A DNA stretch of 49,426 nt from assembly GCF_031624635.1 (NCBI RefSeq), contig NZ_JAMQOQ010000011.1, positions 1 to 49,426 on the forward strand, read 5' to 3'. The stretch comes from Halogeometricum sp. S3BR5-2 (lineage in GTDB: Archaea > Halobacteriota > Halobacteria > Halobacteriales > Haloferacaceae). The notes under the pieces are model-generated. The model worked only from the letters and a program-made list of their open reading frames with translations, was not told the origin of the DNA and made no database searches. Position 1 is the stretch's first letter. Each line of letters starts with the position of its first letter. This document shows, piece by piece, positions 1 through 49,426 of the stretch. The translations under genes were made by a program, and so were the position numbers.

Positions 1-127
1 TCCTCGGCGAGATTCGTTCGGGTATCGACCTTGTTCGGGAGCACGAGCGCGAGCTCGATGTCGACGGCGAAATTGTCGGCAATCTTCCCGAGGTCGCGGC
101 GTAGCGCATCAGCCTGCTCAGCCTCGA
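1..127. repeat. Terminal overlap showing circularity (left copy)
   Basis: These 127 bases recur without a mismatch at 49300-49426. The parA reading frame continues across the join in phase. A 127-base exact end overlap is what a k-mer assembler leaves on a closed circle, so this is read as an assembly overlap and not as a biological repeat. The unique circle would be about 49,299 bp. Confidence 0.93.
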
Positions 128-659
128 ACGGCCCCATCTCGACGGGCGTGATGACGTGACGGGCGGCCCACAGTCCGTTGTAGGCGACGTTATTCGTCAT
201 TCCCGGGAGGTCAACCAAGACGACGTCATAGCCGAGCGGGTCGACGTACTCGTCGAGGAACTGTTCGAGACGACTGTAGCGCTCGCGGGCATCGTCGATA
301 TTCCCGAGTTCGGCGTCGAGGGTGTCGAGGCCGGGATGGGCCGGGATGAGGTCCGGTCCCTCAGCAGTCGGAACGACGAGATCAGCAAGAGTGTCATCGC
401 CCAGCTTCTCGGCGATCGTGCCCCAGGCGTCGTCGAAGACCGTGCTGATATTCGGCCATGCCTCGTCGGCCTCGATCCGCGCCTGGTAGTCCCCCCAGAC
501 GCCGAAGTGCTTCGCGAGATCGCCCTGCTTCCCGGCGAGATCAACGAGCAGGACCTCGTGGCCCAGCTCCTCGAGGGCGACGCCGAGGTGGGCGACGGTC
601 GTCGTCTTCCCGGTACCGCCTTTGTCGAGAAACGCGGCGGCGCGCAGTGTATCGCTCAT
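1..659 (-). CDS. parA: ParA/Soj partition ATPase, N-terminal part (gene crosses the circle join)
   Basis: On the circle the gene runs from 659 down to 1 and on from 49299 to 49092, giving 288 aa. The start is the ATG at 659; the protein begins MSDTLRAAAF. The deviant Walker A motif KGGTGKTTT lies at about residues 13-21 and keeps the signature lysine of ParA/MinD ATPases. A Walker A' segment (VLLVDLAG) and a Walker B segment (VVLVDLPG) follow. ParA proteins bind ATP and nucleoid DNA and move plasmid copies apart together with a centromere-binding partner. The next gene (48710-49099) overlaps the parA stop by 8 nt and is the likely partner. Two CTATAG-N6-CTATAG sites sit just upstream, suited to both an operator and a centromere. 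Function is confident from the motifs. Confidence 0.9.
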   Translation of the reverse strand, partial: MSDTLRAAAFLDKGGTGKTTTVAHLGVALEELGHEVLLVDLAGKQGDLAKHFGVWGDYQARIEADEAWPNISTVFDDAWGTIAEKLGDDTLADLVVPTAEGPDLIPAHPGLDTLDAELGNIDDARERYSRLEQFLDEYVDPLGYDVVLVDLPGMTNNVAYNGLWAARHVITPVEMGPFEAEQADALRRDLGKIADNFAVDIELALVLPNKVDTRTNLAE

Positions 660-668
660 CGTGGTGTC

Positions 669-751
669 CTATAGTATCTCCTATAGTGAAGCCTGTAGGC
701 TTAAAACTACGTCAGACACTGGTGCTCTATCCACTATAGCTAATCCTATAG
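669..751. promoter_or_regulatory. Two CTATAG-N6-CTATAG sites upstream of parA
   Basis: CTATAG occurs at 669-674 and 681-686 with a 6-bp gap, and again at 734-739 and 746-751 with the same gap. Each box is itself a palindrome and the period inside each pair is 12 bp. The same arrangement recurs at 1538, 2765, 41150, 48560 and 48679. Position between parA and the divergent antitoxin gene suits an operator or a centromere for the partition proteins. Confidence 0.75.
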
Positions 752-826
752 AATATTGGAGTCCTCCTTTTAGTACCGTTCAAGACGTGAGGTGGGAGCA
801 AGGCGTTTCGATCGCCGAGAAAAATT

Positions 827-840
827 TATACAATCGTATA
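827..840. promoter_or_regulatory. Palindrome at the vapBC promoter
   Basis: The sequence TATACAATCGTATA (arms TATAC and GTATA, 4-bp gap) overlaps an AT-rich TATA-like stretch and lies 14 bp before the antitoxin ATG. RHH antitoxins usually repress their own operon through such palindromes, so this is a likely autoregulatory operator. Confidence 0.5.
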
Positions 841-854
841 GACTACGTGGAGGT

Positions 855-1079
855 ATGAGCAGTGACCGACAGTCTGTTCCGGTCTCCCTCCCACCGGAAC
901 TCGTCGAACGTCTCGACAGACTCGTTGAGGACGGCGTCTTCGGGTCACGATCGGAGGCGCTCCGATACGGCGCTCGGCTCGTCGTTCGTGAAGAGCACCT
1001 GGAACGCCTCCACGAACAGGCGGACAGCGAAGCGCGGAAAGACGTCGAAGAGCGGCTGGATCGAAAGCGTGTATCTTGA
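855..1079 (+). CDS. vapB: Ribbon-helix-helix antitoxin (CopG/VapB type)
   Basis: 74 aa, starting MSSDRQSVPV. The ATG at 855 was chosen because it directly follows GTGGAGGT and gives the standard RHH start. The strand SVPVSLPPEL is followed by two helices (LVERLDRLVEDG and SRSEALRYGARLVV), the normal RHH order, and then a charged tail that would wrap the toxin. The PIN toxin gene begins inside its last codons (11-nt overlap), the typical antitoxin-toxin pair. It probably forms a dimer that binds the toxin and represses the operon through the palindrome at 827-840. On the plasmid it may act in stabilisation alongside the neighbouring partition genes. Confidence 0.82.
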   Translation: MSSDRQSVPVSLPPELVERLDRLVEDGVFGSRSEALRYGARLVVREEHLERLHEQADSEARKDVEERLDRKRVS

Positions 1080-1455
1080 CCTCGACGTCATTCTCGCGGA
1101 GCTGAAGGCCGATGACTGGCTGGCGAGTGACGTCGATATCGACTCGATCGAGGAACCGAAGACGTCGGTCGCGACGGGAATCGAACTACAGTACGTGATG
1201 GAAGGCGAGTGGGAGCGTGACCGCGTCGTCCGAGCACACCAAGAGATCGCTAGTCAAAATATCGAGCTGGTTCCGCTGACGAGTGACGCCCTGGACGCCG
1301 CTGCCGACCTCCGAGCACAGCACGACGCACTGAATGTCTTCGATGGAGTGCATCTTGGCAGTGCGGCTATCCTCGACGAGCCAATCGTCTCGACGGATAC
1401 GCTGTTCCCCGAGATCCCAGAAATCGAGCATATCGACCCGCGCGATCTCGAATAG
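1069..1455 (+). CDS. vapC: PIN-domain toxin (VapC type)
   Basis: 128 aa from the GTG at 1069; a longer reading frame exists upstream, but it overlaps the antitoxin entirely and does not look like protein. The start gives the PIN opening MYLDLDVIL. Acidic residues sit where PIN RNases need them: D6, E39, D92 (in FDGVHL) and D110 (in VSTD). PIN toxins cut RNA using metal ions held by these residues, and are blocked by the antitoxin encoded immediately upstream. The frame overlaps the antitoxin by 11 nt, so translation is probably coupled. The RNA target is unknown. Confidence 0.82.
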   Translation: MYLDLDVILAELKADDWLASDVDIDSIEEPKTSVATGIELQYVMEGEWERDRVVRAHQEIASQNIELVPLTSDALDAAADLRAQHDALNVFDGVHLGSAAILDEPIVSTDTLFPEIPEIEHIDPRDLE

Positions 1456-1537
1456 GGGACCAGACCGGGACGAAACCGGTCACACTCGTAGGCAGCGCGA
1501 AACGAGTGCGAACGCTAGTTTGTGGTGTTATAATTTC

Positions 1538-1555
1538 CTATAGGAATTGCTATAG
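1538..1555. promoter_or_regulatory. CTATAG-N6-CTATAG site
   Basis: CTATAG at 1538-1543 and 1550-1555 with GAATTG between them. It lies between the PIN toxin gene and the DUF2971-like gene. Same 12-bp period as the sites near parA. Confidence 0.72.
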
Positions 1556-1631
1556 CCGGTCAGAGAAACGAGATAGTCGCAGACGAGATTCGGAGCCCAG
1601 TTATTTTGTGCCGGTCAGGAGGATTGGGGAT

Positions 1632-2693
1632 ATGGATTACCTCGATGCAGTCGTTGAAGCGACAGGTGAACACGATAGCGCACTACGGGAGGTTCTCCAA
1701 GAGGACCACGACGAAGAAGAAGTTCGAGAATTTCTCTCTGATGCGATCCGCTCGAAAATCCGTCGCGATTTCGTCGCCTCCCGACTCAAGCAAACCGTGG
1801 AGGACACTGCTACAGTCCCGGATTTAGACGATCCACCGGAGCTGCCCGAGAGATCCGATGAGGAGCCTATTCTGGTTCGTAAATACCTCGATCTCTCGAA
1901 GTTCGTTTCGTTGCTACAGGACGGGATTTGGTTCAGCCGACTCGACAATTTCGACGATGATTATGAAGGAAGGGTCTCCGATAAGACGGTCCGACATCGA
2001 TTTGATAAGTGGGAGTACCTCGAATTCGAAGACGACCCACCGCCGTACGATCTGCGACAGATGTACGCGGCAGAAGACGAAATCCTCCGAAAGCAATCCT
2101 TTGTGTCCTGTTGGCGGTACGGCGGGGAGGAATCAGCTGTCTTCTGGAACGCCTACATTAATGATGGAAATGGGGTCGCCGTCGAGACAACTCTGAATAC
2201 CCTTTCCTCAGCAATGGAACGGGCCGACCGGGAGGTCCTGATCGGGAAAGTCAACTACAGAGAATACAAGGGGAGTGACGAGCGGTTCGCAGCAAATGGC
2301 GTCGACCGAGTATTCCACAAGCGTATCGCCTTCGGGGATGAGAAAGAGTTGCGCCTCTTAGCGAGACAGGAGCTCAACGATCTGGATCTGGAGGTGAGTG
2401 AAACCGGGGATATCGATATGGAACTCGAGGCGGATCCGGGTTTCAATCTAAAAGTCGATCCAGAAGACCTGATCGAGCGCATCATCCTCCCGCCCGATAT
2501 CAACGATCGTCAGCTGACGCAGGTCGTCCAACTGATGGAGTATCACGACATCACGGCAGAAATCTGGCGGTCGATGTTAGATGTGAGCCCCGGTACGACA
2601 GCTCCAATACAGGTGACGGGCGACGATGCTGGGAAGATTGCTCGAGATGATATGAGACACGCTCGACTCGTGGACAAATCCGAGTACTGGTAA
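1632..2693 (+). CDS. DUF2971-like protein
   Basis: 353 aa. The ATG at 1632 follows a good ribosome site (AGGAGG) and gives MDYLDAVV; an upstream extension would run through the CTATAG site. An N-terminal helical region of about 75 residues precedes a domain with DUF2971-like landmarks: KYLDLSKFVSLLQDG then LWFSRLDNFDD-type text, SCWRYGGEESAVFWNAY in the middle, and KRIAFGDEKELRLL later. DUF2971 proteins are of unknown biochemistry and are often found in mobile and defence islands of bacteria and archaea. The gene stands alone between two CTATAG sites, in a stretch with partition and toxin-antitoxin genes. Family call is moderate; function is unknown. Confidence 0.65.
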   Translation: MDYLDAVVEATGEHDSALREVLQEDHDEEEVREFLSDAIRSKIRRDFVASRLKQTVEDTATVPDLDDPPELPERSDEEPILVRKYLDLSKFVSLLQDGIWFSRLDNFDDDYEGRVSDKTVRHRFDKWEYLEFEDDPPPYDLRQMYAAEDEILRKQSFVSCWRYGGEESAVFWNAYINDGNGVAVETTLNTLSSAMERADREVLIGKVNYREYKGSDERFAANGVDRVFHKRIAFGDEKELRLLARQELNDLDLEVSETGDIDMELEADPGFNLKVDPEDLIERIILPPDINDRQLTQVVQLMEYHDITAEIWRSMLDVSPGTTAPIQVTGDDAGKIARDDMRHARLVDKSEYW

Positions 2694-2764
2694 ATCGAGG
2701 AAACCACATACCTGACTGGCAGATAGTGGTCCAGTCTCGACCTCAGAGGCCACTATTGGAAACG

Positions 2765-2782
2765 CTATAGGAAATTCTATAG
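2765..2782. promoter_or_regulatory. CTATAG-N6-CTATAG site
   Basis: CTATAG at 2765-2770 and 2777-2782 separated by GAAATT. It lies in the convergent gap between the DUF2971-like gene and the regulator at 2793-3905, so it is not obviously a promoter element. This favours a structural role such as partition. Confidence 0.72.
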
Positions 2783-2792
2783 GTGGAGATTA

Positions 2793-3905
2793 CTATCCTT
2801 CCACACTCAGACCGTCTTCAGCTAAAGACACTCCAAACTCGGAGAGCCGATAGCGGTGGGCAGGGCTTCGGAAGATAACTCGTCCATAGTCATCGCCCTT
2901 GTCGATGTCTTCACTCTCTTCAATCGCGTCAACAGCCTGGTTCAGTTTCGCCAGTCGATCCCCCTCACGGAGATGAGGCTCGACATCTTCCGGTGGGATT
3001 TCAAATTCTTCTGCCAAGATTGACCGGATCGTTCGACCGGCGCCATCCGCGATAACGACCCTGTCCCCGGGCTGTCCATCATCCATCGGCACAATCCGAT
3101 CGTCCATGTGGGCCACCATATGGTCGATGAGACGCTCGATTTCCTCGTCAACCGTCTCCTCAACCTCGCCGTTGATGATCTGATCCCGTCGTTCGCTGAT
3201 GACGTACGTCGACGGACCAGGCGGCTGGAACTCCTCGAGGATATCGAGGTCCACAAGATGGTTCAGCACCGTTCGCGACGAATACTCGAATGCCAGCTGT
3301 TCCGCGATTTCGTTTCGAGTCAGCCCCTCGTGATCAGGCCCGATCCCGTCCTCATACAGAGCGGTAGCTACGGAAACCTGGTCACCAACGCTGTGAGTGT
3401 TCGCCTTCTGGTCTCGAATGTAGGCAGCAAGCGCATCGCTGCCGGTCAGTTCCTCATCCTCACTCTCATCCCCTGGGCGTGGAGCTTGCGCGTATTTGTC
3501 AATTTCATCCGTCGTTTCCAGCCTCTCGTACATATCCTGCAACGTGCCCTCAGCCCCAAGCAACCCCATCTCATCCAATAGGTTGCGACCGACGTCGGTG
3601 AGCCCGTAGAAGCGCCATGGCAGATCACGCTTGCGCTGATCCTTCGGAAGCGTTCGCTCCGCCACGATCCCGTGCTCGATCAGCACCTCGAGATGTTCGC
3701 GGATGGTACTCTTGCTCTTGCTCGGGTTCACGTAGTCGAGCTCTTTGAGCGTGGGGAGCTGCTGCGGATGAGAGAGAATATTCTGAATCAGGACAAACCG
3801 CGTCTCTTGCGTAACGACGTTCAGGCGCTGTCGCTGGTTCTCAACCGTACTGTCGATTGCATCGGTCGTGTCGGGCTGATCCCGATGCGTCGTGTTGTGG
3901 GCCAT
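2793..3905 (-). CDS. Two-part winged-helix regulator
   Basis: 370 aa. Residues of about 30-115 form a winged-helix domain (RFVLIQNILSHPQQLPTL, then STIREHLEVLIEHGIV, and a wing ending in FYGLTDVGRNLL), as in the PhiH1-repressor-like and ArsR-like regulators of haloarchaea. The C-terminal part (about 170-370) is a second module. It closely resembles the stand-alone 200-aa protein at 47492-48094: both carry VGDQVSVA- or VDDQVTVA-type starts, an ISERRD segment, GEVEETV, and an ending of the type DDYGRVIFRSPAHRYRL. The gene is therefore a fusion of a DNA-binding head and a plasmid-specific module. It is divergent from the next gene and separated by 264 bp. The likely role is regulation of plasmid genes; the targets are unknown. 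Confidence 0.65.
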   Translation of the reverse strand: MAHNTTHRDQPDTTDAIDSTVENQRQRLNVVTQETRFVLIQNILSHPQQLPTLKELDYVNPSKSKSTIREHLEVLIEHGIVAERTLPKDQRKRDLPWRFYGLTDVGRNLLDEMGLLGAEGTLQDMYERLETTDEIDKYAQAPRPGDESEDEELTGSDALAAYIRDQKANTHSVGDQVSVATALYEDGIGPDHEGLTRNEIAEQLAFEYSSRTVLNHLVDLDILEEFQPPGPSTYVISERRDQIINGEVEETVDEEIERLIDHMVAHMDDRIVPMDDGQPGDRVVIADGAGRTIRSILAEEFEIPPEDVEPHLREGDRLAKLNQAVDAIEESEDIDKGDDYGRVIFRSPAHRYRLSEFGVSLAEDGLSVEG

Positions 3906-4169
3906 AGTTTTGAGGGACAGCTACAGTCGATTGGGCACCTGCTGTAGCTATCGCTGTGGTGTCGTACTCCCGTCCGTGACAGAGGATGGGAGCAACGAAA
4001 TACCGGTCTGGGGCAGGGTAGCCGACCAGTATCGATCGGTGCTGGTTGTGTTGCTTGTGTTCACGCTAGCGTATAGTCGCCGGCGCTATAAATGCTTCGG
4101 CGGAAACCATATTGGTCTAAACCGTTGTGGTCGAAAGGGTTTTAATTCGGGCGCGCGAACGCGTTGGTA
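3906..4169. promoter_or_regulatory. Divergent promoter region
   Basis: 264 bp between the regulator (minus) and the next gene (plus). A TATA-like element TTTTAATTC lies at about 4139-4147, about 25 bp before the ATG at 4170, which fits a leaderless haloarchaeal transcript. A second TATA-like stretch, CTATAAATG, is at about 4088. No gene was seen here. Confidence 0.45.
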
Positions 4170-4748
4170 ATGCCGGACAGCTCCTCGGAGAGCGACCTCG
4201 AGGCCCGAGCTCAACGGCATCACTACCGGTCGTTAACGCCGGAGGAGTACGAGGGCCTCAATCACTTTCGAGCCGACTGGGCAGATATCGCTGCAGAGGC
4301 CGATAACCGATTTTTCATATTGGGGAGTTTCGCCGAGGACAACGTCGACCGCGTGAACCAGCTCAAGGACCACATTAACCAAGAGACGGGCGACGACGCC
4401 GTCGCCTACCGAATGGACGACTTTCTCCCCGATACCGATCTCGTTCTCCACCCGATTCTCAAATTCAAGCTCATCGCTGACGACTCACACCACATCCTCG
4501 GCGTCTGTGAACACGACCAGGGCGGCGCACTCATCGAACACGGACTCCTGATCGAATCGCGGTCGTATATCGACAAAACACATATCCTGAAGCGAACTTA
4601 CCCACCCGAGCGCGAGAAAGAGCAGTACAGCTGGATGCAGACCTTCGGCGTCTTCGAGATCTTCGAGTACTACGACCAGCTCTACGAGTGGGAAACAGTG
4701 CCAGAATACGAACAGCAGATCGAAGACCTCGTTGAGGACCTTCTGTGA
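4170..4748 (+). CDS. Haloarchaeal protein of unknown function, possibly DUF7509/TIR-like
   Basis: 192 aa. The ATG at 4170 is preferred to the TTG six bases earlier because it lies the right distance from the TATA-like element for a leaderless start. The middle of the protein (NRFFILGSFAEDN, then a helix, then DAVAYRMDDF, then ILGVCEHDQGGALIEHG) has alternating strands and helices, like small nucleotide-binding folds such as TIR or SLOG domains. This is a weak resemblance. No catalytic motif is certain. The C-terminal half is rich in acidic and aromatic residues. It is a single gene. If it is TIR-like, a role in phage defence would be plausible, but that is inference only. Confidence 0.55.
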   Translation: MPDSSSESDLEARAQRHHYRSLTPEEYEGLNHFRADWADIAAEADNRFFILGSFAEDNVDRVNQLKDHINQETGDDAVAYRMDDFLPDTDLVLHPILKFKLIADDSHHILGVCEHDQGGALIEHGLLIESRSYIDKTHILKRTYPPEREKEQYSWMQTFGVFEIFEYYDQLYEWETVPEYEQQIEDLVEDLL

Positions 4749-4766
4749 GAAAGTCTCGCGGAGTAG

Positions 4767-5105
4767 CTACTCAGAGACCGGCCCTTTGTACTCCCAGTCG
4801 AGACTGTCTCCCTGTCGACGGACAATGTACTTGTAGGGGCCATGCAGTGCGCCAGACTGGCACTTACAGTTGTCTTTGCCACAGCTGACCTTCTTGATCA
4901 CCACGGTCCCCCCGCTCGATTCCTCGACGGCTTCGATTGACTCACCCTCGCCGGCGTCAATATCTTCGACAGCGACGTCCTGGCGGTACTCAAGGAGATC
5001 GTCAATCCAGTCCTGGAGGGCGCGTAAGTCTGCGTCGTCTTGCTTCGGGACGCCCTCGGCGAGATACTGGGGGAGCGAATCGGGAGCCGGCGGTCGAGGG
5101 GCCAT
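4767..5105 (-). CDS. Small cysteine-cluster protein, DUF6788-like
   Basis: 112 aa starting MAPRPPAPDS. The ATG at 5105 is chosen because a longer frame would run into the inverted repeat at 5108-5153. The C-terminal third holds CGKDNCKCQSGALHGPYKY, the hallmark of a short domain seen in many transposon- and plasmid-linked proteins (DUF6788-like): a Cys cluster followed by HGPY. It is probably a small zinc- or DNA-binding protein. The inverted repeat begins 3 bp before its start codon. The exact role is unknown. Confidence 0.65.
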   Translation of the reverse strand: MAPRPPAPDSLPQYLAEGVPKQDDADLRALQDWIDDLLEYRQDVAVEDIDAGEGESIEAVEESSGGTVVIKKVSCGKDNCKCQSGALHGPYKYIVRRQGDSLDWEYKGPVSE

Positions 5106-5107
5106 TG

Positions 5108-5153
5108 TCTTACCAAACAATAAGAGCTATTGAAGAATAAATGTTTGGTAAGA
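5108..5153. repeat. 46-bp inverted-repeat element, family 1 (E1)
   Basis: Arms TCTTACCAAACA (5108-5119) and TGTTTGGTAAGA (5142-5153) are perfect inverted copies with a 22-bp gap. Elements of the same 46-47 bp length and arms occur at 7546, 9234, 11098 and 43916; the gap sequences differ. It marks the left edge of the replication module. Candidate recombination site; an operator is the alternative. Confidence 0.85.
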
Positions 5154-5160
5154 TTTAGGA

Positions 5161-5357
5161 ACTACCTCCCACCGTTTTCGAAGCTATTGATCGAGATGGC
5201 GATACGCTCAGCACTTTTGGAGATGTCACGCGAGGCAGACAGCCCCACGCCACGAGTGTTATCAGACGAAATTTATGAAATGGTGGGGGGTAGTCCCCAG
5301 AAGAGCAGAGGAGTTCGCCAGGTATCGCCGAAATTGCTGAAACGGTGGGGGGTGTTG
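5161..5357. promoter_or_regulatory. ORB-like repeats downstream of orc1
   Basis: A clear copy, AATTGCTGAAACGGTGGGG, begins at about 5332. A degenerate copy on the other strand lies at 5161-5184 (CTCCCACCGTTTTCGAAGC as read on plus). A further partial copy is near 5277 (GAAATGGTGGGGGG). With the copies upstream of orc1 they bracket the initiator gene. Confidence 0.65.
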
Positions 5358-5397
5358 GGTAGGCGAACAGGGAGTCGAAAGTCACCCAGCAACAGGA

Positions 5398-6723
5398 CTA
5401 CGCATTCGGTCGATCAGCACTGATATGCTCGAAATCGATATCCGCGAATCGAGCTGTATCCTTGAGAACTTCGACAGCTATCTCGGTGTCGACCTGGAGC
5501 TGGTACTCCCATGCCGGACCACCAATCGAGCCTGCAGTCACCTTTTCACCGTCGGCGATACCCTGCATATCGAGTTCACGGAGATGGTCTTTGAACCGTC
5601 GCTGACCGAGTTTGTCGGCATCGATTCGTGAGGCGACACTCTTGTACACGCCGTAGATCGGTTTGGCTCGGACGGGAGCATCCCCCGAAAGTTCCAGGGC
5701 AGTGAGCGCGGCAAGGGCAAGATGGGCTTGTGTCGTCATTTCACGCATAGCCTCGACGACGGCTTCTCGCTCAACGAGCGCCTGGGCTTCACGGGCGTGC
5801 TCCGCACCAACTTGGTCGTCACCGTGTTTATCCGCCAATTCGCCGGCTTTGCGGAGGTATTTGATCGCTTGACGGGCGTCGCCCGTATCTTGTGCCGAAA
5901 GTGCAGCGACGAGTGGTATCACGTCATCGGTCAGTACGCCACTCCGAAACAGATACTCCTGCCCGGATTGGTCGATTTCGACGACAGTTCCCTCCGGATC
6001 TCCATCGGCGTCGACTTCGTCGATCGGAGTCAGTTCGGTATCGCGAAACGCCTTCGCTGCCCGCCGGCGGAGGATCTGCTGGAGCTGCGTCGCATCATAT
6101 GGTGAGAAGAGGACGGAATCGTCGTAGAGCGAACTCTTCACTTTCGGACTGAGATTATCCCGCCACTGGAGGTCGTTACTGATGCCGATGATGCTGGGGA
6201 AGACGTGGTCCTCAACGTAATCCTGCGCTCGAGCTCGGGGAAGACTGTAGAGAATCCGGTCGTCGTCTCCGAGCGTATCGATTTCGTCGAGGACGATGAT
6301 GATCGTGCCACCGATCTCGTTCATCGCCTCGAACATCATGTCCATCACGACGTCGGTCGCGTAACCAGTCGGCCGGCTGTTGCCGGTGAGTTCCTGGTAG
6401 ATGCGGGAAGCGGCCTTATATGACGTTGAGAGATCATGCGACTCACAGGAGACGTATGCCGTCGTGAGGTCCAGATGATCGGATTCTTCCTTGGCGTGGG
6501 CCTGCAGTTCCGAGAGTTTGGCTTTCGCAGCAGCAGTTTTCCCTTGACCGGCCTTCCCGTGGAGAAACACGTTGTTTGCACCGACTCCGCGGGCCGCGGG
6601 AGCCAGCGACATATGGAGGTCCTCCATCTCGTCAGTTCGTTCGGGGAGATCGTCGGGATGATATTCCTCACGAAGAACCTCTTCTCGTTGGAAAATAGGC
6701 GAGGTATTCGAGAACTGGGTCAT
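5398..6723 (-). CDS. orc1: Orc1/Cdc6 replication initiator
   Basis: 441 aa. The ATG at 6723 gives MTQFSNTSPIFQRE, a standard haloarchaeal Orc1 opening; longer upstream frames run into the ORB region. Walker A (GKAGQGKT) is at residues 56-63 and Walker B (IIIVLDEID) at about 141-149. Sensor and lid segments follow, with GDARQAIKYLRKAG in the lid. A C-terminal winged-helix (about 360-441, GQRRFKDHLRELDMQG) would bind ORB sequences. The protein binds origin repeats as an ATPase and loads the helicase. ORB-like repeats lie on both sides of the gene, so this is the replication module of the plasmid. High confidence. Confidence 0.95.
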   Translation of the reverse strand: MTQFSNTSPIFQREEVLREEYHPDDLPERTDEMEDLHMSLAPAARGVGANNVFLHGKAGQGKTAAAKAKLSELQAHAKEESDHLDLTTAYVSCESHDLSTSYKAASRIYQELTGNSRPTGYATDVVMDMMFEAMNEIGGTIIIVLDEIDTLGDDDRILYSLPRARAQDYVEDHVFPSIIGISNDLQWRDNLSPKVKSSLYDDSVLFSPYDATQLQQILRRRAAKAFRDTELTPIDEVDADGDPEGTVVEIDQSGQEYLFRSGVLTDDVIPLVAALSAQDTGDARQAIKYLRKAGELADKHGDDQVGAEHAREAQALVEREAVVEAMREMTTQAHLALAALTALELSGDAPVRAKPIYGVYKSVASRIDADKLGQRRFKDHLRELDMQGIADGEKVTAGSIGGPAWEYQLQVDTEIAVEVLKDTARFADIDFEHISADRPNA

Positions 6724-6816
6724 ATGCGGAACCCTCTGGGCAAGACGTAATAAAACCCCGGTTGCAGGAATGTCCTGAATGTCTTCAACGAGAGGTTCGA
6801 AACGAAATAGACGGAC

Positions 6817-7545
6817 CACACCCACACCACCGTTTCAGCAATTCCCGTGGGAAAGGGTGGGGGCGGTTAGTTATGAGGTAAAGACACGATACCGTACGAA
6901 AACACGTTGTTCAGCCACTGAAACCTTCATTTCGTCCCGAATGAGGTCTCAGCAGCTACTATTATATATTATAACGTTTTCGTCTAGTAGTAGTAAGTGT
7001 AGTAGTAGAAGAGCCACTAGAACGGATTAGACGATAATACCTAACTCGTTTTGAGGCATTTATTACTATAACGCCTTCGCGAGACCTTCTTTGATATTTG
7101 GCCCTCTCCCTAATCTAGGTGAATTGCTGAAACGGTGGTGGGGGTCCCGAGATCATTCGTTACTATATTCGAGCTGTCCGGCTATCTAGCTCTCTGAGAT
7201 CTCTTCGAGGATTATGGCTACCTCCCTGAGACGACCTCTTGATGACGTGCTGGTCTCTAGTCTTCCGAAATAACCATCCTCAGCCCTCCAAATCGAGTGT
7301 TGACCACTGTCTTGTCTTAAGTTACACACTCGCTCTAATCCTGGGGGAGATGTTCTTCGGGTTAGAATAATTCCTGAAACACTGGTGGGTGTCCTGTGGA
7401 TTTGTTGGAGCTCGCTTCCCTCTGGCTCGGAACAGAATTCGTGAACCGATGGTGTCCCCGTGCTTGAGGTTCGTCATTCTGATCGACACTCACGCCAAAT
7501 TGGTGAAACAGTGGTGGGTGTGTCTCCCATCTCAATTACTCAGCC
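6817..7545. other. Replication origin candidate with ORB-like repeats
   Basis: About 730 bp with no supported gene, directly upstream of orc1. Four ORB-like repeats share the core CTGAAACGGTGGTGGG: 6817-6845 (minus orientation), 7121-7148, about 7369-7393 and 7498-7524 (plus orientation). Between the first and second is a very AT-rich stretch, 6958-6980, then TAGTAG micro-repeats at about 6985-7008, which suit a DNA-unwinding element. Inverted ORB orientation around an AT-rich core next to orc1 is the classic haloarchaeal origin layout. Confidence 0.85.
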
Positions 7546-7592
7546 TCTTACCAAATATAATGAACAGAATAGACGCGGATTGTTAGGTAAGA
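7546..7592. repeat. 47-bp inverted-repeat element, family 1 (E2)
   Basis: Left arm TCTTACCAAATA (7546-7557), right arm TGTTAGGTAAGA (7581-7592). One mismatch in the right arm, and 1 bp longer than the others. It separates the origin from the AbiEi gene. Confidence 0.78.
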
Positions 7593-7652
7593 TAACGAGG
7601 CTGAGATTGGATTGGACATCTCATGATCAATCTTTAGCAGATCGACCCGGCA

Positions 7653-8483
7653 TCAGGATTCCATCGACCCGAGTCTCTCCCGGTCGACGTTGATTCGGAG
7701 ACGATACTCACTGTCATAGCGTCCCTGCTCGCCTCGGGTTGGGTCGAGCAGCGAGTACCCACTCGTGAATGACTTGAGGAGCGTCTCACGCGTCGGGAGG
7801 TCGATACCCAGCTCGTCTGCTAGGTAGACGATCCGCTTGGTCGCAGCGCCGTTGTCGAGTCGCTGGAGGTACTCACCGACCGTCGCCCACGAACAGTCCC
7901 GATCGTCCGCGGCGACCATCGCCTGTGCGAGTTCGCGGATGCCACCACAGAATTCGGGATGGTCGGCACAGTCAACCAGCGTCTTTTCCACGTCTGCGAC
8001 GTTCACGGTGGTGCCCTCGATGGACGTCGGCTCGTTACCGAAGAATTTGCGCTCGGTGACCGTCACGACGCGATAGGGGACGCCGTGGATCTCCCGACTC
8101 TGGGCTCGTGTCGGGGTGACGACGTACACCGTCCGAGGGACTTGTTCGGTCAACCCGTGATGGCTGAGAGCACTGTAGTAGCCGACGTACATCGGATCGG
8201 CGACGTGCGAGGCGATGAGATACTCGTGCGTCGTATACAGACCCTCTTCACCGGCCGCGAGCGGGATGATGAGGTATCGACCGGGGAACAGTCGGTCCAG
8301 CCATCCTTTCTCAGTGAGCCGGGAGGCGATCTCTCGGGCGGTGTTCGGGGCGACCTCTAGGGTCGTCTCGATGTCGTCGACGGAGATGATCTGGTTGCCC
8401 GCGCCGGCGAGTCGTGAGAGAAGTCGGCTCTCACGGGTGGACAGTCCTTGTCGTATATTTTGCGTGTCTTGTGAGTCGTTCAT
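7653..8483 (-). CDS. AbiEi-type antitoxin/transcription regulator without a partner toxin
   Basis: 276 aa. An N-terminal winged-helix (STRESRLLSRLAGAGNQIISVDDI, then APNTAREIASRLTEKGWL and a wing ending PGRYLIIPL) is followed by the AbiEi core: YVGYYSALSHHGLTEQVPRTVYVVT, a GVPYRVVTVTERKFFG segment, and VADVEKTLVDCADHPEFCGGIREL. AbiEi proteins neutralise AbiEii nucleotidyltransferase toxins and repress their own operon. No AbiEii gene lies on either side: downstream is only inverted repeat E2, and upstream is a 350-bp gap. It may be a relic, an anti-addiction copy, or a regulator. The whole segment sits between elements E2 and E3. Confidence 0.82.
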   Translation of the reverse strand: MNDSQDTQNIRQGLSTRESRLLSRLAGAGNQIISVDDIETTLEVAPNTAREIASRLTEKGWLDRLFPGRYLIIPLAAGEEGLYTTHEYLIASHVADPMYVGYYSALSHHGLTEQVPRTVYVVTPTRAQSREIHGVPYRVVTVTERKFFGNEPTSIEGTTVNVADVEKTLVDCADHPEFCGGIRELAQAMVAADDRDCSWATVGEYLQRLDNGAATKRIVYLADELGIDLPTRETLLKSFTSGYSLLDPTRGEQGRYDSEYRLRINVDRERLGSMES

Positions 8484-8832
8484 CCCTGCACTTTAGACAT
8501 AGACTATGAAAACGAGCGGGGCTTCAACATTGCTCATCCGCAATTTGGCTGGATAGAAGGCTTTCGCAGAAGAAGAATCTGAGACAGTCAGTACTGCTCG
8601 ACGTCGATAACTTGTTTCGTCTCCCCATAAGCGAGATCCCCATTCCCGGAGACGACTGGCGCGTCTTACTTTGGTGTCTGGCTCAACGGGCAGAAGCCGG
8701 ACTGAGATGACCTGTAGGCCGATGGGGCTTCAGTCAGAACGTCATTCTATTCGTTCGAGCATGGATCTCGTCTTCACGGCGCTTCTACAGAGGATGATTT
8801 AATTACGCACAGCGAACCATTACACAAGCAAA
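8484..8832. promoter_or_regulatory. Divergent gap with a short palindrome
   Basis: 349 bp between divergent genes. The palindrome CATAGACTATG at 8498-8508 lies 15 bp before the AbiEi start and is a candidate autoregulatory operator. AATTACGCA near 8801 could serve the next plus-strand gene. No coding frame with support was seen. Confidence 0.4.
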
Positions 8833-9192
8833 ATGTCAAATTCAACTGACCCTGCTGCCGTGGCTCGCGATATTGAAACCGGTGACAAGGTACGATTCCA
8901 TTTTGACGGGAGCTTCAGTACGCACCAGTATCAACCAAGCTCTCCGTTTGAAACTGAAGTCTCGCTATCGTTGTCTCTCCCTGACAGCGAAACAGAGAAC
9001 CCGACGACTCGAATTGATGTTCAACCACCAGCTGGCGACCAGAAAGCTGACACCTACTTTTTTGAGCTTATCACACCCGCTACCAAGGATTCATTCGTCA
9101 CTCCGCTCCGAGCGGAAAAGAAGGAAGACGGGCACAAATCTGAGTGGGGAATCAACGGCATCGAGCGGCTTGAGAACCTCTCCCAGCCATAA
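8833..9192 (+). CDS. Small acidic hypothetical protein
   Basis: 119 aa, starting MSNSTDPAAVARDI. It has no signal peptide or membrane segment. The composition is strongly acidic and polar, with strands that could form a beta-barrel (DKVRFHFDGSF, TEVSLSLSLP, TYFFELITP). It is not recognised. It shares a segment bounded by inverted repeats E2 and E3 with the divergent AbiEi gene; no AbiEii nucleotidyltransferase motif is present, so it is not the missing toxin in its known form. A new partner is possible but unsupported. Confidence 0.6.
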   Translation: MSNSTDPAAVARDIETGDKVRFHFDGSFSTHQYQPSSPFETEVSLSLSLPDSETENPTTRIDVQPPAGDQKADTYFFELITPATKDSFVTPLRAEKKEDGHKSEWGINGIERLENLSQP

Positions 9193-9233
9193 TCCTGTTG
9201 CTCAATCCTTGGGCTGACGAGGTTCTCTCGATA

Positions 9234-9279
9234 TCTTACCAAATCTTGGGGACAAAATAGCACAAATTGTTTGGTAAGA
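9234..9279. repeat. 46-bp inverted-repeat element, family 1 (E3)
   Basis: Left arm TCTTACCAAAT (9234-9244), right arm TGTTTGGTAAGA (9268-9279); total 46 bp, as in E1. Located 45 bp before the start of the nuclease gene, which has its own TATA-like box at about 9294 outside the element. Confidence 0.84.
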
Positions 9280-9324
9280 GCAGGAAGCGTTGGTTTATCG
9301 GATTACCATCTCAATCAGTCGATA

Positions 9325-11064
9325 ATGGACGTGAATGAGGACCCTCCCTTTGTGAATTCTCCTGAACATCTCGACCCCTCTGAAGTCCATCGCCAAGATG
9401 AGAAACTCCAACGCGGGAATCACTCCCTCGCCCACTCCGACCACGATGAGATTCTCTCTTCTCTCCTTCAGACGATTCGCACGAATGGGACTCGCCGGAC
9501 GCTAACACAGTTCTATGTCCACAATCTCCTTCGGATGAGTCTATTGCGGCACGGAGATCAAAGTCGCGCAACATCGAACCCGACTGGCCTAGAGCTCTCA
9601 CCGGAGCAAGATCCTGGTCTCCCACCACGACTCGTCCAGTTCGGCGTCGGAATTACCCTCGAGACGGATACTGAAACGACCGATCCACAGTCGTTCGAGC
9701 AGATTGCGACATATCTCCTCGAACTCAAGAACTGGTACGCTCGGCAGGGTAGCTCACACCTTCCGCTCGACTCACCGATGGCGGATCCGTACTTCGGGAT
9801 GGTGTGGCGTGAACTCACGACCCTGCGTCACGCAGATGGTTTTCAGATGCTCGAAAAAGCGTACCGGGCATACAAACCCTGGGAGCAGGAGATGGAGGAA
9901 CTTCTCGGCTTTTCCATTGAGGATGCCGTCTACTATACCCGTGAACTCACGGACTGGATTACACCGAGATTAGAGGGACAGGATACGGAGGTCGCGAGGT
10001 GGTCGCCGTCACTGCTAGATTTCTCTCAGAAAGCGATTGAACTCACGGACGAGGCAGTTTGGGTGTCCGAAGAGACTCTTGTGGACTGGTGCGACGACAG
10101 CCCACGTTTCCAGAACTTCCTCGAACGGCTGGTCGTCGAACCGGGCACTGCTTCCGGATTTCGCACGCCGGTAGATGTGAATCCACTAGAGCGAGCGCCG
10201 TTCATTCGAACTGGTGATGAGTTCCTGCTTCCGCTTCCCCGTACCGTTCTCTATGCTCTCGCCAACACCTTCTACTACGATTTGATCGATTCGGAGTACC
10301 AGGGCGAATTTCAGCTACGGTTCGGTGATTGGCTCGAGGAGTGGACTGGGGACTGTCTCTCGAAGGTCTTCTCGAAAGACGATATCATCCGGAACTACAC
10401 CTATGAGTACGACGGTGAGGAAGTAGAGGGTGATATACTGATCCTCCACGACGATGAACCCATCATAATCGAATGTAAGGGGAAGAAGCTCCGCGCTGAG
10501 ACTCGGAAAGGAAACTTCGGGGGCATCGACGCGATCAAGGAAGACATCGAACGAGGGATCGGAGACGCGTACCACCAGGCTGATCGGCTGGTGACGGGCG
10601 TTCAATCCGGCCAGATTACTGAGATCGAAACGTCGGATGGGACGACGATCTGCTTGGAACCCTCCACTCTTGAGGATGCACATCGGTGGCTTGTACTTGG
10701 AGAATCGTATGGGTCAATCGCGACTCGTGACTTCGCGAAAATACTCGATATTACGCCTGTTCCGTACGTCTGCGATATCTATGACCTGCAGGTACTTGCC
10801 GAGGTCCTTGAGTCCCCGGAGCGACTTCTCCACTACGTCCGGCAACGAACTCGTCAAACGACGGTTCAACTCCGGCGTCCGGGTACTCAGTACGTGAACT
10901 CGAAAACGTTCAGTTCTGATGAGATCGACTACCTAGCCGTCTACAAGCGCAACGGCTGGGAGTTCCCGCCGGGGGCTCAACGCATCACTGGGGCTGGAGA
11001 TAACCTTCGAGAAGATGCCATCGATTCGATAATGGATAGCGGGGAGTTTCAATTCACATTCTAA
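9325..11064 (+). CDS. Large protein with a PD-(D/E)XK nuclease-like core
   Basis: 579 aa. The ATG at 9325 (MDVNEDPPF) is preferred because TTTATCG at about 9294-9300 gives a leaderless start; the frame stays open further up, but into inverted repeat E3. Residues of about 360-390 hold GDILILHDDEP followed by IIIECKGKKL. This is the D-x(n)-E-x-K pattern of PD-(D/E)XK nucleases on adjacent strands. The long N-terminal part is helical and unlike known families. No methylase, helicase or transposase motif is present. The gene stands alone between E3 and E4, like a cassette. A DNA-cutting role, perhaps in defence, is inferred; the fold is only suggested by the motif. Confidence 0.65.
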   Translation: MDVNEDPPFVNSPEHLDPSEVHRQDEKLQRGNHSLAHSDHDEILSSLLQTIRTNGTRRTLTQFYVHNLLRMSLLRHGDQSRATSNPTGLELSPEQDPGLPPRLVQFGVGITLETDTETTDPQSFEQIATYLLELKNWYARQGSSHLPLDSPMADPYFGMVWRELTTLRHADGFQMLEKAYRAYKPWEQEMEELLGFSIEDAVYYTRELTDWITPRLEGQDTEVARWSPSLLDFSQKAIELTDEAVWVSEETLVDWCDDSPRFQNFLERLVVEPGTASGFRTPVDVNPLERAPFIRTGDEFLLPLPRTVLYALANTFYYDLIDSEYQGEFQLRFGDWLEEWTGDCLSKVFSKDDIIRNYTYEYDGEEVEGDILILHDDEPIIIECKGKKLRAETRKGNFGGIDAIKEDIERGIGDAYHQADRLVTGVQSGQITEIETSDGTTICLEPSTLEDAHRWLVLGESYGSIATRDFAKILDITPVPYVCDIYDLQVLAEVLESPERLLHYVRQRTRQTTVQLRRPGTQYVNSKTFSSDEIDYLAVYKRNGWEFPPGAQRITGAGDNLREDAIDSIMDSGEFQFTF

Positions 11065-11097
11065 TTGCTTGGCCTCGACGATCTGGTGTTGGGTGTG

Positions 11098-11143
11098 TCT
11101 TACCAAACTACTGTTCAGTACTCGCCGCTAATGTTTGGTAAGA
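11098..11143. repeat. 46-bp inverted-repeat element, family 1 (E4)
   Basis: Left arm TCTTACCAAAC (11098-11108), right arm TGTTTGGTAAGA (11132-11143); total 46 bp. It lies 33 bp after the nuclease gene, so E3 and E4 flank a single gene. Confidence 0.84.
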
Positions 11144-11314
11144 AACGGGTGGATTTCCAGGAGAAGCCTTGGAAATGGTGGAGGTAGCAAAGCATCTGGA
11201 ACACCGGAATGGTCGTATCAAGGGCTCTCTTACGTACTCACACAAACCCATACAAACCCACGAAAAATATAAATGCTCATAGAGCATGGTGATGGGTACG
11301 AGGGGATACAAAGG

Positions 11315-12460
11315 GTGAATATCGTAATAGACGTGCCCGATTCACTCGTCGGCCGGATGAAACGCGCTGTCGCTGCGGGCAACTACGATGACCCACAGGA
11401 GTTCGTTCGGACGGCGATCGAGAATCAAATCCAGCTCGAAGAGGAGGAGACTTCCCAGGAGGTCAAATCACTCGACGAAGCCCTCAATTCTGTAGAGCCA
11501 GAGTCCGAAATAGAAGCATCGCCTGAGGAGACCCAGCCCGACGATTCGGCTCACGAACAGGCGCAAGAGCGCCAGTCCGACGATGCTGCGCCGGCTGATC
11601 GGACGAACGAGACAACGCTGTCGCTGGCTCGACGCCAGTACGACGACATTCCGACAGTCGCACCGCCCGACGAGTCGCGGTTGGACAAAGGTCCTCTCTG
11701 GGGACAGTACAATCGTATTTTCCCCGTCAAGCTGGTCGTTCGGGGATTAGCGAATGCTTTGCTGGACTCGTCCGAGGAGGGGCCCCCCGACGGTCCGTGG
11801 CTTGATCTCCAGCCGTTTCAGCGACGCGCCGCGAGGACGGCTCGGAAGATCGGGACTGAAATCGCAACTCACGATGAGCGAGCAGGGCGCAAACGAGGTG
11901 AGAAGCTTGCTGCCGCGTTGCCCACGGGCGATGATCCCGACAAATCGATGGATCGATTCGAGACGCATTTCATCGGACGCGTCGAGCACGACGATGAATT
12001 AACTGGGGCACTACCGCACCTGTCCTTCGTCGACATCGTTCGAGAAAGCCCCCAGCAGATCGGGCTCACGGACGCTGGCCAGGAATTTGCAAGCCTCTCG
12101 AACCCACTTCTCGACGACGGCGTCGACGCCGACACGTCCCTCTCACAGAAGGAGCGACAGTTCTACATCTCGCATGTACGGGATGTGCGAGAAGAAGAAT
12201 ACACGGCGATGCAAAAGGTCGCTCAAGCAATCGAAGAGGGCGATAACCGGCCAACGTCGCTGACCGAGCGGGTAGCTTATCTGAATCCGGAGTGGTCGAA
12301 TTCGCAGGCTGAGACGATTCGCTCTGGCCTCACGAGTCGAATGTACGAGCTGGGGCTGGTCGACCGGAGCCAAGTCGGTCAGCGGGGTATTGCTTATGAA
12401 CTAACAGCTGCTGGCGAGACGTTCCGATCCAACGACACAGAATCCACACAACCTCATTAG
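11315..12460 (+). CDS. RHH and winged-helix DNA-binding protein, first gene of the helicase operon
   Basis: 381 aa from the GTG at 11315. The ATG at 11273 lies within or next to the TATA-like element AATATAAATG (about 11263-11272), so transcription probably starts after it; the GTG also places the RHH strand VNIVIDVPDSL at the N-terminus. Residues 1-43 form a ribbon-helix-helix. A long acidic linker (about 45-115) follows. The C-terminal part looks like a winged-helix with IGLTDAGQEFASL and ELTAAGETFRS, typical wing ends in archaeal regulators. It is probably the regulator or DNA-targeting part of the operon that continues with the two repeat proteins and the helicase. The next gene starts 10 bp downstream. 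Confidence 0.65.
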   Translation: MNIVIDVPDSLVGRMKRAVAAGNYDDPQEFVRTAIENQIQLEEEETSQEVKSLDEALNSVEPESEIEASPEETQPDDSAHEQAQERQSDDAAPADRTNETTLSLARRQYDDIPTVAPPDESRLDKGPLWGQYNRIFPVKLVVRGLANALLDSSEEGPPDGPWLDLQPFQRRAARTARKIGTEIATHDERAGRKRGEKLAAALPTGDDPDKSMDRFETHFIGRVEHDDELTGALPHLSFVDIVRESPQQIGLTDAGQEFASLSNPLLDDGVDADTSLSQKERQFYISHVRDVREEEYTAMQKVAQAIEEGDNRPTSLTERVAYLNPEWSNSQAETIRSGLTSRMYELGLVDRSQVGQRGIAYELTAAGETFRSNDTESTQPH

Positions 12461-12470
12461 ACTAACACCA

Positions 12471-13358
12471 ATGGCCGATAACGAGACATCCACCCCCGAA
12501 TCGACGATCGACGCGCTGAGTCCTGGTGATGAGTGGCCGTTCCACTATCGTGGCTACGGGCTGAGCATAAACCAGGACGGCGACATCTGGTGGCAGGCGT
12601 ATAACGGAACCGACCGTTTCGACCTGGAGCCGGTACCATCCGGCCTCGTCACTGAGTTGCTTGAGCTGAAACGGAGCGGTGGCGCTCTCCGTGTTACCGA
12701 AGGCGGAGCCGTTATCACGCGAATCGAGACCGGAGACGGCAGTTCAGACGCGTACAAGACCGTGTACGTCGGTCAAATGGACCTCGACGGCCGGCTCGTC
12801 CCCCGTGATGAGCCGGGGCACGCCGTCCCGATCAGTCCGAACGGACTCGATCCCGGTGACCTCTGGAAGAGCGTCTATGATGGAGCGACGTACTCGTTCA
12901 GTGGCGAGCGGTTCTGGTGGCAGGACGGCGAAACGAAGCTTCGGCACTCATTTGCCGATACGTTGCCCAGAGAGATCACCGACGAGCTGAAACGGCTTCG
13001 GATGAACGGCGGTCGGTTCGTGATCACGCCCTGTGGTGACGTCGTCACGCAGATCCCCAACGAGAAAACGCCTCCCGATATCCGAGCGCAATTCCGGGAC
13101 CTGTCTCGCCCGGTGAAACGGTTCCTCCAGCTTCGGCGCGACCGCGGCAACGTCGATATGGTCCCCGTCTACGTTGGCCATCTCTCCGCTGACGAGCGGC
13201 CGATCGAAGTCGAGGAGCCGACCCGGCTGACCGATCCGCTCTCTGAGCAAGAGGAAGCCTCGTTAGAGGCCTGGGTCGCCGCGATGGGGTCCTACGAAGA
13301 GAGCGATCTCTCAGAAGACGACCACCGCCGCGATGATCGAGGAGAGGGGTCACGATGA
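12471..13358 (+). CDS. Repeat protein A of the helicase operon
   Basis: 295 aa of unknown family. It contains two copies of an about 120-residue unit. Each begins PGDxW with an aromatic-rich stretch (DEWPFHYRGYG; DLWKSVYDG), continues with a WW-containing strand (DIWWQAYNG; RFWWQDGE), then a helix ending LELKRSGG or LKRLRMNGG. It ends with a strand pair (ALRVTEGGAVITRI; RFVITPCGDVVTQI) and a V-Y-V-G-Q/H-L strand. The same unit occurs twice in the next protein and, in its last half, at the C-terminus of the helicase at 14281-17178. The stop overlaps the next start by 4 nt (ATGA). It is likely a subunit working with the helicase; the biochemical role is unknown. Confidence 0.7.
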   Translation: MADNETSTPESTIDALSPGDEWPFHYRGYGLSINQDGDIWWQAYNGTDRFDLEPVPSGLVTELLELKRSGGALRVTEGGAVITRIETGDGSSDAYKTVYVGQMDLDGRLVPRDEPGHAVPISPNGLDPGDLWKSVYDGATYSFSGERFWWQDGETKLRHSFADTLPREITDELKRLRMNGGRFVITPCGDVVTQIPNEKTPPDIRAQFRDLSRPVKRFLQLRRDRGNVDMVPVYVGHLSADERPIEVEEPTRLTDPLSEQEEASLEAWVAAMGSYEESDLSEDDHRRDDRGEGSR

Positions 13359-14248
13359 GTGCCGACGGAAATGGGGTTCTCCGGGAGGAACCGACCCAGG
13401 TTCCAACCATCAATCGTCGGCAGCTGACGGTTGAACCCGGGCATCCGTGGCCCTCCGCATACCGCGGTTCGAAATACAGTATCGTTTCGTCCCGGAAGTT
13501 CGGTGATGTGGCCCAGTGGAGCCATATGGGTGATATCCAGGCGATGACTGAACTTCCTCGAGGTCTCCAGTCTGCGATAGCCTCTCTCGGGAAAACGAAC
13601 GGGTACGGCAGTTTCCGGCTAACTGCATCCGGAGAAGTACTCACAAAAGTTCCCGCAACCCAGTACCAACGAGTCGACCAAGCCCGGGCCAACCGAGGGC
13701 ACATTCCAGTTTATGTCGGCCAACTCAATGGGGACTTCGACTTCAAAGAGTTCTCCAATAATCCCTCGCCGCCAAGTACTGCTGGAGACGTGAGCGTTTG
13801 GACTGGTATTCCGTTTCGTACTCACGGAGAAGTGTGGTCGGTCTGTACTGATGATGTGCTTCGGTGGAGATGGCAGGACTACGAATTTGAATCCGCTTTC
13901 GACCACCCTGAACTCGTTACGACGTATAAATCACTTCGTCCTGAGGGCGGTATCATTTATATTAACGAACATGGTCACGTTTGGGGGAATATCGATCGAG
14001 ACACCGTTCCGTCGGGTGAACAGAGCCGCATCCGCGACGCGTTCAATGAGTGGAAACGAACAGCATCGAACGCTCAACAGCGCCTGGTGACACGCCGGCT
14101 AAATCGTACAGAGAGTGAAGCAGCCCCTAATGGTCTCCTCCCCGTGTATCTCGGTCATATCTCACAGTTCGACGGAGGGGTCGTTCCGAAACCAGTGGTC
14201 ACTGACAACAGCTACTTCGGAGACAGTGCGATGGACCCAGATCAGTAG
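13355..14248 (+). CDS. Repeat protein B of the helicase operon
   Basis: 297 aa, a paralogue of the preceding protein that begins in its stop codon (ATGA). Two repeat units are visible. The first has PGHPWPSAYRGSKY, FRLTASGEVLTKV and HIPVYVGQL. The second has LRWRWQDYEFES, LRPEGGIIYINEHGHVWGNI and LLPVYLGHI. Identity with protein A is low outside the conserved glycines, tryptophans and the VYVGQL strand, so the two are probably old paralogues forming a heteromer. The helicase follows after 32 bp. No known enzymatic motif was seen. Confidence 0.7.
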   Translation: MSADGNGVLREEPTQVPTINRRQLTVEPGHPWPSAYRGSKYSIVSSRKFGDVAQWSHMGDIQAMTELPRGLQSAIASLGKTNGYGSFRLTASGEVLTKVPATQYQRVDQARANRGHIPVYVGQLNGDFDFKEFSNNPSPPSTAGDVSVWTGIPFRTHGEVWSVCTDDVLRWRWQDYEFESAFDHPELVTTYKSLRPEGGIIYINEHGHVWGNIDRDTVPSGEQSRIRDAFNEWKRTASNAQQRLVTRRLNRTESEAAPNGLLPVYLGHISQFDGGVVPKPVVTDNSYFGDSAMDPDQ

Positions 14249-14280
14249 CGCACCTCAAATAATGACTGCCGACTAATATC

Positions 14281-17178
14281 ATGGGACGGCGTTTTCCAAC
14301 ACCGATCTTCGGGATTGAACGCGGACCGGAATGGGTGCCGACACTGGTAGAGATCGCTATCGAGAACGACGACGAACTCACTCGAGATCAGTTCGAGGAG
14401 CGCTGTCGTGAGCGCTTGCGCAAACCCGACGGCAGCCGGTATTCGCCGAGTTACATCGAACGAACGCTTTCGACGTTCATCCAGATGGGAGTCCTCAGAG
14501 AACGCGACGATAAGATCACTGTCTGGGAGTTCGCGCGCCGGTTCCACGACAGCGACATCGAGTATACGGAGCTCCTCTGGCGTGGCATCAAACAGAGCTG
14601 GGTTCTCCAAGGCAATTATCCAGAAGGAATTGAGGGGCTCCGGGATGCGCATTACGTCGTTCGACACGCTGATCGGCCATTACAAGCGGGCGAGATTCGT
14701 GAACGGCTGACCGACAACTTCGGATACGAGTACAACGATGCTGGGATTCGCGGCTATCCGGAACTGTTGACCCAGCTCGGTGCGCTCCGAGAAACCGACG
14801 ACGGCTACGTTCCTGGCCCCAGATCGAGCACTTACGAGAGTCGGTGGCGGGATGTCGACATCTTCCACAACCTCGAACGGTGGATCCATCATCGTGGTCC
14901 GACATTCGATGTCCCTGCTGCAGACATCAAACAGGCGCTCGTAAAGTACTACATGTACCGGGAATCCGGGGGGTGGGGACGACACCGCAGCCTGTACAAC
15001 CGCTTCCTCGACGATTATGTTCGTGAGACCTCGCGAGAGAGCGACGTGGCTCATCCCCAGATTCATCTGTCCGAAGCATACCAGGAGGATGAACGGGATC
15101 GGAAGAGTATAAGAAAGCAGATCAAAGCGAAATTCGATGATATCGACGGCCGCGATCTCGCCGGACTCTATGCCGAGACACTCGAGGACATCCTCGCTGC
15201 CGAGACCGAGGCGGAAGCCAAGGACCTCCTCTCAGCGGCGAGCCCTGGGATCTCCCGCCGGGACGTCAGAAATGCGTTTGACGAGGAGAGAGAACCGTAC
15301 ACGTTCCCTGCTGGATTTTCGCTCTACGACTGGCAGTCTGAGGCGATTCACGCGTGGTTCGACAACGAGGCCAGCCCATCTGAACGCGGTATCGCGCAGG
15401 TGGTGACGGGGGCCGGTAAAACGGTGATGGCGCTTGGTGCCATCGACGAGTGGCTGGACAAGCATCCCGACGGCGTCGTCACGGTTGTTGTGCCGACGAA
15501 GGTGTTGATGCACCAGTGGCTCCGCGAGTTCCTCGAGAAATTGAACGTCCCTCCGTCGGAGATCGGCTGGGCGGGAGGAGGCCACAAAGACGATCATAGT
15601 GACCGTCGCATCATCGTGAGCATCGTCAACTCCGCTGTCAAGGACGATTTCTTGGCCCAGTCGCTCGACGCTGCCGATACTGATGAGCACCTCTTGGTCG
15701 CCGATGAGTGCCACCGGTATACGGGAGACGTCCACTCGAAAGTCCTCGAATATTCCAACACTGCGACGATGGGGCTGTCTGCGACACCGCTGTCGACGAT
15801 CGATCCGGAGAACGACGAACTCACCGACGACGACGAGTTCCTCCTCGAGAACTTGGGCTCGCTTTTCTACAGGCTGAGTTACGACGAGGGGGTTGACCGC
15901 GGCCTCATCTCCGAGTTCACCATCAACTACGTCGGCTTCGAGCTAACGCCGGCCGAACGTCACACCTACGAACAGTTCTCGAAGAAGGTGTCATCCGCTG
16001 TTCGGGATATCGAAGCGCGCCACGGCCACCGACTCGCCGAATTGCGGGGAAACTATTCACAGAATCTGCAGACGATTCGCGAGTCGACGGACTCGGCGAC
16101 GCCGGCGATTGCCGACTTCTTCGAGTACACGAAACGGCGGCGTGAGCTGATCGCCGAGGCGGTCTCCCGACAAGCGATCACGCACCGCCTCCTCGAAGAC
16201 GCAATCGAAGAGGACAAGAAGACGATCGTATTCCAGGAACGAATCAAACACTTGGAGCAGATGGTTGCCCCATACGATCAGCGGGATGAGAAGACCCAAA
16301 CGGGCAAGTATGGCTCGAAGGAGAGCGAACGGGCGAGTCTCTACCAGCAGTACGAGGACGAACTCGACGATATCAATCGCGACCTCGAAAACCTGTTTTT
16401 CCGTCGCGATTACGCACCCGTGATGTACCACTCCGGGCACCGCAATTCGGAGTGGAACGAGTGGGGAATCGAATGGTTCCGGGACGAAGGGTTTGCGAAC
16501 GTGATGCTGAGCGTCCAGGCTCTCAAGGAAGGGGTTGACGTCCCCTCGGCAGACGTCGGGATCATTCGCGTCTCGTCTGGAAACGTCCGTGATCGCATCC
16601 AGACCCTCGGGCGCATCCTGCGAACCGGACACGATCCGGACAAGCCCTCGACGCTGTACGTGCTCTATGCCCAGGATACAGTTGACGAACGAATCTTCGA
16701 GGAAGTCGACTGGGAAGCCGAAATCGGCGGTACCCATCACTACTACAAGTGGGAGACCAGCGACGAAATCATCAAAGGCGAACTGGAGGGGCCTTCGAAA
16801 GAACACGAACCGGACGTCTCTGTGTATCAGCAACCGGAGATCCCCGATCCGTCCGACCTCGAACGTGGGGATCCATATGAGGGGCCTCGCCGTGGACGGA
16901 CTGTTAGCGTCGATACGCAGGGGCGCCCGTTTCGTGACACAACCGATGGCCGTCAGTATATCACGACACCGGAAGTCGAAGAAGTGGCTGAGTACGTCCA
17001 CCGCCTCCGCGGTGGCGGTCGCATCATCATCAATGATGCCGACCACATGATCACCGTCACCGATGAGGGGCCGGTCTTTCTGGGAATTCTCGAAGCCGAC
17101 TCGCTTGACTACGAAGAACAGACGGAGGACGAGGAGGTCCCCGAAACCTTCGAGGAATTCATGAATGAGGGGGATTGA
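14281..17178 (+). CDS. Superfamily 2 helicase with a C-terminal repeat shared with its neighbours
   Basis: 965 aa. The N-terminal part (1-340) contains tandem winged-helix-like segments (YIERTLSTFIQMGVL; IRGYPELLTQLGAL). The helicase core follows: YDWQSEAI (Q-like), Walker A VVTGAGKT at about 371-378, a VVPTKVLMHQW motif Ia, DECH box at about 473-476, SATPL at about 499-503, and motif VI QTLGRILRTG at about 773-782. It is of the XPB/type III restriction helicase-like class. The last about 65 residues repeat the unit seen in the two upstream proteins (HRLRGGGRIIINDADHMITV, then GPVFLGIL). This ties the three genes into one machine. No nuclease motif is evident inside the protein. A DNA translocase or remodeller in a defence-like system is the best inference. 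Confidence 0.85.
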   Translation: MGRRFPTPIFGIERGPEWVPTLVEIAIENDDELTRDQFEERCRERLRKPDGSRYSPSYIERTLSTFIQMGVLRERDDKITVWEFARRFHDSDIEYTELLWRGIKQSWVLQGNYPEGIEGLRDAHYVVRHADRPLQAGEIRERLTDNFGYEYNDAGIRGYPELLTQLGALRETDDGYVPGPRSSTYESRWRDVDIFHNLERWIHHRGPTFDVPAADIKQALVKYYMYRESGGWGRHRSLYNRFLDDYVRETSRESDVAHPQIHLSEAYQEDERDRKSIRKQIKAKFDDIDGRDLAGLYAETLEDILAAETEAEAKDLLSAASPGISRRDVRNAFDEEREPYTFPAGFSLYDWQSEAIHAWFDNEASPSERGIAQVVTGAGKTVMALGAIDEWLDKHPDGVVTVVVPTKVLMHQWLREFLEKLNVPPSEIGWAGGGHKDDHSDRRIIVSIVNSAVKDDFLAQSLDAADTDEHLLVADECHRYTGDVHSKVLEYSNTATMGLSATPLSTIDPENDELTDDDEFLLENLGSLFYRLSYDEGVDRGLISEFTINYVGFELTPAERHTYEQFSKKVSSAVRDIEARHGHRLAELRGNYSQNLQTIRESTDSATPAIADFFEYTKRRRELIAEAVSRQAITHRLLEDAIEEDKKTIVFQERIKHLEQMVAPYDQRDEKTQTGKYGSKESERASLYQQYEDELDDINRDLENLFFRRDYAPVMYHSGHRNSEWNEWGIEWFRDEGFANVMLSVQALKEGVDVPSADVGIIRVSSGNVRDRIQTLGRILRTGHDPDKPSTLYVLYAQDTVDERIFEEVDWEAEIGGTHHYYKWETSDEIIKGELEGPSKEHEPDVSVYQQPEIPDPSDLERGDPYEGPRRGRTVSVDTQGRPFRDTTDGRQYITTPEVEEVAEYVHRLRGGGRIIINDADHMITVTDEGPVFLGILEADSLDYEEQTEDEEVPETFEEFMNEGD

Positions 17179-17287
17179 TTCGTTTCAGTCTCGGCGTCTC
17201 ACTCGGGTTTCTCAATCGTACCGGTGAATTCGTTCGTACGAGCGTCATCAGTCGGACTTTTCCCCTGGTGCGGTCTACGACGAGGTA

Positions 17288-17551
17288 GTGACGGAACTTG
17301 AGGTCGCCAACGTCGTCGGGATGATCACCTACCAGCAGGAACTCGACCTCGCGGCGCTTGCTGAGACGTTCGACGAGCGGGACGAAATCACGGATGTCAC
17401 CTACGAACCGGCCGACAACCACTGGTTACAGACGCGCTTTGCCCCCGACGACACATACGTCGCCTTTTATCGGACCGGACTTTGGTGTGGCTTACCGAGA
17501 GCGGGTCAGAAAAAATTGGAGAGGATTGAGAACTCAGCCGACAGTCGCTAG
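17288..17551 (+). CDS. Half-size TBP-like protein
   Basis: 87 aa from the GTG at 17288, which directly follows GAGGTA. The N-terminal half matches the first part of a TATA-binding protein repeat: VANVVGMITYQQELDLAALAETF, then VTYEPADNHWLQTRFAPDDTYVAFYRTG, in the same order as in the two TBP-like proteins encoded at 17966-18514 and 21477-22028. Only one repeat is present; normal TBP has two. The residue that should be Phe in the FPG-like turn is changed (DNHW). The tail after YRTG no longer matches. It could be a degraded gene or a dimeric single-repeat form. It closes the helicase operon and its end overlaps the convergent next gene by 18 nt. Confidence 0.55.
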   Translation: MTELEVANVVGMITYQQELDLAALAETFDERDEITDVTYEPADNHWLQTRFAPDDTYVAFYRTGLWCGLPRAGQKKLERIENSADSR

Positions 17552-17806
17552 CACCCTGACATCTGTGTCCGAGTGTTGTTCTCGCTGAGTTCGAGCTCCC
17601 CGTTCTTGCAGGAAGTCCTCGATCTTATCGGCCAGCGTATCGGCATCCTCTCTATCGACGTGTACGATCAGCGTTGGCCGGTCTGGATCGTTGTTGTCGA
17701 TGACAAGCGATACGTCTTTGAATTCGTCCGGCTGTCTGTACGCCTCGAATTCCTCGGCGACCTGGTCGGCCAGGTCATCGAGAATATCCACTGGGTCTGA
17801 GGTCAT
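17534..17806 (-). CDS. Small acidic hypothetical protein
   Basis: 90 aa. The ATG at 17806 gives MTSDPVDILDDL; a longer frame exists upstream, but its extra 31 residues do not look like this protein. It has helix-strand-helix character with DVSLVIDNNDPDRPTLIVHVDREDADTLADKIEDFL, a plausible small alpha/beta fold. No family is recognised. It lies on the minus strand after the last TBP-like gene of the restriction operon, separated by 159 bp, so it may or may not be part of that operon. Confidence 0.5.
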   Translation of the reverse strand: MTSDPVDILDDLADQVAEEFEAYRQPDEFKDVSLVIDNNDPDRPTLIVHVDREDADTLADKIEDFLQERGARTQREQHSDTDVRVLATVG

Positions 17807-17965
17807 ATTTGGGTGAGGGGCGCTTTGAAGACGATCACACCTGACGGGCTTGGAGAGAATTCTATCGACTACTACCACCTCCGACAACCAGTTCGACAAG
17901 CAGGTGTTCAGAAGCGTCGTTCTACGAACTGCGAGAGACGTGTTTTCGCATAGAATGCAGAGACA

Positions 17966-18514
17966 TCACTTTTCGAGGTAGGCCGTCACCTGTTCCTGAA
18001 GATGCTTGAACGCATCTTCGGCAGCGTCCACGTCAGAAGCCCCTGTGATGACTATTTTCCCGTTGGCAAAAACCAAGAGAACGGCCGGGTGGTCAGCGGG
18101 CCGATAGATGAGACCGGGGAACTGTTCTGGCTCATATTCCACGGATTCCAAGCCCAACGCGATAGAGAGTGTATTCAGATCGACCGGATCATCCAGCTGT
18201 GCCGTACAGACGACGTTCTGTACCGTGAATCCGGTTTCAGTCTCCGCGTCTACGATGTTCAGCTCGGATAGTGTCGTGAGGAACGCGTCGTTCGTCTCGT
18301 ACAGCTGTTCGAACGTAGAGCACCCACTGATGATGTATTTTCCACTCCGATAAACCGTGATGAGCGGACCACCCTCAACAAGCCGAAGGTAGAGACCATG
18401 GTAGTTCGAAGGGTCGTATTCGGTGTACGGCAGATCCAAGTCGGACTCGACCTCGGCGACATCGAGTTCCACACCCAAATCTCCCGACCCGACAGCGTTC
18501 GCAATAGAGATCAT
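17966..18514 (-). CDS. Divergent TATA-binding protein (TBP-like), coupled to the SNF2 gene
   Basis: 182 aa with two tandem TBP repeats. Repeat 2 is well kept: YEPEQFPGLIYR, then LLVFANGKIVITGASD, with both phenylalanines that normally wedge into TATA DNA. Repeat 1 is diverged: the FPG turn is YHG and the second aromatic is Tyr (TVYRSGKYIISG). The ATG overlaps the SNF2 stop (ATGA at 18511-18514), so the two are probably translated in a coupled way. A cellular TBP normally stands alone as a general transcription factor; placing one inside a helicase/methylase operon is unusual. It could redirect transcription, recruit the SNF2 enzyme to DNA, or act as a sensor of bent DNA; none is shown by sequence. 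Confidence 0.85.
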   Translation of the reverse strand: MISIANAVGSGDLGVELDVAEVESDLDLPYTEYDPSNYHGLYLRLVEGGPLITVYRSGKYIISGCSTFEQLYETNDAFLTTLSELNIVDAETETGFTVQNVVCTAQLDDPVDLNTLSIALGLESVEYEPEQFPGLIYRPADHPAVLLVFANGKIVITGASDVDAAEDAFKHLQEQVTAYLEK

Positions 18515-21480
18515 TCGTCCTTTGCCTCTGTTGGAGAGACGACGTACGCCGCTGTTACTAATTCCGGTTCTTGGGGAGTAACGTGCTTCTCTTCCTCAAG
18601 CCTGGATAGCTCCTCTTCACGTTCTCGTCGTAGACTCTCGACCTTCTGCTTCGCGTTCCCAATCGGCGCGGACATATCCGCACCCTGCTCAGCACGGTGT
18701 TGGTACTGCTCTAACCGCTCTTCCCATTCTTCGATTTGCTCTTCGAAGTATCGCTCAGCGTGCTCACGTTTGATTTCGATCTCCCGTTCTCGTTCGGTTC
18801 GGGCCTCCTCGGCGAACGACTCAACGTGCGTCCATGCCTCCATCTCTGCAGCCTCGTAGAGATCCTCCGCCATACTCGAGAGCCGATCAACCTCGTGCGA
18901 CGATGAGATCTCGCTAGGAGCCGTCGTCCTCGAGAGTTCAGGAATATCAGTCGTTACACTACCATCCGGGCGAACAAAGAGACGAACCAACTTCTCGGTC
19001 ACCACATCCCCGGCACCGGAGACGTAGCCAAGGCGGTAATTGAACAGGATTCCAGGGGTTCGAGACGCCGTCGCAGCGACCTTCGTCGCAATTTCACCCT
19101 GGATCCGGTCGCTGTCCAAGCAGAATTCGATGAGCGACTCAACGAGAGGATGGTCAAGCGAGATGAACTCGACGTCATCCGCCTCCATCGCGATCTCCTT
19201 GGTGAACGTGGCGCGTGGGTACTGTCGTGCCACCTGATTTCCACTAAGGACCTCAGGGACATCCAACTGGAACACGTCCCCTTCCATCCGGGCCGGTCCG
19301 GGTCGAACACCCTTGATAGAGCCGCCGAATTCGTCGAAGAACACTCGCACGAGCGTCTCGATATCGTCCACAGACACCTCGCCGTGTTGACTGCGTTCGA
19401 TCACGTCGAGAATCTCGTCGTCCTCGCCAGAGAGGTCGAAGCGGTCGCGAATCAGAAACTCGTTTTCGACGGTCTGAATCGCTTCGCGTTTCTCCTCGAT
19501 GGTCGCCTCGATATCGGCGACGACACGTTCAGTCGGCTCCCCTTCAGCGATGGCCGCCATAATCGTCTCGTCCAAGTCGACGTCTTCGAGGACGCGACCG
19601 AGGACATCCGAGCGCATCCCGAGGTCCGACTCGATCTGGTTCGTCTTCTCGATGAGCAGGTTGAGGATCTCGCTCTCGCGGGTATCGGCAAAGAAGAGAT
19701 TACGGATTTCGACCGTGTGCTCCTGGCCGTAGCGGTGGAGCCGCCCCATCCGCTGGTCGATCCGGATGGGATTCCACGGGAGGTCGTAGTTCACCATGAT
19801 GTGGGCGAACTGGAGGTTGAGTCCCTCCTGGGCGGCGTCAGTCGCAAGCATCAGGTTGGCCTCCTCCTCGAATTTGCTCATCTCTTCCCGTCGACGGGAC
19901 TGCTCGAGGTCGCCGTACACCTGTGCGACGTCGTGGTCAGCGAAGACCTCGTCGCGTAGATACTCCAGCGTGTCCGTGTATTCGGTGAAGATCAAGATTT
20001 TCTCGTCGGGGTCCTCTGAGAGTATGCGGTCGACGAACTGCCGGAGCAATCGGGCCTTCGAGTCCGTCTCGATGTTCTTGGCCTGCTGCCAGAGCTGTTT
20101 CACGCGGTCCAGTTCCTGCTGGACTTGCGACTGATTGAGCGTAATCGTGACCGTCTCAAGCGCCTCCTCAACCCGAGCGCGTTCTGCGTCGGTCAGCGTC
20201 TCGGGTTCGGTACTATACCGCGGAATGAGGTCCTGAACCTCGTCGGGGAGGTCTTCAGCAACGGCGTCGTTCTGAATCGCCCGCATCCGGTTTTCGAGGG
20301 ACTTCCGGATCGCGTAGATACTCGAGACCAGCCGCTTCTGGTAGATGACCATCGTGAACCCCGCCGCTTGGTTCTCCTCCTGCTGGGCGAGGTTGTAGTA
20401 CTCGCGGATGTACTCGGTGACGTCGTCGTACAGCTTCCGCTCCTCGCGAGTCATCTCGACCGGGAGTGCCTCGATGTTCTTCTCGGGGAACATTCGGGTC
20501 CCGTCAGTTTCGTACATATCATCCTTCAGCCGGCGGATCATCAAGTCCTCAAGCGTCTCGGGACCGATCTGCGACTCGTGGCTGAAGCGATACGGGTCGA
20601 GCAGGCTCACGAGGAAGTAGAACTGGTCTGATTTCCCCTTGTGCGGGGTCCCGGTGAGCAGCAGCAACGCATCGGAGTTATCGGCGACGGCCTCACCGAC
20701 TTGGTATCGCTGTGTCCGCTCGATTGAGTCGTCGCTCGACCGTCTGGCCGTAAGGTGATGGGCCTCGTCGAAGACCGCAACGTCCCACTCCTCGTCGAGA
20801 TTCTGGAGGGCATCGAGGACGGAGACGCGGTCCGACTCGGGGTCGTCTGTGGTCTGCTTCGCGAAGTCGATGGAGGTGATGATGAGGTCCTCCTGTTTCC
20901 AGACGTTCTGGTTGGGGTGGGACTTCCGGTGTGTACGAACCGTCTCGCGGTCGTAGATGACGAAGTTGCGGTCGAACTTCTCGCGCATTTCCTCCTGCCA
21001 CTGGACGGTCAGCGGCGCCGGCGCGACGATGAGCACCCGGTCGGCGCGGTCGCGGGCGATGAGCTCTTCGATGACGATGCCGGCTTCGATGGTCTTCCCG
21101 AGGCCGACCTCGTCGCCGATGAGGTAGCGGTGGTCGTAGGAGTTGAGGATCTCGTAGGCGGCCTGCACCTGGTACGGTTCGATCTCGATTCGGTTGCTGG
21201 TCAGCGAGAGAAAGCGGTCGTATTTATAGGCGAGATCCAGCCGGATCGCCCGCTCTCGAAGGTCATAGTGGAGCGGGGCGTCGGACTGGCCCGCTGTGAG
21301 GCGGTCGACGAGCGAATCGAGTTTCTCGATGTGAGGGAGGCCACTAGGGAGTTTGCGGAGCTGGCCCTCCGATGTGTAGACGTGGAGGAGGTGGCCGTCG
21401 TTGGGCCGTTCCTCGATTTTCGTGATCTCTCCCCGCCCACCGGCGAACTTGATGTGATCGCCCACCTCTAAATCCATCAT
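18511..21480 (-). CDS. SNF2-family ATPase, DrmD/RapA-like
   Basis: 989 aa. The protein opens with a small beta domain (VGDHIKFAGGRGEITKIEE, about 5-40). The SNF2 core follows: Walker A GDEVGLGKT at 122-130, motif Ia APLTVQW, DEAH at 238-241, a TGTPHKGKSDQF segment, ILIFTEYTDTL at the start of the second RecA lobe, and the QRMGRLHRYGQ motif VI. A long charged coiled coil (about 890-965) precedes the C-terminus. The order and size resemble the SNF2 helicase of DISARM (DrmD) and RapA-like ATPases. The start ATG overlaps the TBP-like gene upstream (ATGA at 21477-21480), and its stop overlaps the next TBP-like gene. It likely moves along DNA and cooperates with the methylase encoded upstream. Confidence 0.88.
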   Translation of the reverse strand: MMDLEVGDHIKFAGGRGEITKIEERPNDGHLLHVYTSEGQLRKLPSGLPHIEKLDSLVDRLTAGQSDAPLHYDLRERAIRLDLAYKYDRFLSLTSNRIEIEPYQVQAAYEILNSYDHRYLIGDEVGLGKTIEAGIVIEELIARDRADRVLIVAPAPLTVQWQEEMREKFDRNFVIYDRETVRTHRKSHPNQNVWKQEDLIITSIDFAKQTTDDPESDRVSVLDALQNLDEEWDVAVFDEAHHLTARRSSDDSIERTQRYQVGEAVADNSDALLLLTGTPHKGKSDQFYFLVSLLDPYRFSHESQIGPETLEDLMIRRLKDDMYETDGTRMFPEKNIEALPVEMTREERKLYDDVTEYIREYYNLAQQEENQAAGFTMVIYQKRLVSSIYAIRKSLENRMRAIQNDAVAEDLPDEVQDLIPRYSTEPETLTDAERARVEEALETVTITLNQSQVQQELDRVKQLWQQAKNIETDSKARLLRQFVDRILSEDPDEKILIFTEYTDTLEYLRDEVFADHDVAQVYGDLEQSRRREEMSKFEEEANLMLATDAAQEGLNLQFAHIMVNYDLPWNPIRIDQRMGRLHRYGQEHTVEIRNLFFADTRESEILNLLIEKTNQIESDLGMRSDVLGRVLEDVDLDETIMAAIAEGEPTERVVADIEATIEEKREAIQTVENEFLIRDRFDLSGEDDEILDVIERSQHGEVSVDDIETLVRVFFDEFGGSIKGVRPGPARMEGDVFQLDVPEVLSGNQVARQYPRATFTKEIAMEADDVEFISLDHPLVESLIEFCLDSDRIQGEIATKVAATASRTPGILFNYRLGYVSGAGDVVTEKLVRLFVRPDGSVTTDIPELSRTTAPSEISSSHEVDRLSSMAEDLYEAAEMEAWTHVESFAEEARTEREREIEIKREHAERYFEEQIEEWEERLEQYQHRAEQGADMSAPIGNAKQKVESLRREREEELSRLEEEKHVTPQEPELVTAAYVVSPTEAKDE

Positions 21481-22028
21481 TCTTCAGCCAATAACGATCT
21501 AATCTTGTCCTTTAGCTCCTGAAAGGCTTGCTCAGATCTCTCTCTGCTACTTTCTCCTACGATATTCACCTTTCCCGACCTAAATATCATAACTGTACAA
21601 TTGGCTTGCTCAGGAGTATACAAAACTGCTGAAATTGTATCTGGGTTATACTCAGTCCTTTCTAACCCCAATCCGACCGTGATGGTACTCAAATCCAACT
21701 CTGTGTCTAAATCACCAGATAGCACATAATTACACAGTTCAAACTGCTTCAGGTCGAGGGGATGAGAAGTGACCTCAGATAATATTCTGGTACCTTCATC
21801 CCTTGTATTATAGACTTCATCTTCCGACTTAGCGCCTGTAACAATGAATTTGCCTGTACCATAGATTATCATCAAAGGTCTGTGGTCTTCAATGCGTAGA
21901 TACAGACCAGGGTGCATTTCAGGCTCATACCGCACGTTTTCAGGTAGTGAAGTTGCTAATGAATTCAAATCAAATTCTTCGTCCAATAGACCCACTCCGA
22001 CTACGTTCACTATTTTTATATTATCCAT
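21477..22028 (-). CDS. Divergent TATA-binding protein (TBP-like) between methylase and SNF2 genes
   Basis: 183 aa with two TBP repeats. Repeat 1 has VNVVGVGLLDEEFDLNSLA, YEPEMHPGLYLRI and IIYGTGKFIVTGAKS. Repeat 2 has YNPDTISAVLYT and MIFRSGKVNIVGESS. In the FPG turns the phenylalanine has become His (MHPG) and Ile (TISA), so the DNA-wedging residues are largely lost although the fold pattern remains. Base composition is clearly AT-richer than in the SNF2 gene or the first half of the methylase gene, like the end of the methylase gene next to it. It lies 62 bp after the methylase stop and overlaps the SNF2 start by 4 nt. It is probably a subunit of the restriction-like system and not a general factor. 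Confidence 0.82.
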   Translation of the reverse strand: MDNIKIVNVVGVGLLDEEFDLNSLATSLPENVRYEPEMHPGLYLRIEDHRPLMIIYGTGKFIVTGAKSEDEVYNTRDEGTRILSEVTSHPLDLKQFELCNYVLSGDLDTELDLSTITVGLGLERTEYNPDTISAVLYTPEQANCTVMIFRSGKVNIVGESSRERSEQAFQELKDKIRSLLAEE

Positions 22029-22090
22029 ACAATATTTTGAATTAAATGATCTGGATGCCGTAGGTAGTTTTGATGATGGTGACTTGTCGG

Positions 22091-25000
22091 CTAAATTCCC
22101 TCCTTCACCGTCTTGATCTTCTCTTTTGGGATACTATACAGTTCGTACACCCGCTTATCGATATCTTGTTCTAGTTGTTCGACTTCGTTTTTCAGATTAT
22201 CATAGCGGCTCTTATTCCTCTGGTAATTATTGAAGGAATTCTCAATATCAGAATACTGAGGGAGTGAAATTTTTTCTAGGCGATTGATGAGGGAATTTGT
22301 CTTGGTTGCTTTTTCTCGGAATCCCGCAAATCCGTTCCCCTTCTCAACAGCAAACGGAATAAACTGCTTAAGAAGATTTTCACGCTCTTGACTGAGTCCA
22401 ATAAATTCTAGTGCAGCAAATTTTTGGGTCTCAGTGTATCCCCACTGATCGGTATCATACTCCTCAGGATCTTCCGGTTTATACCGCGCTGACGCGTATA
22501 TCGTCGTTTTCGTGTCTGTTGTCTCAACGTGTACATCTCCAACACGTAGGCCGTCATGTTCCTCGCTCGTTTTACTTAATATTGTATCTGAGACACCTGC
22601 TGGTGGTTGGTATCCTGGAATTTCTTGAAGAGAGTCACCCCATGAATATCCCCCCAAATAATCTGAGAGGTCGATATTAATCTCACTCATTTGGTTCTTG
22701 TTATCTAGGATATCGTCGACAGCACGAACTATTTCTTGATCAACGCTTGTCGGCACTTGGAGTTCATGTAGAAAGCCGGTTTTGTAGGCCCGGAAGCCCC
22801 CGCGTTTCTGCGGCGAAATACCTCTGTATATGAATTCTAAGAGCTCTGAATTAAGTAGGCCCAGCAGGAATTTGAGGTTATAATCTTCGGTAACACGTAT
22901 ACTCTTCACTTTGGTGTTGAAGTAGTAATTTTTGTCACCCGTGTCTGCTGTGAAATTGCTTTGATCGGATATTTCGGGCGTCAAAATCTTCGGATTTTGG
23001 TATATCTCGGAATCCCGTTCGCACCAAAGCTCGTACCAATTCCTGTTTGAATTCATCACATGTGTTCGACTACGGACTTTATCTTCATTTTCTTTCAAGT
23101 AATCCCAGGTGTTCGGGAATTCACTTTTCATTTGATCTTCGGGAATGACTCGATCGTTCTTATAAGGGTAGATAGATTTCAAATCTGTCTTTGGAGGCTC
23201 ATATCTTTTGACATCTTGCCCTTTCAAAACAGGTTTCAGAATTTCTTCTTCAAGTTGATATTCACTCACAGTTTCTGGATCCACGAAATAAACCTCGTCC
23301 TTGGATGTATCAATTCCCTGTGATATAGACTTAGTCACTTTATCTAAAGTGACCAGATCGTCGCTAAATGAGCCAAGGACATTCGCTACTGGTGCAGGTA
23401 TGACATCCCAAGGCTTTTTTGATAAGTCCGAATTATTAAGATTATAGTTCTTCATTCTTTCTCTGTCAAGAGTCTCGTAATCATTTGGATCAGGAGTATA
23501 AACAACGAATTCGTCTTCACTGGTATTATTTGACAGAGAAAGGATACATACGTAGTTCGTAGCCTCACCGAATACCTGAACGTCGGATAGCTCCACGATT
23601 TCAGTTACGTGGGAACGTTCGCTAATCACCTTTCTGAGACCCTCTCCATAGGGTCTCCTCAGGAACATAGATGGCTGTATGTATGATATCGAACCAGTGC
23701 AAATTTCTATTCCCTTCTCAGTGAACAGACAATAGATGTCCCAGCGTCCAGTCGTTGAATCATATTTTGATTTGAAATACGATTTCTGGAACTCGTCGAG
23801 CGACCGAGAGCGTATGTAGGGGGGATTCCCAATTACTGCGTCAAACCCTGGCTTGTCTTTCTCAACACCATCAGAACCATAGAACACTTCGGGATACTCG
23901 AGTCTCCAGTGGAAATAGCGGTCCCGAGATGCCCATTTCTGAGCAGTACGGAACCACTCTAACTCTTCGATTGCTTTCCATTCTTCATCCTCATCTAAAG
24001 CAGCAGCCATCCTCTCGTAAGCACCACTAGGAATCCCGTCCAAGCCAAAGTCGTCTGCCGTAGACACATTTGCCATCGCCTCAAGTCGTTGACGGAGCTT
24101 GTTCCGTTCGAACTCATCATACTTGGCCTCCATCTCCTTGACATCAGCGAGATCCTGATTCTCGATGGCGATGAAGTCCTGATAGATCCGCATTAGCTGT
24201 TCGATGGTCCCCTTCCGGGCCACACCGAAGTCAGCGAGTGAGGCGTTCTCCCCGTCTCCACCAGCATCGGATTCCAGCTCCTCGATTTCCTCAATATCGC
24301 TCCCAACCAACGAATTCCCCGTCTTCAGGTGGTGGTCCAGGAACGCGAGCGGCTGTTCGGCCGCGAGCGTCCTAAGCCAGAGCGACACTTTCGCGAGCTC
24401 GACGGCCAGCGGGTTCAGGTCGACGCCGTAGATACAGCGCTGAGCAACCTGCCGACGGGCCCAATTGATGTCGTGCTCTTCGTCGACGGTCTCGATGCCC
24501 TGCTGGGCGGCTTGGCGCTCCTGAGCGTCGATGATTTCACGCGCGAGATAGTCGATCGCACTCGTCAGGAAGTGGCCACTCCCCATCGCAGGATCGAGGA
24601 TTTTGAGATCGAACACTCCCTCAGCGAACTCCTCAGCGAAGCCACCCTCGTCGAACGCACTCTGGCCCACAAGACTGCCTCGAATGTCGTCGACGAGCGG
24701 GCCGAGCGTCTCATCAACGATGTACTCAACGACATACTCCGGCGTGTAGTAGGACCCCGTCGCCTTCCGCTCGCCAGAGCCAGTCGAAAGGTGGACTTCA
24801 CCCTCCTCGACGATCACCTCGTCACCCTCGCCGGCGGGGACGTACTCACCGTCCTCCAGCGCGAGCGGTTCGTCAGCGACATCGAGCTGATACTCGAGAA
24901 GCCCCTCGTAGATGCTCCCCAGGTGGCGGACGTCCAGCGACGAGTAGTCGACGAAGATCTTCCCGCCGCCGTTGCCGTTCTGACTCCGCGTGAGGAGTTC

Positions 25001-26203
25001 GATGACCTCCGCGAGGTAGGCGTCCCCGACCTGATGGTTCGCGAGGAACCGGGCTTCGACGCTATCGTCCTCATCGGGATTCGTCCGGAACAGGCCGCCG
25101 TTGTACGCGGGGATGTAGAGGTCCTCCTCCGGGATACCGCGCGACTTGCTCCCCTGGTCGATGAGTTTGAACAGCTCGTCCAGCCGGTCCCAGAGATTGT
25201 CCTGCCAGTCGCGATACTTCGGATTCTGACTGTCCAGTTCCTCGGCGATGTCCTGCTTGAGAGAGTTGAGACTGTACGACTCCTCGTAGATTTCGTTATT
25301 CGTATCGAGCAGGTCACGACCCTCACTCTCTGCGTAGAGGACGAAGATGAGCCGATAGAGGTAGATGAGCGAACTGTCGTGAATGAGGCCGAGATCCTCT
25401 TCGGAGAGGTCGTTGTCCGGGTACTGCATGAACCCCTCCGAGAGGATCTTGATCGCCTCGTAGATGTTGTCTTGGAGGTCCTCTCCCAACTCCTGAGCGA
25501 ATACGTTGGACTCGTCGTAGACTTCGTCCAGGAAGCACTCGCCGCTAGAGTCCTCGAGGAATGCGCCGTGCCTGAAAAAGAGGTAGAAGTATTTGAAGTC
25601 CTCAAGATCGCCCTTTTCGAGAACGGTCGGCAGGTCGATCTCGTAGTAGGAGTCGAGGCGATGGCTCGTCGGGCCGTAGTAGAGCCGCCACTTCTTCCCG
25701 TCAGTGAGGACGGCCCACCGCGCCGGCGTCTCCTGCAGGTAGACGTGAATCTGGTAGCTCGGGTTCTCGAAGTCCCGCTCGTGTTCCCCACTCCCACGGG
25801 TGTCGAGTGGCCGACCCCAGCGCTTGGCGTCCGCGACGGCGACGGCGTCCTTGTAGAAATCGCCTCCTTCCTCGCGGCGCTCGAACGCGCCACGTGCGGC
25901 GTCCTCGGACTCGAAGAAGCCATAGTCGGGACGGCGCTGGGTCCGGCTGGTGCTCTCCTCAACCTCGAAGGGGATACCCAGTTTCCGGAACATCGGCCGG
26001 ATGAACTTCTCCTCGAGCTGGGACTCGTTGCGCTTGGGAGCCGTCCCCTTCTCGCGCTCCCACAGGTCCATGATGTCCGCTTTCGCCTCGCGGAGTTCGT
26101 CGTCGCTAAGCTCGTCCCACGCCTCGGTCTCGGGGAGGTGCTCGTCTAGGTAGTAATTCGAGAACAGGTCGCGATTCGTCCGGTAGGTGAGTGCTGTCTG
26201 CAT
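22091..26203 (-). CDS. Type IIG-like restriction-modification protein (nuclease plus N6-adenine methylase plus specificity domain)
   Basis: 1370 aa. The N-terminal part has RRPDYGFFE (about 90-98) and AVADAKRWGRPL (about 122-132), the D...D-x-K pattern of a PD-(D/E)XK nuclease as in type IIG/type I R domains. The methylase domain has motif I LDPAMGSGHFL at about 534-544 and motif IV NPPY at about 791-794, an N6-adenine methylase of the Eco57I/PglX/DrmMI class. The last 500 residues form the target-recognition and helical region. The DNA of that part (about 22091-23870) is much richer in A+T than the first half, a sign of domain exchange. The protein would methylate host DNA and perhaps cut unmodified DNA; it shares an operon with a SNF2 ATPase, as in class 1 DISARM. 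The drmA, drmB and drmC genes are absent. Confidence 0.88.
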   Translation of the reverse strand: MQTALTYRTNRDLFSNYYLDEHLPETEAWDELSDDELREAKADIMDLWEREKGTAPKRNESQLEEKFIRPMFRKLGIPFEVEESTSRTQRRPDYGFFESEDAARGAFERREEGGDFYKDAVAVADAKRWGRPLDTRGSGEHERDFENPSYQIHVYLQETPARWAVLTDGKKWRLYYGPTSHRLDSYYEIDLPTVLEKGDLEDFKYFYLFFRHGAFLEDSSGECFLDEVYDESNVFAQELGEDLQDNIYEAIKILSEGFMQYPDNDLSEEDLGLIHDSSLIYLYRLIFVLYAESEGRDLLDTNNEIYEESYSLNSLKQDIAEELDSQNPKYRDWQDNLWDRLDELFKLIDQGSKSRGIPEEDLYIPAYNGGLFRTNPDEDDSVEARFLANHQVGDAYLAEVIELLTRSQNGNGGGKIFVDYSSLDVRHLGSIYEGLLEYQLDVADEPLALEDGEYVPAGEGDEVIVEEGEVHLSTGSGERKATGSYYTPEYVVEYIVDETLGPLVDDIRGSLVGQSAFDEGGFAEEFAEGVFDLKILDPAMGSGHFLTSAIDYLAREIIDAQERQAAQQGIETVDEEHDINWARRQVAQRCIYGVDLNPLAVELAKVSLWLRTLAAEQPLAFLDHHLKTGNSLVGSDIEEIEELESDAGGDGENASLADFGVARKGTIEQLMRIYQDFIAIENQDLADVKEMEAKYDEFERNKLRQRLEAMANVSTADDFGLDGIPSGAYERMAAALDEDEEWKAIEELEWFRTAQKWASRDRYFHWRLEYPEVFYGSDGVEKDKPGFDAVIGNPPYIRSRSLDEFQKSYFKSKYDSTTGRWDIYCLFTEKGIEICTGSISYIQPSMFLRRPYGEGLRKVISERSHVTEIVELSDVQVFGEATNYVCILSLSNNTSEDEFVVYTPDPNDYETLDRERMKNYNLNNSDLSKKPWDVIPAPVANVLGSFSDDLVTLDKVTKSISQGIDTSKDEVYFVDPETVSEYQLEEEILKPVLKGQDVKRYEPPKTDLKSIYPYKNDRVIPEDQMKSEFPNTWDYLKENEDKVRSRTHVMNSNRNWYELWCERDSEIYQNPKILTPEISDQSNFTADTGDKNYYFNTKVKSIRVTEDYNLKFLLGLLNSELLEFIYRGISPQKRGGFRAYKTGFLHELQVPTSVDQEIVRAVDDILDNKNQMSEINIDLSDYLGGYSWGDSLQEIPGYQPPAGVSDTILSKTSEEHDGLRVGDVHVETTDTKTTIYASARYKPEDPEEYDTDQWGYTETQKFAALEFIGLSQERENLLKQFIPFAVEKGNGFAGFREKATKTNSLINRLEKISLPQYSDIENSFNNYQRNKSRYDNLKNEVEQLEQDIDKRVYELYSIPKEKIKTVKEGI

Positions 26204-26206
26204 GCG

Positions 26207-26398
26207 TTAGATCGGGGTGACGATGAGGAATTTCTCAGAGTCTTTGCTGTCGATGAGAGCATGTGCGACGTCTTTCGTGTCGGCGACATCGAGTTCAATC
26301 GTGTCGCCGATATCAGCGCCGACCGTATCAAGCTCAGATCCGGAGATATTGACTCGTCCGGAGTGGCCGGTGTTTCGACCGATTTTCTTACGCGTCAT
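26207..26398 (-). CDS. Small AbrB/SpoVT-like protein at the head of the methylase gene
   Basis: 63 aa, MTRKKIGRNTGHSGRVNISG and onward. The central part (GRVNISGSELDTVGADIGDTIELDV) resembles the swapped-hairpin AbrB fold, in which a strand, a GxxxGD turn and a second strand bind DNA as a dimer. It ends 3 bp before the methylase ATG, so both are surely co-transcribed. It may control expression of the methylase or be a small subunit. The fold call is tentative. The palindrome AGTCTTTACTTAGACT (26435-26450) lies upstream. Confidence 0.6.
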   Translation of the reverse strand: MTRKKIGRNTGHSGRVNISGSELDTVGADIGDTIELDVADTKDVAHALIDSKDSEKFLIVTPI

Positions 26399-26434
26399 TC
26401 GAGGATATCAGCGACTGTATCAACGAAGTAATAT

Positions 26435-26450
26435 AGTCTTTACTTAGACT
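26435..26450. promoter_or_regulatory. Palindrome by the methylase-operon promoter
   Basis: AGTCTTTACTTAGACT (arms AGTCT/AGACT, 6-bp gap). It overlaps the edge of a minus-strand TATA-like element ACTATATTAC (about 26428-26437), about 35 bp before the 63-aa gene. A candidate operator for a regulator of the methylase-TBP-SNF2 operon, such as the AbrB-like or TrmB-type protein encoded beside it. Confidence 0.5.
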
Positions 26451-26495
26451 GTCGCCTGAAGCGGTTCAATTTTTCAGACGGATATCGAGTTAGCG

Positions 26496-26942
26496 TCACC
26501 GAAGAACGCTGTTTTCGGTATACTCTGGGTATTCCGAGTAAACGAAATCGAGAACCTCAGAAAGATTTTTTTGATTGAATTCATCTTTGAGCTCCTCAGA
26601 AAGGTTAAGCACCTGATTAGTTTCTTTCAGGTCTTCGAATCGCTTGGCGAGATCGCGTCCTTTCTCAGTAAGTTCGTACTCGTATAGCGCCTTGTCCTCG
26701 TCAAATTCCTCACGGGTTTCTTCTACAAGCCCTCGGTCGATTAGATCATCCAAATCATCGTAGAGTCCCTTCGAGAAAGGGCCGTAGTCGTAGGCTTCAA
26801 AGTCATAGGTGCTAATGCTAGAATCAGTTTCCAGTTGTTGTTGCAGTAAGAAGACCATTTTCTGGAAGCGCGTTCTCCCCTGCACCGCTTCTCGATCCTC
26901 GGAATACATGAGGGCTAGTGGAATCACCTCTCTACGGTGCAA
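26496..26942 (-). CDS. SocA/DUF4065 (Panacea)- or YwgA-like protein
   Basis: 148 aa. The first half reads RTRFQKMVFLLQQQLE, then YDFEAYDYGPFSKGLYDDLDDLIDRGLVEE, then YELTEKGRDLAKRF. This order (a Q-K-hydrophobic helix, a YGPFS turn and a winged-helix-like end) is that of SocA/DUF4065 and YwgA-like proteins. Some of these serve as antitoxins or proteolytic adaptors and often sit in defence regions. It overlaps the end of the TrmB-like gene by 11 nt, so the two are in one transcript. There is no evident toxin next to it. A regulatory or adaptor role in the downstream restriction system is inferred. Confidence 0.68.
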   Translation of the reverse strand: MHRREVIPLALMYSEDREAVQGRTRFQKMVFLLQQQLETDSSISTYDFEAYDYGPFSKGLYDDLDDLIDRGLVEETREEFDEDKALYEYELTEKGRDLAKRFEDLKETNQVLNLSEELKDEFNQKNLSEVLDFVYSEYPEYTENSVLR

Positions 26943-27693
26943 GTGGACTCACCTCTGTTGCCTCACTAGCTAAATCTTCGAAGTCTCTAATAAAGATGGT
27001 TGCCATGGCGGAATCAGAGAAGGCAACCCCTGATCCACCCCGCCCGATACGGGCGATCACCCGACTGTTATCGATTACGTAGAAGCTGCGCTCAATACTG
27101 TTAGATTGGAATGTTGTCACACCCTCGTCAGCCAGCCTGTCGACAGTCTTGTCATCATCTGCTCCGATGATTTTGGCGCTCACACCATCATCAACAAGGT
27201 CGGACATCAGCTCACGATCTTCCCGTGAAACCCAACGAAGGTTGGCATCCACCGCGTAGATTGCTTCTTCAGCGTCTGTAATGGCTGTCCGAACTTGATT
27301 AACAAGTCCTCGCGTACTGTCTAATGCCCACGTATCATCGTCGTCGTTGAATAAGGACCGTTCGGCTTCCCATGCTTCTTCAAGGCGACTCTTTGCCTGT
27401 TCTGATTTGCGTCGGAATTGTTCAACCTCATCGCTGATGACATCACGTGGATGAATTGCGTCGTATGTTTTCGGCCTGAACCCTTTCTGCTTGACACAAC
27501 CTCGCTCTTCCAGTTTAGATAGCACACCGTAAACGCGCGAGTTTGGGATATCGGCCTCCAACTCAATGTCTTTGACCTGCAGCTCACCGTTCATCACTAG
27601 AGCGCAGTAAGCGGCAGCCTGGTACTGGGGCCAATCCAAATCACCAGTCAAAACACCCCGTAGTTGGCTAATTGTGTACTCACTACCGGCCAT
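26932..27693 (-). CDS. TrmB-family regulator
   Basis: 253 aa. The N-terminal winged-helix (WPQYQAAAYCALVMNGELQVKDI, then SRVYGVLSKLEERGCV, then RPKTYDAIHPRDVI) is the TrmB pattern of archaeal sugar and stress regulators. A coiled-coil dimer helix follows (about 88-112). The C-terminal domain (about 125-245) has the phospholipase-D-like effector fold seen in TrmB proteins (AIYAVDANLRWVSREDRELMSDLVDDGVSAKIIG). It heads the restriction-like operon and overlaps the next gene. A palindrome at 27702-27717 sits at its promoter, so it is a likely autoregulator that could sense a ligand and switch the operon. Confidence 0.82.
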   Translation of the reverse strand: MAGSEYTISQLRGVLTGDLDWPQYQAAAYCALVMNGELQVKDIELEADIPNSRVYGVLSKLEERGCVKQKGFRPKTYDAIHPRDVISDEVEQFRRKSEQAKSRLEEAWEAERSLFNDDDDTWALDSTRGLVNQVRTAITDAEEAIYAVDANLRWVSREDRELMSDLVDDGVSAKIIGADDDKTVDRLADEGVTTFQSNSIERSFYVIDNSRVIARIGRGGSGVAFSDSAMATIFIRDFEDLASEATEVSPLAP

Positions 27694-27701
27694 ATACCCA
27701 T

Positions 27702-27730
27702 ACTCATTGTAGTGAGTGATAAATACTTAT
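27702..27730. promoter_or_regulatory. Promoter and operator of the TrmB-type gene
   Basis: Palindrome ACTCATTGTAGTGAGT (27702-27717; arms ACTCA/TGAGT) lies between a minus-strand TATA-like box (AGTATTTATC, about 27720-27730) and the ATG at 27693. Spacing fits a leaderless transcript with the operator over the start site, so binding there would block transcription. Confidence 0.55.
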
Positions 27731-27817
27731 CTCATAGAGTGACGTCTTACTACTTACAATCGAGAGTAGTTTAGAGAATGTTTATTTCCTCTCCCCCGTT
27801 CATATCAATTACAGCGG

Positions 27818-28303
27818 ATGACTGAGGAAGTGACTGAGTGGACTGAATTAAGTCCTCGCCGGCAGGAACTGCTTGAGATCATCGAAGAGGAATACACGCT
27901 GGACGACAAGTTCGGAAGGTCTGACGTGGACGACCTTCTGGAAGACGATGAAAATACAACGACGAAGACGCTCAATAATCTGGCCCACGAGGAAGACTAT
28001 TACCTGAATCGAGTTTCTGTTGGCGGAGGCCCGTTTCTGGTGGCGAACAAGACCCACGAAGAGGACGAAACAGCAGCATCGCCTTCCCAACAAGAAAGCT
28101 TAGCAAGAAAGATGGTCAACGAAGAAGGACTTGAGTTGACCCCTGAAGATTACCAGTGGGCAGTCGATGCCTCCAGAAACGCATTCGCATCGAAGTTCAA
28201 CGCGCGAGCTAGCCGCGTTAATCTGAATCCAACCTGGACGAGAAACCTCTACCAGATCACTGTGGAAGGGCAAACGCGTATTCGAGCGAACGGTGACATC
28301 TGA
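27818..28303 (+). CDS. Hypothetical protein, weakly winged-helix-like
   Basis: 161 aa, starting MTEEVTEWTELSPRRQ. The first 75 residues look like a short helix-turn-helix (RRQELLEIIEEEYTLDDKF, then TTTKTLNNLAHEEDYYL, then GGPFLVANK as a wing). The second half, separated by an acidic linker, is basic near the end (ASKFNARASRVNLNPTWTRNLYQI). It is not recognised. It is divergent from the TrmB-type gene across 124 bp and may be regulated by it. Confidence 0.6.
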   Translation: MTEEVTEWTELSPRRQELLEIIEEEYTLDDKFGRSDVDDLLEDDENTTTKTLNNLAHEEDYYLNRVSVGGGPFLVANKTHEEDETAASPSQQESLARKMVNEEGLELTPEDYQWAVDASRNAFASKFNARASRVNLNPTWTRNLYQITVEGQTRIRANGDI

Positions 28304-28530
28304 GGAAACGCGGGATTGAATCGTGGAGTGATTCTGTACAAGGCGTCCTCCTCAGCGAGGCAATGTCTTTCAGAGATCAGAGATTGAGTTATACTATATC
28401 TGCCGACTTATCATAGAAGTCGTCACTGGAATTCCGCTATTCTCCGCTCTAGCGGCCTAATCAGGGGGTGACACACCACCGTTTCTGATGCTCGACAGAT
28501 ATTTAGTGTAAGCTTGTTTTAGAAACTCCT
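28304..28530. other. Gene-free gap with a lone ORB-like repeat
   Basis: 227 bp. At 28466-28492 lies ACACACCACCGTTTCTGATG, the reverse of the ORB core CAGAAACGGTGGTGTGT, 38 bp before the recombinase gene and over 20 kb from orc1. Otherwise nothing was seen. Confidence 0.5.
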
Positions 28531-29136
28531 ATGCGACTGGAAGCGACCGCAAAGCAGGACGAATACAAGGTCTGGATGACCGACGCCGAACTCGAGGAGC
28601 TGCGGCGGGCCGCTGCGAATCATCGCGACGATCTCATTATCCAGCTCGGCGGCTACGTCGGCCTCCGAGCCTTCGAAATTCCGCAGATTTGCCCGGAACA
28701 CGTGAAACGCACACCGGACGGGGATCACTACCGACTCCGGGTTCCAGAGGGAAAGGACACGACCGGGAACGGCGGGAAGCCCCGTGATGCCTACCTCCCC
28801 GCGGACGTCGAGGGGGACGTTCACCGCTACCAGACTGCCGAAGATATAGCGCCGGACGATTTATTGATCGATCTCACCGAGCGCGGCGTCCGCGACGTCG
28901 TGAAGCGCACGGCCGAGCGTGCGGCCGCCGAAACCGGCGACGATGACTACCAGTACGTGAGTTCTCACGATCTCCGCCGCCGCTTCGCGCAACGCCTCCT
29001 CGTCGACCGCCAGATGAATCCTCGCGTCGTGATGGCCGTCGGCGGTTGGGATAGCTTCCAGGCTATTGAACCATATCTCAATGCCCCGACGGCCGACGTC
29101 GTCAACGACGCCTTCGAGGAGGCCGGGCTCGCATGA
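28531..29136 (+). CDS. Short tyrosine recombinase/integrase
   Basis: 201 aa, mostly the catalytic domain. All key residues can be placed: R46 in GLRAFEI, K75 in VPEGKD, H146-D-L-R149, W173 in GGWDS in the second His/Trp position, and Y182 in EPYL as the nucleophile. Such short XerC/D-like enzymes are common on haloarchaeal plasmids and viruses; they cut and join DNA at short sites. The N-terminal core-binding domain is reduced. A small Cys/His protein gene overlaps its end by 4 nt, and a lone ORB-like repeat lies just upstream. It could act on the inverted-repeat elements described here, or on a chromosomal target. Confidence 0.85.
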   Translation: MRLEATAKQDEYKVWMTDAELEELRRAAANHRDDLIIQLGGYVGLRAFEIPQICPEHVKRTPDGDHYRLRVPEGKDTTGNGGKPRDAYLPADVEGDVHRYQTAEDIAPDDLLIDLTERGVRDVVKRTAERAAAETGDDDYQYVSSHDLRRRFAQRLLVDRQMNPRVVMAVGGWDSFQAIEPYLNAPTADVVNDAFEEAGLA

Positions 29137-29552
29137 CCGAAGACGACGTCGACCCCGAGAACCCGCGACCAAACGGGCACTATCCCCGGTTTAGAGGTAA
29201 CGAGTGGCACTACGTTCCGGACGAACTCGCACAGACGATCTCGCTGGGGCCGGGCGGCGACGGCGAAGAGGGCCAAGACTGGGTACTCACGTACACTCCC
29301 GAGCGGCGAAACGAGGACGACCGCGAAAAAGTCCTCGTTCGGCTGACACCACGTGCGCTCCACGAACTCTACATCGAGACGAAAGACCTGTCGAACGACG
29401 CCCGGATGTACGGCCACAGTGCCGAGTGTGACCTGTGCGGCGAGCAGGTCGATCTCGAACGAGCGATTCCGAACCCTCGTGGAGAGCCGTGCCACAAGCA
29501 CTGCTGGGCAGAGTACACGGGCGCGCCTGAGTGGTTCACCGACCACGCGTAG
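29133..29552 (+). CDS. Small zinc-finger-like partner of the recombinase
   Basis: 139 aa. It starts inside the stop codon of the recombinase gene (ATGA), so it is translated with it. Near the C-terminus CDLCGEQVDLERA and PCHKHCWAEY give a C-x2-C ... C-x2-H-x-C cluster typical of a small zinc site, related in layout to HNH or treble-clef folds, but no HNH catalytic triad is clear. The N-terminal part is acidic. Inferred role: accessory or directionality factor for the recombinase. Confidence 0.65.
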   Translation: MTEDDVDPENPRPNGHYPRFRGNEWHYVPDELAQTISLGPGGDGEEGQDWVLTYTPERRNEDDREKVLVRLTPRALHELYIETKDLSNDARMYGHSAECDLCGEQVDLERAIPNPRGEPCHKHCWAEYTGAPEWFTDHA

Positions 29553-29650
29553 CGAAAATCGGTGAAAACGAAGGATAGGGAGGCGAGGGGAGCCGTTTCT
29601 GGAACGCGAGAGTAGGGGTCGATCCGGGGAGAACCGGGTTCCATAGCGTG

Positions 29651-30094
29651 CTACGGGAGCAAATCCCGGAGATCGTCCTCGTCGAGCGCGTCGTGATCCG
29701 CGAAGTATTGCTCAACATCGGGCACCTTCTCCAGCGCAGTGACCTCCTCAGCTTTCGTCTCTGCACTCGGACTGTACTCTGCCAGCGCCTTGTGAGGGTA
29801 GTCGTGGTACGGGTCGATGAAGAAGAGATAGATGACATGATACTCTGTGTTTCCGCGTGGGATTTCGTCAACGACCTTGGTGTACAATCGACCCTGATCA
29901 CCGACGGTGATGATATCAAGGTTGGCGATGCGCTCGTAGATGAACGAGCTGGGTGGTGCCTCGCTCGTAACGATGTTCAGGAGCCGGGTGATGACCTCCT
30001 CCTGTTCCGAGGCATCGAGTGCAGCAAAATCTGCAGCGGCTTCCCCAGCAAAGATGACCCTCGTCTCTTCGTCCGACAGTGATACATAGCTCAC
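29651..30094 (-). CDS. RelE/ParE-like toxin candidate
   Basis: 147 aa. The part AAADFAALDASEQEEVITRLLNIVTSE, followed by IANLDIITVGDQGRLYTKVVDEI, then EYHVIYLFFIDPYHDYP has the RelE/ParE order: two helices then a sheet with a central arginine (GRLY). The C-terminal tail is acidic and longer than in bacterial RelE. A 50-aa acidic gene with an antitoxin-like C-terminus lies 21 bp upstream on the same strand. If RelE-like, it would cut mRNA on ribosomes; if ParE-like, it would target gyrase. The call rests on pattern and on gene pairing. Confidence 0.62.
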   Translation of the reverse strand: MSYVSLSDEETRVIFAGEAAADFAALDASEQEEVITRLLNIVTSEAPPSSFIYERIANLDIITVGDQGRLYTKVVDEIPRGNTEYHVIYLFFIDPYHDYPHKALAEYSPSAETKAEEVTALEKVPDVEQYFADHDALDEDDLRDLLP

Positions 30095-30115
30095 ATCTGC
30101 CTCACGAAAAGTCGG

Positions 30116-30268
30116 TTAGTACTTCAGTAGAGACTCGAGGTCCTCTTTGCTCGCTGTATTCCCTTCGGCGATGTCCTCAATGCCGCGAAGAACGCCCTCA
30201 GGAACCTCAGGACGATCTCCGTCCTCGGCGTCGCCCTCGCGGTCGTCGCCAGCGGGGTGGAGACTCAT
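30116..30268 (-). CDS. 50-aa antitoxin candidate
   Basis: Stop TTA at 30116-30118 and ATG at 30266-30268 give 50 aa, from MSLHPAGDDRE to the end EDLESLLKY. The acidic N-terminus is disordered; the second half (VLRGIEDIAEGNTASKEDLESLL) has the look of the short helical antitoxins that pair with RelE-like toxins in haloarchaea. The toxin gene begins 21 bp downstream on the same strand. Codon use is normal for a haloarchaeon (GAC, GAG and CTC preferred). Confidence 0.6.
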   Translation of the reverse strand: MSLHPAGDDREGDAEDGDRPEVPEGVLRGIEDIAEGNTASKEDLESLLKY

Positions 30269-30343
30269 TGATGAAATATCGGCGCTCCTCTGTAATAAGC
30301 TTGTGGACGGCTACGCGGACGCCGACGGCTCTGCGGTACTCGC

Positions 30344-30424
30344 TCAAGATTGCAGGTCGTCGTGGGCCTGGAGGGCGTCCTGGTCGAGGCGGTCAGCAAA
30401 GGCGCGGATGCTCTCGGCTGGCGT
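30344..30424 (-). pseudogene. Possible gene remnant
   Basis: In the minus frame ending at the stop 30344-30346 the text AESIRAFADRLDQDALQAH has a convincing haloarchaeal helix character, but the frame is closed upstream by a stop at 30425-30427. It looks like the last 26 codons of a lost gene. The rest of the gap 30269-30596 shows no coding frame with support. Confidence 0.3.
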
Positions 30425-30596
30425 CTATCGCACCCCCTCTCCATCTGCTGAATGTATATTGCAGAACAACCAGGGAGGGGCTTCGCACTAAGGAGAGAAG
30501 GACCAACAAGAATAGCAGTGAGTGACTGTTATGAGATACCTCCATGACGGTCAACGTGGCCTTCTATACACCTGAGTGAGTACGGGGAGTCAACCA

Positions 30597-31472
30597 ATGA
30601 CGACTAACGACGATGAGACGCTCCGGCTACTCTGTATGGGAGACAACCACGGAGATGTCGACTCTTTGGAGCGGGTCGTCGACGGTACTGAAGGCGAGGA
30701 ATTCGACTTTGTAATTCACGTCGGCGATATCACGAATGCATGGTTTGATGGCGTCGACGAGGGCCGGGAACAGCTCGATGCGGTCACGCCGTATTTCAAG
30801 ACGCTCCACGAGCGGGGAGAGCTCCTCTACATCTGGGGGAATCGGGACGGGGCAATCGGTCCAGAACAGCCGTTCCAAGACTACGACCTTCCAGGGACGT
30901 TCATCCCCGAAGATGACAGTATCACCGTCGCTGGAGAGACATTCACGCAAAATCCCGAGCTAGTCGAAGACGAGACAATCCTCGTGAATCACTACTGGCA
31001 CCCCGAACTGCTGGAACACTTCGCGGGGAAGGCATACTTCTCTGGTCATATACACACCGGTCGCTACAAGAACAAGGCTCTCAATACCGCATTCCTCTAC
31101 CGAACGGCAGACCATGGTGCAGACGCGCTTCTCGGCGCGTACTTCGTCGTTGAGATCGCCCCTGACGGAACGTGGGAGGTCGATTTCCGAAACATCGGGC
31201 AGGTTCGCAAAGGAATCTGTCCCAAACACCAGGCGCTCGGTGTGCAGTTCGTCCCCGACTACTGGCGAAACGACTGTCAATTCTGCTACGACGAAGAGGA
31301 ATTCTACAGTGAGGTCGTCCGCACAGTGCTCTACGGACTGGGAACGATACAAGAGGAAGCTGAGACTGATGAAGTGGTCGAATCTGCAGCGTCAACGTTC
31401 GGGGCTACTCCACCGTCTTTCGAATCGAAACTGCGAGAGTTTCTCGAAGAGCGGACAGAGGAGCACTCATAG
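30597..31472 (+). CDS. Calcineurin-like metallophosphoesterase
   Basis: 291 aa from the ATG at 30597, after a GGGGAG site; a GTG seven codons earlier is possible. Metal-binding motifs are complete: GDNHGD (D16, H18), HVGDIT (D44), WGNRD (N82, D84), a histidine in VNHYWH, and SGHIHTG. This is a YfcE/MJ0936-type phosphodiesterase fold in the first 190 residues. The C-terminal about 90 residues are unusual: GICPKHQ and DCQFCYDEEE place four possible zinc ligands (C, H, C, C), followed by an acidic tail. The substrate is unknown. It stands alone after a toxin-antitoxin pair and converges on the second VapBC. Confidence 0.85.
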   Translation: MTTNDDETLRLLCMGDNHGDVDSLERVVDGTEGEEFDFVIHVGDITNAWFDGVDEGREQLDAVTPYFKTLHERGELLYIWGNRDGAIGPEQPFQDYDLPGTFIPEDDSITVAGETFTQNPELVEDETILVNHYWHPELLEHFAGKAYFSGHIHTGRYKNKALNTAFLYRTADHGADALLGAYFVVEIAPDGTWEVDFRNIGQVRKGICPKHQALGVQFVPDYWRNDCQFCYDEEEFYSEVVRTVLYGLGTIQEEAETDEVVESAASTFGATPPSFESKLREFLEERTEEHS

Positions 31473-31499
31473 CGGCCACTATGGGACGAGAACCAGGAT

Positions 31500-31928
31500 C
31501 TATGCCGGTTCGGTCCGGAACCGAGTGATTGGGACGTCGGTGACGTCGTCGTAGTCGTCGTCCGCACCGACCAGGAGCATCCCGTCGACGTGCGCTGCGG
31601 TCCCGAGCGCAAAAGCATCGCCAAGCGCCGGAGCGTAGCGGAATTTGAAGTCGGCTGCTGACGCCCAGGTCTGTTCGGTGTCGACCCGGCGGATACCGCT
31701 CTCCTCGAGGACGTCGACGACAGCATCAGCGCGCTCCTCGCCGTCAATCGCACGGACGACGTAGTGGACCTCTGCGAGATTGATCGCCGAGATATAGCCA
31801 TTGGCCGCGCCTTCAACGGCGTCGACGTACGTTTCGACGGTGTCACTCCCTGGTTCGTTGCAGAAATAGGCGATGAGTGGTTCGGCGTCGAAGACGATTG
31901 TTTCGGGAATCTCAGCCTCATCCGTCAT
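31500..31928 (-). CDS. vapC: PIN-domain toxin (second VapC)
   Basis: 142 aa. PIN landmarks: VFDAEPLIAYF with D14, NLAEVHYVV with E53, ALGDAFALGTA with D104, and GADDDYDDV near 121-129 supplying the last acid. It overlaps the AbrB-type antitoxin gene upstream by 4 nt, a normal pair. Such RNases cut tRNA, rRNA or mRNA when released; the target is not known. It is unlike the VapC at 1069-1455 (low similarity), so the two came from separate sources. It lies just outside the 41-bp inverted repeat at 32342. Confidence 0.85.
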   Translation of the reverse strand: MTDEAEIPETIVFDAEPLIAYFCNEPGSDTVETYVDAVEGAANGYISAINLAEVHYVVRAIDGEERADAVVDVLEESGIRRVDTEQTWASAADFKFRYAPALGDAFALGTAAHVDGMLLVGADDDYDDVTDVPITRFRTEPA

Positions 31929-32233
31929 GCGTCAGCCTCGTCGTCACCGGCGTAACGCTGCCGCAACTCCTCTTCGCTGGCTTTGTCCGCTGCACGTTCC
32001 TTCCGTAGGCGCTCGGTTGCCGAGCGCCCCTGCTCGTCGGTTTTCCCTTCCAGAACCCCACGCAGGTCTGTAACCGAGTGGATGGGGCGAACAACGATCT
32101 CACCCTCTTCGGTCCGAATGAACTTCACACGGCCGGGCGTGTCGATACCCAACTCCTCACGGAACTCCTTCGGGATGGTGGCTTGCCCGCGCGACGATAC
32201 AGACACCACTTTTTCAGACTCTGTCTTGCTCAT
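31925..32233 (-). CDS. vapB: AbrB-type antitoxin (second VapB)
   Basis: 102 aa. The ATG at 32233 gives MSKTESEKVVSVSSRGQATIP; a frame 12 codons longer exists but adds text outside the AbrB fold. VSVSSRGQATIPKEFREELGI then GRVKFIRTEEGEIVVRP is the SpoVT/AbrB swapped-hairpin DNA-binding domain. The C-terminal half (SVTDLRGVLEGKTDEQGRSATERL) would wrap the toxin. It overlaps the PIN gene by 4 nt and likely represses the pair. Confidence 0.87.
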   Translation of the reverse strand: MSKTESEKVVSVSSRGQATIPKEFREELGIDTPGRVKFIRTEEGEIVVRPIHSVTDLRGVLEGKTDEQGRSATERLRKERAADKASEEELRQRYAGDDEADA

Positions 32234-32341
32234 ACTATTCTCTATCATTACTTTAGTCCAGTCATACAAAAGACTAGCGCTGGGTTGGGTAGTTAGCGAA
32301 TCAACTCAGTCATTGCTTTCAACGCCAGGTGAAGCACCGCC

Positions 32342-32382
32342 TTAACCAACAAGTCCGATTATGTCGGCCGTTTGTTGGTTAA
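32342..32382. repeat. 41-bp inverted-repeat element, family 2 (E5)
   Basis: Arms TTAACCAACA (32342-32351) and TGTTGGTTAA (32373-32382), with a 21-bp gap. Matching length and arms occur at 40180-40220. The arm resembles that of family 1 (TTACCAAACA). The pair encloses the mobilisation module. Confidence 0.82.
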
Positions 32383-32660
32383 TAGGTCACGCTCCGGTTG
32401 CATTCGAAGCACTCAATCTACAGTATCCGTGTTACTCGCAGATCGACTGTGGACGTAATAATTAAGGTGGAACCCAATGTGGGAGTAGACACAGCCAATG
32501 TGGTCCCCACAAACTGCCGTCCAGCGATTTTTCACAGACCAATGTGCAGCTTTGGCTTGCCCTCTACCGCCACACACCCGCCTTCCGCGAACAACGACTG
32601 CCGATTTCTCCACCGGATCGCTCATACCAACCACGACGAGTATCGCTCGGAGCGTCTGAG
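32383..32660. other. Gap before the mobilisation genes, transfer-origin candidate
   Basis: 278 bp without a supported gene. CCAATGTG is repeated in direct orientation at 32474, 32495 and 32539. Spacing is 21 and 44 bp, i.e. two and about four turns of DNA on the same face. Direct repeats ahead of an RHH and relaxase gene are typical of the site bound by an accessory protein next to a transfer nick. The nick site cannot be placed. Confidence 0.42.
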
Positions 32661-33260
32661 ATGGGTGGGCGCGACACGCAGATTACGGTGTACGTCACGG
32701 ACGAACGCAAGGCCGAACTCAAACAGCGCGCCGAGGAGGAAGACACCTCCATGTCCGGGATCATCAACGACATGATCGACCGCCAGCTCCAGCAGGACGC
32801 CCAAGACGCAATTGCCTCAGAAGCGCGCGCTGAAGAGCGCATCCAGGAACTCATCTCAGTCGGCACCGAGCAAATGGTCGAGACCGCCAAGGAGATCCGC
32901 GATATGAACGCGAAGTTCGGTGCCTACACAATCGCCAACTTTGAACTGATGAAACAGGATCGGTCAGCGCACGTCCGGAAGGATGCGCTCGATACGGGCG
33001 CTCGTCGGATCCGCCAAGATCTCGAGACAGGTATCCAGGAGGTGGGTGAGGACACGTCGGCCACGGAGGCGAGTGCTGAGACCACGACTGATTCGACCAC
33101 GACACAGCGGCCCACGTCCGACGCTCCCGACTCGCCTGACACGGCCACCGACGACACGCCAGACGACGTCGACGAGACGACAGACGGCTCCGACGATGCA
33201 GAGAGCGATGCGGACGATGGCAGCGACCTCTTCACCAAACTTCGGAGTGATCGCGAATGA
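32661..33260 (+). CDS. RHH accessory protein of the mobilisation module
   Basis: 199 aa. The ATG at 32661 puts the RHH strand TQITVYVTDERKAELKQRA at the N-terminus, followed by EDTSMSGIINDMIDRQLQ. A long coiled coil (about 50-100) and a Thr/Asp-rich disordered tail (about 125-190) follow. Relaxosome accessory proteins such as MobC, TraM or NikA have this RHH-plus-helix design. It overlaps the relaxase-like gene by 4 nt (ATGA). Likely role: binding the CCAATGTG repeats and guiding the relaxase. Confidence 0.72.
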   Translation: MGGRDTQITVYVTDERKAELKQRAEEEDTSMSGIINDMIDRQLQQDAQDAIASEARAEERIQELISVGTEQMVETAKEIRDMNAKFGAYTIANFELMKQDRSAHVRKDALDTGARRIRQDLETGIQEVGEDTSATEASAETTTDSTTTQRPTSDAPDSPDTATDDTPDDVDETTDGSDDAESDADDGSDLFTKLRSDRE

Positions 33261-33823
33261 AGGTCTTCACGGACACCAACTACCGCGAGCACGGTGCGCG
33301 GAACCTCGTCGAGTATCTGGATAAGGAGAAGGGGCTTGAGAACCGCGCCGGCGAGGAGATGTCCGACGAGGACATCGAGGCGTTCATCGAGAAGTCCGAA
33401 GAATACGAGTTCGAGCGGGAGGTCATCATCTCACCGCAGAACGGCACCGACCTCTCTGACGACCAATTCAGTCTGTACACTCGGCAGGTGATGAGCGAGT
33501 TTTGCAAGGACCGCAATACAGCGACGTACTGTTATGCAATCCATCGTGATACTGATCATCCACACGCCCAAGTTGCACTGACTGGAACGAAACGCGACCT
33601 CTGGATGGACAAAGAGGACTGCGAACAACTCCGCGAGCGCGCCCACGAGCAGTTCCACGACCAGCATCGTGAACTCACCAAGGAGCTCTCGCACCAGTTC
33701 GAACAGACGTTGCAGCACGAGACCACACACGAACTGGAGACTGAATCCGATCGGGACCTGGACCACGAACAAGACTCCGGACCAGAGCCCGAGCAGGCAC
33801 AAGCACAGGGGCCTGACTCGTGA
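33257..33823 (+). CDS. HUH relaxase-like protein
   Basis: 188 aa. The first part, VFTDTNYREHGARNLVEYLDKEK, resembles the N-terminus of MobA/VirD2-type relaxases, with Tyr9 or Tyr20 as candidate nucleophiles. H96-R-D-T-D-H101-P-H103-A-Q-V is the three-histidine metal motif of relaxases. The C-terminal 60 residues are a charged, disordered tail rich in His, Glu and Gln. The protein is much shorter than bacterial relaxases. Upstream is an RHH gene and downstream a VirD4/TraD-like ATPase, each overlapping by 4 nt; this order supports DNA nicking and transfer. Relaxases are rare or poorly known in archaea, so confirmation matters. Confidence 0.72.
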   Translation: MKVFTDTNYREHGARNLVEYLDKEKGLENRAGEEMSDEDIEAFIEKSEEYEFEREVIISPQNGTDLSDDQFSLYTRQVMSEFCKDRNTATYCYAIHRDTDHPHAQVALTGTKRDLWMDKEDCEQLRERAHEQFHDQHRELTKELSHQFEQTLQHETTHELETESDRDLDHEQDSGPEPEQAQAQGPDS

Positions 33824-35544
33824 GCGCCCGTACTGATTCCGAGTCTCAGAGCAAGGACTACCGGCAAGAAGATGAGGTCGAGATTTTCTTCCAAATCGCG
33901 GCAGTGATGACGGCTGCGCTGCTGTTGCCCTGGGTGTATGCCATCCTCGAGCGCGCGAATTTCTACGACTTCAAATTCGATGGGTTACATCGGAGTCGCG
34001 CGCTCTGGCTCGTCCCCCTGTTCTATCTGGTGGGTGCAGTCGGTACTGTCCTGCTGTTTCCAGCGCACCTCCAGCTGTTTTGGGCGTTCCACGTCCTGCT
34101 GCTTGCACAGATCGCCGAAGCCCTCCTGCATCAGGCCGGCTATCTGACCGGCTTGTCGCTGCCGCTCAGCGAGCAGTTCACGCCGCTCCGTGTGGGTGGC
34201 TTCGTCGTCGTACTCGGGAGCGCAGTGTATGCAGCCCAGCGACTGCGGAGTTGGGATACGGAACGGGAACTCCGTCGAATCATCGACGACGGAAACTACG
34301 TCCTCCCGTTTCAGGGCCTCTCTGCAGCAAGTGATCGTATGAGTCTCTCGCGGTTTGTCCCGCTCCGCAAGGACCGGTCGATTCTCGTCCTCGGGGAGAC
34401 GGGCGCCGGGAAGACCGAGACGATCACGCTCTTCACCTACCAGATGCAGGCCGGAACTGACGATCCGTTCGTTGTCTTCGACTACAAAGGCGAATATCAG
34501 GAGAACTTCGAACAGGACCACGATCACGAGAACCTGATCTACCTCTCGTCGACGGACGCAACCGAATACTGGAATCTCTTCGCCGAAATCGAACGCGAAG
34601 CCGATATCGACGAAATCGGCCGGGCGCTGTTTCCCCACACAGATGGCTCGGAATTCTTCAGCCAAGCTGGCCGCCAGCTGTTCGTTGCCGTCGTGACATA
34701 CCTTCATCGAGAAGCCCAGGCAAGCGATACGACACCGACGAACGCCGATCTCGTCGCCTTCGTCCAGTCGACGGATAAGCAAGAGATGCACGAGCGGCTC
34801 ACGGACTATTCGGACCTCACTGCAGCAGCGTCGGCAATCGACCCGGATTCGGAACGACAGGCGGCCGGCGTCTACGCGAACTTCCAGCAAGTCATCGCTG
34901 ACCTCTTCCGCGGTGATTTCGCAGAGGCAGGCGAGTTCTCGATTCGCGAATATATGGACGATCCACAGGGACGGACGTTGCTGTTGGATTTCCCGATCAC
35001 AGAGGGCGACGCAGTCCAACCCGCGTTTCGGTTCTTCATCGACTGGGCGGCACGGTTTGCACTCGCGAACGAGCAGGACACGTACTTTGTCCTCGACGAG
35101 TTTGCACGGCTCCCTGGCCTCCGCAAGATCGGTGACCTGATCAACGCAGGCCGGGGCCGAAACACCCAGCTCTTGCTCGGTGTGCAGTCGGTCGCACAAC
35201 TCCACGACACCTACGGGAAAGACCGGGCGAACGCGCTGTTGAGTGGCCTCGTCCAATCAGTCATCATGCGCGTGGGCGATGCAGCGAGTGTTGAGTACGC
35301 GCAATCACAGATCGGCCGTGAGAAACAGCGCCGTTCCGTCCCTGTCCACGACCGCGACGGCCGCTCGGTTGGCCGGCAGGAGCTTCAAGATGAAACCCAT
35401 CCAATCGTCGAAAGCGATCTCGAACGCCTCAACGATGGCGAGGCGATCGTCGTCGTCCCCGACGGCTGGCTGCGCGGCATTATCACCCGTTTCACAGCCA
35501 TTCGGACGCAGCTCGAGCGGGCGCTTGAGCGCACACCGGAGTAG
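33820..35544 (+). CDS. VirD4/TraD-like coupling ATPase
   Basis: 574 aa from the GTG at 33820 that overlaps the relaxase stop. Three hydrophobic spans (about 24-44, 61-105 and 124-142) anchor it in the membrane. Walker A GETGAGKT lies at 192-199, and Walker B YFVLDEFARLPGL at about 420-432. NAGRGRNTQLLLGVQS follows, which is the typical T4CP/HerA-FtsK segment. The C-terminus has GEAIVVVPDGWLRG, as in TraD. Such proteins pump the nicked strand with its relaxase through a secretion channel. No other type IV secretion gene is present on the plasmid, so it would be mobilisable and not self-transferring, unless archaeal channel genes were missed. Confidence 0.85.
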   Translation: MSARTDSESQSKDYRQEDEVEIFFQIAAVMTAALLLPWVYAILERANFYDFKFDGLHRSRALWLVPLFYLVGAVGTVLLFPAHLQLFWAFHVLLLAQIAEALLHQAGYLTGLSLPLSEQFTPLRVGGFVVVLGSAVYAAQRLRSWDTERELRRIIDDGNYVLPFQGLSAASDRMSLSRFVPLRKDRSILVLGETGAGKTETITLFTYQMQAGTDDPFVVFDYKGEYQENFEQDHDHENLIYLSSTDATEYWNLFAEIEREADIDEIGRALFPHTDGSEFFSQAGRQLFVAVVTYLHREAQASDTTPTNADLVAFVQSTDKQEMHERLTDYSDLTAAASAIDPDSERQAAGVYANFQQVIADLFRGDFAEAGEFSIREYMDDPQGRTLLLDFPITEGDAVQPAFRFFIDWAARFALANEQDTYFVLDEFARLPGLRKIGDLINAGRGRNTQLLLGVQSVAQLHDTYGKDRANALLSGLVQSVIMRVGDAASVEYAQSQIGREKQRRSVPVHDRDGRSVGRQELQDETHPIVESDLERLNDGEAIVVVPDGWLRGIITRFTAIRTQLERALERTPE

Positions 35545-35571
35545 TGACTAGAGAGCGATCAGGGATCTCGG

Positions 35572-35814
35572 CTAGCGCTCCGGATCAGTGATCCGAAGTT
35601 CGCCATCGACCTCGTAGAGCCACCCGGAGTTAAGCAGCCGTTCGATGGCATACTCCGTGTCAGCTGGTTCATCCGGAAAGTCCTCATGAGTGAGCAAGAG
35701 GTCTTGAGCCTGGTCGTGAGAAAGTTCAGTCTGCTGATCCGGTGTCCCCGACACAAGGATCTGATAGGCGTCCTCGATCCAATCGGGCAGCGACCGGGGC
35801 TCGTTTGACCACAT
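35572..35814 (-). CDS. Small hypothetical protein
   Basis: 80 aa, starting MWSNEPRSLPDWIEDAYQ. All-helical with a winged-helix-like end (AIERLLNSGWLYEVDGELRITD). It lies convergent to the coupling ATPase, 27 bp apart. Possibly a small DNA-binding protein; not recognised. Confidence 0.55.
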   Translation of the reverse strand: MWSNEPRSLPDWIEDAYQILVSGTPDQQTELSHDQAQDLLLTHEDFPDEPADTEYAIERLLNSGWLYEVDGELRITDPER

Positions 35815-36052
35815 CGACGGCTCTCAGATAGCTAGTACTTCGTGTCGCAGCCAATTAATAGGCGCTGTCTTAGCGTGTCATAAAACAGTTCACAAGGTGT
35901 TGGTTTCAGAACCGTCGGAGATGCATCCCCTGCTCAGTGAATCTGCTTATTCAGAGAGCTATTTAGTGGGGATCACTGATGGTCAGGAAATTCATTCAAA
36001 CACCTCTTTCACATTCGGGGAGCTTTATGTCCAAAGCAGAACAGAACTAGTT

Positions 36053-36571
36053 ATGAATAGACGGCAGCTTCTCTCTGCGTCGGCACCACTTTTCGTCTTG
36101 GGGGCGGGGTGTCTCGACCAACCGGATGACTCGACTGATGGTGGCTCCGGACAGAGTGGCTCGGGAGCGGGGGTCAACGACGCGAAGCTCAAGCTGGAGA
36201 AATACAAGGACCACGAGAAGGCAATAGACGATGGGTATCAAAATATCGACACCTGTATCGGGGGATTGGGTACCCCATTCGTAAAAGAGAATGTTCCCCA
36301 GGTTTCCTACGATATGCCAAATGCACTCTTCTATGAACGAACAGACACTAAGCAGTACGAACTGAGAGGAGCTGAATGGTTCGTCCCTACGAGTGACGTC
36401 GAGGATCCGCCTGCACTCTTTGCTGGTGACGACCGACGAACCTTTCGTGGACCGATGAAGGGCCATTATTCAGACCAGCCCAGACACTATGGACTCCATG
36501 TCTGGCTATTTACCGAGAATCCGAATGGCCAGTTCGCCAACTCCAATCCAAATCTGACTTGTTCGGACTGA
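36053..36571 (+). CDS. Lipoprotein of unknown function
   Basis: 172 aa. The ATG at 36053 gives MNRRQLLSASAPLFVLGAGC: twin arginine, hydrophobic stretch and a lipobox with the cysteine at residue 20, the pattern of haloarchaeal Tat-exported lipoproteins. A Ser/Gly/Asp linker follows. The mature part (about 45-172) is not recognised. It contains a few cysteines (DTCIGG, LTCSD) and several aromatic residues. Located in the mobilisation segment, it could be surface-exposed and involved in contact or exclusion, but nothing proves this. 237 bp of upstream DNA carry no gene. Confidence 0.62.
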   Translation: MNRRQLLSASAPLFVLGAGCLDQPDDSTDGGSGQSGSGAGVNDAKLKLEKYKDHEKAIDDGYQNIDTCIGGLGTPFVKENVPQVSYDMPNALFYERTDTKQYELRGAEWFVPTSDVEDPPALFAGDDRRTFRGPMKGHYSDQPRHYGLHVWLFTENPNGQFANSNPNLTCSD

Positions 36572-36714
36572 TTGCGAAAGCATTCTGTACATTGGGCGAT
36601 TGGGGAAGTCAGAAGATTGGTGTGGCAATCATTCTATGACACCTTGGCTGTCTGGGAACTACGTGGTACGAGCTGTTCCACGACCCCGAAGTCGATTGTA
36701 GCGATACAGCTGGA

Positions 36715-37341
36715 TTACGAAGAATCGTGAACTGGCTCGGGGATGCCAACCGCGCTGAACCGGACGTCAACGGCGCCACAGCCAGCGCAGTCGTCGACGA
36801 ACGCACAGACCTGCAACGAGGTCTCTAACTCTCGGAGGGCCCCACACACCGAACACTCGTACGAGGTCCGATATCGAACGGGTATTCGGCTATCTTTTTC
36901 TTGTGTGTGAGGCGCTGTTGTCGACGATGGCTCTCGGTTGTTTCCGGGTGCCGTGTCCGATTGGCTTGGATCGGACTGGTCGGGCGAACCGTGCCACACG
37001 TCGTCGGGGAGACTGTCGTAGAGTCGATCGGGGTCGCCGTCGGTATCATCTACGGGGACAGCGTCAGCTGGTCGTGTTGGTTCCGCTGATTCCTGGTGTG
37101 TTGCTGAACCAGCATCGTCGGCGCCAGTAGAGTGGTCAGTCGGTGGGAAGGCTGTCGTCGACGCGCTGATCGCGACGTACTCCGTACTGTCGTGGAGTTC
37201 GCCATCGATTGCAGCGGCGAGTTCAGCGAGGGAGTTCGCGATCTGTGGCTCGGCATGGTTCTCGACACCCGTCTCGAATAACCAGTCGCGAAAGGCGGTT
37301 GCTGTTTCAACGTCGAGCGTAAACGATGGGGTTGGTGACAT
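36715..37341 (-). CDS. Acidic protein with a C-terminal zinc ribbon
   Basis: 208 aa from the ATG at 37341 (MSPTPSFTLDVETATAF). The N-terminal domain of about 70 residues is helical. A disordered acidic linker follows (about 75-150). The C-terminus has YECSVCGALREL then CAFVDDCAGCGAVDV, giving pairs C-x2-C that form a zinc ribbon. This suggests nucleic-acid or protein binding. Family not recognised. It is on the same strand as the TFB gene, 243 bp downstream of it. Confidence 0.6.
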   Translation of the reverse strand: MSPTPSFTLDVETATAFRDWLFETGVENHAEPQIANSLAELAAAIDGELHDSTEYVAISASTTAFPPTDHSTGADDAGSATHQESAEPTRPADAVPVDDTDGDPDRLYDSLPDDVWHGSPDQSDPSQSDTAPGNNREPSSTTAPHTQEKDSRIPVRYRTSYECSVCGALRELETSLQVCAFVDDCAGCGAVDVRFSAVGIPEPVHDSS

Positions 37342-37584
37342 CAGTGACTCGCTCCATCCCCCTTGGGAACGACAAACCAGCGCTCGCCTGCCAGCGTTCA
37401 ACGGCCGAGTGACCGTACACTGTACTGAACGGTGTAGGCACGGAGATAAAGCAGTAGTAGATCCCCTGTATAACGCTATCAGGTTGTGGCTGCCGGCCGA
37501 CCGGAGGGAGGCCGGGAGCGGAGGGTGGGGGGGTGGGGCGTCCACTGGGCGGTGGTCGCAAGAAAAAACGAGGGAGGAGTTCGC

Positions 37585-38667
37585 TCAGTGCAGGGTGTCC
37601 GGCTCCTGGTCGAGGATGACACCCGGGTCTTTCGTTCCGTGTCGGGCCTCATAGGCGTCGACGAGCTCGCAGTTGTACCGACTGATCCGGCTCATCGATG
37701 TCTCTAGGACCGTACTGGTCGCCTCCGCGACCTGCCCCTGGGTGAGATGCTTCTGGGGCGTCAACCGATCCGCACCATAGAGTGCCGCCGCCGCGATGGT
37801 GAGCCGCGACGTCCCCGGCCCGACCGGCTCTTGATCGCCCAGCTTCATGAGGTGGTGTGCCAGCCGCCACGTCCGCACGGCTGCACTCCCCGGGATGGCG
37901 TCGTCATCAAGTGCGTCCACGACCGTCATCACCGCGTTCGGTCGGGTAACGGGGACAGTGTCGACCCCAAGTTCACACCGAATCTTCCGCGCCGCGGCAC
38001 ACACCCGCTCGTGAGGTGCCTTCGTGTAGGTCGCCACGTCGACGTCGATTGCCTCGCGCTCAATCCGCGACTCGCGCGCTGCGAGGAGCATGGCACCGCC
38101 CGCGAGTGCCTCCCAGGCCATCCGCCCGCCGGCCAACCGCGCCTCTGAGGCGCGTCGGAGGTATCGTGCCGCCGTCTTGACGACGTGCCCCGGCAGCCCC
38201 AGGTTGCCGCCGATCATCTCGATATCGCGCAGCCCCTCGTTGAGCCGCTTCGTCCGCTTGCGACCCTCACCGAACTGGTAGCGCTTGTGCCACTTCCGGA
38301 GGCGCTGGAACTTCTTCCACTGCTTGTTACTGAGCGGATTTCCGTGTCCGTCAGTACTCTTCGTTATCTTCGTGTGGAGGCCCTTGTCCGTCCGCAGCGG
38401 GTCCACCGTCTCGATGCTCTGCTCAGCGTTCCCGACCATCCCCAGATCGCCCAGCGTCGGGCTCCGATCGACCCACTCGGCCGCGACGACCAGGCCACAG
38501 TCCGCACAGAACGACTCCTCATCGTGGGTCACAACCCGACCTTCACACTCCGGGCACGCCGACCGGGCCGCTGGCTCTCGCTCGACGACCGACTTCTCGG
38601 ACGCCTCATTGTTCTCGGATGCCTGTTCGACCGAAGATTCATACCGTACAAAGCTCGTACTTGACAT
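37585..38667 (-). CDS. tfb: Transcription initiation factor TFB
   Basis: 360 aa from the ATG at 38667; an ATG four codons earlier is also possible. An N-terminal zinc ribbon (C38, C41, C54, C57 in CPEC and CADC) is followed by the B-finger/linker region with DRSPTLGDLG, then two cyclin-like repeats (about 150-250 and 260-345). The second contains SRLTIAAAALYGADRL, and AEATSTVLETSMSRI forms the BRE-recognising helix. Haloarchaea carry many TFB copies that pair with different TBPs to select promoters. Here it shares a plasmid with two and a half TBP-like genes. It could be the partner of one of them. A very strong hairpin lies upstream. Confidence 0.9.
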   Translation of the reverse strand: MSSTSFVRYESSVEQASENNEASEKSVVEREPAARSACPECEGRVVTHDEESFCADCGLVVAAEWVDRSPTLGDLGMVGNAEQSIETVDPLRTDKGLHTKITKSTDGHGNPLSNKQWKKFQRLRKWHKRYQFGEGRKRTKRLNEGLRDIEMIGGNLGLPGHVVKTAARYLRRASEARLAGGRMAWEALAGGAMLLAARESRIEREAIDVDVATYTKAPHERVCAAARKIRCELGVDTVPVTRPNAVMTVVDALDDDAIPGSAAVRTWRLAHHLMKLGDQEPVGPGTSRLTIAAAALYGADRLTPQKHLTQGQVAEATSTVLETSMSRISRYNCELVDAYEARHGTKDPGVILDQEPDTLH

Positions 38668-39338
38668 TGGTTCTTGCACCGAACCTGAAGGCGCTCACGC
38701 GCCCGACACCGCGATGCTGCTACATCGCGGATTTCCTCGACGACAACCCGACAGACTCGTCTGCGCGCTCTCGCTCGCGCCTTCGCGAGCGCCCTGTGGG
38801 CGCGAGCGAGAGCGCGCCCGAGGCGGACGACCATCCAGCACCGCGCGCCGACCCGCCCGGAGCGAGCGGCCAGCGCATTCCCCGTTCGCCGCGACGCAAC
38901 CACGTCCGTCGCGGTCGGCTCTGCCGAGGTCATAGGACCCGAACGGGTGAAGCGCTGGCGTCGAGGGCACATTCATTTTAGCCCGGAACGGGCGCGGGCG
39001 GTGCGGAGAGCGCCCGCACGCCCGGAATGGTCGGTCGCGAGCGACGCGGAGGGCGGCAGCGGCGAGCGGGGCGGGCCGCGACGACCCACCTAGCTAACCG
39101 ATTCCGACACTCGAGGAACCAGCCGATCTCCTGGTGGACTCAGAAAGGGCGAGGACGACTCGGTCGTCCCCCGACCCCGCAAGCACCGAGCGACGAAGGA
39201 GCGAGACGCGCAGCGGCGTTCTCGTGAGCGCAGCGAACGAGGGCCAGCGAGACGCAGTCTCGCGCGGTCGCGGGATGCCGAGCGGCCGAGGGCTTTCGAG
39301 GGCGTCCACTCACTGTATTTATCAGGTCCGGTGGCGCT
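38668..39338. other. Long GC-rich gap with hairpins
   Basis: 671 bp without a credible gene; open frames here are products of high G+C. It includes a perfect 19-bp inverted repeat (listed separately), and a second hairpin with GCGGGCG at 38994-39000 and CGCCCGC at 39011-39017. The minus-strand TFB promoter and the plus-strand CPBP promoter (TATA-like GTATTTATC at about 39314) are at its ends. Confidence 0.5.
38763..38817. repeat. Perfect 19-bp GC-rich inverted repeat
   Basis: GCGCGCTCTCGCTCGCGCC at 38763-38781 and its exact reverse complement at 38799-38817, loop 17 nt. It lies 96 bp before the TFB start. No U-run follows, so it is not a normal archaeal terminator. It could be a strand-transfer or lagging-strand start hairpin, or a regulator of TFB. 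Confidence 0.8.
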
Positions 39339-40172
39339 ATGTTGGATATGGGATTCGGACCGAGCATTTCGGTTCCGACCATAACGGGAACACAGGTCGT
39401 CTACCCAGCACGGCTCCTTGCAGCGTGGGCCGTACTCACTGTCACGGGGCTTGTCCTTGAACGCGTCATCCGCCGGATCCAATACTGGATTGTCAAGATT
39501 ACTGGAACGCATACGTTCGGCTGGTACTCGTTCCTTCACAGCGATCACCAAGACGACTTGAGAGAGACGGAGACGTACACGGTTGCGGATCTCAAGGACC
39601 GACTCGACTGGGAACGCAAGTGGTGGCGTCGAACAACACGACGAGGCGTCCGCGCCGTCGTGATCGCGCCGGTGGTCGAGGAACTCACGTTTCGCGGCGG
39701 CCCATACCTGCTGGCGGTAACCTTGGGCGTCGCTCAACTCCCACTGTTGGTCGCTGGGTCAGTCCTGTGGGCGTACCTCCATACCCGGAATCCACGCCGC
39801 TACCGCCGGGGAACCCTCCCAGTGTTCGTCAGCGGATTGCTGAGCCTGTATCTGTGGCTGATAGGGCTCTGGTGGCTGGCGATCCTGGTGCATGCAGGCA
39901 ACAATCTGGTGGCAATAGCGCTGGAAGCTAGCGAGAAGTGGTGGCGGCGCTGGCAGCATTCGTTCTCACCAGGCGAAGAATACACCGTGACAGTCGACGA
40001 CCGGAGCCCACAACCGGATCGTCATGGCCTGTATCGAGCGTACACACCGGCTGAGGAGACACTCCACGTCGCCGACGTCGAACCAGGTGAGACGACGCGG
40101 GTGCGAGTGGCAACGACGGTTGGATTCCACGGCTACGCGTATCCCATCACCGAATCGGGCCAAGCCGACTAA
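39339..40172 (+). CDS. CPBP-family membrane protease
   Basis: 277 aa. The TATA-like box at about 39314 lies 25 bp before the ATG at 39339, supporting a leaderless start there. Hydrophobic spans are at about 22-42, 103-145 and 160-192. The CPBP motifs are present: E114-E115-L-T-F-R119 and HAGNNL (H185, N188/N189). The family includes CAAX-type membrane proteases and Abi proteins linked to bacteriocin immunity and phage defence. The C-terminal 75 residues form a soluble beta domain outside the usual family core. The 41-bp inverted repeat E6 begins 7 bp after its stop. Confidence 0.83.
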   Translation: MLDMGFGPSISVPTITGTQVVYPARLLAAWAVLTVTGLVLERVIRRIQYWIVKITGTHTFGWYSFLHSDHQDDLRETETYTVADLKDRLDWERKWWRRTTRRGVRAVVIAPVVEELTFRGGPYLLAVTLGVAQLPLLVAGSVLWAYLHTRNPRRYRRGTLPVFVSGLLSLYLWLIGLWWLAILVHAGNNLVAIALEASEKWWRRWQHSFSPGEEYTVTVDDRSPQPDRHGLYRAYTPAEETLHVADVEPGETTRVRVATTVGFHGYAYPITESGQAD

Positions 40173-40179
40173 ACTGCCT

Positions 40180-40220
40180 TAACCAACAGTAGAGTGGAAT
40201 GGCTGCCAGTGTTGGTTAAT
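40180..40220. repeat. 41-bp inverted-repeat element, family 2 (E6)
   Basis: Arms TTAACCAACA (40180-40189) and TGTTGGTTAA (40211-40220) with a 21-bp gap: same arms and length as E5 at 32342 but a different gap. It closes the 7.8-kb segment that holds the mobilisation genes, TFB and the CPBP protease. Confidence 0.82.
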
Positions 40221-40245
40221 AGAACGATGGTCTGGCGATAGCATC

Positions 40246-40273
40246 AACCACACCACCGCTTCCTGAGCTTCGG
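40246..40273. promoter_or_regulatory. Distal ORB-like repeat
   Basis: ACCACACCACCGCTTCCTGAGC (minus-strand core CAGGAAGCGGTGGTGTGG) lies 26 bp after E6. It differs from the origin ORBs by one base in the GAAACGGTGG core. It may bind Orc1 away from the main origin. Confidence 0.5.
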
Positions 40274-40329
40274 TAGATACCACAGGGCATACCCCATGAA
40301 GGATCGCCGATCGCCGCGGAACGGGTCCG

Positions 40330-40887
40330 TTACGCGGGGACAAGTTGCTCGGACAGCGCCTTGATGTGGCGCCCAATGGTGTCCGCACTGGCGTTGACAT
40401 CGATGTAGACGTCTTCGGCGACCTCCTCCTCCCGGGTCATCTCCGAACCGTCCTGATGGTAGGGAGCATTGTTGACGATGTACCGGTTGGTCGCAGACGG
40501 GAGTGCAATGGGCAGATCCTCGGTGGTGAGGTAGTCACGCTCGGCGAGGAAACGGACAAAGTCGCGGTAGTTCTGTGCGGCACTCTTCTCATCGTTCAGG
40601 CGGACGTTGCCATGTCGGTACTCAATGCCGAGGGTGGCGGCGACCTCATCCCAGAAGTCCGCGCGTGGGCTGGCGAGGTCGGTGATCGCGTCGGCCTCCA
40701 GTTCCAGGTGGATCTTACCGTCCTCGGACTCTGAGATCGAGCGCGTCACGAAGTCGGTCTCAAGGGGGCTGCCGTTCAGCTGGTAGGTGTTGATCGTCAC
40801 CTCGCGCTCCTCCCCGGTGATGGGGTCGGGGCGGCGTTCGGTGAGGGTCAATGTGCGGGCGTCGGGGTCGATGGTTGCGTGGTACAT
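40330..40887 (-). CDS. Hypothetical plasmid protein
   Basis: 185 aa starting MYHATIDPDARTLTLTERR, with a strong GAGGAG ribosome site 8 bp before the ATG. The first part is a beta sheet (TLTLTERRPDPITGEEREVTINTYQL). The second half is helical, with NYRDFVRFLAERDYLTTEDLPIAL resembling a winged-helix turn. The family is unknown. Promoter elements TTTATATATG and a palindrome lie upstream, suggesting it is regulated. It could be a plasmid maintenance protein; nothing more can be said. Confidence 0.58.
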   Translation of the reverse strand: MYHATIDPDARTLTLTERRPDPITGEEREVTINTYQLNGSPLETDFVTRSISESEDGKIHLELEADAITDLASPRADFWDEVAATLGIEYRHGNVRLNDEKSAAQNYRDFVRFLAERDYLTTEDLPIALPSATNRYIVNNAPYHQDGSEMTREEEVAEDVYIDVNASADTIGRHIKALSEQLVPA

Positions 40888-41292
40888 CTTGAATCTCCTC
40901 AGACACGAGCGTTATGTGGATTCCGTGTCCATATGTGTACACACCATACACATATATAAATATGCTGATTGTCGTGGGGGTACGGCACGACTGCGAACGT
41001 GTCGCAGCTGGCCGAAGCACGGGGCGGAGTATCGTGGTAACTCAGCGCAAGAGGTAGAACGCGCCAGCGCGTCTCGAAACCCCCTGGAGAGCAACGATCC
41101 GACCATTTCTCCGTGGCACGAATCGCAACGGATAATTGTTCGAGACAGTCTATATGAATCACTATAGGAATTTCTAAACCAAACGACTGCGAGTCGACAG
41201 AGCCCCGGCAGCCCCCTCCACCGTTTCCGGAGCTTTGGCTGTCTTCGGCTTGGCGACACAATGCTTTTCGATCCTCTCCGAGAGAAGAGAAT
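40888..41292. promoter_or_regulatory. Control region with TATA box, palindrome, CTATAG and ORB-like repeat
   Basis: 405 bp between divergent genes. It contains the inverted repeat ATATGTGT (40931-40938)/ACACATAT (40948-40955), overlapping a minus-strand TATA-like element at about 40951-40960, a likely operator for the 185-aa gene. It also holds a CTATAG array at 41150-41179 and an ORB-like repeat at 41208-41236 (CTCCACCGTTTCCGGAGC). No gene was seen. Confidence 0.55.
41150..41179. promoter_or_regulatory. CTATAG array (three boxes at 12-bp period)
   Basis: CTATAT (41150), CTATAG (41162) and CTAAAC (41174), each 6 bp long and 6 bp apart. The middle box is perfect. It is the only such array outside the parA region. 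Confidence 0.6.
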
Positions 41293-42249
41293 ATGCGCCG
41301 TCGTACCCTCCTCGCGACCGCCGCCACGTCCCTCCCCGCAGTAGTCGCTGGCTGCACCAGTCCCGGTGGGTTGGGTGGAAGCAACGCCGCTGCAGAAGCC
41401 CCTACAGCACGCCTCGAACTGACGACGATTGCCGACGCGAAACTCCCGACGAAGGTCCTCTATACAGTCCGCCCTGCTGAAGGCAACGACGAAACGGCAC
41501 AACTGTTCGATCGGATTCTCGACGGTGGCACGACAACGAAGGCGACACGGCCGCCACTGCCCGAACAACAACATATCGCCTACCAGGACGGCGTCTACGA
41601 GCTGACGTACGAGGTGATCGAGGAAACGCCGGCCACCAGGTACTCTGTGAAGGTGGATATCGTCACAGACTCAGTGATCGAGGCCGAAGCCATCCAGTTC
41701 GCTGCTCTCCCCGAGGTCGATCAAGAGGAATTTGCCGCCCACGGACTCGCGGATGGTGACCCGGTTGGAATCGGGACGACGTTCCTCTATACGGATGCCG
41801 AACGCGAGCAATCCGTCCTTGTCCCCGAGTCGGAGTACTCGTATATCATCTGGGACGACGGGACCGAAGCCGAATGGGTCGTCGACGACGCCTACGACAC
41901 GACGCTGAATACTTATCGCTACACGGCCGACCAGGTGGCAACAGCCGCCGAGTACGGCCAACAGATGCGCGAGCGGTTTACATTCGAACTTGCGGACCTT
42001 CCAGACGCCCAGCAAGACATCGTCGAGACGGCGATCACAGACGGCCCGTACGTCGTCGGCCCCGACGAAACGCCGTCTGATGCGCTTGTGGCGCTCGCCA
42101 ATCGATTTCGCGGCCACGAACAGGCCCACGGACTCGACGAAGACGGCGAAGGCGATCTGAGCGGCACGTATCTGGTTCGGTACCAGGGCGACGTGTACTG
42201 GACGACGCTCGTCGTGCAAAGTGACGCCCTCACAACGACGGAGAGGTGA
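41293..42249 (+). CDS. Tat-exported lipoprotein of unknown function
   Basis: 318 aa. N-terminus MRRRTLLATAATSLPAVVAGC: twin arginine, hydrophobic stretch, lipobox with Cys21, as in haloarchaeal lipoproteins. The mature protein is acidic and mostly beta, with repeated features such as YQDGVYELTYEVIEETPATRYSVKVDI. The C-terminal part (GTYLVRYQGDVYWTTLVV) is similar in style. There is no known catalytic motif. It is likely surface-anchored. Such proteins on plasmids may act in adhesion, mating or surface exclusion, but the evidence here is only the signal. Confidence 0.7.
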   Translation: MRRRTLLATAATSLPAVVAGCTSPGGLGGSNAAAEAPTARLELTTIADAKLPTKVLYTVRPAEGNDETAQLFDRILDGGTTTKATRPPLPEQQHIAYQDGVYELTYEVIEETPATRYSVKVDIVTDSVIEAEAIQFAALPEVDQEEFAAHGLADGDPVGIGTTFLYTDAEREQSVLVPESEYSYIIWDDGTEAEWVVDDAYDTTLNTYRYTADQVATAAEYGQQMRERFTFELADLPDAQQDIVETAITDGPYVVGPDETPSDALVALANRFRGHEQAHGLDEDGEGDLSGTYLVRYQGDVYWTTLVVQSDALTTTER

Positions 42250-42386
42250 ACGAGAGGGGTGAACGAATCACTGGCGGGATAATCGTGGGTCTGAAGTCGC
42301 AGAAATCCATTGGACAACGTCGGAAGTCGACTAGAAGACCGCCCTGTGCGAAGGCCCTGAGTAAAATAAGCGGCGTACGCGAGTCG

Positions 42387-43073
42387 CTACGACACATCGG
42401 GGGTTGCGAACGGGATGACGGCCTCCCGAACGAACCGAGAGTATTCCTCGACATCCATCTCAGAGGGCTCGTAGATGGCGAGATACCCACTCTTGGTGAT
42501 GAAACCCCGGAGCTCGCGTTGCTCCCACTCAAGATCTTCAAATCCTAAGAGTATATTCGGATGGTCACGAACATCATCCGGAAGATCAGTTGCATGCTGA
42601 ATGTCCCCGACAGCGGTGATGTGATCAACATTCGATCCCTGATCAGTACCTGCCATATTCATCTCCGCAGAGGGATTCGCTTTGGCAAATTCGACGACAT
42701 CGATGAGAGCCTGTTGAACTGAACCATCCATCGCAAAACTCAGGAGTTCGCGAGCGGTATCATCTCGGGTACTCTCAGTAATGACGAATTCAGTACTGAC
42801 CTCGAAGAACTCGGTGTCTTCAACTTGCTTTTCAGTCACCTCACGATCGATCTCAAGTTCCCCATCAGCGTTGATGTGGCGAGTTTTGATCTCCGCCAGA
42901 TCCTCTCTCATCGTGCGACCCTGACGAATAGTCAGCCCGCTAAACGTCTCTTGACCACCACGCACGCGCAAAGCTGAGCGGAGCGTTTCGCCATTCTTCT
43001 GTCGCTCAAGCGGGAACGGTTCGGTGTCGATTTGACTCCCTTCAACTACCAAATTGATGGCACCTGATTTCAT
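42387..43073 (-). CDS. Hypothetical protein
   Basis: 228 aa, beginning MKSGAINLVVEGSQIDTEPF. Mostly beta in the first half, with charged, well-behaved haloarchaeal codon use. The second half (LLSFAMDGSVQQALIDVVEFAKANP) is helical. The last 60 residues read as a second alpha/beta unit (LLGFEDLEWEQRELRGFITKSGYLAIYEP). The family is not recognised, and it sits alone, divergent from the next gene. Confidence 0.6.
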   Translation of the reverse strand: MKSGAINLVVEGSQIDTEPFPLERQKNGETLRSALRVRGGQETFSGLTIRQGRTMREDLAEIKTRHINADGELEIDREVTEKQVEDTEFFEVSTEFVITESTRDDTARELLSFAMDGSVQQALIDVVEFAKANPSAEMNMAGTDQGSNVDHITAVGDIQHATDLPDDVRDHPNILLGFEDLEWEQRELRGFITKSGYLAIYEPSEMDVEEYSRFVREAVIPFATPDVS

Positions 43074-43219
43074 GCTATCACGCTACCTCTTTCTTAAGAG
43101 GGGGTGGATAATATAGATTATTTTATTGTCAAGTAAGATTTGGATACGGTTGAGTGTAGGGTAGGAAGTGGCAATTTACACACAAAGATAATACCCTACG
43201 GTTGAGTATAATCAAGGAA

Positions 43220-43882
43220 ATGACCGTCAACCCGCCGGCTCAAGCGGTCTCCGACGATGAGCTCATAGAGGCGGTGAGGCAGGTCTGTGAGAAGCGCGGA
43301 CTACCCGTTGCTCCAACCCGATTGATCGAGGAGGTGGACGGAATCGATATCCAGCAGCAGACTATCAAGCGACGACTGGACAAGATTGATCACCGTGTGA
43401 ATTCACTCAAGGTTGGTCGGGGGAAGGTGTGGTGGGTTCCTGACGACGAGGAAGTGGAAGGCGAAGTTGATGTCTCCGCCATCAATTGGGCGCAAATAGA
43501 GCCTGAAGAAATACCACCGCAGAAGATCGAAGACCATCCGGAATTCAATATTCCAGATTACTGGGAGTCGTGGACGGAGCGAGCTAATACAGTGGTGACG
43601 ATTGCCTTCCCGCCAACCTTTGTCGGTTTCATCGTGTTCGCTCTCCAAGATGCAAATATACCCGTCGTCGGAGGAATTGGCAGGGATGCTGCCACACTAG
43701 GGGCGCTCGTAACTCTGGCAGGACTATTCTTCATCGTGATCGGTATCTTGATCGGCATTGCTGCAAAAGCCGGAGCATTCTTAGCCGCCCATGGTGTTGA
43801 CGAACAGGTCCAAACTGCGAGATCTAAGATTGTGGGTACAATCAAAGACCGAATCCCTCTGTCCGTTTCTTGGAAAAGCTAG
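43220..43882 (+). CDS. Winged-helix-like membrane protein
   Basis: 220 aa from the ATG at 43220; a TTG six codons earlier is possible. The first 75 residues look like a winged-helix (DDELIEAVRQVCEKRGLPVAPTRLIEEV, then QQTIKRRLDKIDHRV, then GRGKVWWVP). A linker leads to two transmembrane helices (about 118-140 and 150-180: TVVTIAFPPTFVGFIVFAL; LVTLAGLFFIVIGILIGIA). DNA-binding heads on membrane anchors are known in haloarchaea, but no function is assigned. Inverted repeat E7 lies 34 bp after the stop. Confidence 0.62.
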   Translation: MTVNPPAQAVSDDELIEAVRQVCEKRGLPVAPTRLIEEVDGIDIQQQTIKRRLDKIDHRVNSLKVGRGKVWWVPDDEEVEGEVDVSAINWAQIEPEEIPPQKIEDHPEFNIPDYWESWTERANTVVTIAFPPTFVGFIVFALQDANIPVVGGIGRDAATLGALVTLAGLFFIVIGILIGIAAKAGAFLAAHGVDEQVQTARSKIVGTIKDRIPLSVSWKS

Positions 43883-43915
43883 CATCTTCGCCGGATACGA
43901 ATACTGCTCAGTTTA

Positions 43916-43961
43916 TCTTACCAAACACTTGCCCAGATCTGAGAGTCCATATTTGGTAAGA
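43916..43961. repeat. 46-bp inverted-repeat element, family 1 (E7), next to an integrase gene
   Basis: Arms TCTTACCAAACA (43916-43927) and TATTTGGTAAGA (43950-43961; one mismatch to the perfect arm), 22-bp gap, total 46 bp as in E1, E3 and E4. It lies 118 bp before the start of the second tyrosine recombinase gene. Confidence 0.84.
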
Positions 43962-44079
43962 CCCGACGCGACATCCAGCTGTTCAAAATAGGACAGAAAT
44001 TGACTTTCCGACTTTGTTAATGGAGTCGGAAACTCAAAGTGGCTGGCGAGGGTTCTCGTGGGTAACTGTATATAAACCG

Positions 44080-44742
44080 ATGTCCACCAACACGAATTCG
44101 GAAACTCAGCCGAACGAACAGGCCGATGTCTGGCTCACGCCCGACCAGGTCGACGCGATGCGCGATGTAGCGATCGACACCGGGGCCAAGTACCTCCGAC
44201 AGCGTAACGAGGCCATCATCACGTTGCTCGCGGATACCGGGCTCCGCAACGAGGAGCTCACGCAGCTGACGGTCGAGATGTACCTGCGTGACCAGGGAGA
44301 ACTCTACCTCCCGAAAGAGATCCAGAAATCGAGTCACAACGGCCGCTCTGATTGGCCACGATCCCACCATCTCGAGCTCGACGTCGACGGAACGCTAGGT
44401 ACCCAGCGCTCCCTAAACAGTTACCTCGACAATCGATGGAAGGAGAGTCCCTATCTATTCCCGAGTCGCCAGAAAGAGCAGATCACGACCCGGTCAGTCC
44501 GGAATCTCGTTAAACGCGCTGCGGTCGAAGCTGATGTGCGTCCCTACAAATACGAGAATGGGGACTTCGGACGCGGTGACCCCCAGGACGTCCATCCTCA
44601 TGTCCTCCGCCACAGTCTCGCCTACCGGCTCCTGCACGAGCGCGACGACGATAAGTTCGATATCTACTTTGTCCGGAATCGGTTGCGGCACGCCTCCCTC
44701 CAGACGACGCTCCGAGAGTACGACCACTTCCGCACAATCTGA
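44080..44742 (+). CDS. Tyrosine recombinase/integrase beside element E7
   Basis: 220 aa from the ATG at 44080 (MSTNTNSETQ); an ATG at 44014 in frame would add 22 residues and cannot be excluded. Catalytic residues can be placed: R56 in DTGLRNEEL, H174-V-L-R177-H178, H204 in RHASLQTT, and Y214 in LREYDH. The N-terminal arm is short, as in other small archaeal recombinases. It lies right after inverted repeat E7 and is the best candidate to act on the E-family elements. It could equally integrate the plasmid at a chromosomal target. It differs from the recombinase at 28531 in motifs and sequence. Confidence 0.87.
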   Translation: MSTNTNSETQPNEQADVWLTPDQVDAMRDVAIDTGAKYLRQRNEAIITLLADTGLRNEELTQLTVEMYLRDQGELYLPKEIQKSSHNGRSDWPRSHHLELDVDGTLGTQRSLNSYLDNRWKESPYLFPSRQKEQITTRSVRNLVKRAAVEADVRPYKYENGDFGRGDPQDVHPHVLRHSLAYRLLHERDDDKFDIYFVRNRLRHASLQTTLREYDHFRTI

Positions 44743-44832
44743 TAATTTGTGGGACAAATACTATATTTGGCTGAGACGCCACATAGAGGTAATCAACAAA
44801 TTTATAGTGGGTTAGGCCAAATAAAGAGTTAG

Positions 44833-45279
44833 ATGCCACAGAAGAACTACTACGAGGCGGCGCTGGCCATCGCAGCCATAGAGATGCAGCAGATCACGCC
44901 CGCGCTGCAGCTCGAGGAAACGGCTTCCCGCGAACCGAAGCGAGAACAAGAAACCAGCGTCGAGGCGTGTACTACCCGGCGGTTCGTAGATGAACAAATC
45001 GCGAGGAAGGGATCATACCACGGTCGCCACCCCGACGACATCTACATCACCGCCCCAGCCCTCGCAGAAATCCTCGATGTTTCAGACGAAACAGCCCGCC
45101 GACGTCTGAAGTACTTCGAAGACCAGGGAGTGCTTCGCGTCGCTGCCGATGCGGGAGAGAAGCGGCTGTACTACGAGATGGTCGACGACATCACCGGCGT
45201 CACTGAGGAGAACGTGCGCTCGGAAAGCACGATCGTTGACACCGCTAAGCGACTGCTCGCGGCCGCGGAGGAGCGATAA
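44833..45279 (+). CDS. Winged-helix regulator-like protein
   Basis: 148 aa, starting MPQKNYYEAALAIAAIEM. Residues of about 70-110 form a helix-turn-helix with wing (PDDIYITAPALAEILDVSDETARRRLKYFEDQGVLRVAADAG read as three blocks). A basic N-terminal part and a helical tail flank it. TATA-like ATTTATAGT lies at about 44799, 34 bp before the ATG. The next gene starts 2 bp after its stop, so the two are co-transcribed. It is probably a plasmid regulator; targets unknown. Confidence 0.65.
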   Translation: MPQKNYYEAALAIAAIEMQQITPALQLEETASREPKREQETSVEACTTRRFVDEQIARKGSYHGRHPDDIYITAPALAEILDVSDETARRRLKYFEDQGVLRVAADAGEKRLYYEMVDDITGVTEENVRSESTIVDTAKRLLAAAEER

Positions 45280-45281
45280 CA

Positions 45282-45527
45282 ATGAGTCACGAGACAGCAC
45301 TTGAACAGGATGCCCGAGAGAAGCTGACCGCCGGCCAGAGGGTGACCGCAGTCATCCTCGAAACCGATGTTGATGACGACGGGAAGGCACTGACGAAGAT
45401 TGAGAACATCAAGACGTTCGTCAGACCTGGAGAGTATGAACTAGAGTGGGGCGACACGGTCTGGATCAAGATCGTCGACGTCGGTCGGTCACATGCTGAG
45501 GCCCTCGTGCTTTCGCGGGCTACGTAG
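45282..45527 (+). CDS. Small TRAM/OB-like protein
   Basis: 81 aa, MSHETALEQD. The centre TAGQRVTAVILETDVDDDGKA then TKIENIKTFVRPGEYELEWGDTVWIKIVDVGRSHAEALVL has the strand order of a TRAM or OB-like domain: a GQRVTA strand, a loop, a KIENIKTFV strand and a GDTVWIKI strand. TRAM proteins bind RNA. It lies 2 bp after the winged-helix gene. The assignment is tentative because no signature residues are diagnostic. Confidence 0.55.
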   Translation: MSHETALEQDAREKLTAGQRVTAVILETDVDDDGKALTKIENIKTFVRPGEYELEWGDTVWIKIVDVGRSHAEALVLSRAT

Positions 45528-45576
45528 CCATCTCTCTATATGGTGCCATAGACGAGTCAAAAACAGGGATCGGAGT

Positions 45577-46170
45577 TCAGTCCCAGCTCGATCGATACCG
45601 TTCCCGAACCTCATCGGCCTTCGCTCGCCACCGGCGGATCGACCCGCGCGGCCGTCCCTCGAACAGTTCGGGGGCCTCCTCGACAGAAATCTCCGTGACG
45701 TAGTGCATCCTGTGAGTCTTGATGTGGATCTTCTCGCCGTCGACGTGGTCTGCACTTTCGCCTGCGCTATACGGATGAGACTCGATATCTGAGTGGGGTG
45801 GCACGATGCCGATCCGAACGATGTTGTCAGTCACCTGCTCGTAGGCCGCACAAACGATCCCCCCGTTCTTTTCAATCCGCTTCATCGCGTTGATGTCCTT
45901 GACAGCTCCCTCACCGTGGGGTTCGTAGACCGACTTGTGGGTGATCGGACCCACACCCCAGTCGATACCGAACCGATTGTCGCCGAGCAAGTTCGCGATC
46001 CCGTCCGAGTCGAGCGCGAGTTTGTGGCGCACGAAGTAGACGGGCAGTTCCTCAAGGTCGAACTCGTCTTCGACCACGATCCGCAGTTCTCGGTCAGCAA
46101 ACCGTGAGCCGAGCGTCGCGCGACCCCGACCATCCGTCGTGGCTTCCATCGAAATTGGGATTCGTACCAT
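45577..46170 (-). CDS. Hypothetical haloarchaeal protein
   Basis: 197 aa from the ATG at 46170. The GTG at 46182 is only about 15 bp from the TATA-like TTTATAATAG (about 46192-46201), whereas the ATG is about 26 bp away, which suits a leaderless start. The protein opens MVRIPISMEATTDGRGRATLGSRF as a beta domain. The rest is mixed alpha/beta, with FVRHKLALDSDGIANLL and a charged C-terminus. The family is not recognised. A CTATAG box is nearby at 46265. Confidence 0.58.
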   Translation of the reverse strand: MVRIPISMEATTDGRGRATLGSRFADRELRIVVEDEFDLEELPVYFVRHKLALDSDGIANLLGDNRFGIDWGVGPITHKSVYEPHGEGAVKDINAMKRIEKNGGIVCAAYEQVTDNIVRIGIVPPHSDIESHPYSAGESADHVDGEKIHIKTHRMHYVTEISVEEAPELFEGRPRGSIRRWRAKADEVRERYRSSWD

Positions 46171-46432
46171 CTCATACGCCACTACTACACCCTATTATAA
46201 AAAATTATTGCCCACAAATTCTACCGTATACCTGAAACTCCCTAATAACTGTTTTCAAGGCATTCTATAGTGGTGTAGAATAGAGAAACGTTACACAGAG
46301 TGTGTCAGAAGCGTCGCGATCTGTGGGTTCAGCGTAGAATCAACGGCACACAATACCGGGGAATGTTACATAAGGCAGTCGGCTACGAGCCAGTGGACGA
46401 CAATCTCGGCAAAAAAAGGAGGTTGTCCGTGG

Positions 46433-46747
46433 CTACTCCCAAGGGGCCAGAAGGCTCCAGACCCAACGGAGTCCGGCTGCAGTTTCCTCAGCAGCCCATC
46501 GGAGCAACCTGAAGATACTTTCTACGAGCCAGTTGAGGAACGGCTGGATGACAGTGGCCCAGAGATTCTGGCACCCCGCAAGCAACGAGGCGACGGCAGC
46601 AATCGCGATCTCCTTGAGGTAGAAGAGGAGCGGTGTCAATACGTGGACGACGAGCCACTTCCCACCCCGCTTCACGTAGGGCGACGACTTCTCGACGGCA
46701 CGTCCCGCGGTGTCCTTCCAGTTACGTAGTCCAGTCGCCGTACTCAT
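46433..46747 (-). CDS. Small membrane protein with a regulator partner
   Basis: 104 aa. Hydrophobic stretches at about 32-58 (LVVHVLTPLLFYLKEIAIAA) and 62-84 (LWATVIQPFLNWLVESIFRLL) suggest two transmembrane helices; the rest is basic or aromatic-rich. It overlaps the end of the winged-helix gene by 4 nt, so it is co-expressed with it. Such regulator-plus-membrane-protein pairs are common and could encode a sensing or toxic peptide, but this is only a guess. No known family was recognised. Confidence 0.55.
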   Translation of the reverse strand: MSTATGLRNWKDTAGRAVEKSSPYVKRGGKWLVVHVLTPLLFYLKEIAIAAVASLLAGCQNLWATVIQPFLNWLVESIFRLLRWAAEETAAGLRWVWSLLAPWE

Positions 46748-47091
46748 TTCTCAAGTTCAAGCAACCGCTCAAGCGCCAAGTCCCGAACTTCACTGATGTG
46801 GTCGACCATTTCGTTTTCGGTGTTGATCTGGTACATCGGGCCGCCTCCGACCTCACGCGTCTTGACGACGACACCCATCTCACACAGGTCGTCGATGTTC
46901 TCGTAGACGGTACTCCGGGCAACGTCGCCAATATCAGCGATATCACTCACGTTCAGGTCACGGTCGCGCTCGCTCAGGAGAGCCCAGATAATCTTCACCT
47001 TGCCAGACGCCCCGAACACATGGACGAGTGGTTCATTTCCTGAGTACTGTTCGTCGTTGTCTCGTCCATCACGCTTGATTTCGGTCGACAT
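46744..47091 (-). CDS. Winged-helix transcription regulator
   Basis: 115 aa from the ATG at 47091 (MSTEIKRDGRD). A TATA-like CTTTATAGC lies about 28 bp upstream, so transcription likely starts at or near the ATG. The winged-helix is clear: GKVKIIWALLSERDRDLNVSDIADI, then ARSTVYENIDDLCEMGVVVKTR and a wing GGPMYQINTE. The ACACTACGGTGT near-palindrome at 47093-47104 overlaps the start and could be its own operator. The membrane protein gene overlaps its end by 4 nt. Confidence 0.75.
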   Translation of the reverse strand: MSTEIKRDGRDNDEQYSGNEPLVHVFGASGKVKIIWALLSERDRDLNVSDIADIGDVARSTVYENIDDLCEMGVVVKTREVGGGPMYQINTENEMVDHISEVRDLALERLLELEK

Positions 47092-47092
47092 C

Positions 47093-47104
47093 ACACTACG
47101 GTGT
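47093..47104. promoter_or_regulatory. Near-palindrome over the regulator start
   Basis: ACAC-TACG-GTGT lies just before the ATG of the winged-helix gene and after its TATA-like element. Likely autoregulatory operator. Confidence 0.45.
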
Positions 47105-47196
47105 TGTAATGGCACGCTATAAAGTAGTTGGGTCATACTACGACCCTGTTGGATTTCACAACAAACATTAAGTGAGGGGGCGTTCTATATGCCCTT

Positions 47197-47508
47197 GTGA
47201 CCGCCCGGGAAATACACACCAAGGTCATCCAAAAGCTTCTCTACCAACGCCGCTTCGCGGCAAATCCCGTTACTCCTGCCGCCGTTACTAACTGGTTTCC
47301 AGCAGGTGAAAGGGAGCGGGTCGAGCGAGAGATCGAACGGATGACCGCCGACCCAGACGCTCCACTCCAACCAGTACAGGACGGCCCGCAGGTCTGCTTG
47401 CCGAGCATCGACGAGGTGCTGCGCTACCTCGACAAGCAGGGCGCCGACATCCCCTCCGGGCTCGAAGTCTTCGTGCAGTCTCTTCCCCTCCATGAGTCAC
47501 GAGTTTAG
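47197..47508 (+). CDS. Small protein coupled to the plasmid-specific module gene
   Basis: 103 aa from the GTG at 47197, which follows TATA-like CTATATG by few bases; the start is unsure. It is helical, with a possible DNA-binding helix-turn-helix (PVTPAAVTNWFPAGERERVEREIERM). The end overlaps the next gene by 17 nt, so the two are coupled. No family is recognised. With its partner it could form a two-component plasmid regulator, because a version of the partner is fused to a winged-helix in the gene at 2793-3905. Confidence 0.52.
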   Translation: MTAREIHTKVIQKLLYQRRFAANPVTPAAVTNWFPAGERERVEREIERMTADPDAPLQPVQDGPQVCLPSIDEVLRYLDKQGADIPSGLEVFVQSLPLHESRV

Positions 47509-48094
47509 CATCATTCGCGAGGAGAACGGCGACCAGCCCAGCGTCGACGACCAAGTGACCGTCGCGCAAGCCCTCTACGACGAGGGCGTCCTCTCCGAGG
47601 AAGAGGCGCTGAAAGAGGACGAGATCGCGGAACTTCTCGAGGAACGAGGGGACGAACTGGAGTATAAGCTCCGGACGTCCCTCGACAACCTCCGCGACAT
47701 ACCGGTAATCGTGGGCTACTTCCCGCCCGGGTCGAGATACGTCCCGATCAGCGAGCGACGGGACGAGATCGTCTTTGGAGAAGTCGAGGAAACCGTACGC
47801 ATCGACCGAGAGGCCCTCCTTGACCACGTTCACGATGACGATCCGGACGACGAAGAGGAACTGCCGCTGACCGCCGATGGCCGCGGGATCACGGTGCGAG
47901 AAGTGATCGCCGACGATGCGGACATCGATCCCGAGAAGGTCAAGCACTATCTCCGCAACGGCAGCCGGGACACCCAGCGCGAGCGGCTCAACGACGCCAT
48001 CGACGCGATCGTCGACTCTGACGAAGTGACGAAACGCGACGATTACGGGAAGGTCGTGTTCCGCCACAAGGCCTACCGCTACCACCTGATCTGA
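47492..48094 (+). CDS. Stand-alone plasmid module protein
   Basis: 200 aa, MSHEFSIIREENGDQ. It matches the C-terminal part of the regulator at 2793-3905 along nearly its whole length (a VDDQVTVAQALYDEG start, an ISERRDEI segment, GEVEETV, VREVIADDADIDPEKVKHYL and KRDDYGKVVFRHKAYRYHL). The fused and free forms lie on either side of the partition genes. The protein is acidic, with no catalytic motif. It is probably a dimerisation or ligand-sensing module, or a plasmid-copy control factor; function is not known. Confidence 0.65.
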   Translation: MSHEFSIIREENGDQPSVDDQVTVAQALYDEGVLSEEEALKEDEIAELLEERGDELEYKLRTSLDNLRDIPVIVGYFPPGSRYVPISERRDEIVFGEVEETVRIDREALLDHVHDDDPDDEEELPLTADGRGITVREVIADDADIDPEKVKHYLRNGSRDTQRERLNDAIDAIVDSDEVTKRDDYGKVVFRHKAYRYHLI

Positions 48095-48157
48095 CAGGGT
48101 ACTCTCTATGTTCCATACGACCCCAAAGCCGACAGGCGATCGATTGAAATTGAGTGA

Positions 48158-48514
48158 GTGTACGTGAGTCTCGTGAGTCTATTCCGGAAAGCGATTGGAG
48201 ATTTTCGTTATAACAAAGCCGCTGCTTTTGCCCACGGACTGCGAGTGCTGACGACAGGTATCGGTGGAGCCGTCGCTGGGCTCAGCATTCTCGCCTACTT
48301 CGATATCATTCGGCCTGTCCAAGTGCTACAGGCAGCTGGATACGCAACCCTCCTATTCGTGATGGACTACGCGCTCATCAGAGACCTCGCCTTCGGGCTC
48401 CGGTTCATCGCGCCCGATCTCTTTGGCTTTCTCAGCCTCTCAACCATCGTATCCGGAGTAACCGCAATCGGGGCACTGTCCATCGCCTGGCGCTGGCATC
48501 GATCTCAACGATAG
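48158..48514 (+). CDS. Small membrane protein
   Basis: 118 aa from the GTG at 48158; GTG codons at 48164 and 48173 are equally possible. Three hydrophobic helices are clear (about 25-48, 52-74 and 85-108). The N-terminus is basic (RKAIGDFRYNK). No signal or enzymatic motif. It lies right before the CTATAG array at 48560. Confidence 0.5.
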   Translation: MYVSLVSLFRKAIGDFRYNKAAAFAHGLRVLTTGIGGAVAGLSILAYFDIIRPVQVLQAAGYATLLFVMDYALIRDLAFGLRFIAPDLFGFLSLSTIVSGVTAIGALSIAWRWHRSQR

Positions 48515-48559
48515 GCGTTTGATACTCCACTTGAGTGGAACTGCTGGGACGGACGACAG

Positions 48560-48601
48560 CTATACTAATTCCTATAGGAATTATATTAGGGATAGCTATA
48601 G
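48560..48601. promoter_or_regulatory. Array of four CTATAG-like boxes at 12-bp period
   Basis: Boxes at 48560 (CTATAC), 48572 (CTATAG), 48584 (TATTAG) and 48596 (CTATAG), each separated by 6 bp. It is the longest array on the plasmid. It lies in a gene-free stretch (48515-48709) after the parA operon end and is the best centromere candidate. Confidence 0.8.
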
Positions 48602-48678
48602 GTCTATGCCGGGCCGCTCACGGTGATTACAATCAGCCCGATATATCATATGTCGCTATACGGAATAGCGAGGGGGTG

Positions 48679-48708
48679 CTACAGGTTTCTCTATAGGGAA
48701 AGCTATAG
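48679..48708. promoter_or_regulatory. Array of three CTATAG-like boxes
   Basis: Boxes at 48679 (CTACAG), 48691 (CTATAG) and 48703 (CTATAG), at 12-bp period. It ends 2 bp before the stop codon of the ParA-partner gene at 48710. Confidence 0.8.
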
Positions 48709-48709
48709 C

Positions 48710-49099
48710 TTAGAGGCCCTTGGTTGCCTGTTCGCGGGCCGCCTCCCGAACTGCCTCGAACTCTTTGGGAGCTGCCTCCTGGAACCCGAGACGGAGTGCA
48801 AGGCGAAGGATCTCACTCCGATCGACGGCCCCCTCCTCGAGATCGAGCTGACGCTGAAGCGCGTGGCCGACTTCCTCCAAGCGGTCAGGATTCTCTTCAA
48901 GTGCGCGAATAAATGCCGCAAGAGGCCCATCCCACACGCTGATAGTCTTCTGTTTGTCGCCGGCGTCGATAGCCCCCAACTCATCGAGGATGTCCTCGAC
49001 GAGATCGCGCTTCGCGTCTTCGGCAGCCGCCTCTTCGATTCGGTCACCATGGGACGTCTGTTCGCGAAGGGCCGCGAGATCGTCGTCGTCTTCAGCCAT
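48710..49099 (-). CDS. Small acidic ParA-operon partner, putative centromere-binding protein
   Basis: 129 aa, starting MAEDDDDLAALREQ. The ATG overlaps the parA stop by 8 nt, the usual arrangement of a parA-parB operon. There is no ParB/Spo0J nuclease-like domain. The N-terminal half is acidic and helical. The C-terminal half (DRSEILRLALRLGFQEAAP) could form a short helical DNA-binding or dimer unit, like the small unrelated adaptor proteins of many plasmid ParA systems. CTATAG boxes at 48679-48708 lie right after its stop. Role as the ParA partner is inferred from position; the family itself was not recognised. Confidence 0.7.
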   Translation of the reverse strand: MAEDDDDLAALREQTSHGDRIEEAAAEDAKRDLVEDILDELGAIDAGDKQKTISVWDGPLAAFIRALEENPDRLEEVGHALQRQLDLEEGAVDRSEILRLALRLGFQEAAPKEFEAVREAAREQATKGL

Positions 49100-49426
49100 G
49101 GTGTTCACCTCCGAGCCGTTCGACAAGCGTTTCAGCGGCAGCGAGATACGCCTCACGGGCCCGGCGTGCTGTCGTCGACGGCTCTTCGAGCGCAAACGCA
49201 GTCTGGCCGCGGTCCGCAGCGTTCCGAATGTCTTGCGAATACGGGACGTAGTCGGGCGCGATAGCGTCCGGATACTCCGACTCAAACGCGTCCAAATATT
49301 CCTCGGCGAGATTCGTTCGGGTATCGACCTTGTTCGGGAGCACGAGCGCGAGCTCGATGTCGACGGCGAAATTGTCGGCAATCTTCCCGAGGTCGCGGCG
49401 TAGCGCATCAGCCTGCTCAGCCTCGA
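49092..49426 (-). CDS. parA: ParA/Soj partition ATPase, C-terminal part (same gene as 1-659)
   Basis: This is the continuation of the parA frame entered from base 1 of the circle; 49300-49426 duplicates 1-127. The C-terminal part reads as a typical ParA tail, with a segment VLPNKVDTRTNL in which the asparagine-lysine pair matches the base-recognition strand of the family. It ends at the stop codon at 49092-49094, inside the first codons of the following gene, so the two are likely translated in a coupled way. Any call of a short separate gene here is an artefact of linearisation. Confidence 0.88.
   Translation of the reverse strand, partial: EAEQADALRRDLGKIADNFAVDIELALVLPNKVDTRTNLAEEYLDAFESEYPDAIAPDYVPYSQDIRNAADRGQTAFALEEPSTTARRAREAYLAAAETLVERLGGEHHG
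49300..49426. repeat. Terminal overlap showing circularity (right copy)
   Basis: Exact copy of bases 1-127. Removing either copy joins the two halves of parA in frame, which supports a circular plasmid. Confidence 0.93.

Follow-up and report, generated by a model that had tools for sequence, protein, structure and literature searches.

Three overlapping genes on a plasmid of the haloarchaeon Halogeometricum sp. S3BR5-2 very probably form that half of a conjugation system which processes the DNA and couples it to the channel; from its gene content, we predict the plasmid to be mobilisable and not self-transmissible. They lie in a window of 49,426 nucleotides, the whole stretch of DNA analysed, which is equal to the entire host contig C11. 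The first-pass annotation had proposed a relaxase-type mobilisation module on a haloarchaeal plasmid, and a profile match, the conservation of the active site and the gene context all support that proposal. A wider reading is that haloarchaea conjugate by a bacterial-style single-stranded DNA route, in which clade-specific minimal relaxases, including an HUQ form, drive self-transmissible plasmids in Haloarcula as well as mobilisable ones that rely on a borrowed T4SS; we regard this as evenly poised between right and wrong. If true, it would contradict the current view of archaeal conjugation without a relaxase.

Gene layout and family assignment

The module begins with a NikA/MobC-like ribbon-helix-helix (RHH) accessory gene (positions 32661-33260, forward strand, ATG start, 199 aa), continues with a minimal MOBP-like, relaxase-like gene (33257-33823, forward strand, 188 aa) and ends with the gene for a VirD4/TrwB/TraD-type coupling ATPase, or T4CP (33820-35544, forward strand, GTG start, 574 aa). 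Neighbouring genes overlap by 4 nt each, and the open reading frames bear out this order and these overlaps as they had first been described. The RHH protein scored 19.7 bits against the Pfam NikA-like family and 17.7 bits against RHH_1, under the respective cut-offs of 27 and 20.5. The product of 33820-35544 is predicted to be a coupling protein of the VirD4/TraD type by its domains (TrwB_AAD_bind, E 1e-46; T4SS-DNA_transf, 7e-18; TraG-D_C, 1e-15), its Walker A motif (GETGAGKT) and two N-terminal hydrophobic segments that would span the membrane.

The nuclease domain of the relaxase-like protein showed a dN/dS of 0.03-0.06 in comparisons with Haloarcula JP-L23, Haloferax Q22 and Halorussus limi, the last of which is saturated at synonymous sites, and selection was looser on the tail of the protein. 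Values were 0.09-0.15 for the T4CP and 0.17 for the RHH gene. The module is under strong purifying selection; this selection, the Pfam matches and the same gene order in independent haloarchaeal loci together establish that the trio is more than a set of chance ORFs.

In a profile search against MOB families, which the first-pass annotation had suggested, the 188-aa protein passed the Pfam Relaxase family (PF03432) marginally, scoring 25.5 bits where the cut-off is 24.6. This family was matched by 15 of 16 relatives at E < 0.01, with a best E of 2e-10. Against NCBIfam MobP1, MobP2 and MobP3, the window protein stayed under the curated cut-off of 200 bits (16.8 bits for MobP1, to which 11 of the 16 relatives gave a weak match), and it therefore falls outside the named MobP subfamilies. 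Moreover, HHalign aligned a 16-member haloarchaeal profile collinearly with the nuclease domain of a Sphingobium plasmid relaxase typed MOBP, over 128 columns (probability 95%, E 3e-8); in this alignment Y20 pairs with a bacterial Y, H96 and H103 each pair with a bacterial H, and P-H-A-Q stands opposite P-H-V-H. Controls with ParB and a tyrosine integrase failed, at probabilities of 0.1% and 1.1%. Searches of solved structures by sequence or profile gave no relevant match. Two AlphaFold runs, with 4-sequence alignments of near-identical relatives, reached mean pLDDT values of 52 and 41, which are low because near-identical sequences alone were usable.

By homology, then, the 188-aa protein is a relaxase of the MOBP kind, set apart by a small size, an HUQ site and an archaeal host. 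It resembles bacterial MOBP modules (MobP1/TraI-RP4/VirD2 type, PF03432; for example, pBSY17_3 of Sphingobium sp. RAC03) in its collinear nuclease domain, in the N-terminal position of the putative nicking tyrosine, in the order H...H-U-H and in the small NikA-like RHH gene directly upstream. Unlike these modules, it has an archaeal host and a Q for the last H of the HUH motif, and the T4CP gene comes next in the same overlapping trio. Its size is indeed far below that of bacterial relaxases, as had been claimed: a nuclease domain (approximately residues 1-140) is followed by a short charged tail, so that the 188 aa hold the catalytic domain only, compared with 367 aa for the Sphingobium protein.

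Active site of the relaxase-like family

We scored residue conservation in 30 haloarchaeal members of the family, dereplicated at 90% identity. Y20, R54, P60, Y93 and H96 are invariant (30/30), and H103 is kept in 28 members. Position 105 is H in 28 members and Q in the other two (the window clade and Halorussus limi); the metal motif at 103-104-105 reads H-x-H in most of the family and H-A-Q, or HUQ, in the window plasmid. Y20 is presumed to be the nicking tyrosine, with H96, H103 and Q105 as the presumed metal ligands. The motif first pointed out in this protein, H-x4-H-P-H, does exist as letters (H96-x4-H101-P-H103), but its HUH had been misassigned: H101 is variable (H in 11/30), which rules out an HUH at H101-P-H103, and the true site is 103-105. 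Conservation of the histidines in homologues, proposed earlier as a check, holds for two of the three histidine ligands in the window plasmid and, across most family members, for all three.

The tyrosine follows the HUH motif in Reps and TnpA but precedes it in relaxases. Y93 is the last tyrosine of the window protein, and Y20 lies well before the HUH; the likely catalytic tyrosine is therefore N-terminal to the HUH, as in MOBP relaxases. This order bears on whether the protein could instead be a rolling-circle replication initiator of the HUH superfamily or an IS200/IS605-type transposase. Such proteins have the same HUH/HUQ metal site, HUQ being the normal form in circovirus Reps, where the Gln binds metal (PMC9973303), and one relative gave a weak match to REP_ORF2-G2P. 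The position of Y20 argues against this identity, as does the presence of RHH and T4CP neighbours in 27-30 of the 30 loci, and the plasmid already has an initiator of its own, an Orc1/Cdc6 gene (5398-6825). We rejected it on tyrosine order and gene context, and consider it very unlikely.

A relaxase homologue could also have lost nicking through the H-to-Q change at 105 and persist in a role of DNA binding or regulation alongside the RHH protein and the ATPase. The restriction of Q105 to the window clade (two of the 30 dereplicated sequences) would fit such a loss. However, Gln is a metal ligand in circovirus Reps (PMC9973303), Y20, H96 and H103 are kept, and the domain's dN/dS remains 0.03-0.06 between the window plasmid, Haloarcula JP-L23 and Halorussus limi, with the saturation already mentioned for the last; we judge the loss of nicking to be improbable. 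In the open-access literature, we found no report of an HUQ form among relaxases.

The plasmid, its proposed transfer and the region upstream of the module

The contig carries an exact 127-bp terminal direct repeat (bases 1-127, copied at 49300-49426), from which we conclude that it most plausibly represents a complete circular plasmid of about 49,299 bp. An AbrB/VapC-like pair, so named in the near-identical Haloarcula JP-L23 plasmid, lies directly upstream of the module, and other genes include two tyrosine integrases, two TBP genes, a TFB gene and an Eco57I/MmeI-like methylase. Across the complete circular plasmid, we recognised no VirB4, VirB6 or other mating-channel gene. Since a mating-pair apparatus is absent, self-transfer is unsupported, and it is more likely that a helper mobilises the plasmid. 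CloDF13-like mobilisable plasmids likewise encode a relaxase and their own coupling protein without mating-pair genes, a logic that the window plasmid matches, although the CloDF13 relaxase is of the MOBC type, unrelated in fold, and its host is bacterial.

Elsewhere in the host genome, contig C8 holds an operon with a pilin-like gene, VirB6/TrbL_3 (8.8e-15) and VirB4, and contig C7 holds a similar VirB4 operon; the VirB4 matches on C7 and C8 have E values of about 1e-87. As judged from these matches, the two T4SS operons could act as helpers for transfer of the plasmid. Beside the VirB4 operon of C8, a gene at 4336-8745 on the reverse strand encodes a 1470-aa protein that matches both T4SS-DNA_transf and Pox_D5 and in which a coupling ATPase and a D5-type domain may be fused.

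From this gene content we infer a scheme of nicking, oriT position, single-stranded DNA transfer and helper use. The RHH protein would bind or mark an oriT within 32270-32660. The MOBP-like relaxase would nick one oriT strand, with Tyr20 as the nucleophile and with H96, H103 and Q105 coordinating a metal, and would stay attached to the 5' end of the nicked strand, and the VirD4-type ATPase would pass the protein-DNA complex to a mating channel (T4SS). Because the plasmid encodes no channel, one would have to come in trans from other replicons in the cell, contigs C7 and C8 being the candidates.

In MOBP systems, oriT usually lies beside the accessory gene, and for this reason we place a putative oriT in the intergenic region upstream of the module (32270-32660), which would also hold the module promoter. 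A conserved non-coding block within it (32519-32578) is invariant at 59 of 60 positions across six plasmids from different genera, against a regional mean of 76%, and contains invariant runs of 15 nt at 32519 and 44 nt at 32535. This block is a candidate for either oriT or promoter. It overlaps a set of three phased direct repeats of the CCAATGTGG type on the forward strand, at 32474, 32495 and 32539 (span 32474-32547, spacing 21 and 44), which are kept in close relatives and may be binding sites for the RHH protein. Neither the block nor the CCAATGTGG repeats were seen in the more distant relatives compared, and the bacterial MOBP nic consensus, ATCCTG, does not occur in 32270-32660.

The same intergenic region contains an 11-bp inverted repeat, TTAACCAACAA-N19-TTGTTGGTTAA (32342-32382). 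We ruled out this hairpin as evidence for oriT because it is a dispersed haloarchaeal repeat, not specific to the module. Written as TTAACCAACA-N(17-23)-TGTTGGTTAA, the repeat has copies in the window at 32342-32382 and 40179-40219, occurs 14 times in the host genome and was detected, at 1-27 copies each, in 69 of the 99 genomes from the host's family; a reversed-pattern control gave none. Its interior is not conserved, and some copies come right after stop codons.

About 2 kb downstream of the module lies a TFIIB-family gene (37585-38679, reverse strand), and in Haloarcula JP-L23, Halorussus limi and Halomarina, too, the module has a TFIIB gene downstream. TFIIB genes have been noted near archaeal T4SS genes (PMC6563490). 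The plasmid also carries a TBP-helicase-TBP cluster on the reverse strand (17966-18514, 18511-21480 and 21477-22028), in which the SNF2-type helicase gene overlaps both TBP genes by a few bases; such a cluster is unusual on a plasmid.

Family distribution, gene context and earlier reports

A tblastn search against plasmids found relatives of the relaxase in 23 records, 22 of them haloarchaeal and some annotated as 'relaxase'. Near-identical copies occur in Halobellus rufus, Haloarchaeobius sp. FL176, Haloferax sp. Q22 and Haloarcula sp. JP-L23. Among 391 Halobacteria genomes, the 16-member profile detected the family in 33, and these cover 11 of 86 genera. The earlier remark that relaxases are rarely reported in archaea is true of the literature, but at these counts the family itself is not rare. 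In a phylum-wide sample of 295 genomes, two genomes gave matches, both in the window's own order, and no relatives were found in the viral contigs searched.

The RHH gene is immediately 5' of the relaxase gene in all 30 haloarchaeal loci, as scored with an RHH profile partly built from these loci, and the T4CP gene is immediately 3' in 27; at least two of the three misses fall at the edge of the sequence stretch. Haloarcula operons run in the order pilin, three genes, VirB4, a small gene, RHH, relaxase and T4CP, and VirB4 adjoins the relaxase in most Haloarcula-type genomes. The window plasmid and its close relatives have the trio alone, without the rest of this operon. Plasmid pNG500 of Haloarcula marismortui shares the RHH-relaxase-T4CP order and homologous proteins with the window, its relaxase being about 38% identical, but operons of its type also include pilin, VirB4 and other channel genes and have a canonical HUH.

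This operon context is also relevant to the idea that the module's target is not a conjugation channel but, for example, plasmid vesicles or virus-like particles into which it loads plasmid DNA. Haloarchaeal plasmids of the pR1SE type spread in vesicles and encode a TrwB/VirB4-like ATPase (PMC10818511), and one relative of the module is found on a plasmid of 16.7 kb that also has terminase and head genes. Relaxases go unmentioned in the paper on pR1SE-type plasmids (PMC10818511), however, and the Haloarcula trio shares one operon with pilin and VirB4, so that we hold packaging to be very improbable.

Guglielmini et al. (2011) described a self-transmissible element as the sum of relaxase, T4CP and T4SS, recognised one conjugative archaeal plasmid, pNG500, and suspected the existence of unknown archaeal relaxases (PMC3158045). 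We found that the pNG500 relaxase belongs to the same family as that of the window. The family is not unseen, since that survey classed pNG500 as conjugative and databases call some members 'relaxase', and an earlier description of it may exist beyond the open-access literature. MOBP matches have been counted in the plasmidome of a haloarchaea-dominated lake (PMC8563766), while articles from 2019 (PMC6563490), 2023 (PMC9905601) and 2025 (PMC12857230) state that a relaxase is missing from the archaeal elements or genomes under discussion. The conjugative elements of Sulfolobus and thaumarchaea and Thermococcus pT33-3 are similar in having archaeal VirB4/VirD4-type ATPases but, unlike the window, are elements in which a relaxase was not found (PMC12857230, PMC6563490).

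MOB-suite typed one plasmid with a relative as MOBP; in its PLSDB typing, nearly all plasmids with this relaxase are 'non-mobilizable', including pNG500 despite its full transfer operon. The mobility of archaeal plasmids is therefore probably under-counted. We found no transfer experiment on any family member in the open-access literature. The question becomes directly testable in genetically tractable haloarchaea through a conserved archaeal family of relaxases whose catalytic residues are intact and which is coupled to VirD4 and, in many cases, to VirB4; mobilisable vectors for these organisms would also follow from it.

Two further replicons of Halomarina carry members of the family. On the circular 16.7-kb NZ_CP100460.1 of Halomarina sp. 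BND7, the trio lies beside the terminase large subunit and phage head genes, and this replicon is possibly a phage-plasmid or a satellite with a mobilisation module. The 55-kb NZ_CP119995.1 of Halomarina sp. PSR21 contains repeated copies of one element with the relaxase and a P4-like primase, possibly a concatemer or an assembly artefact.
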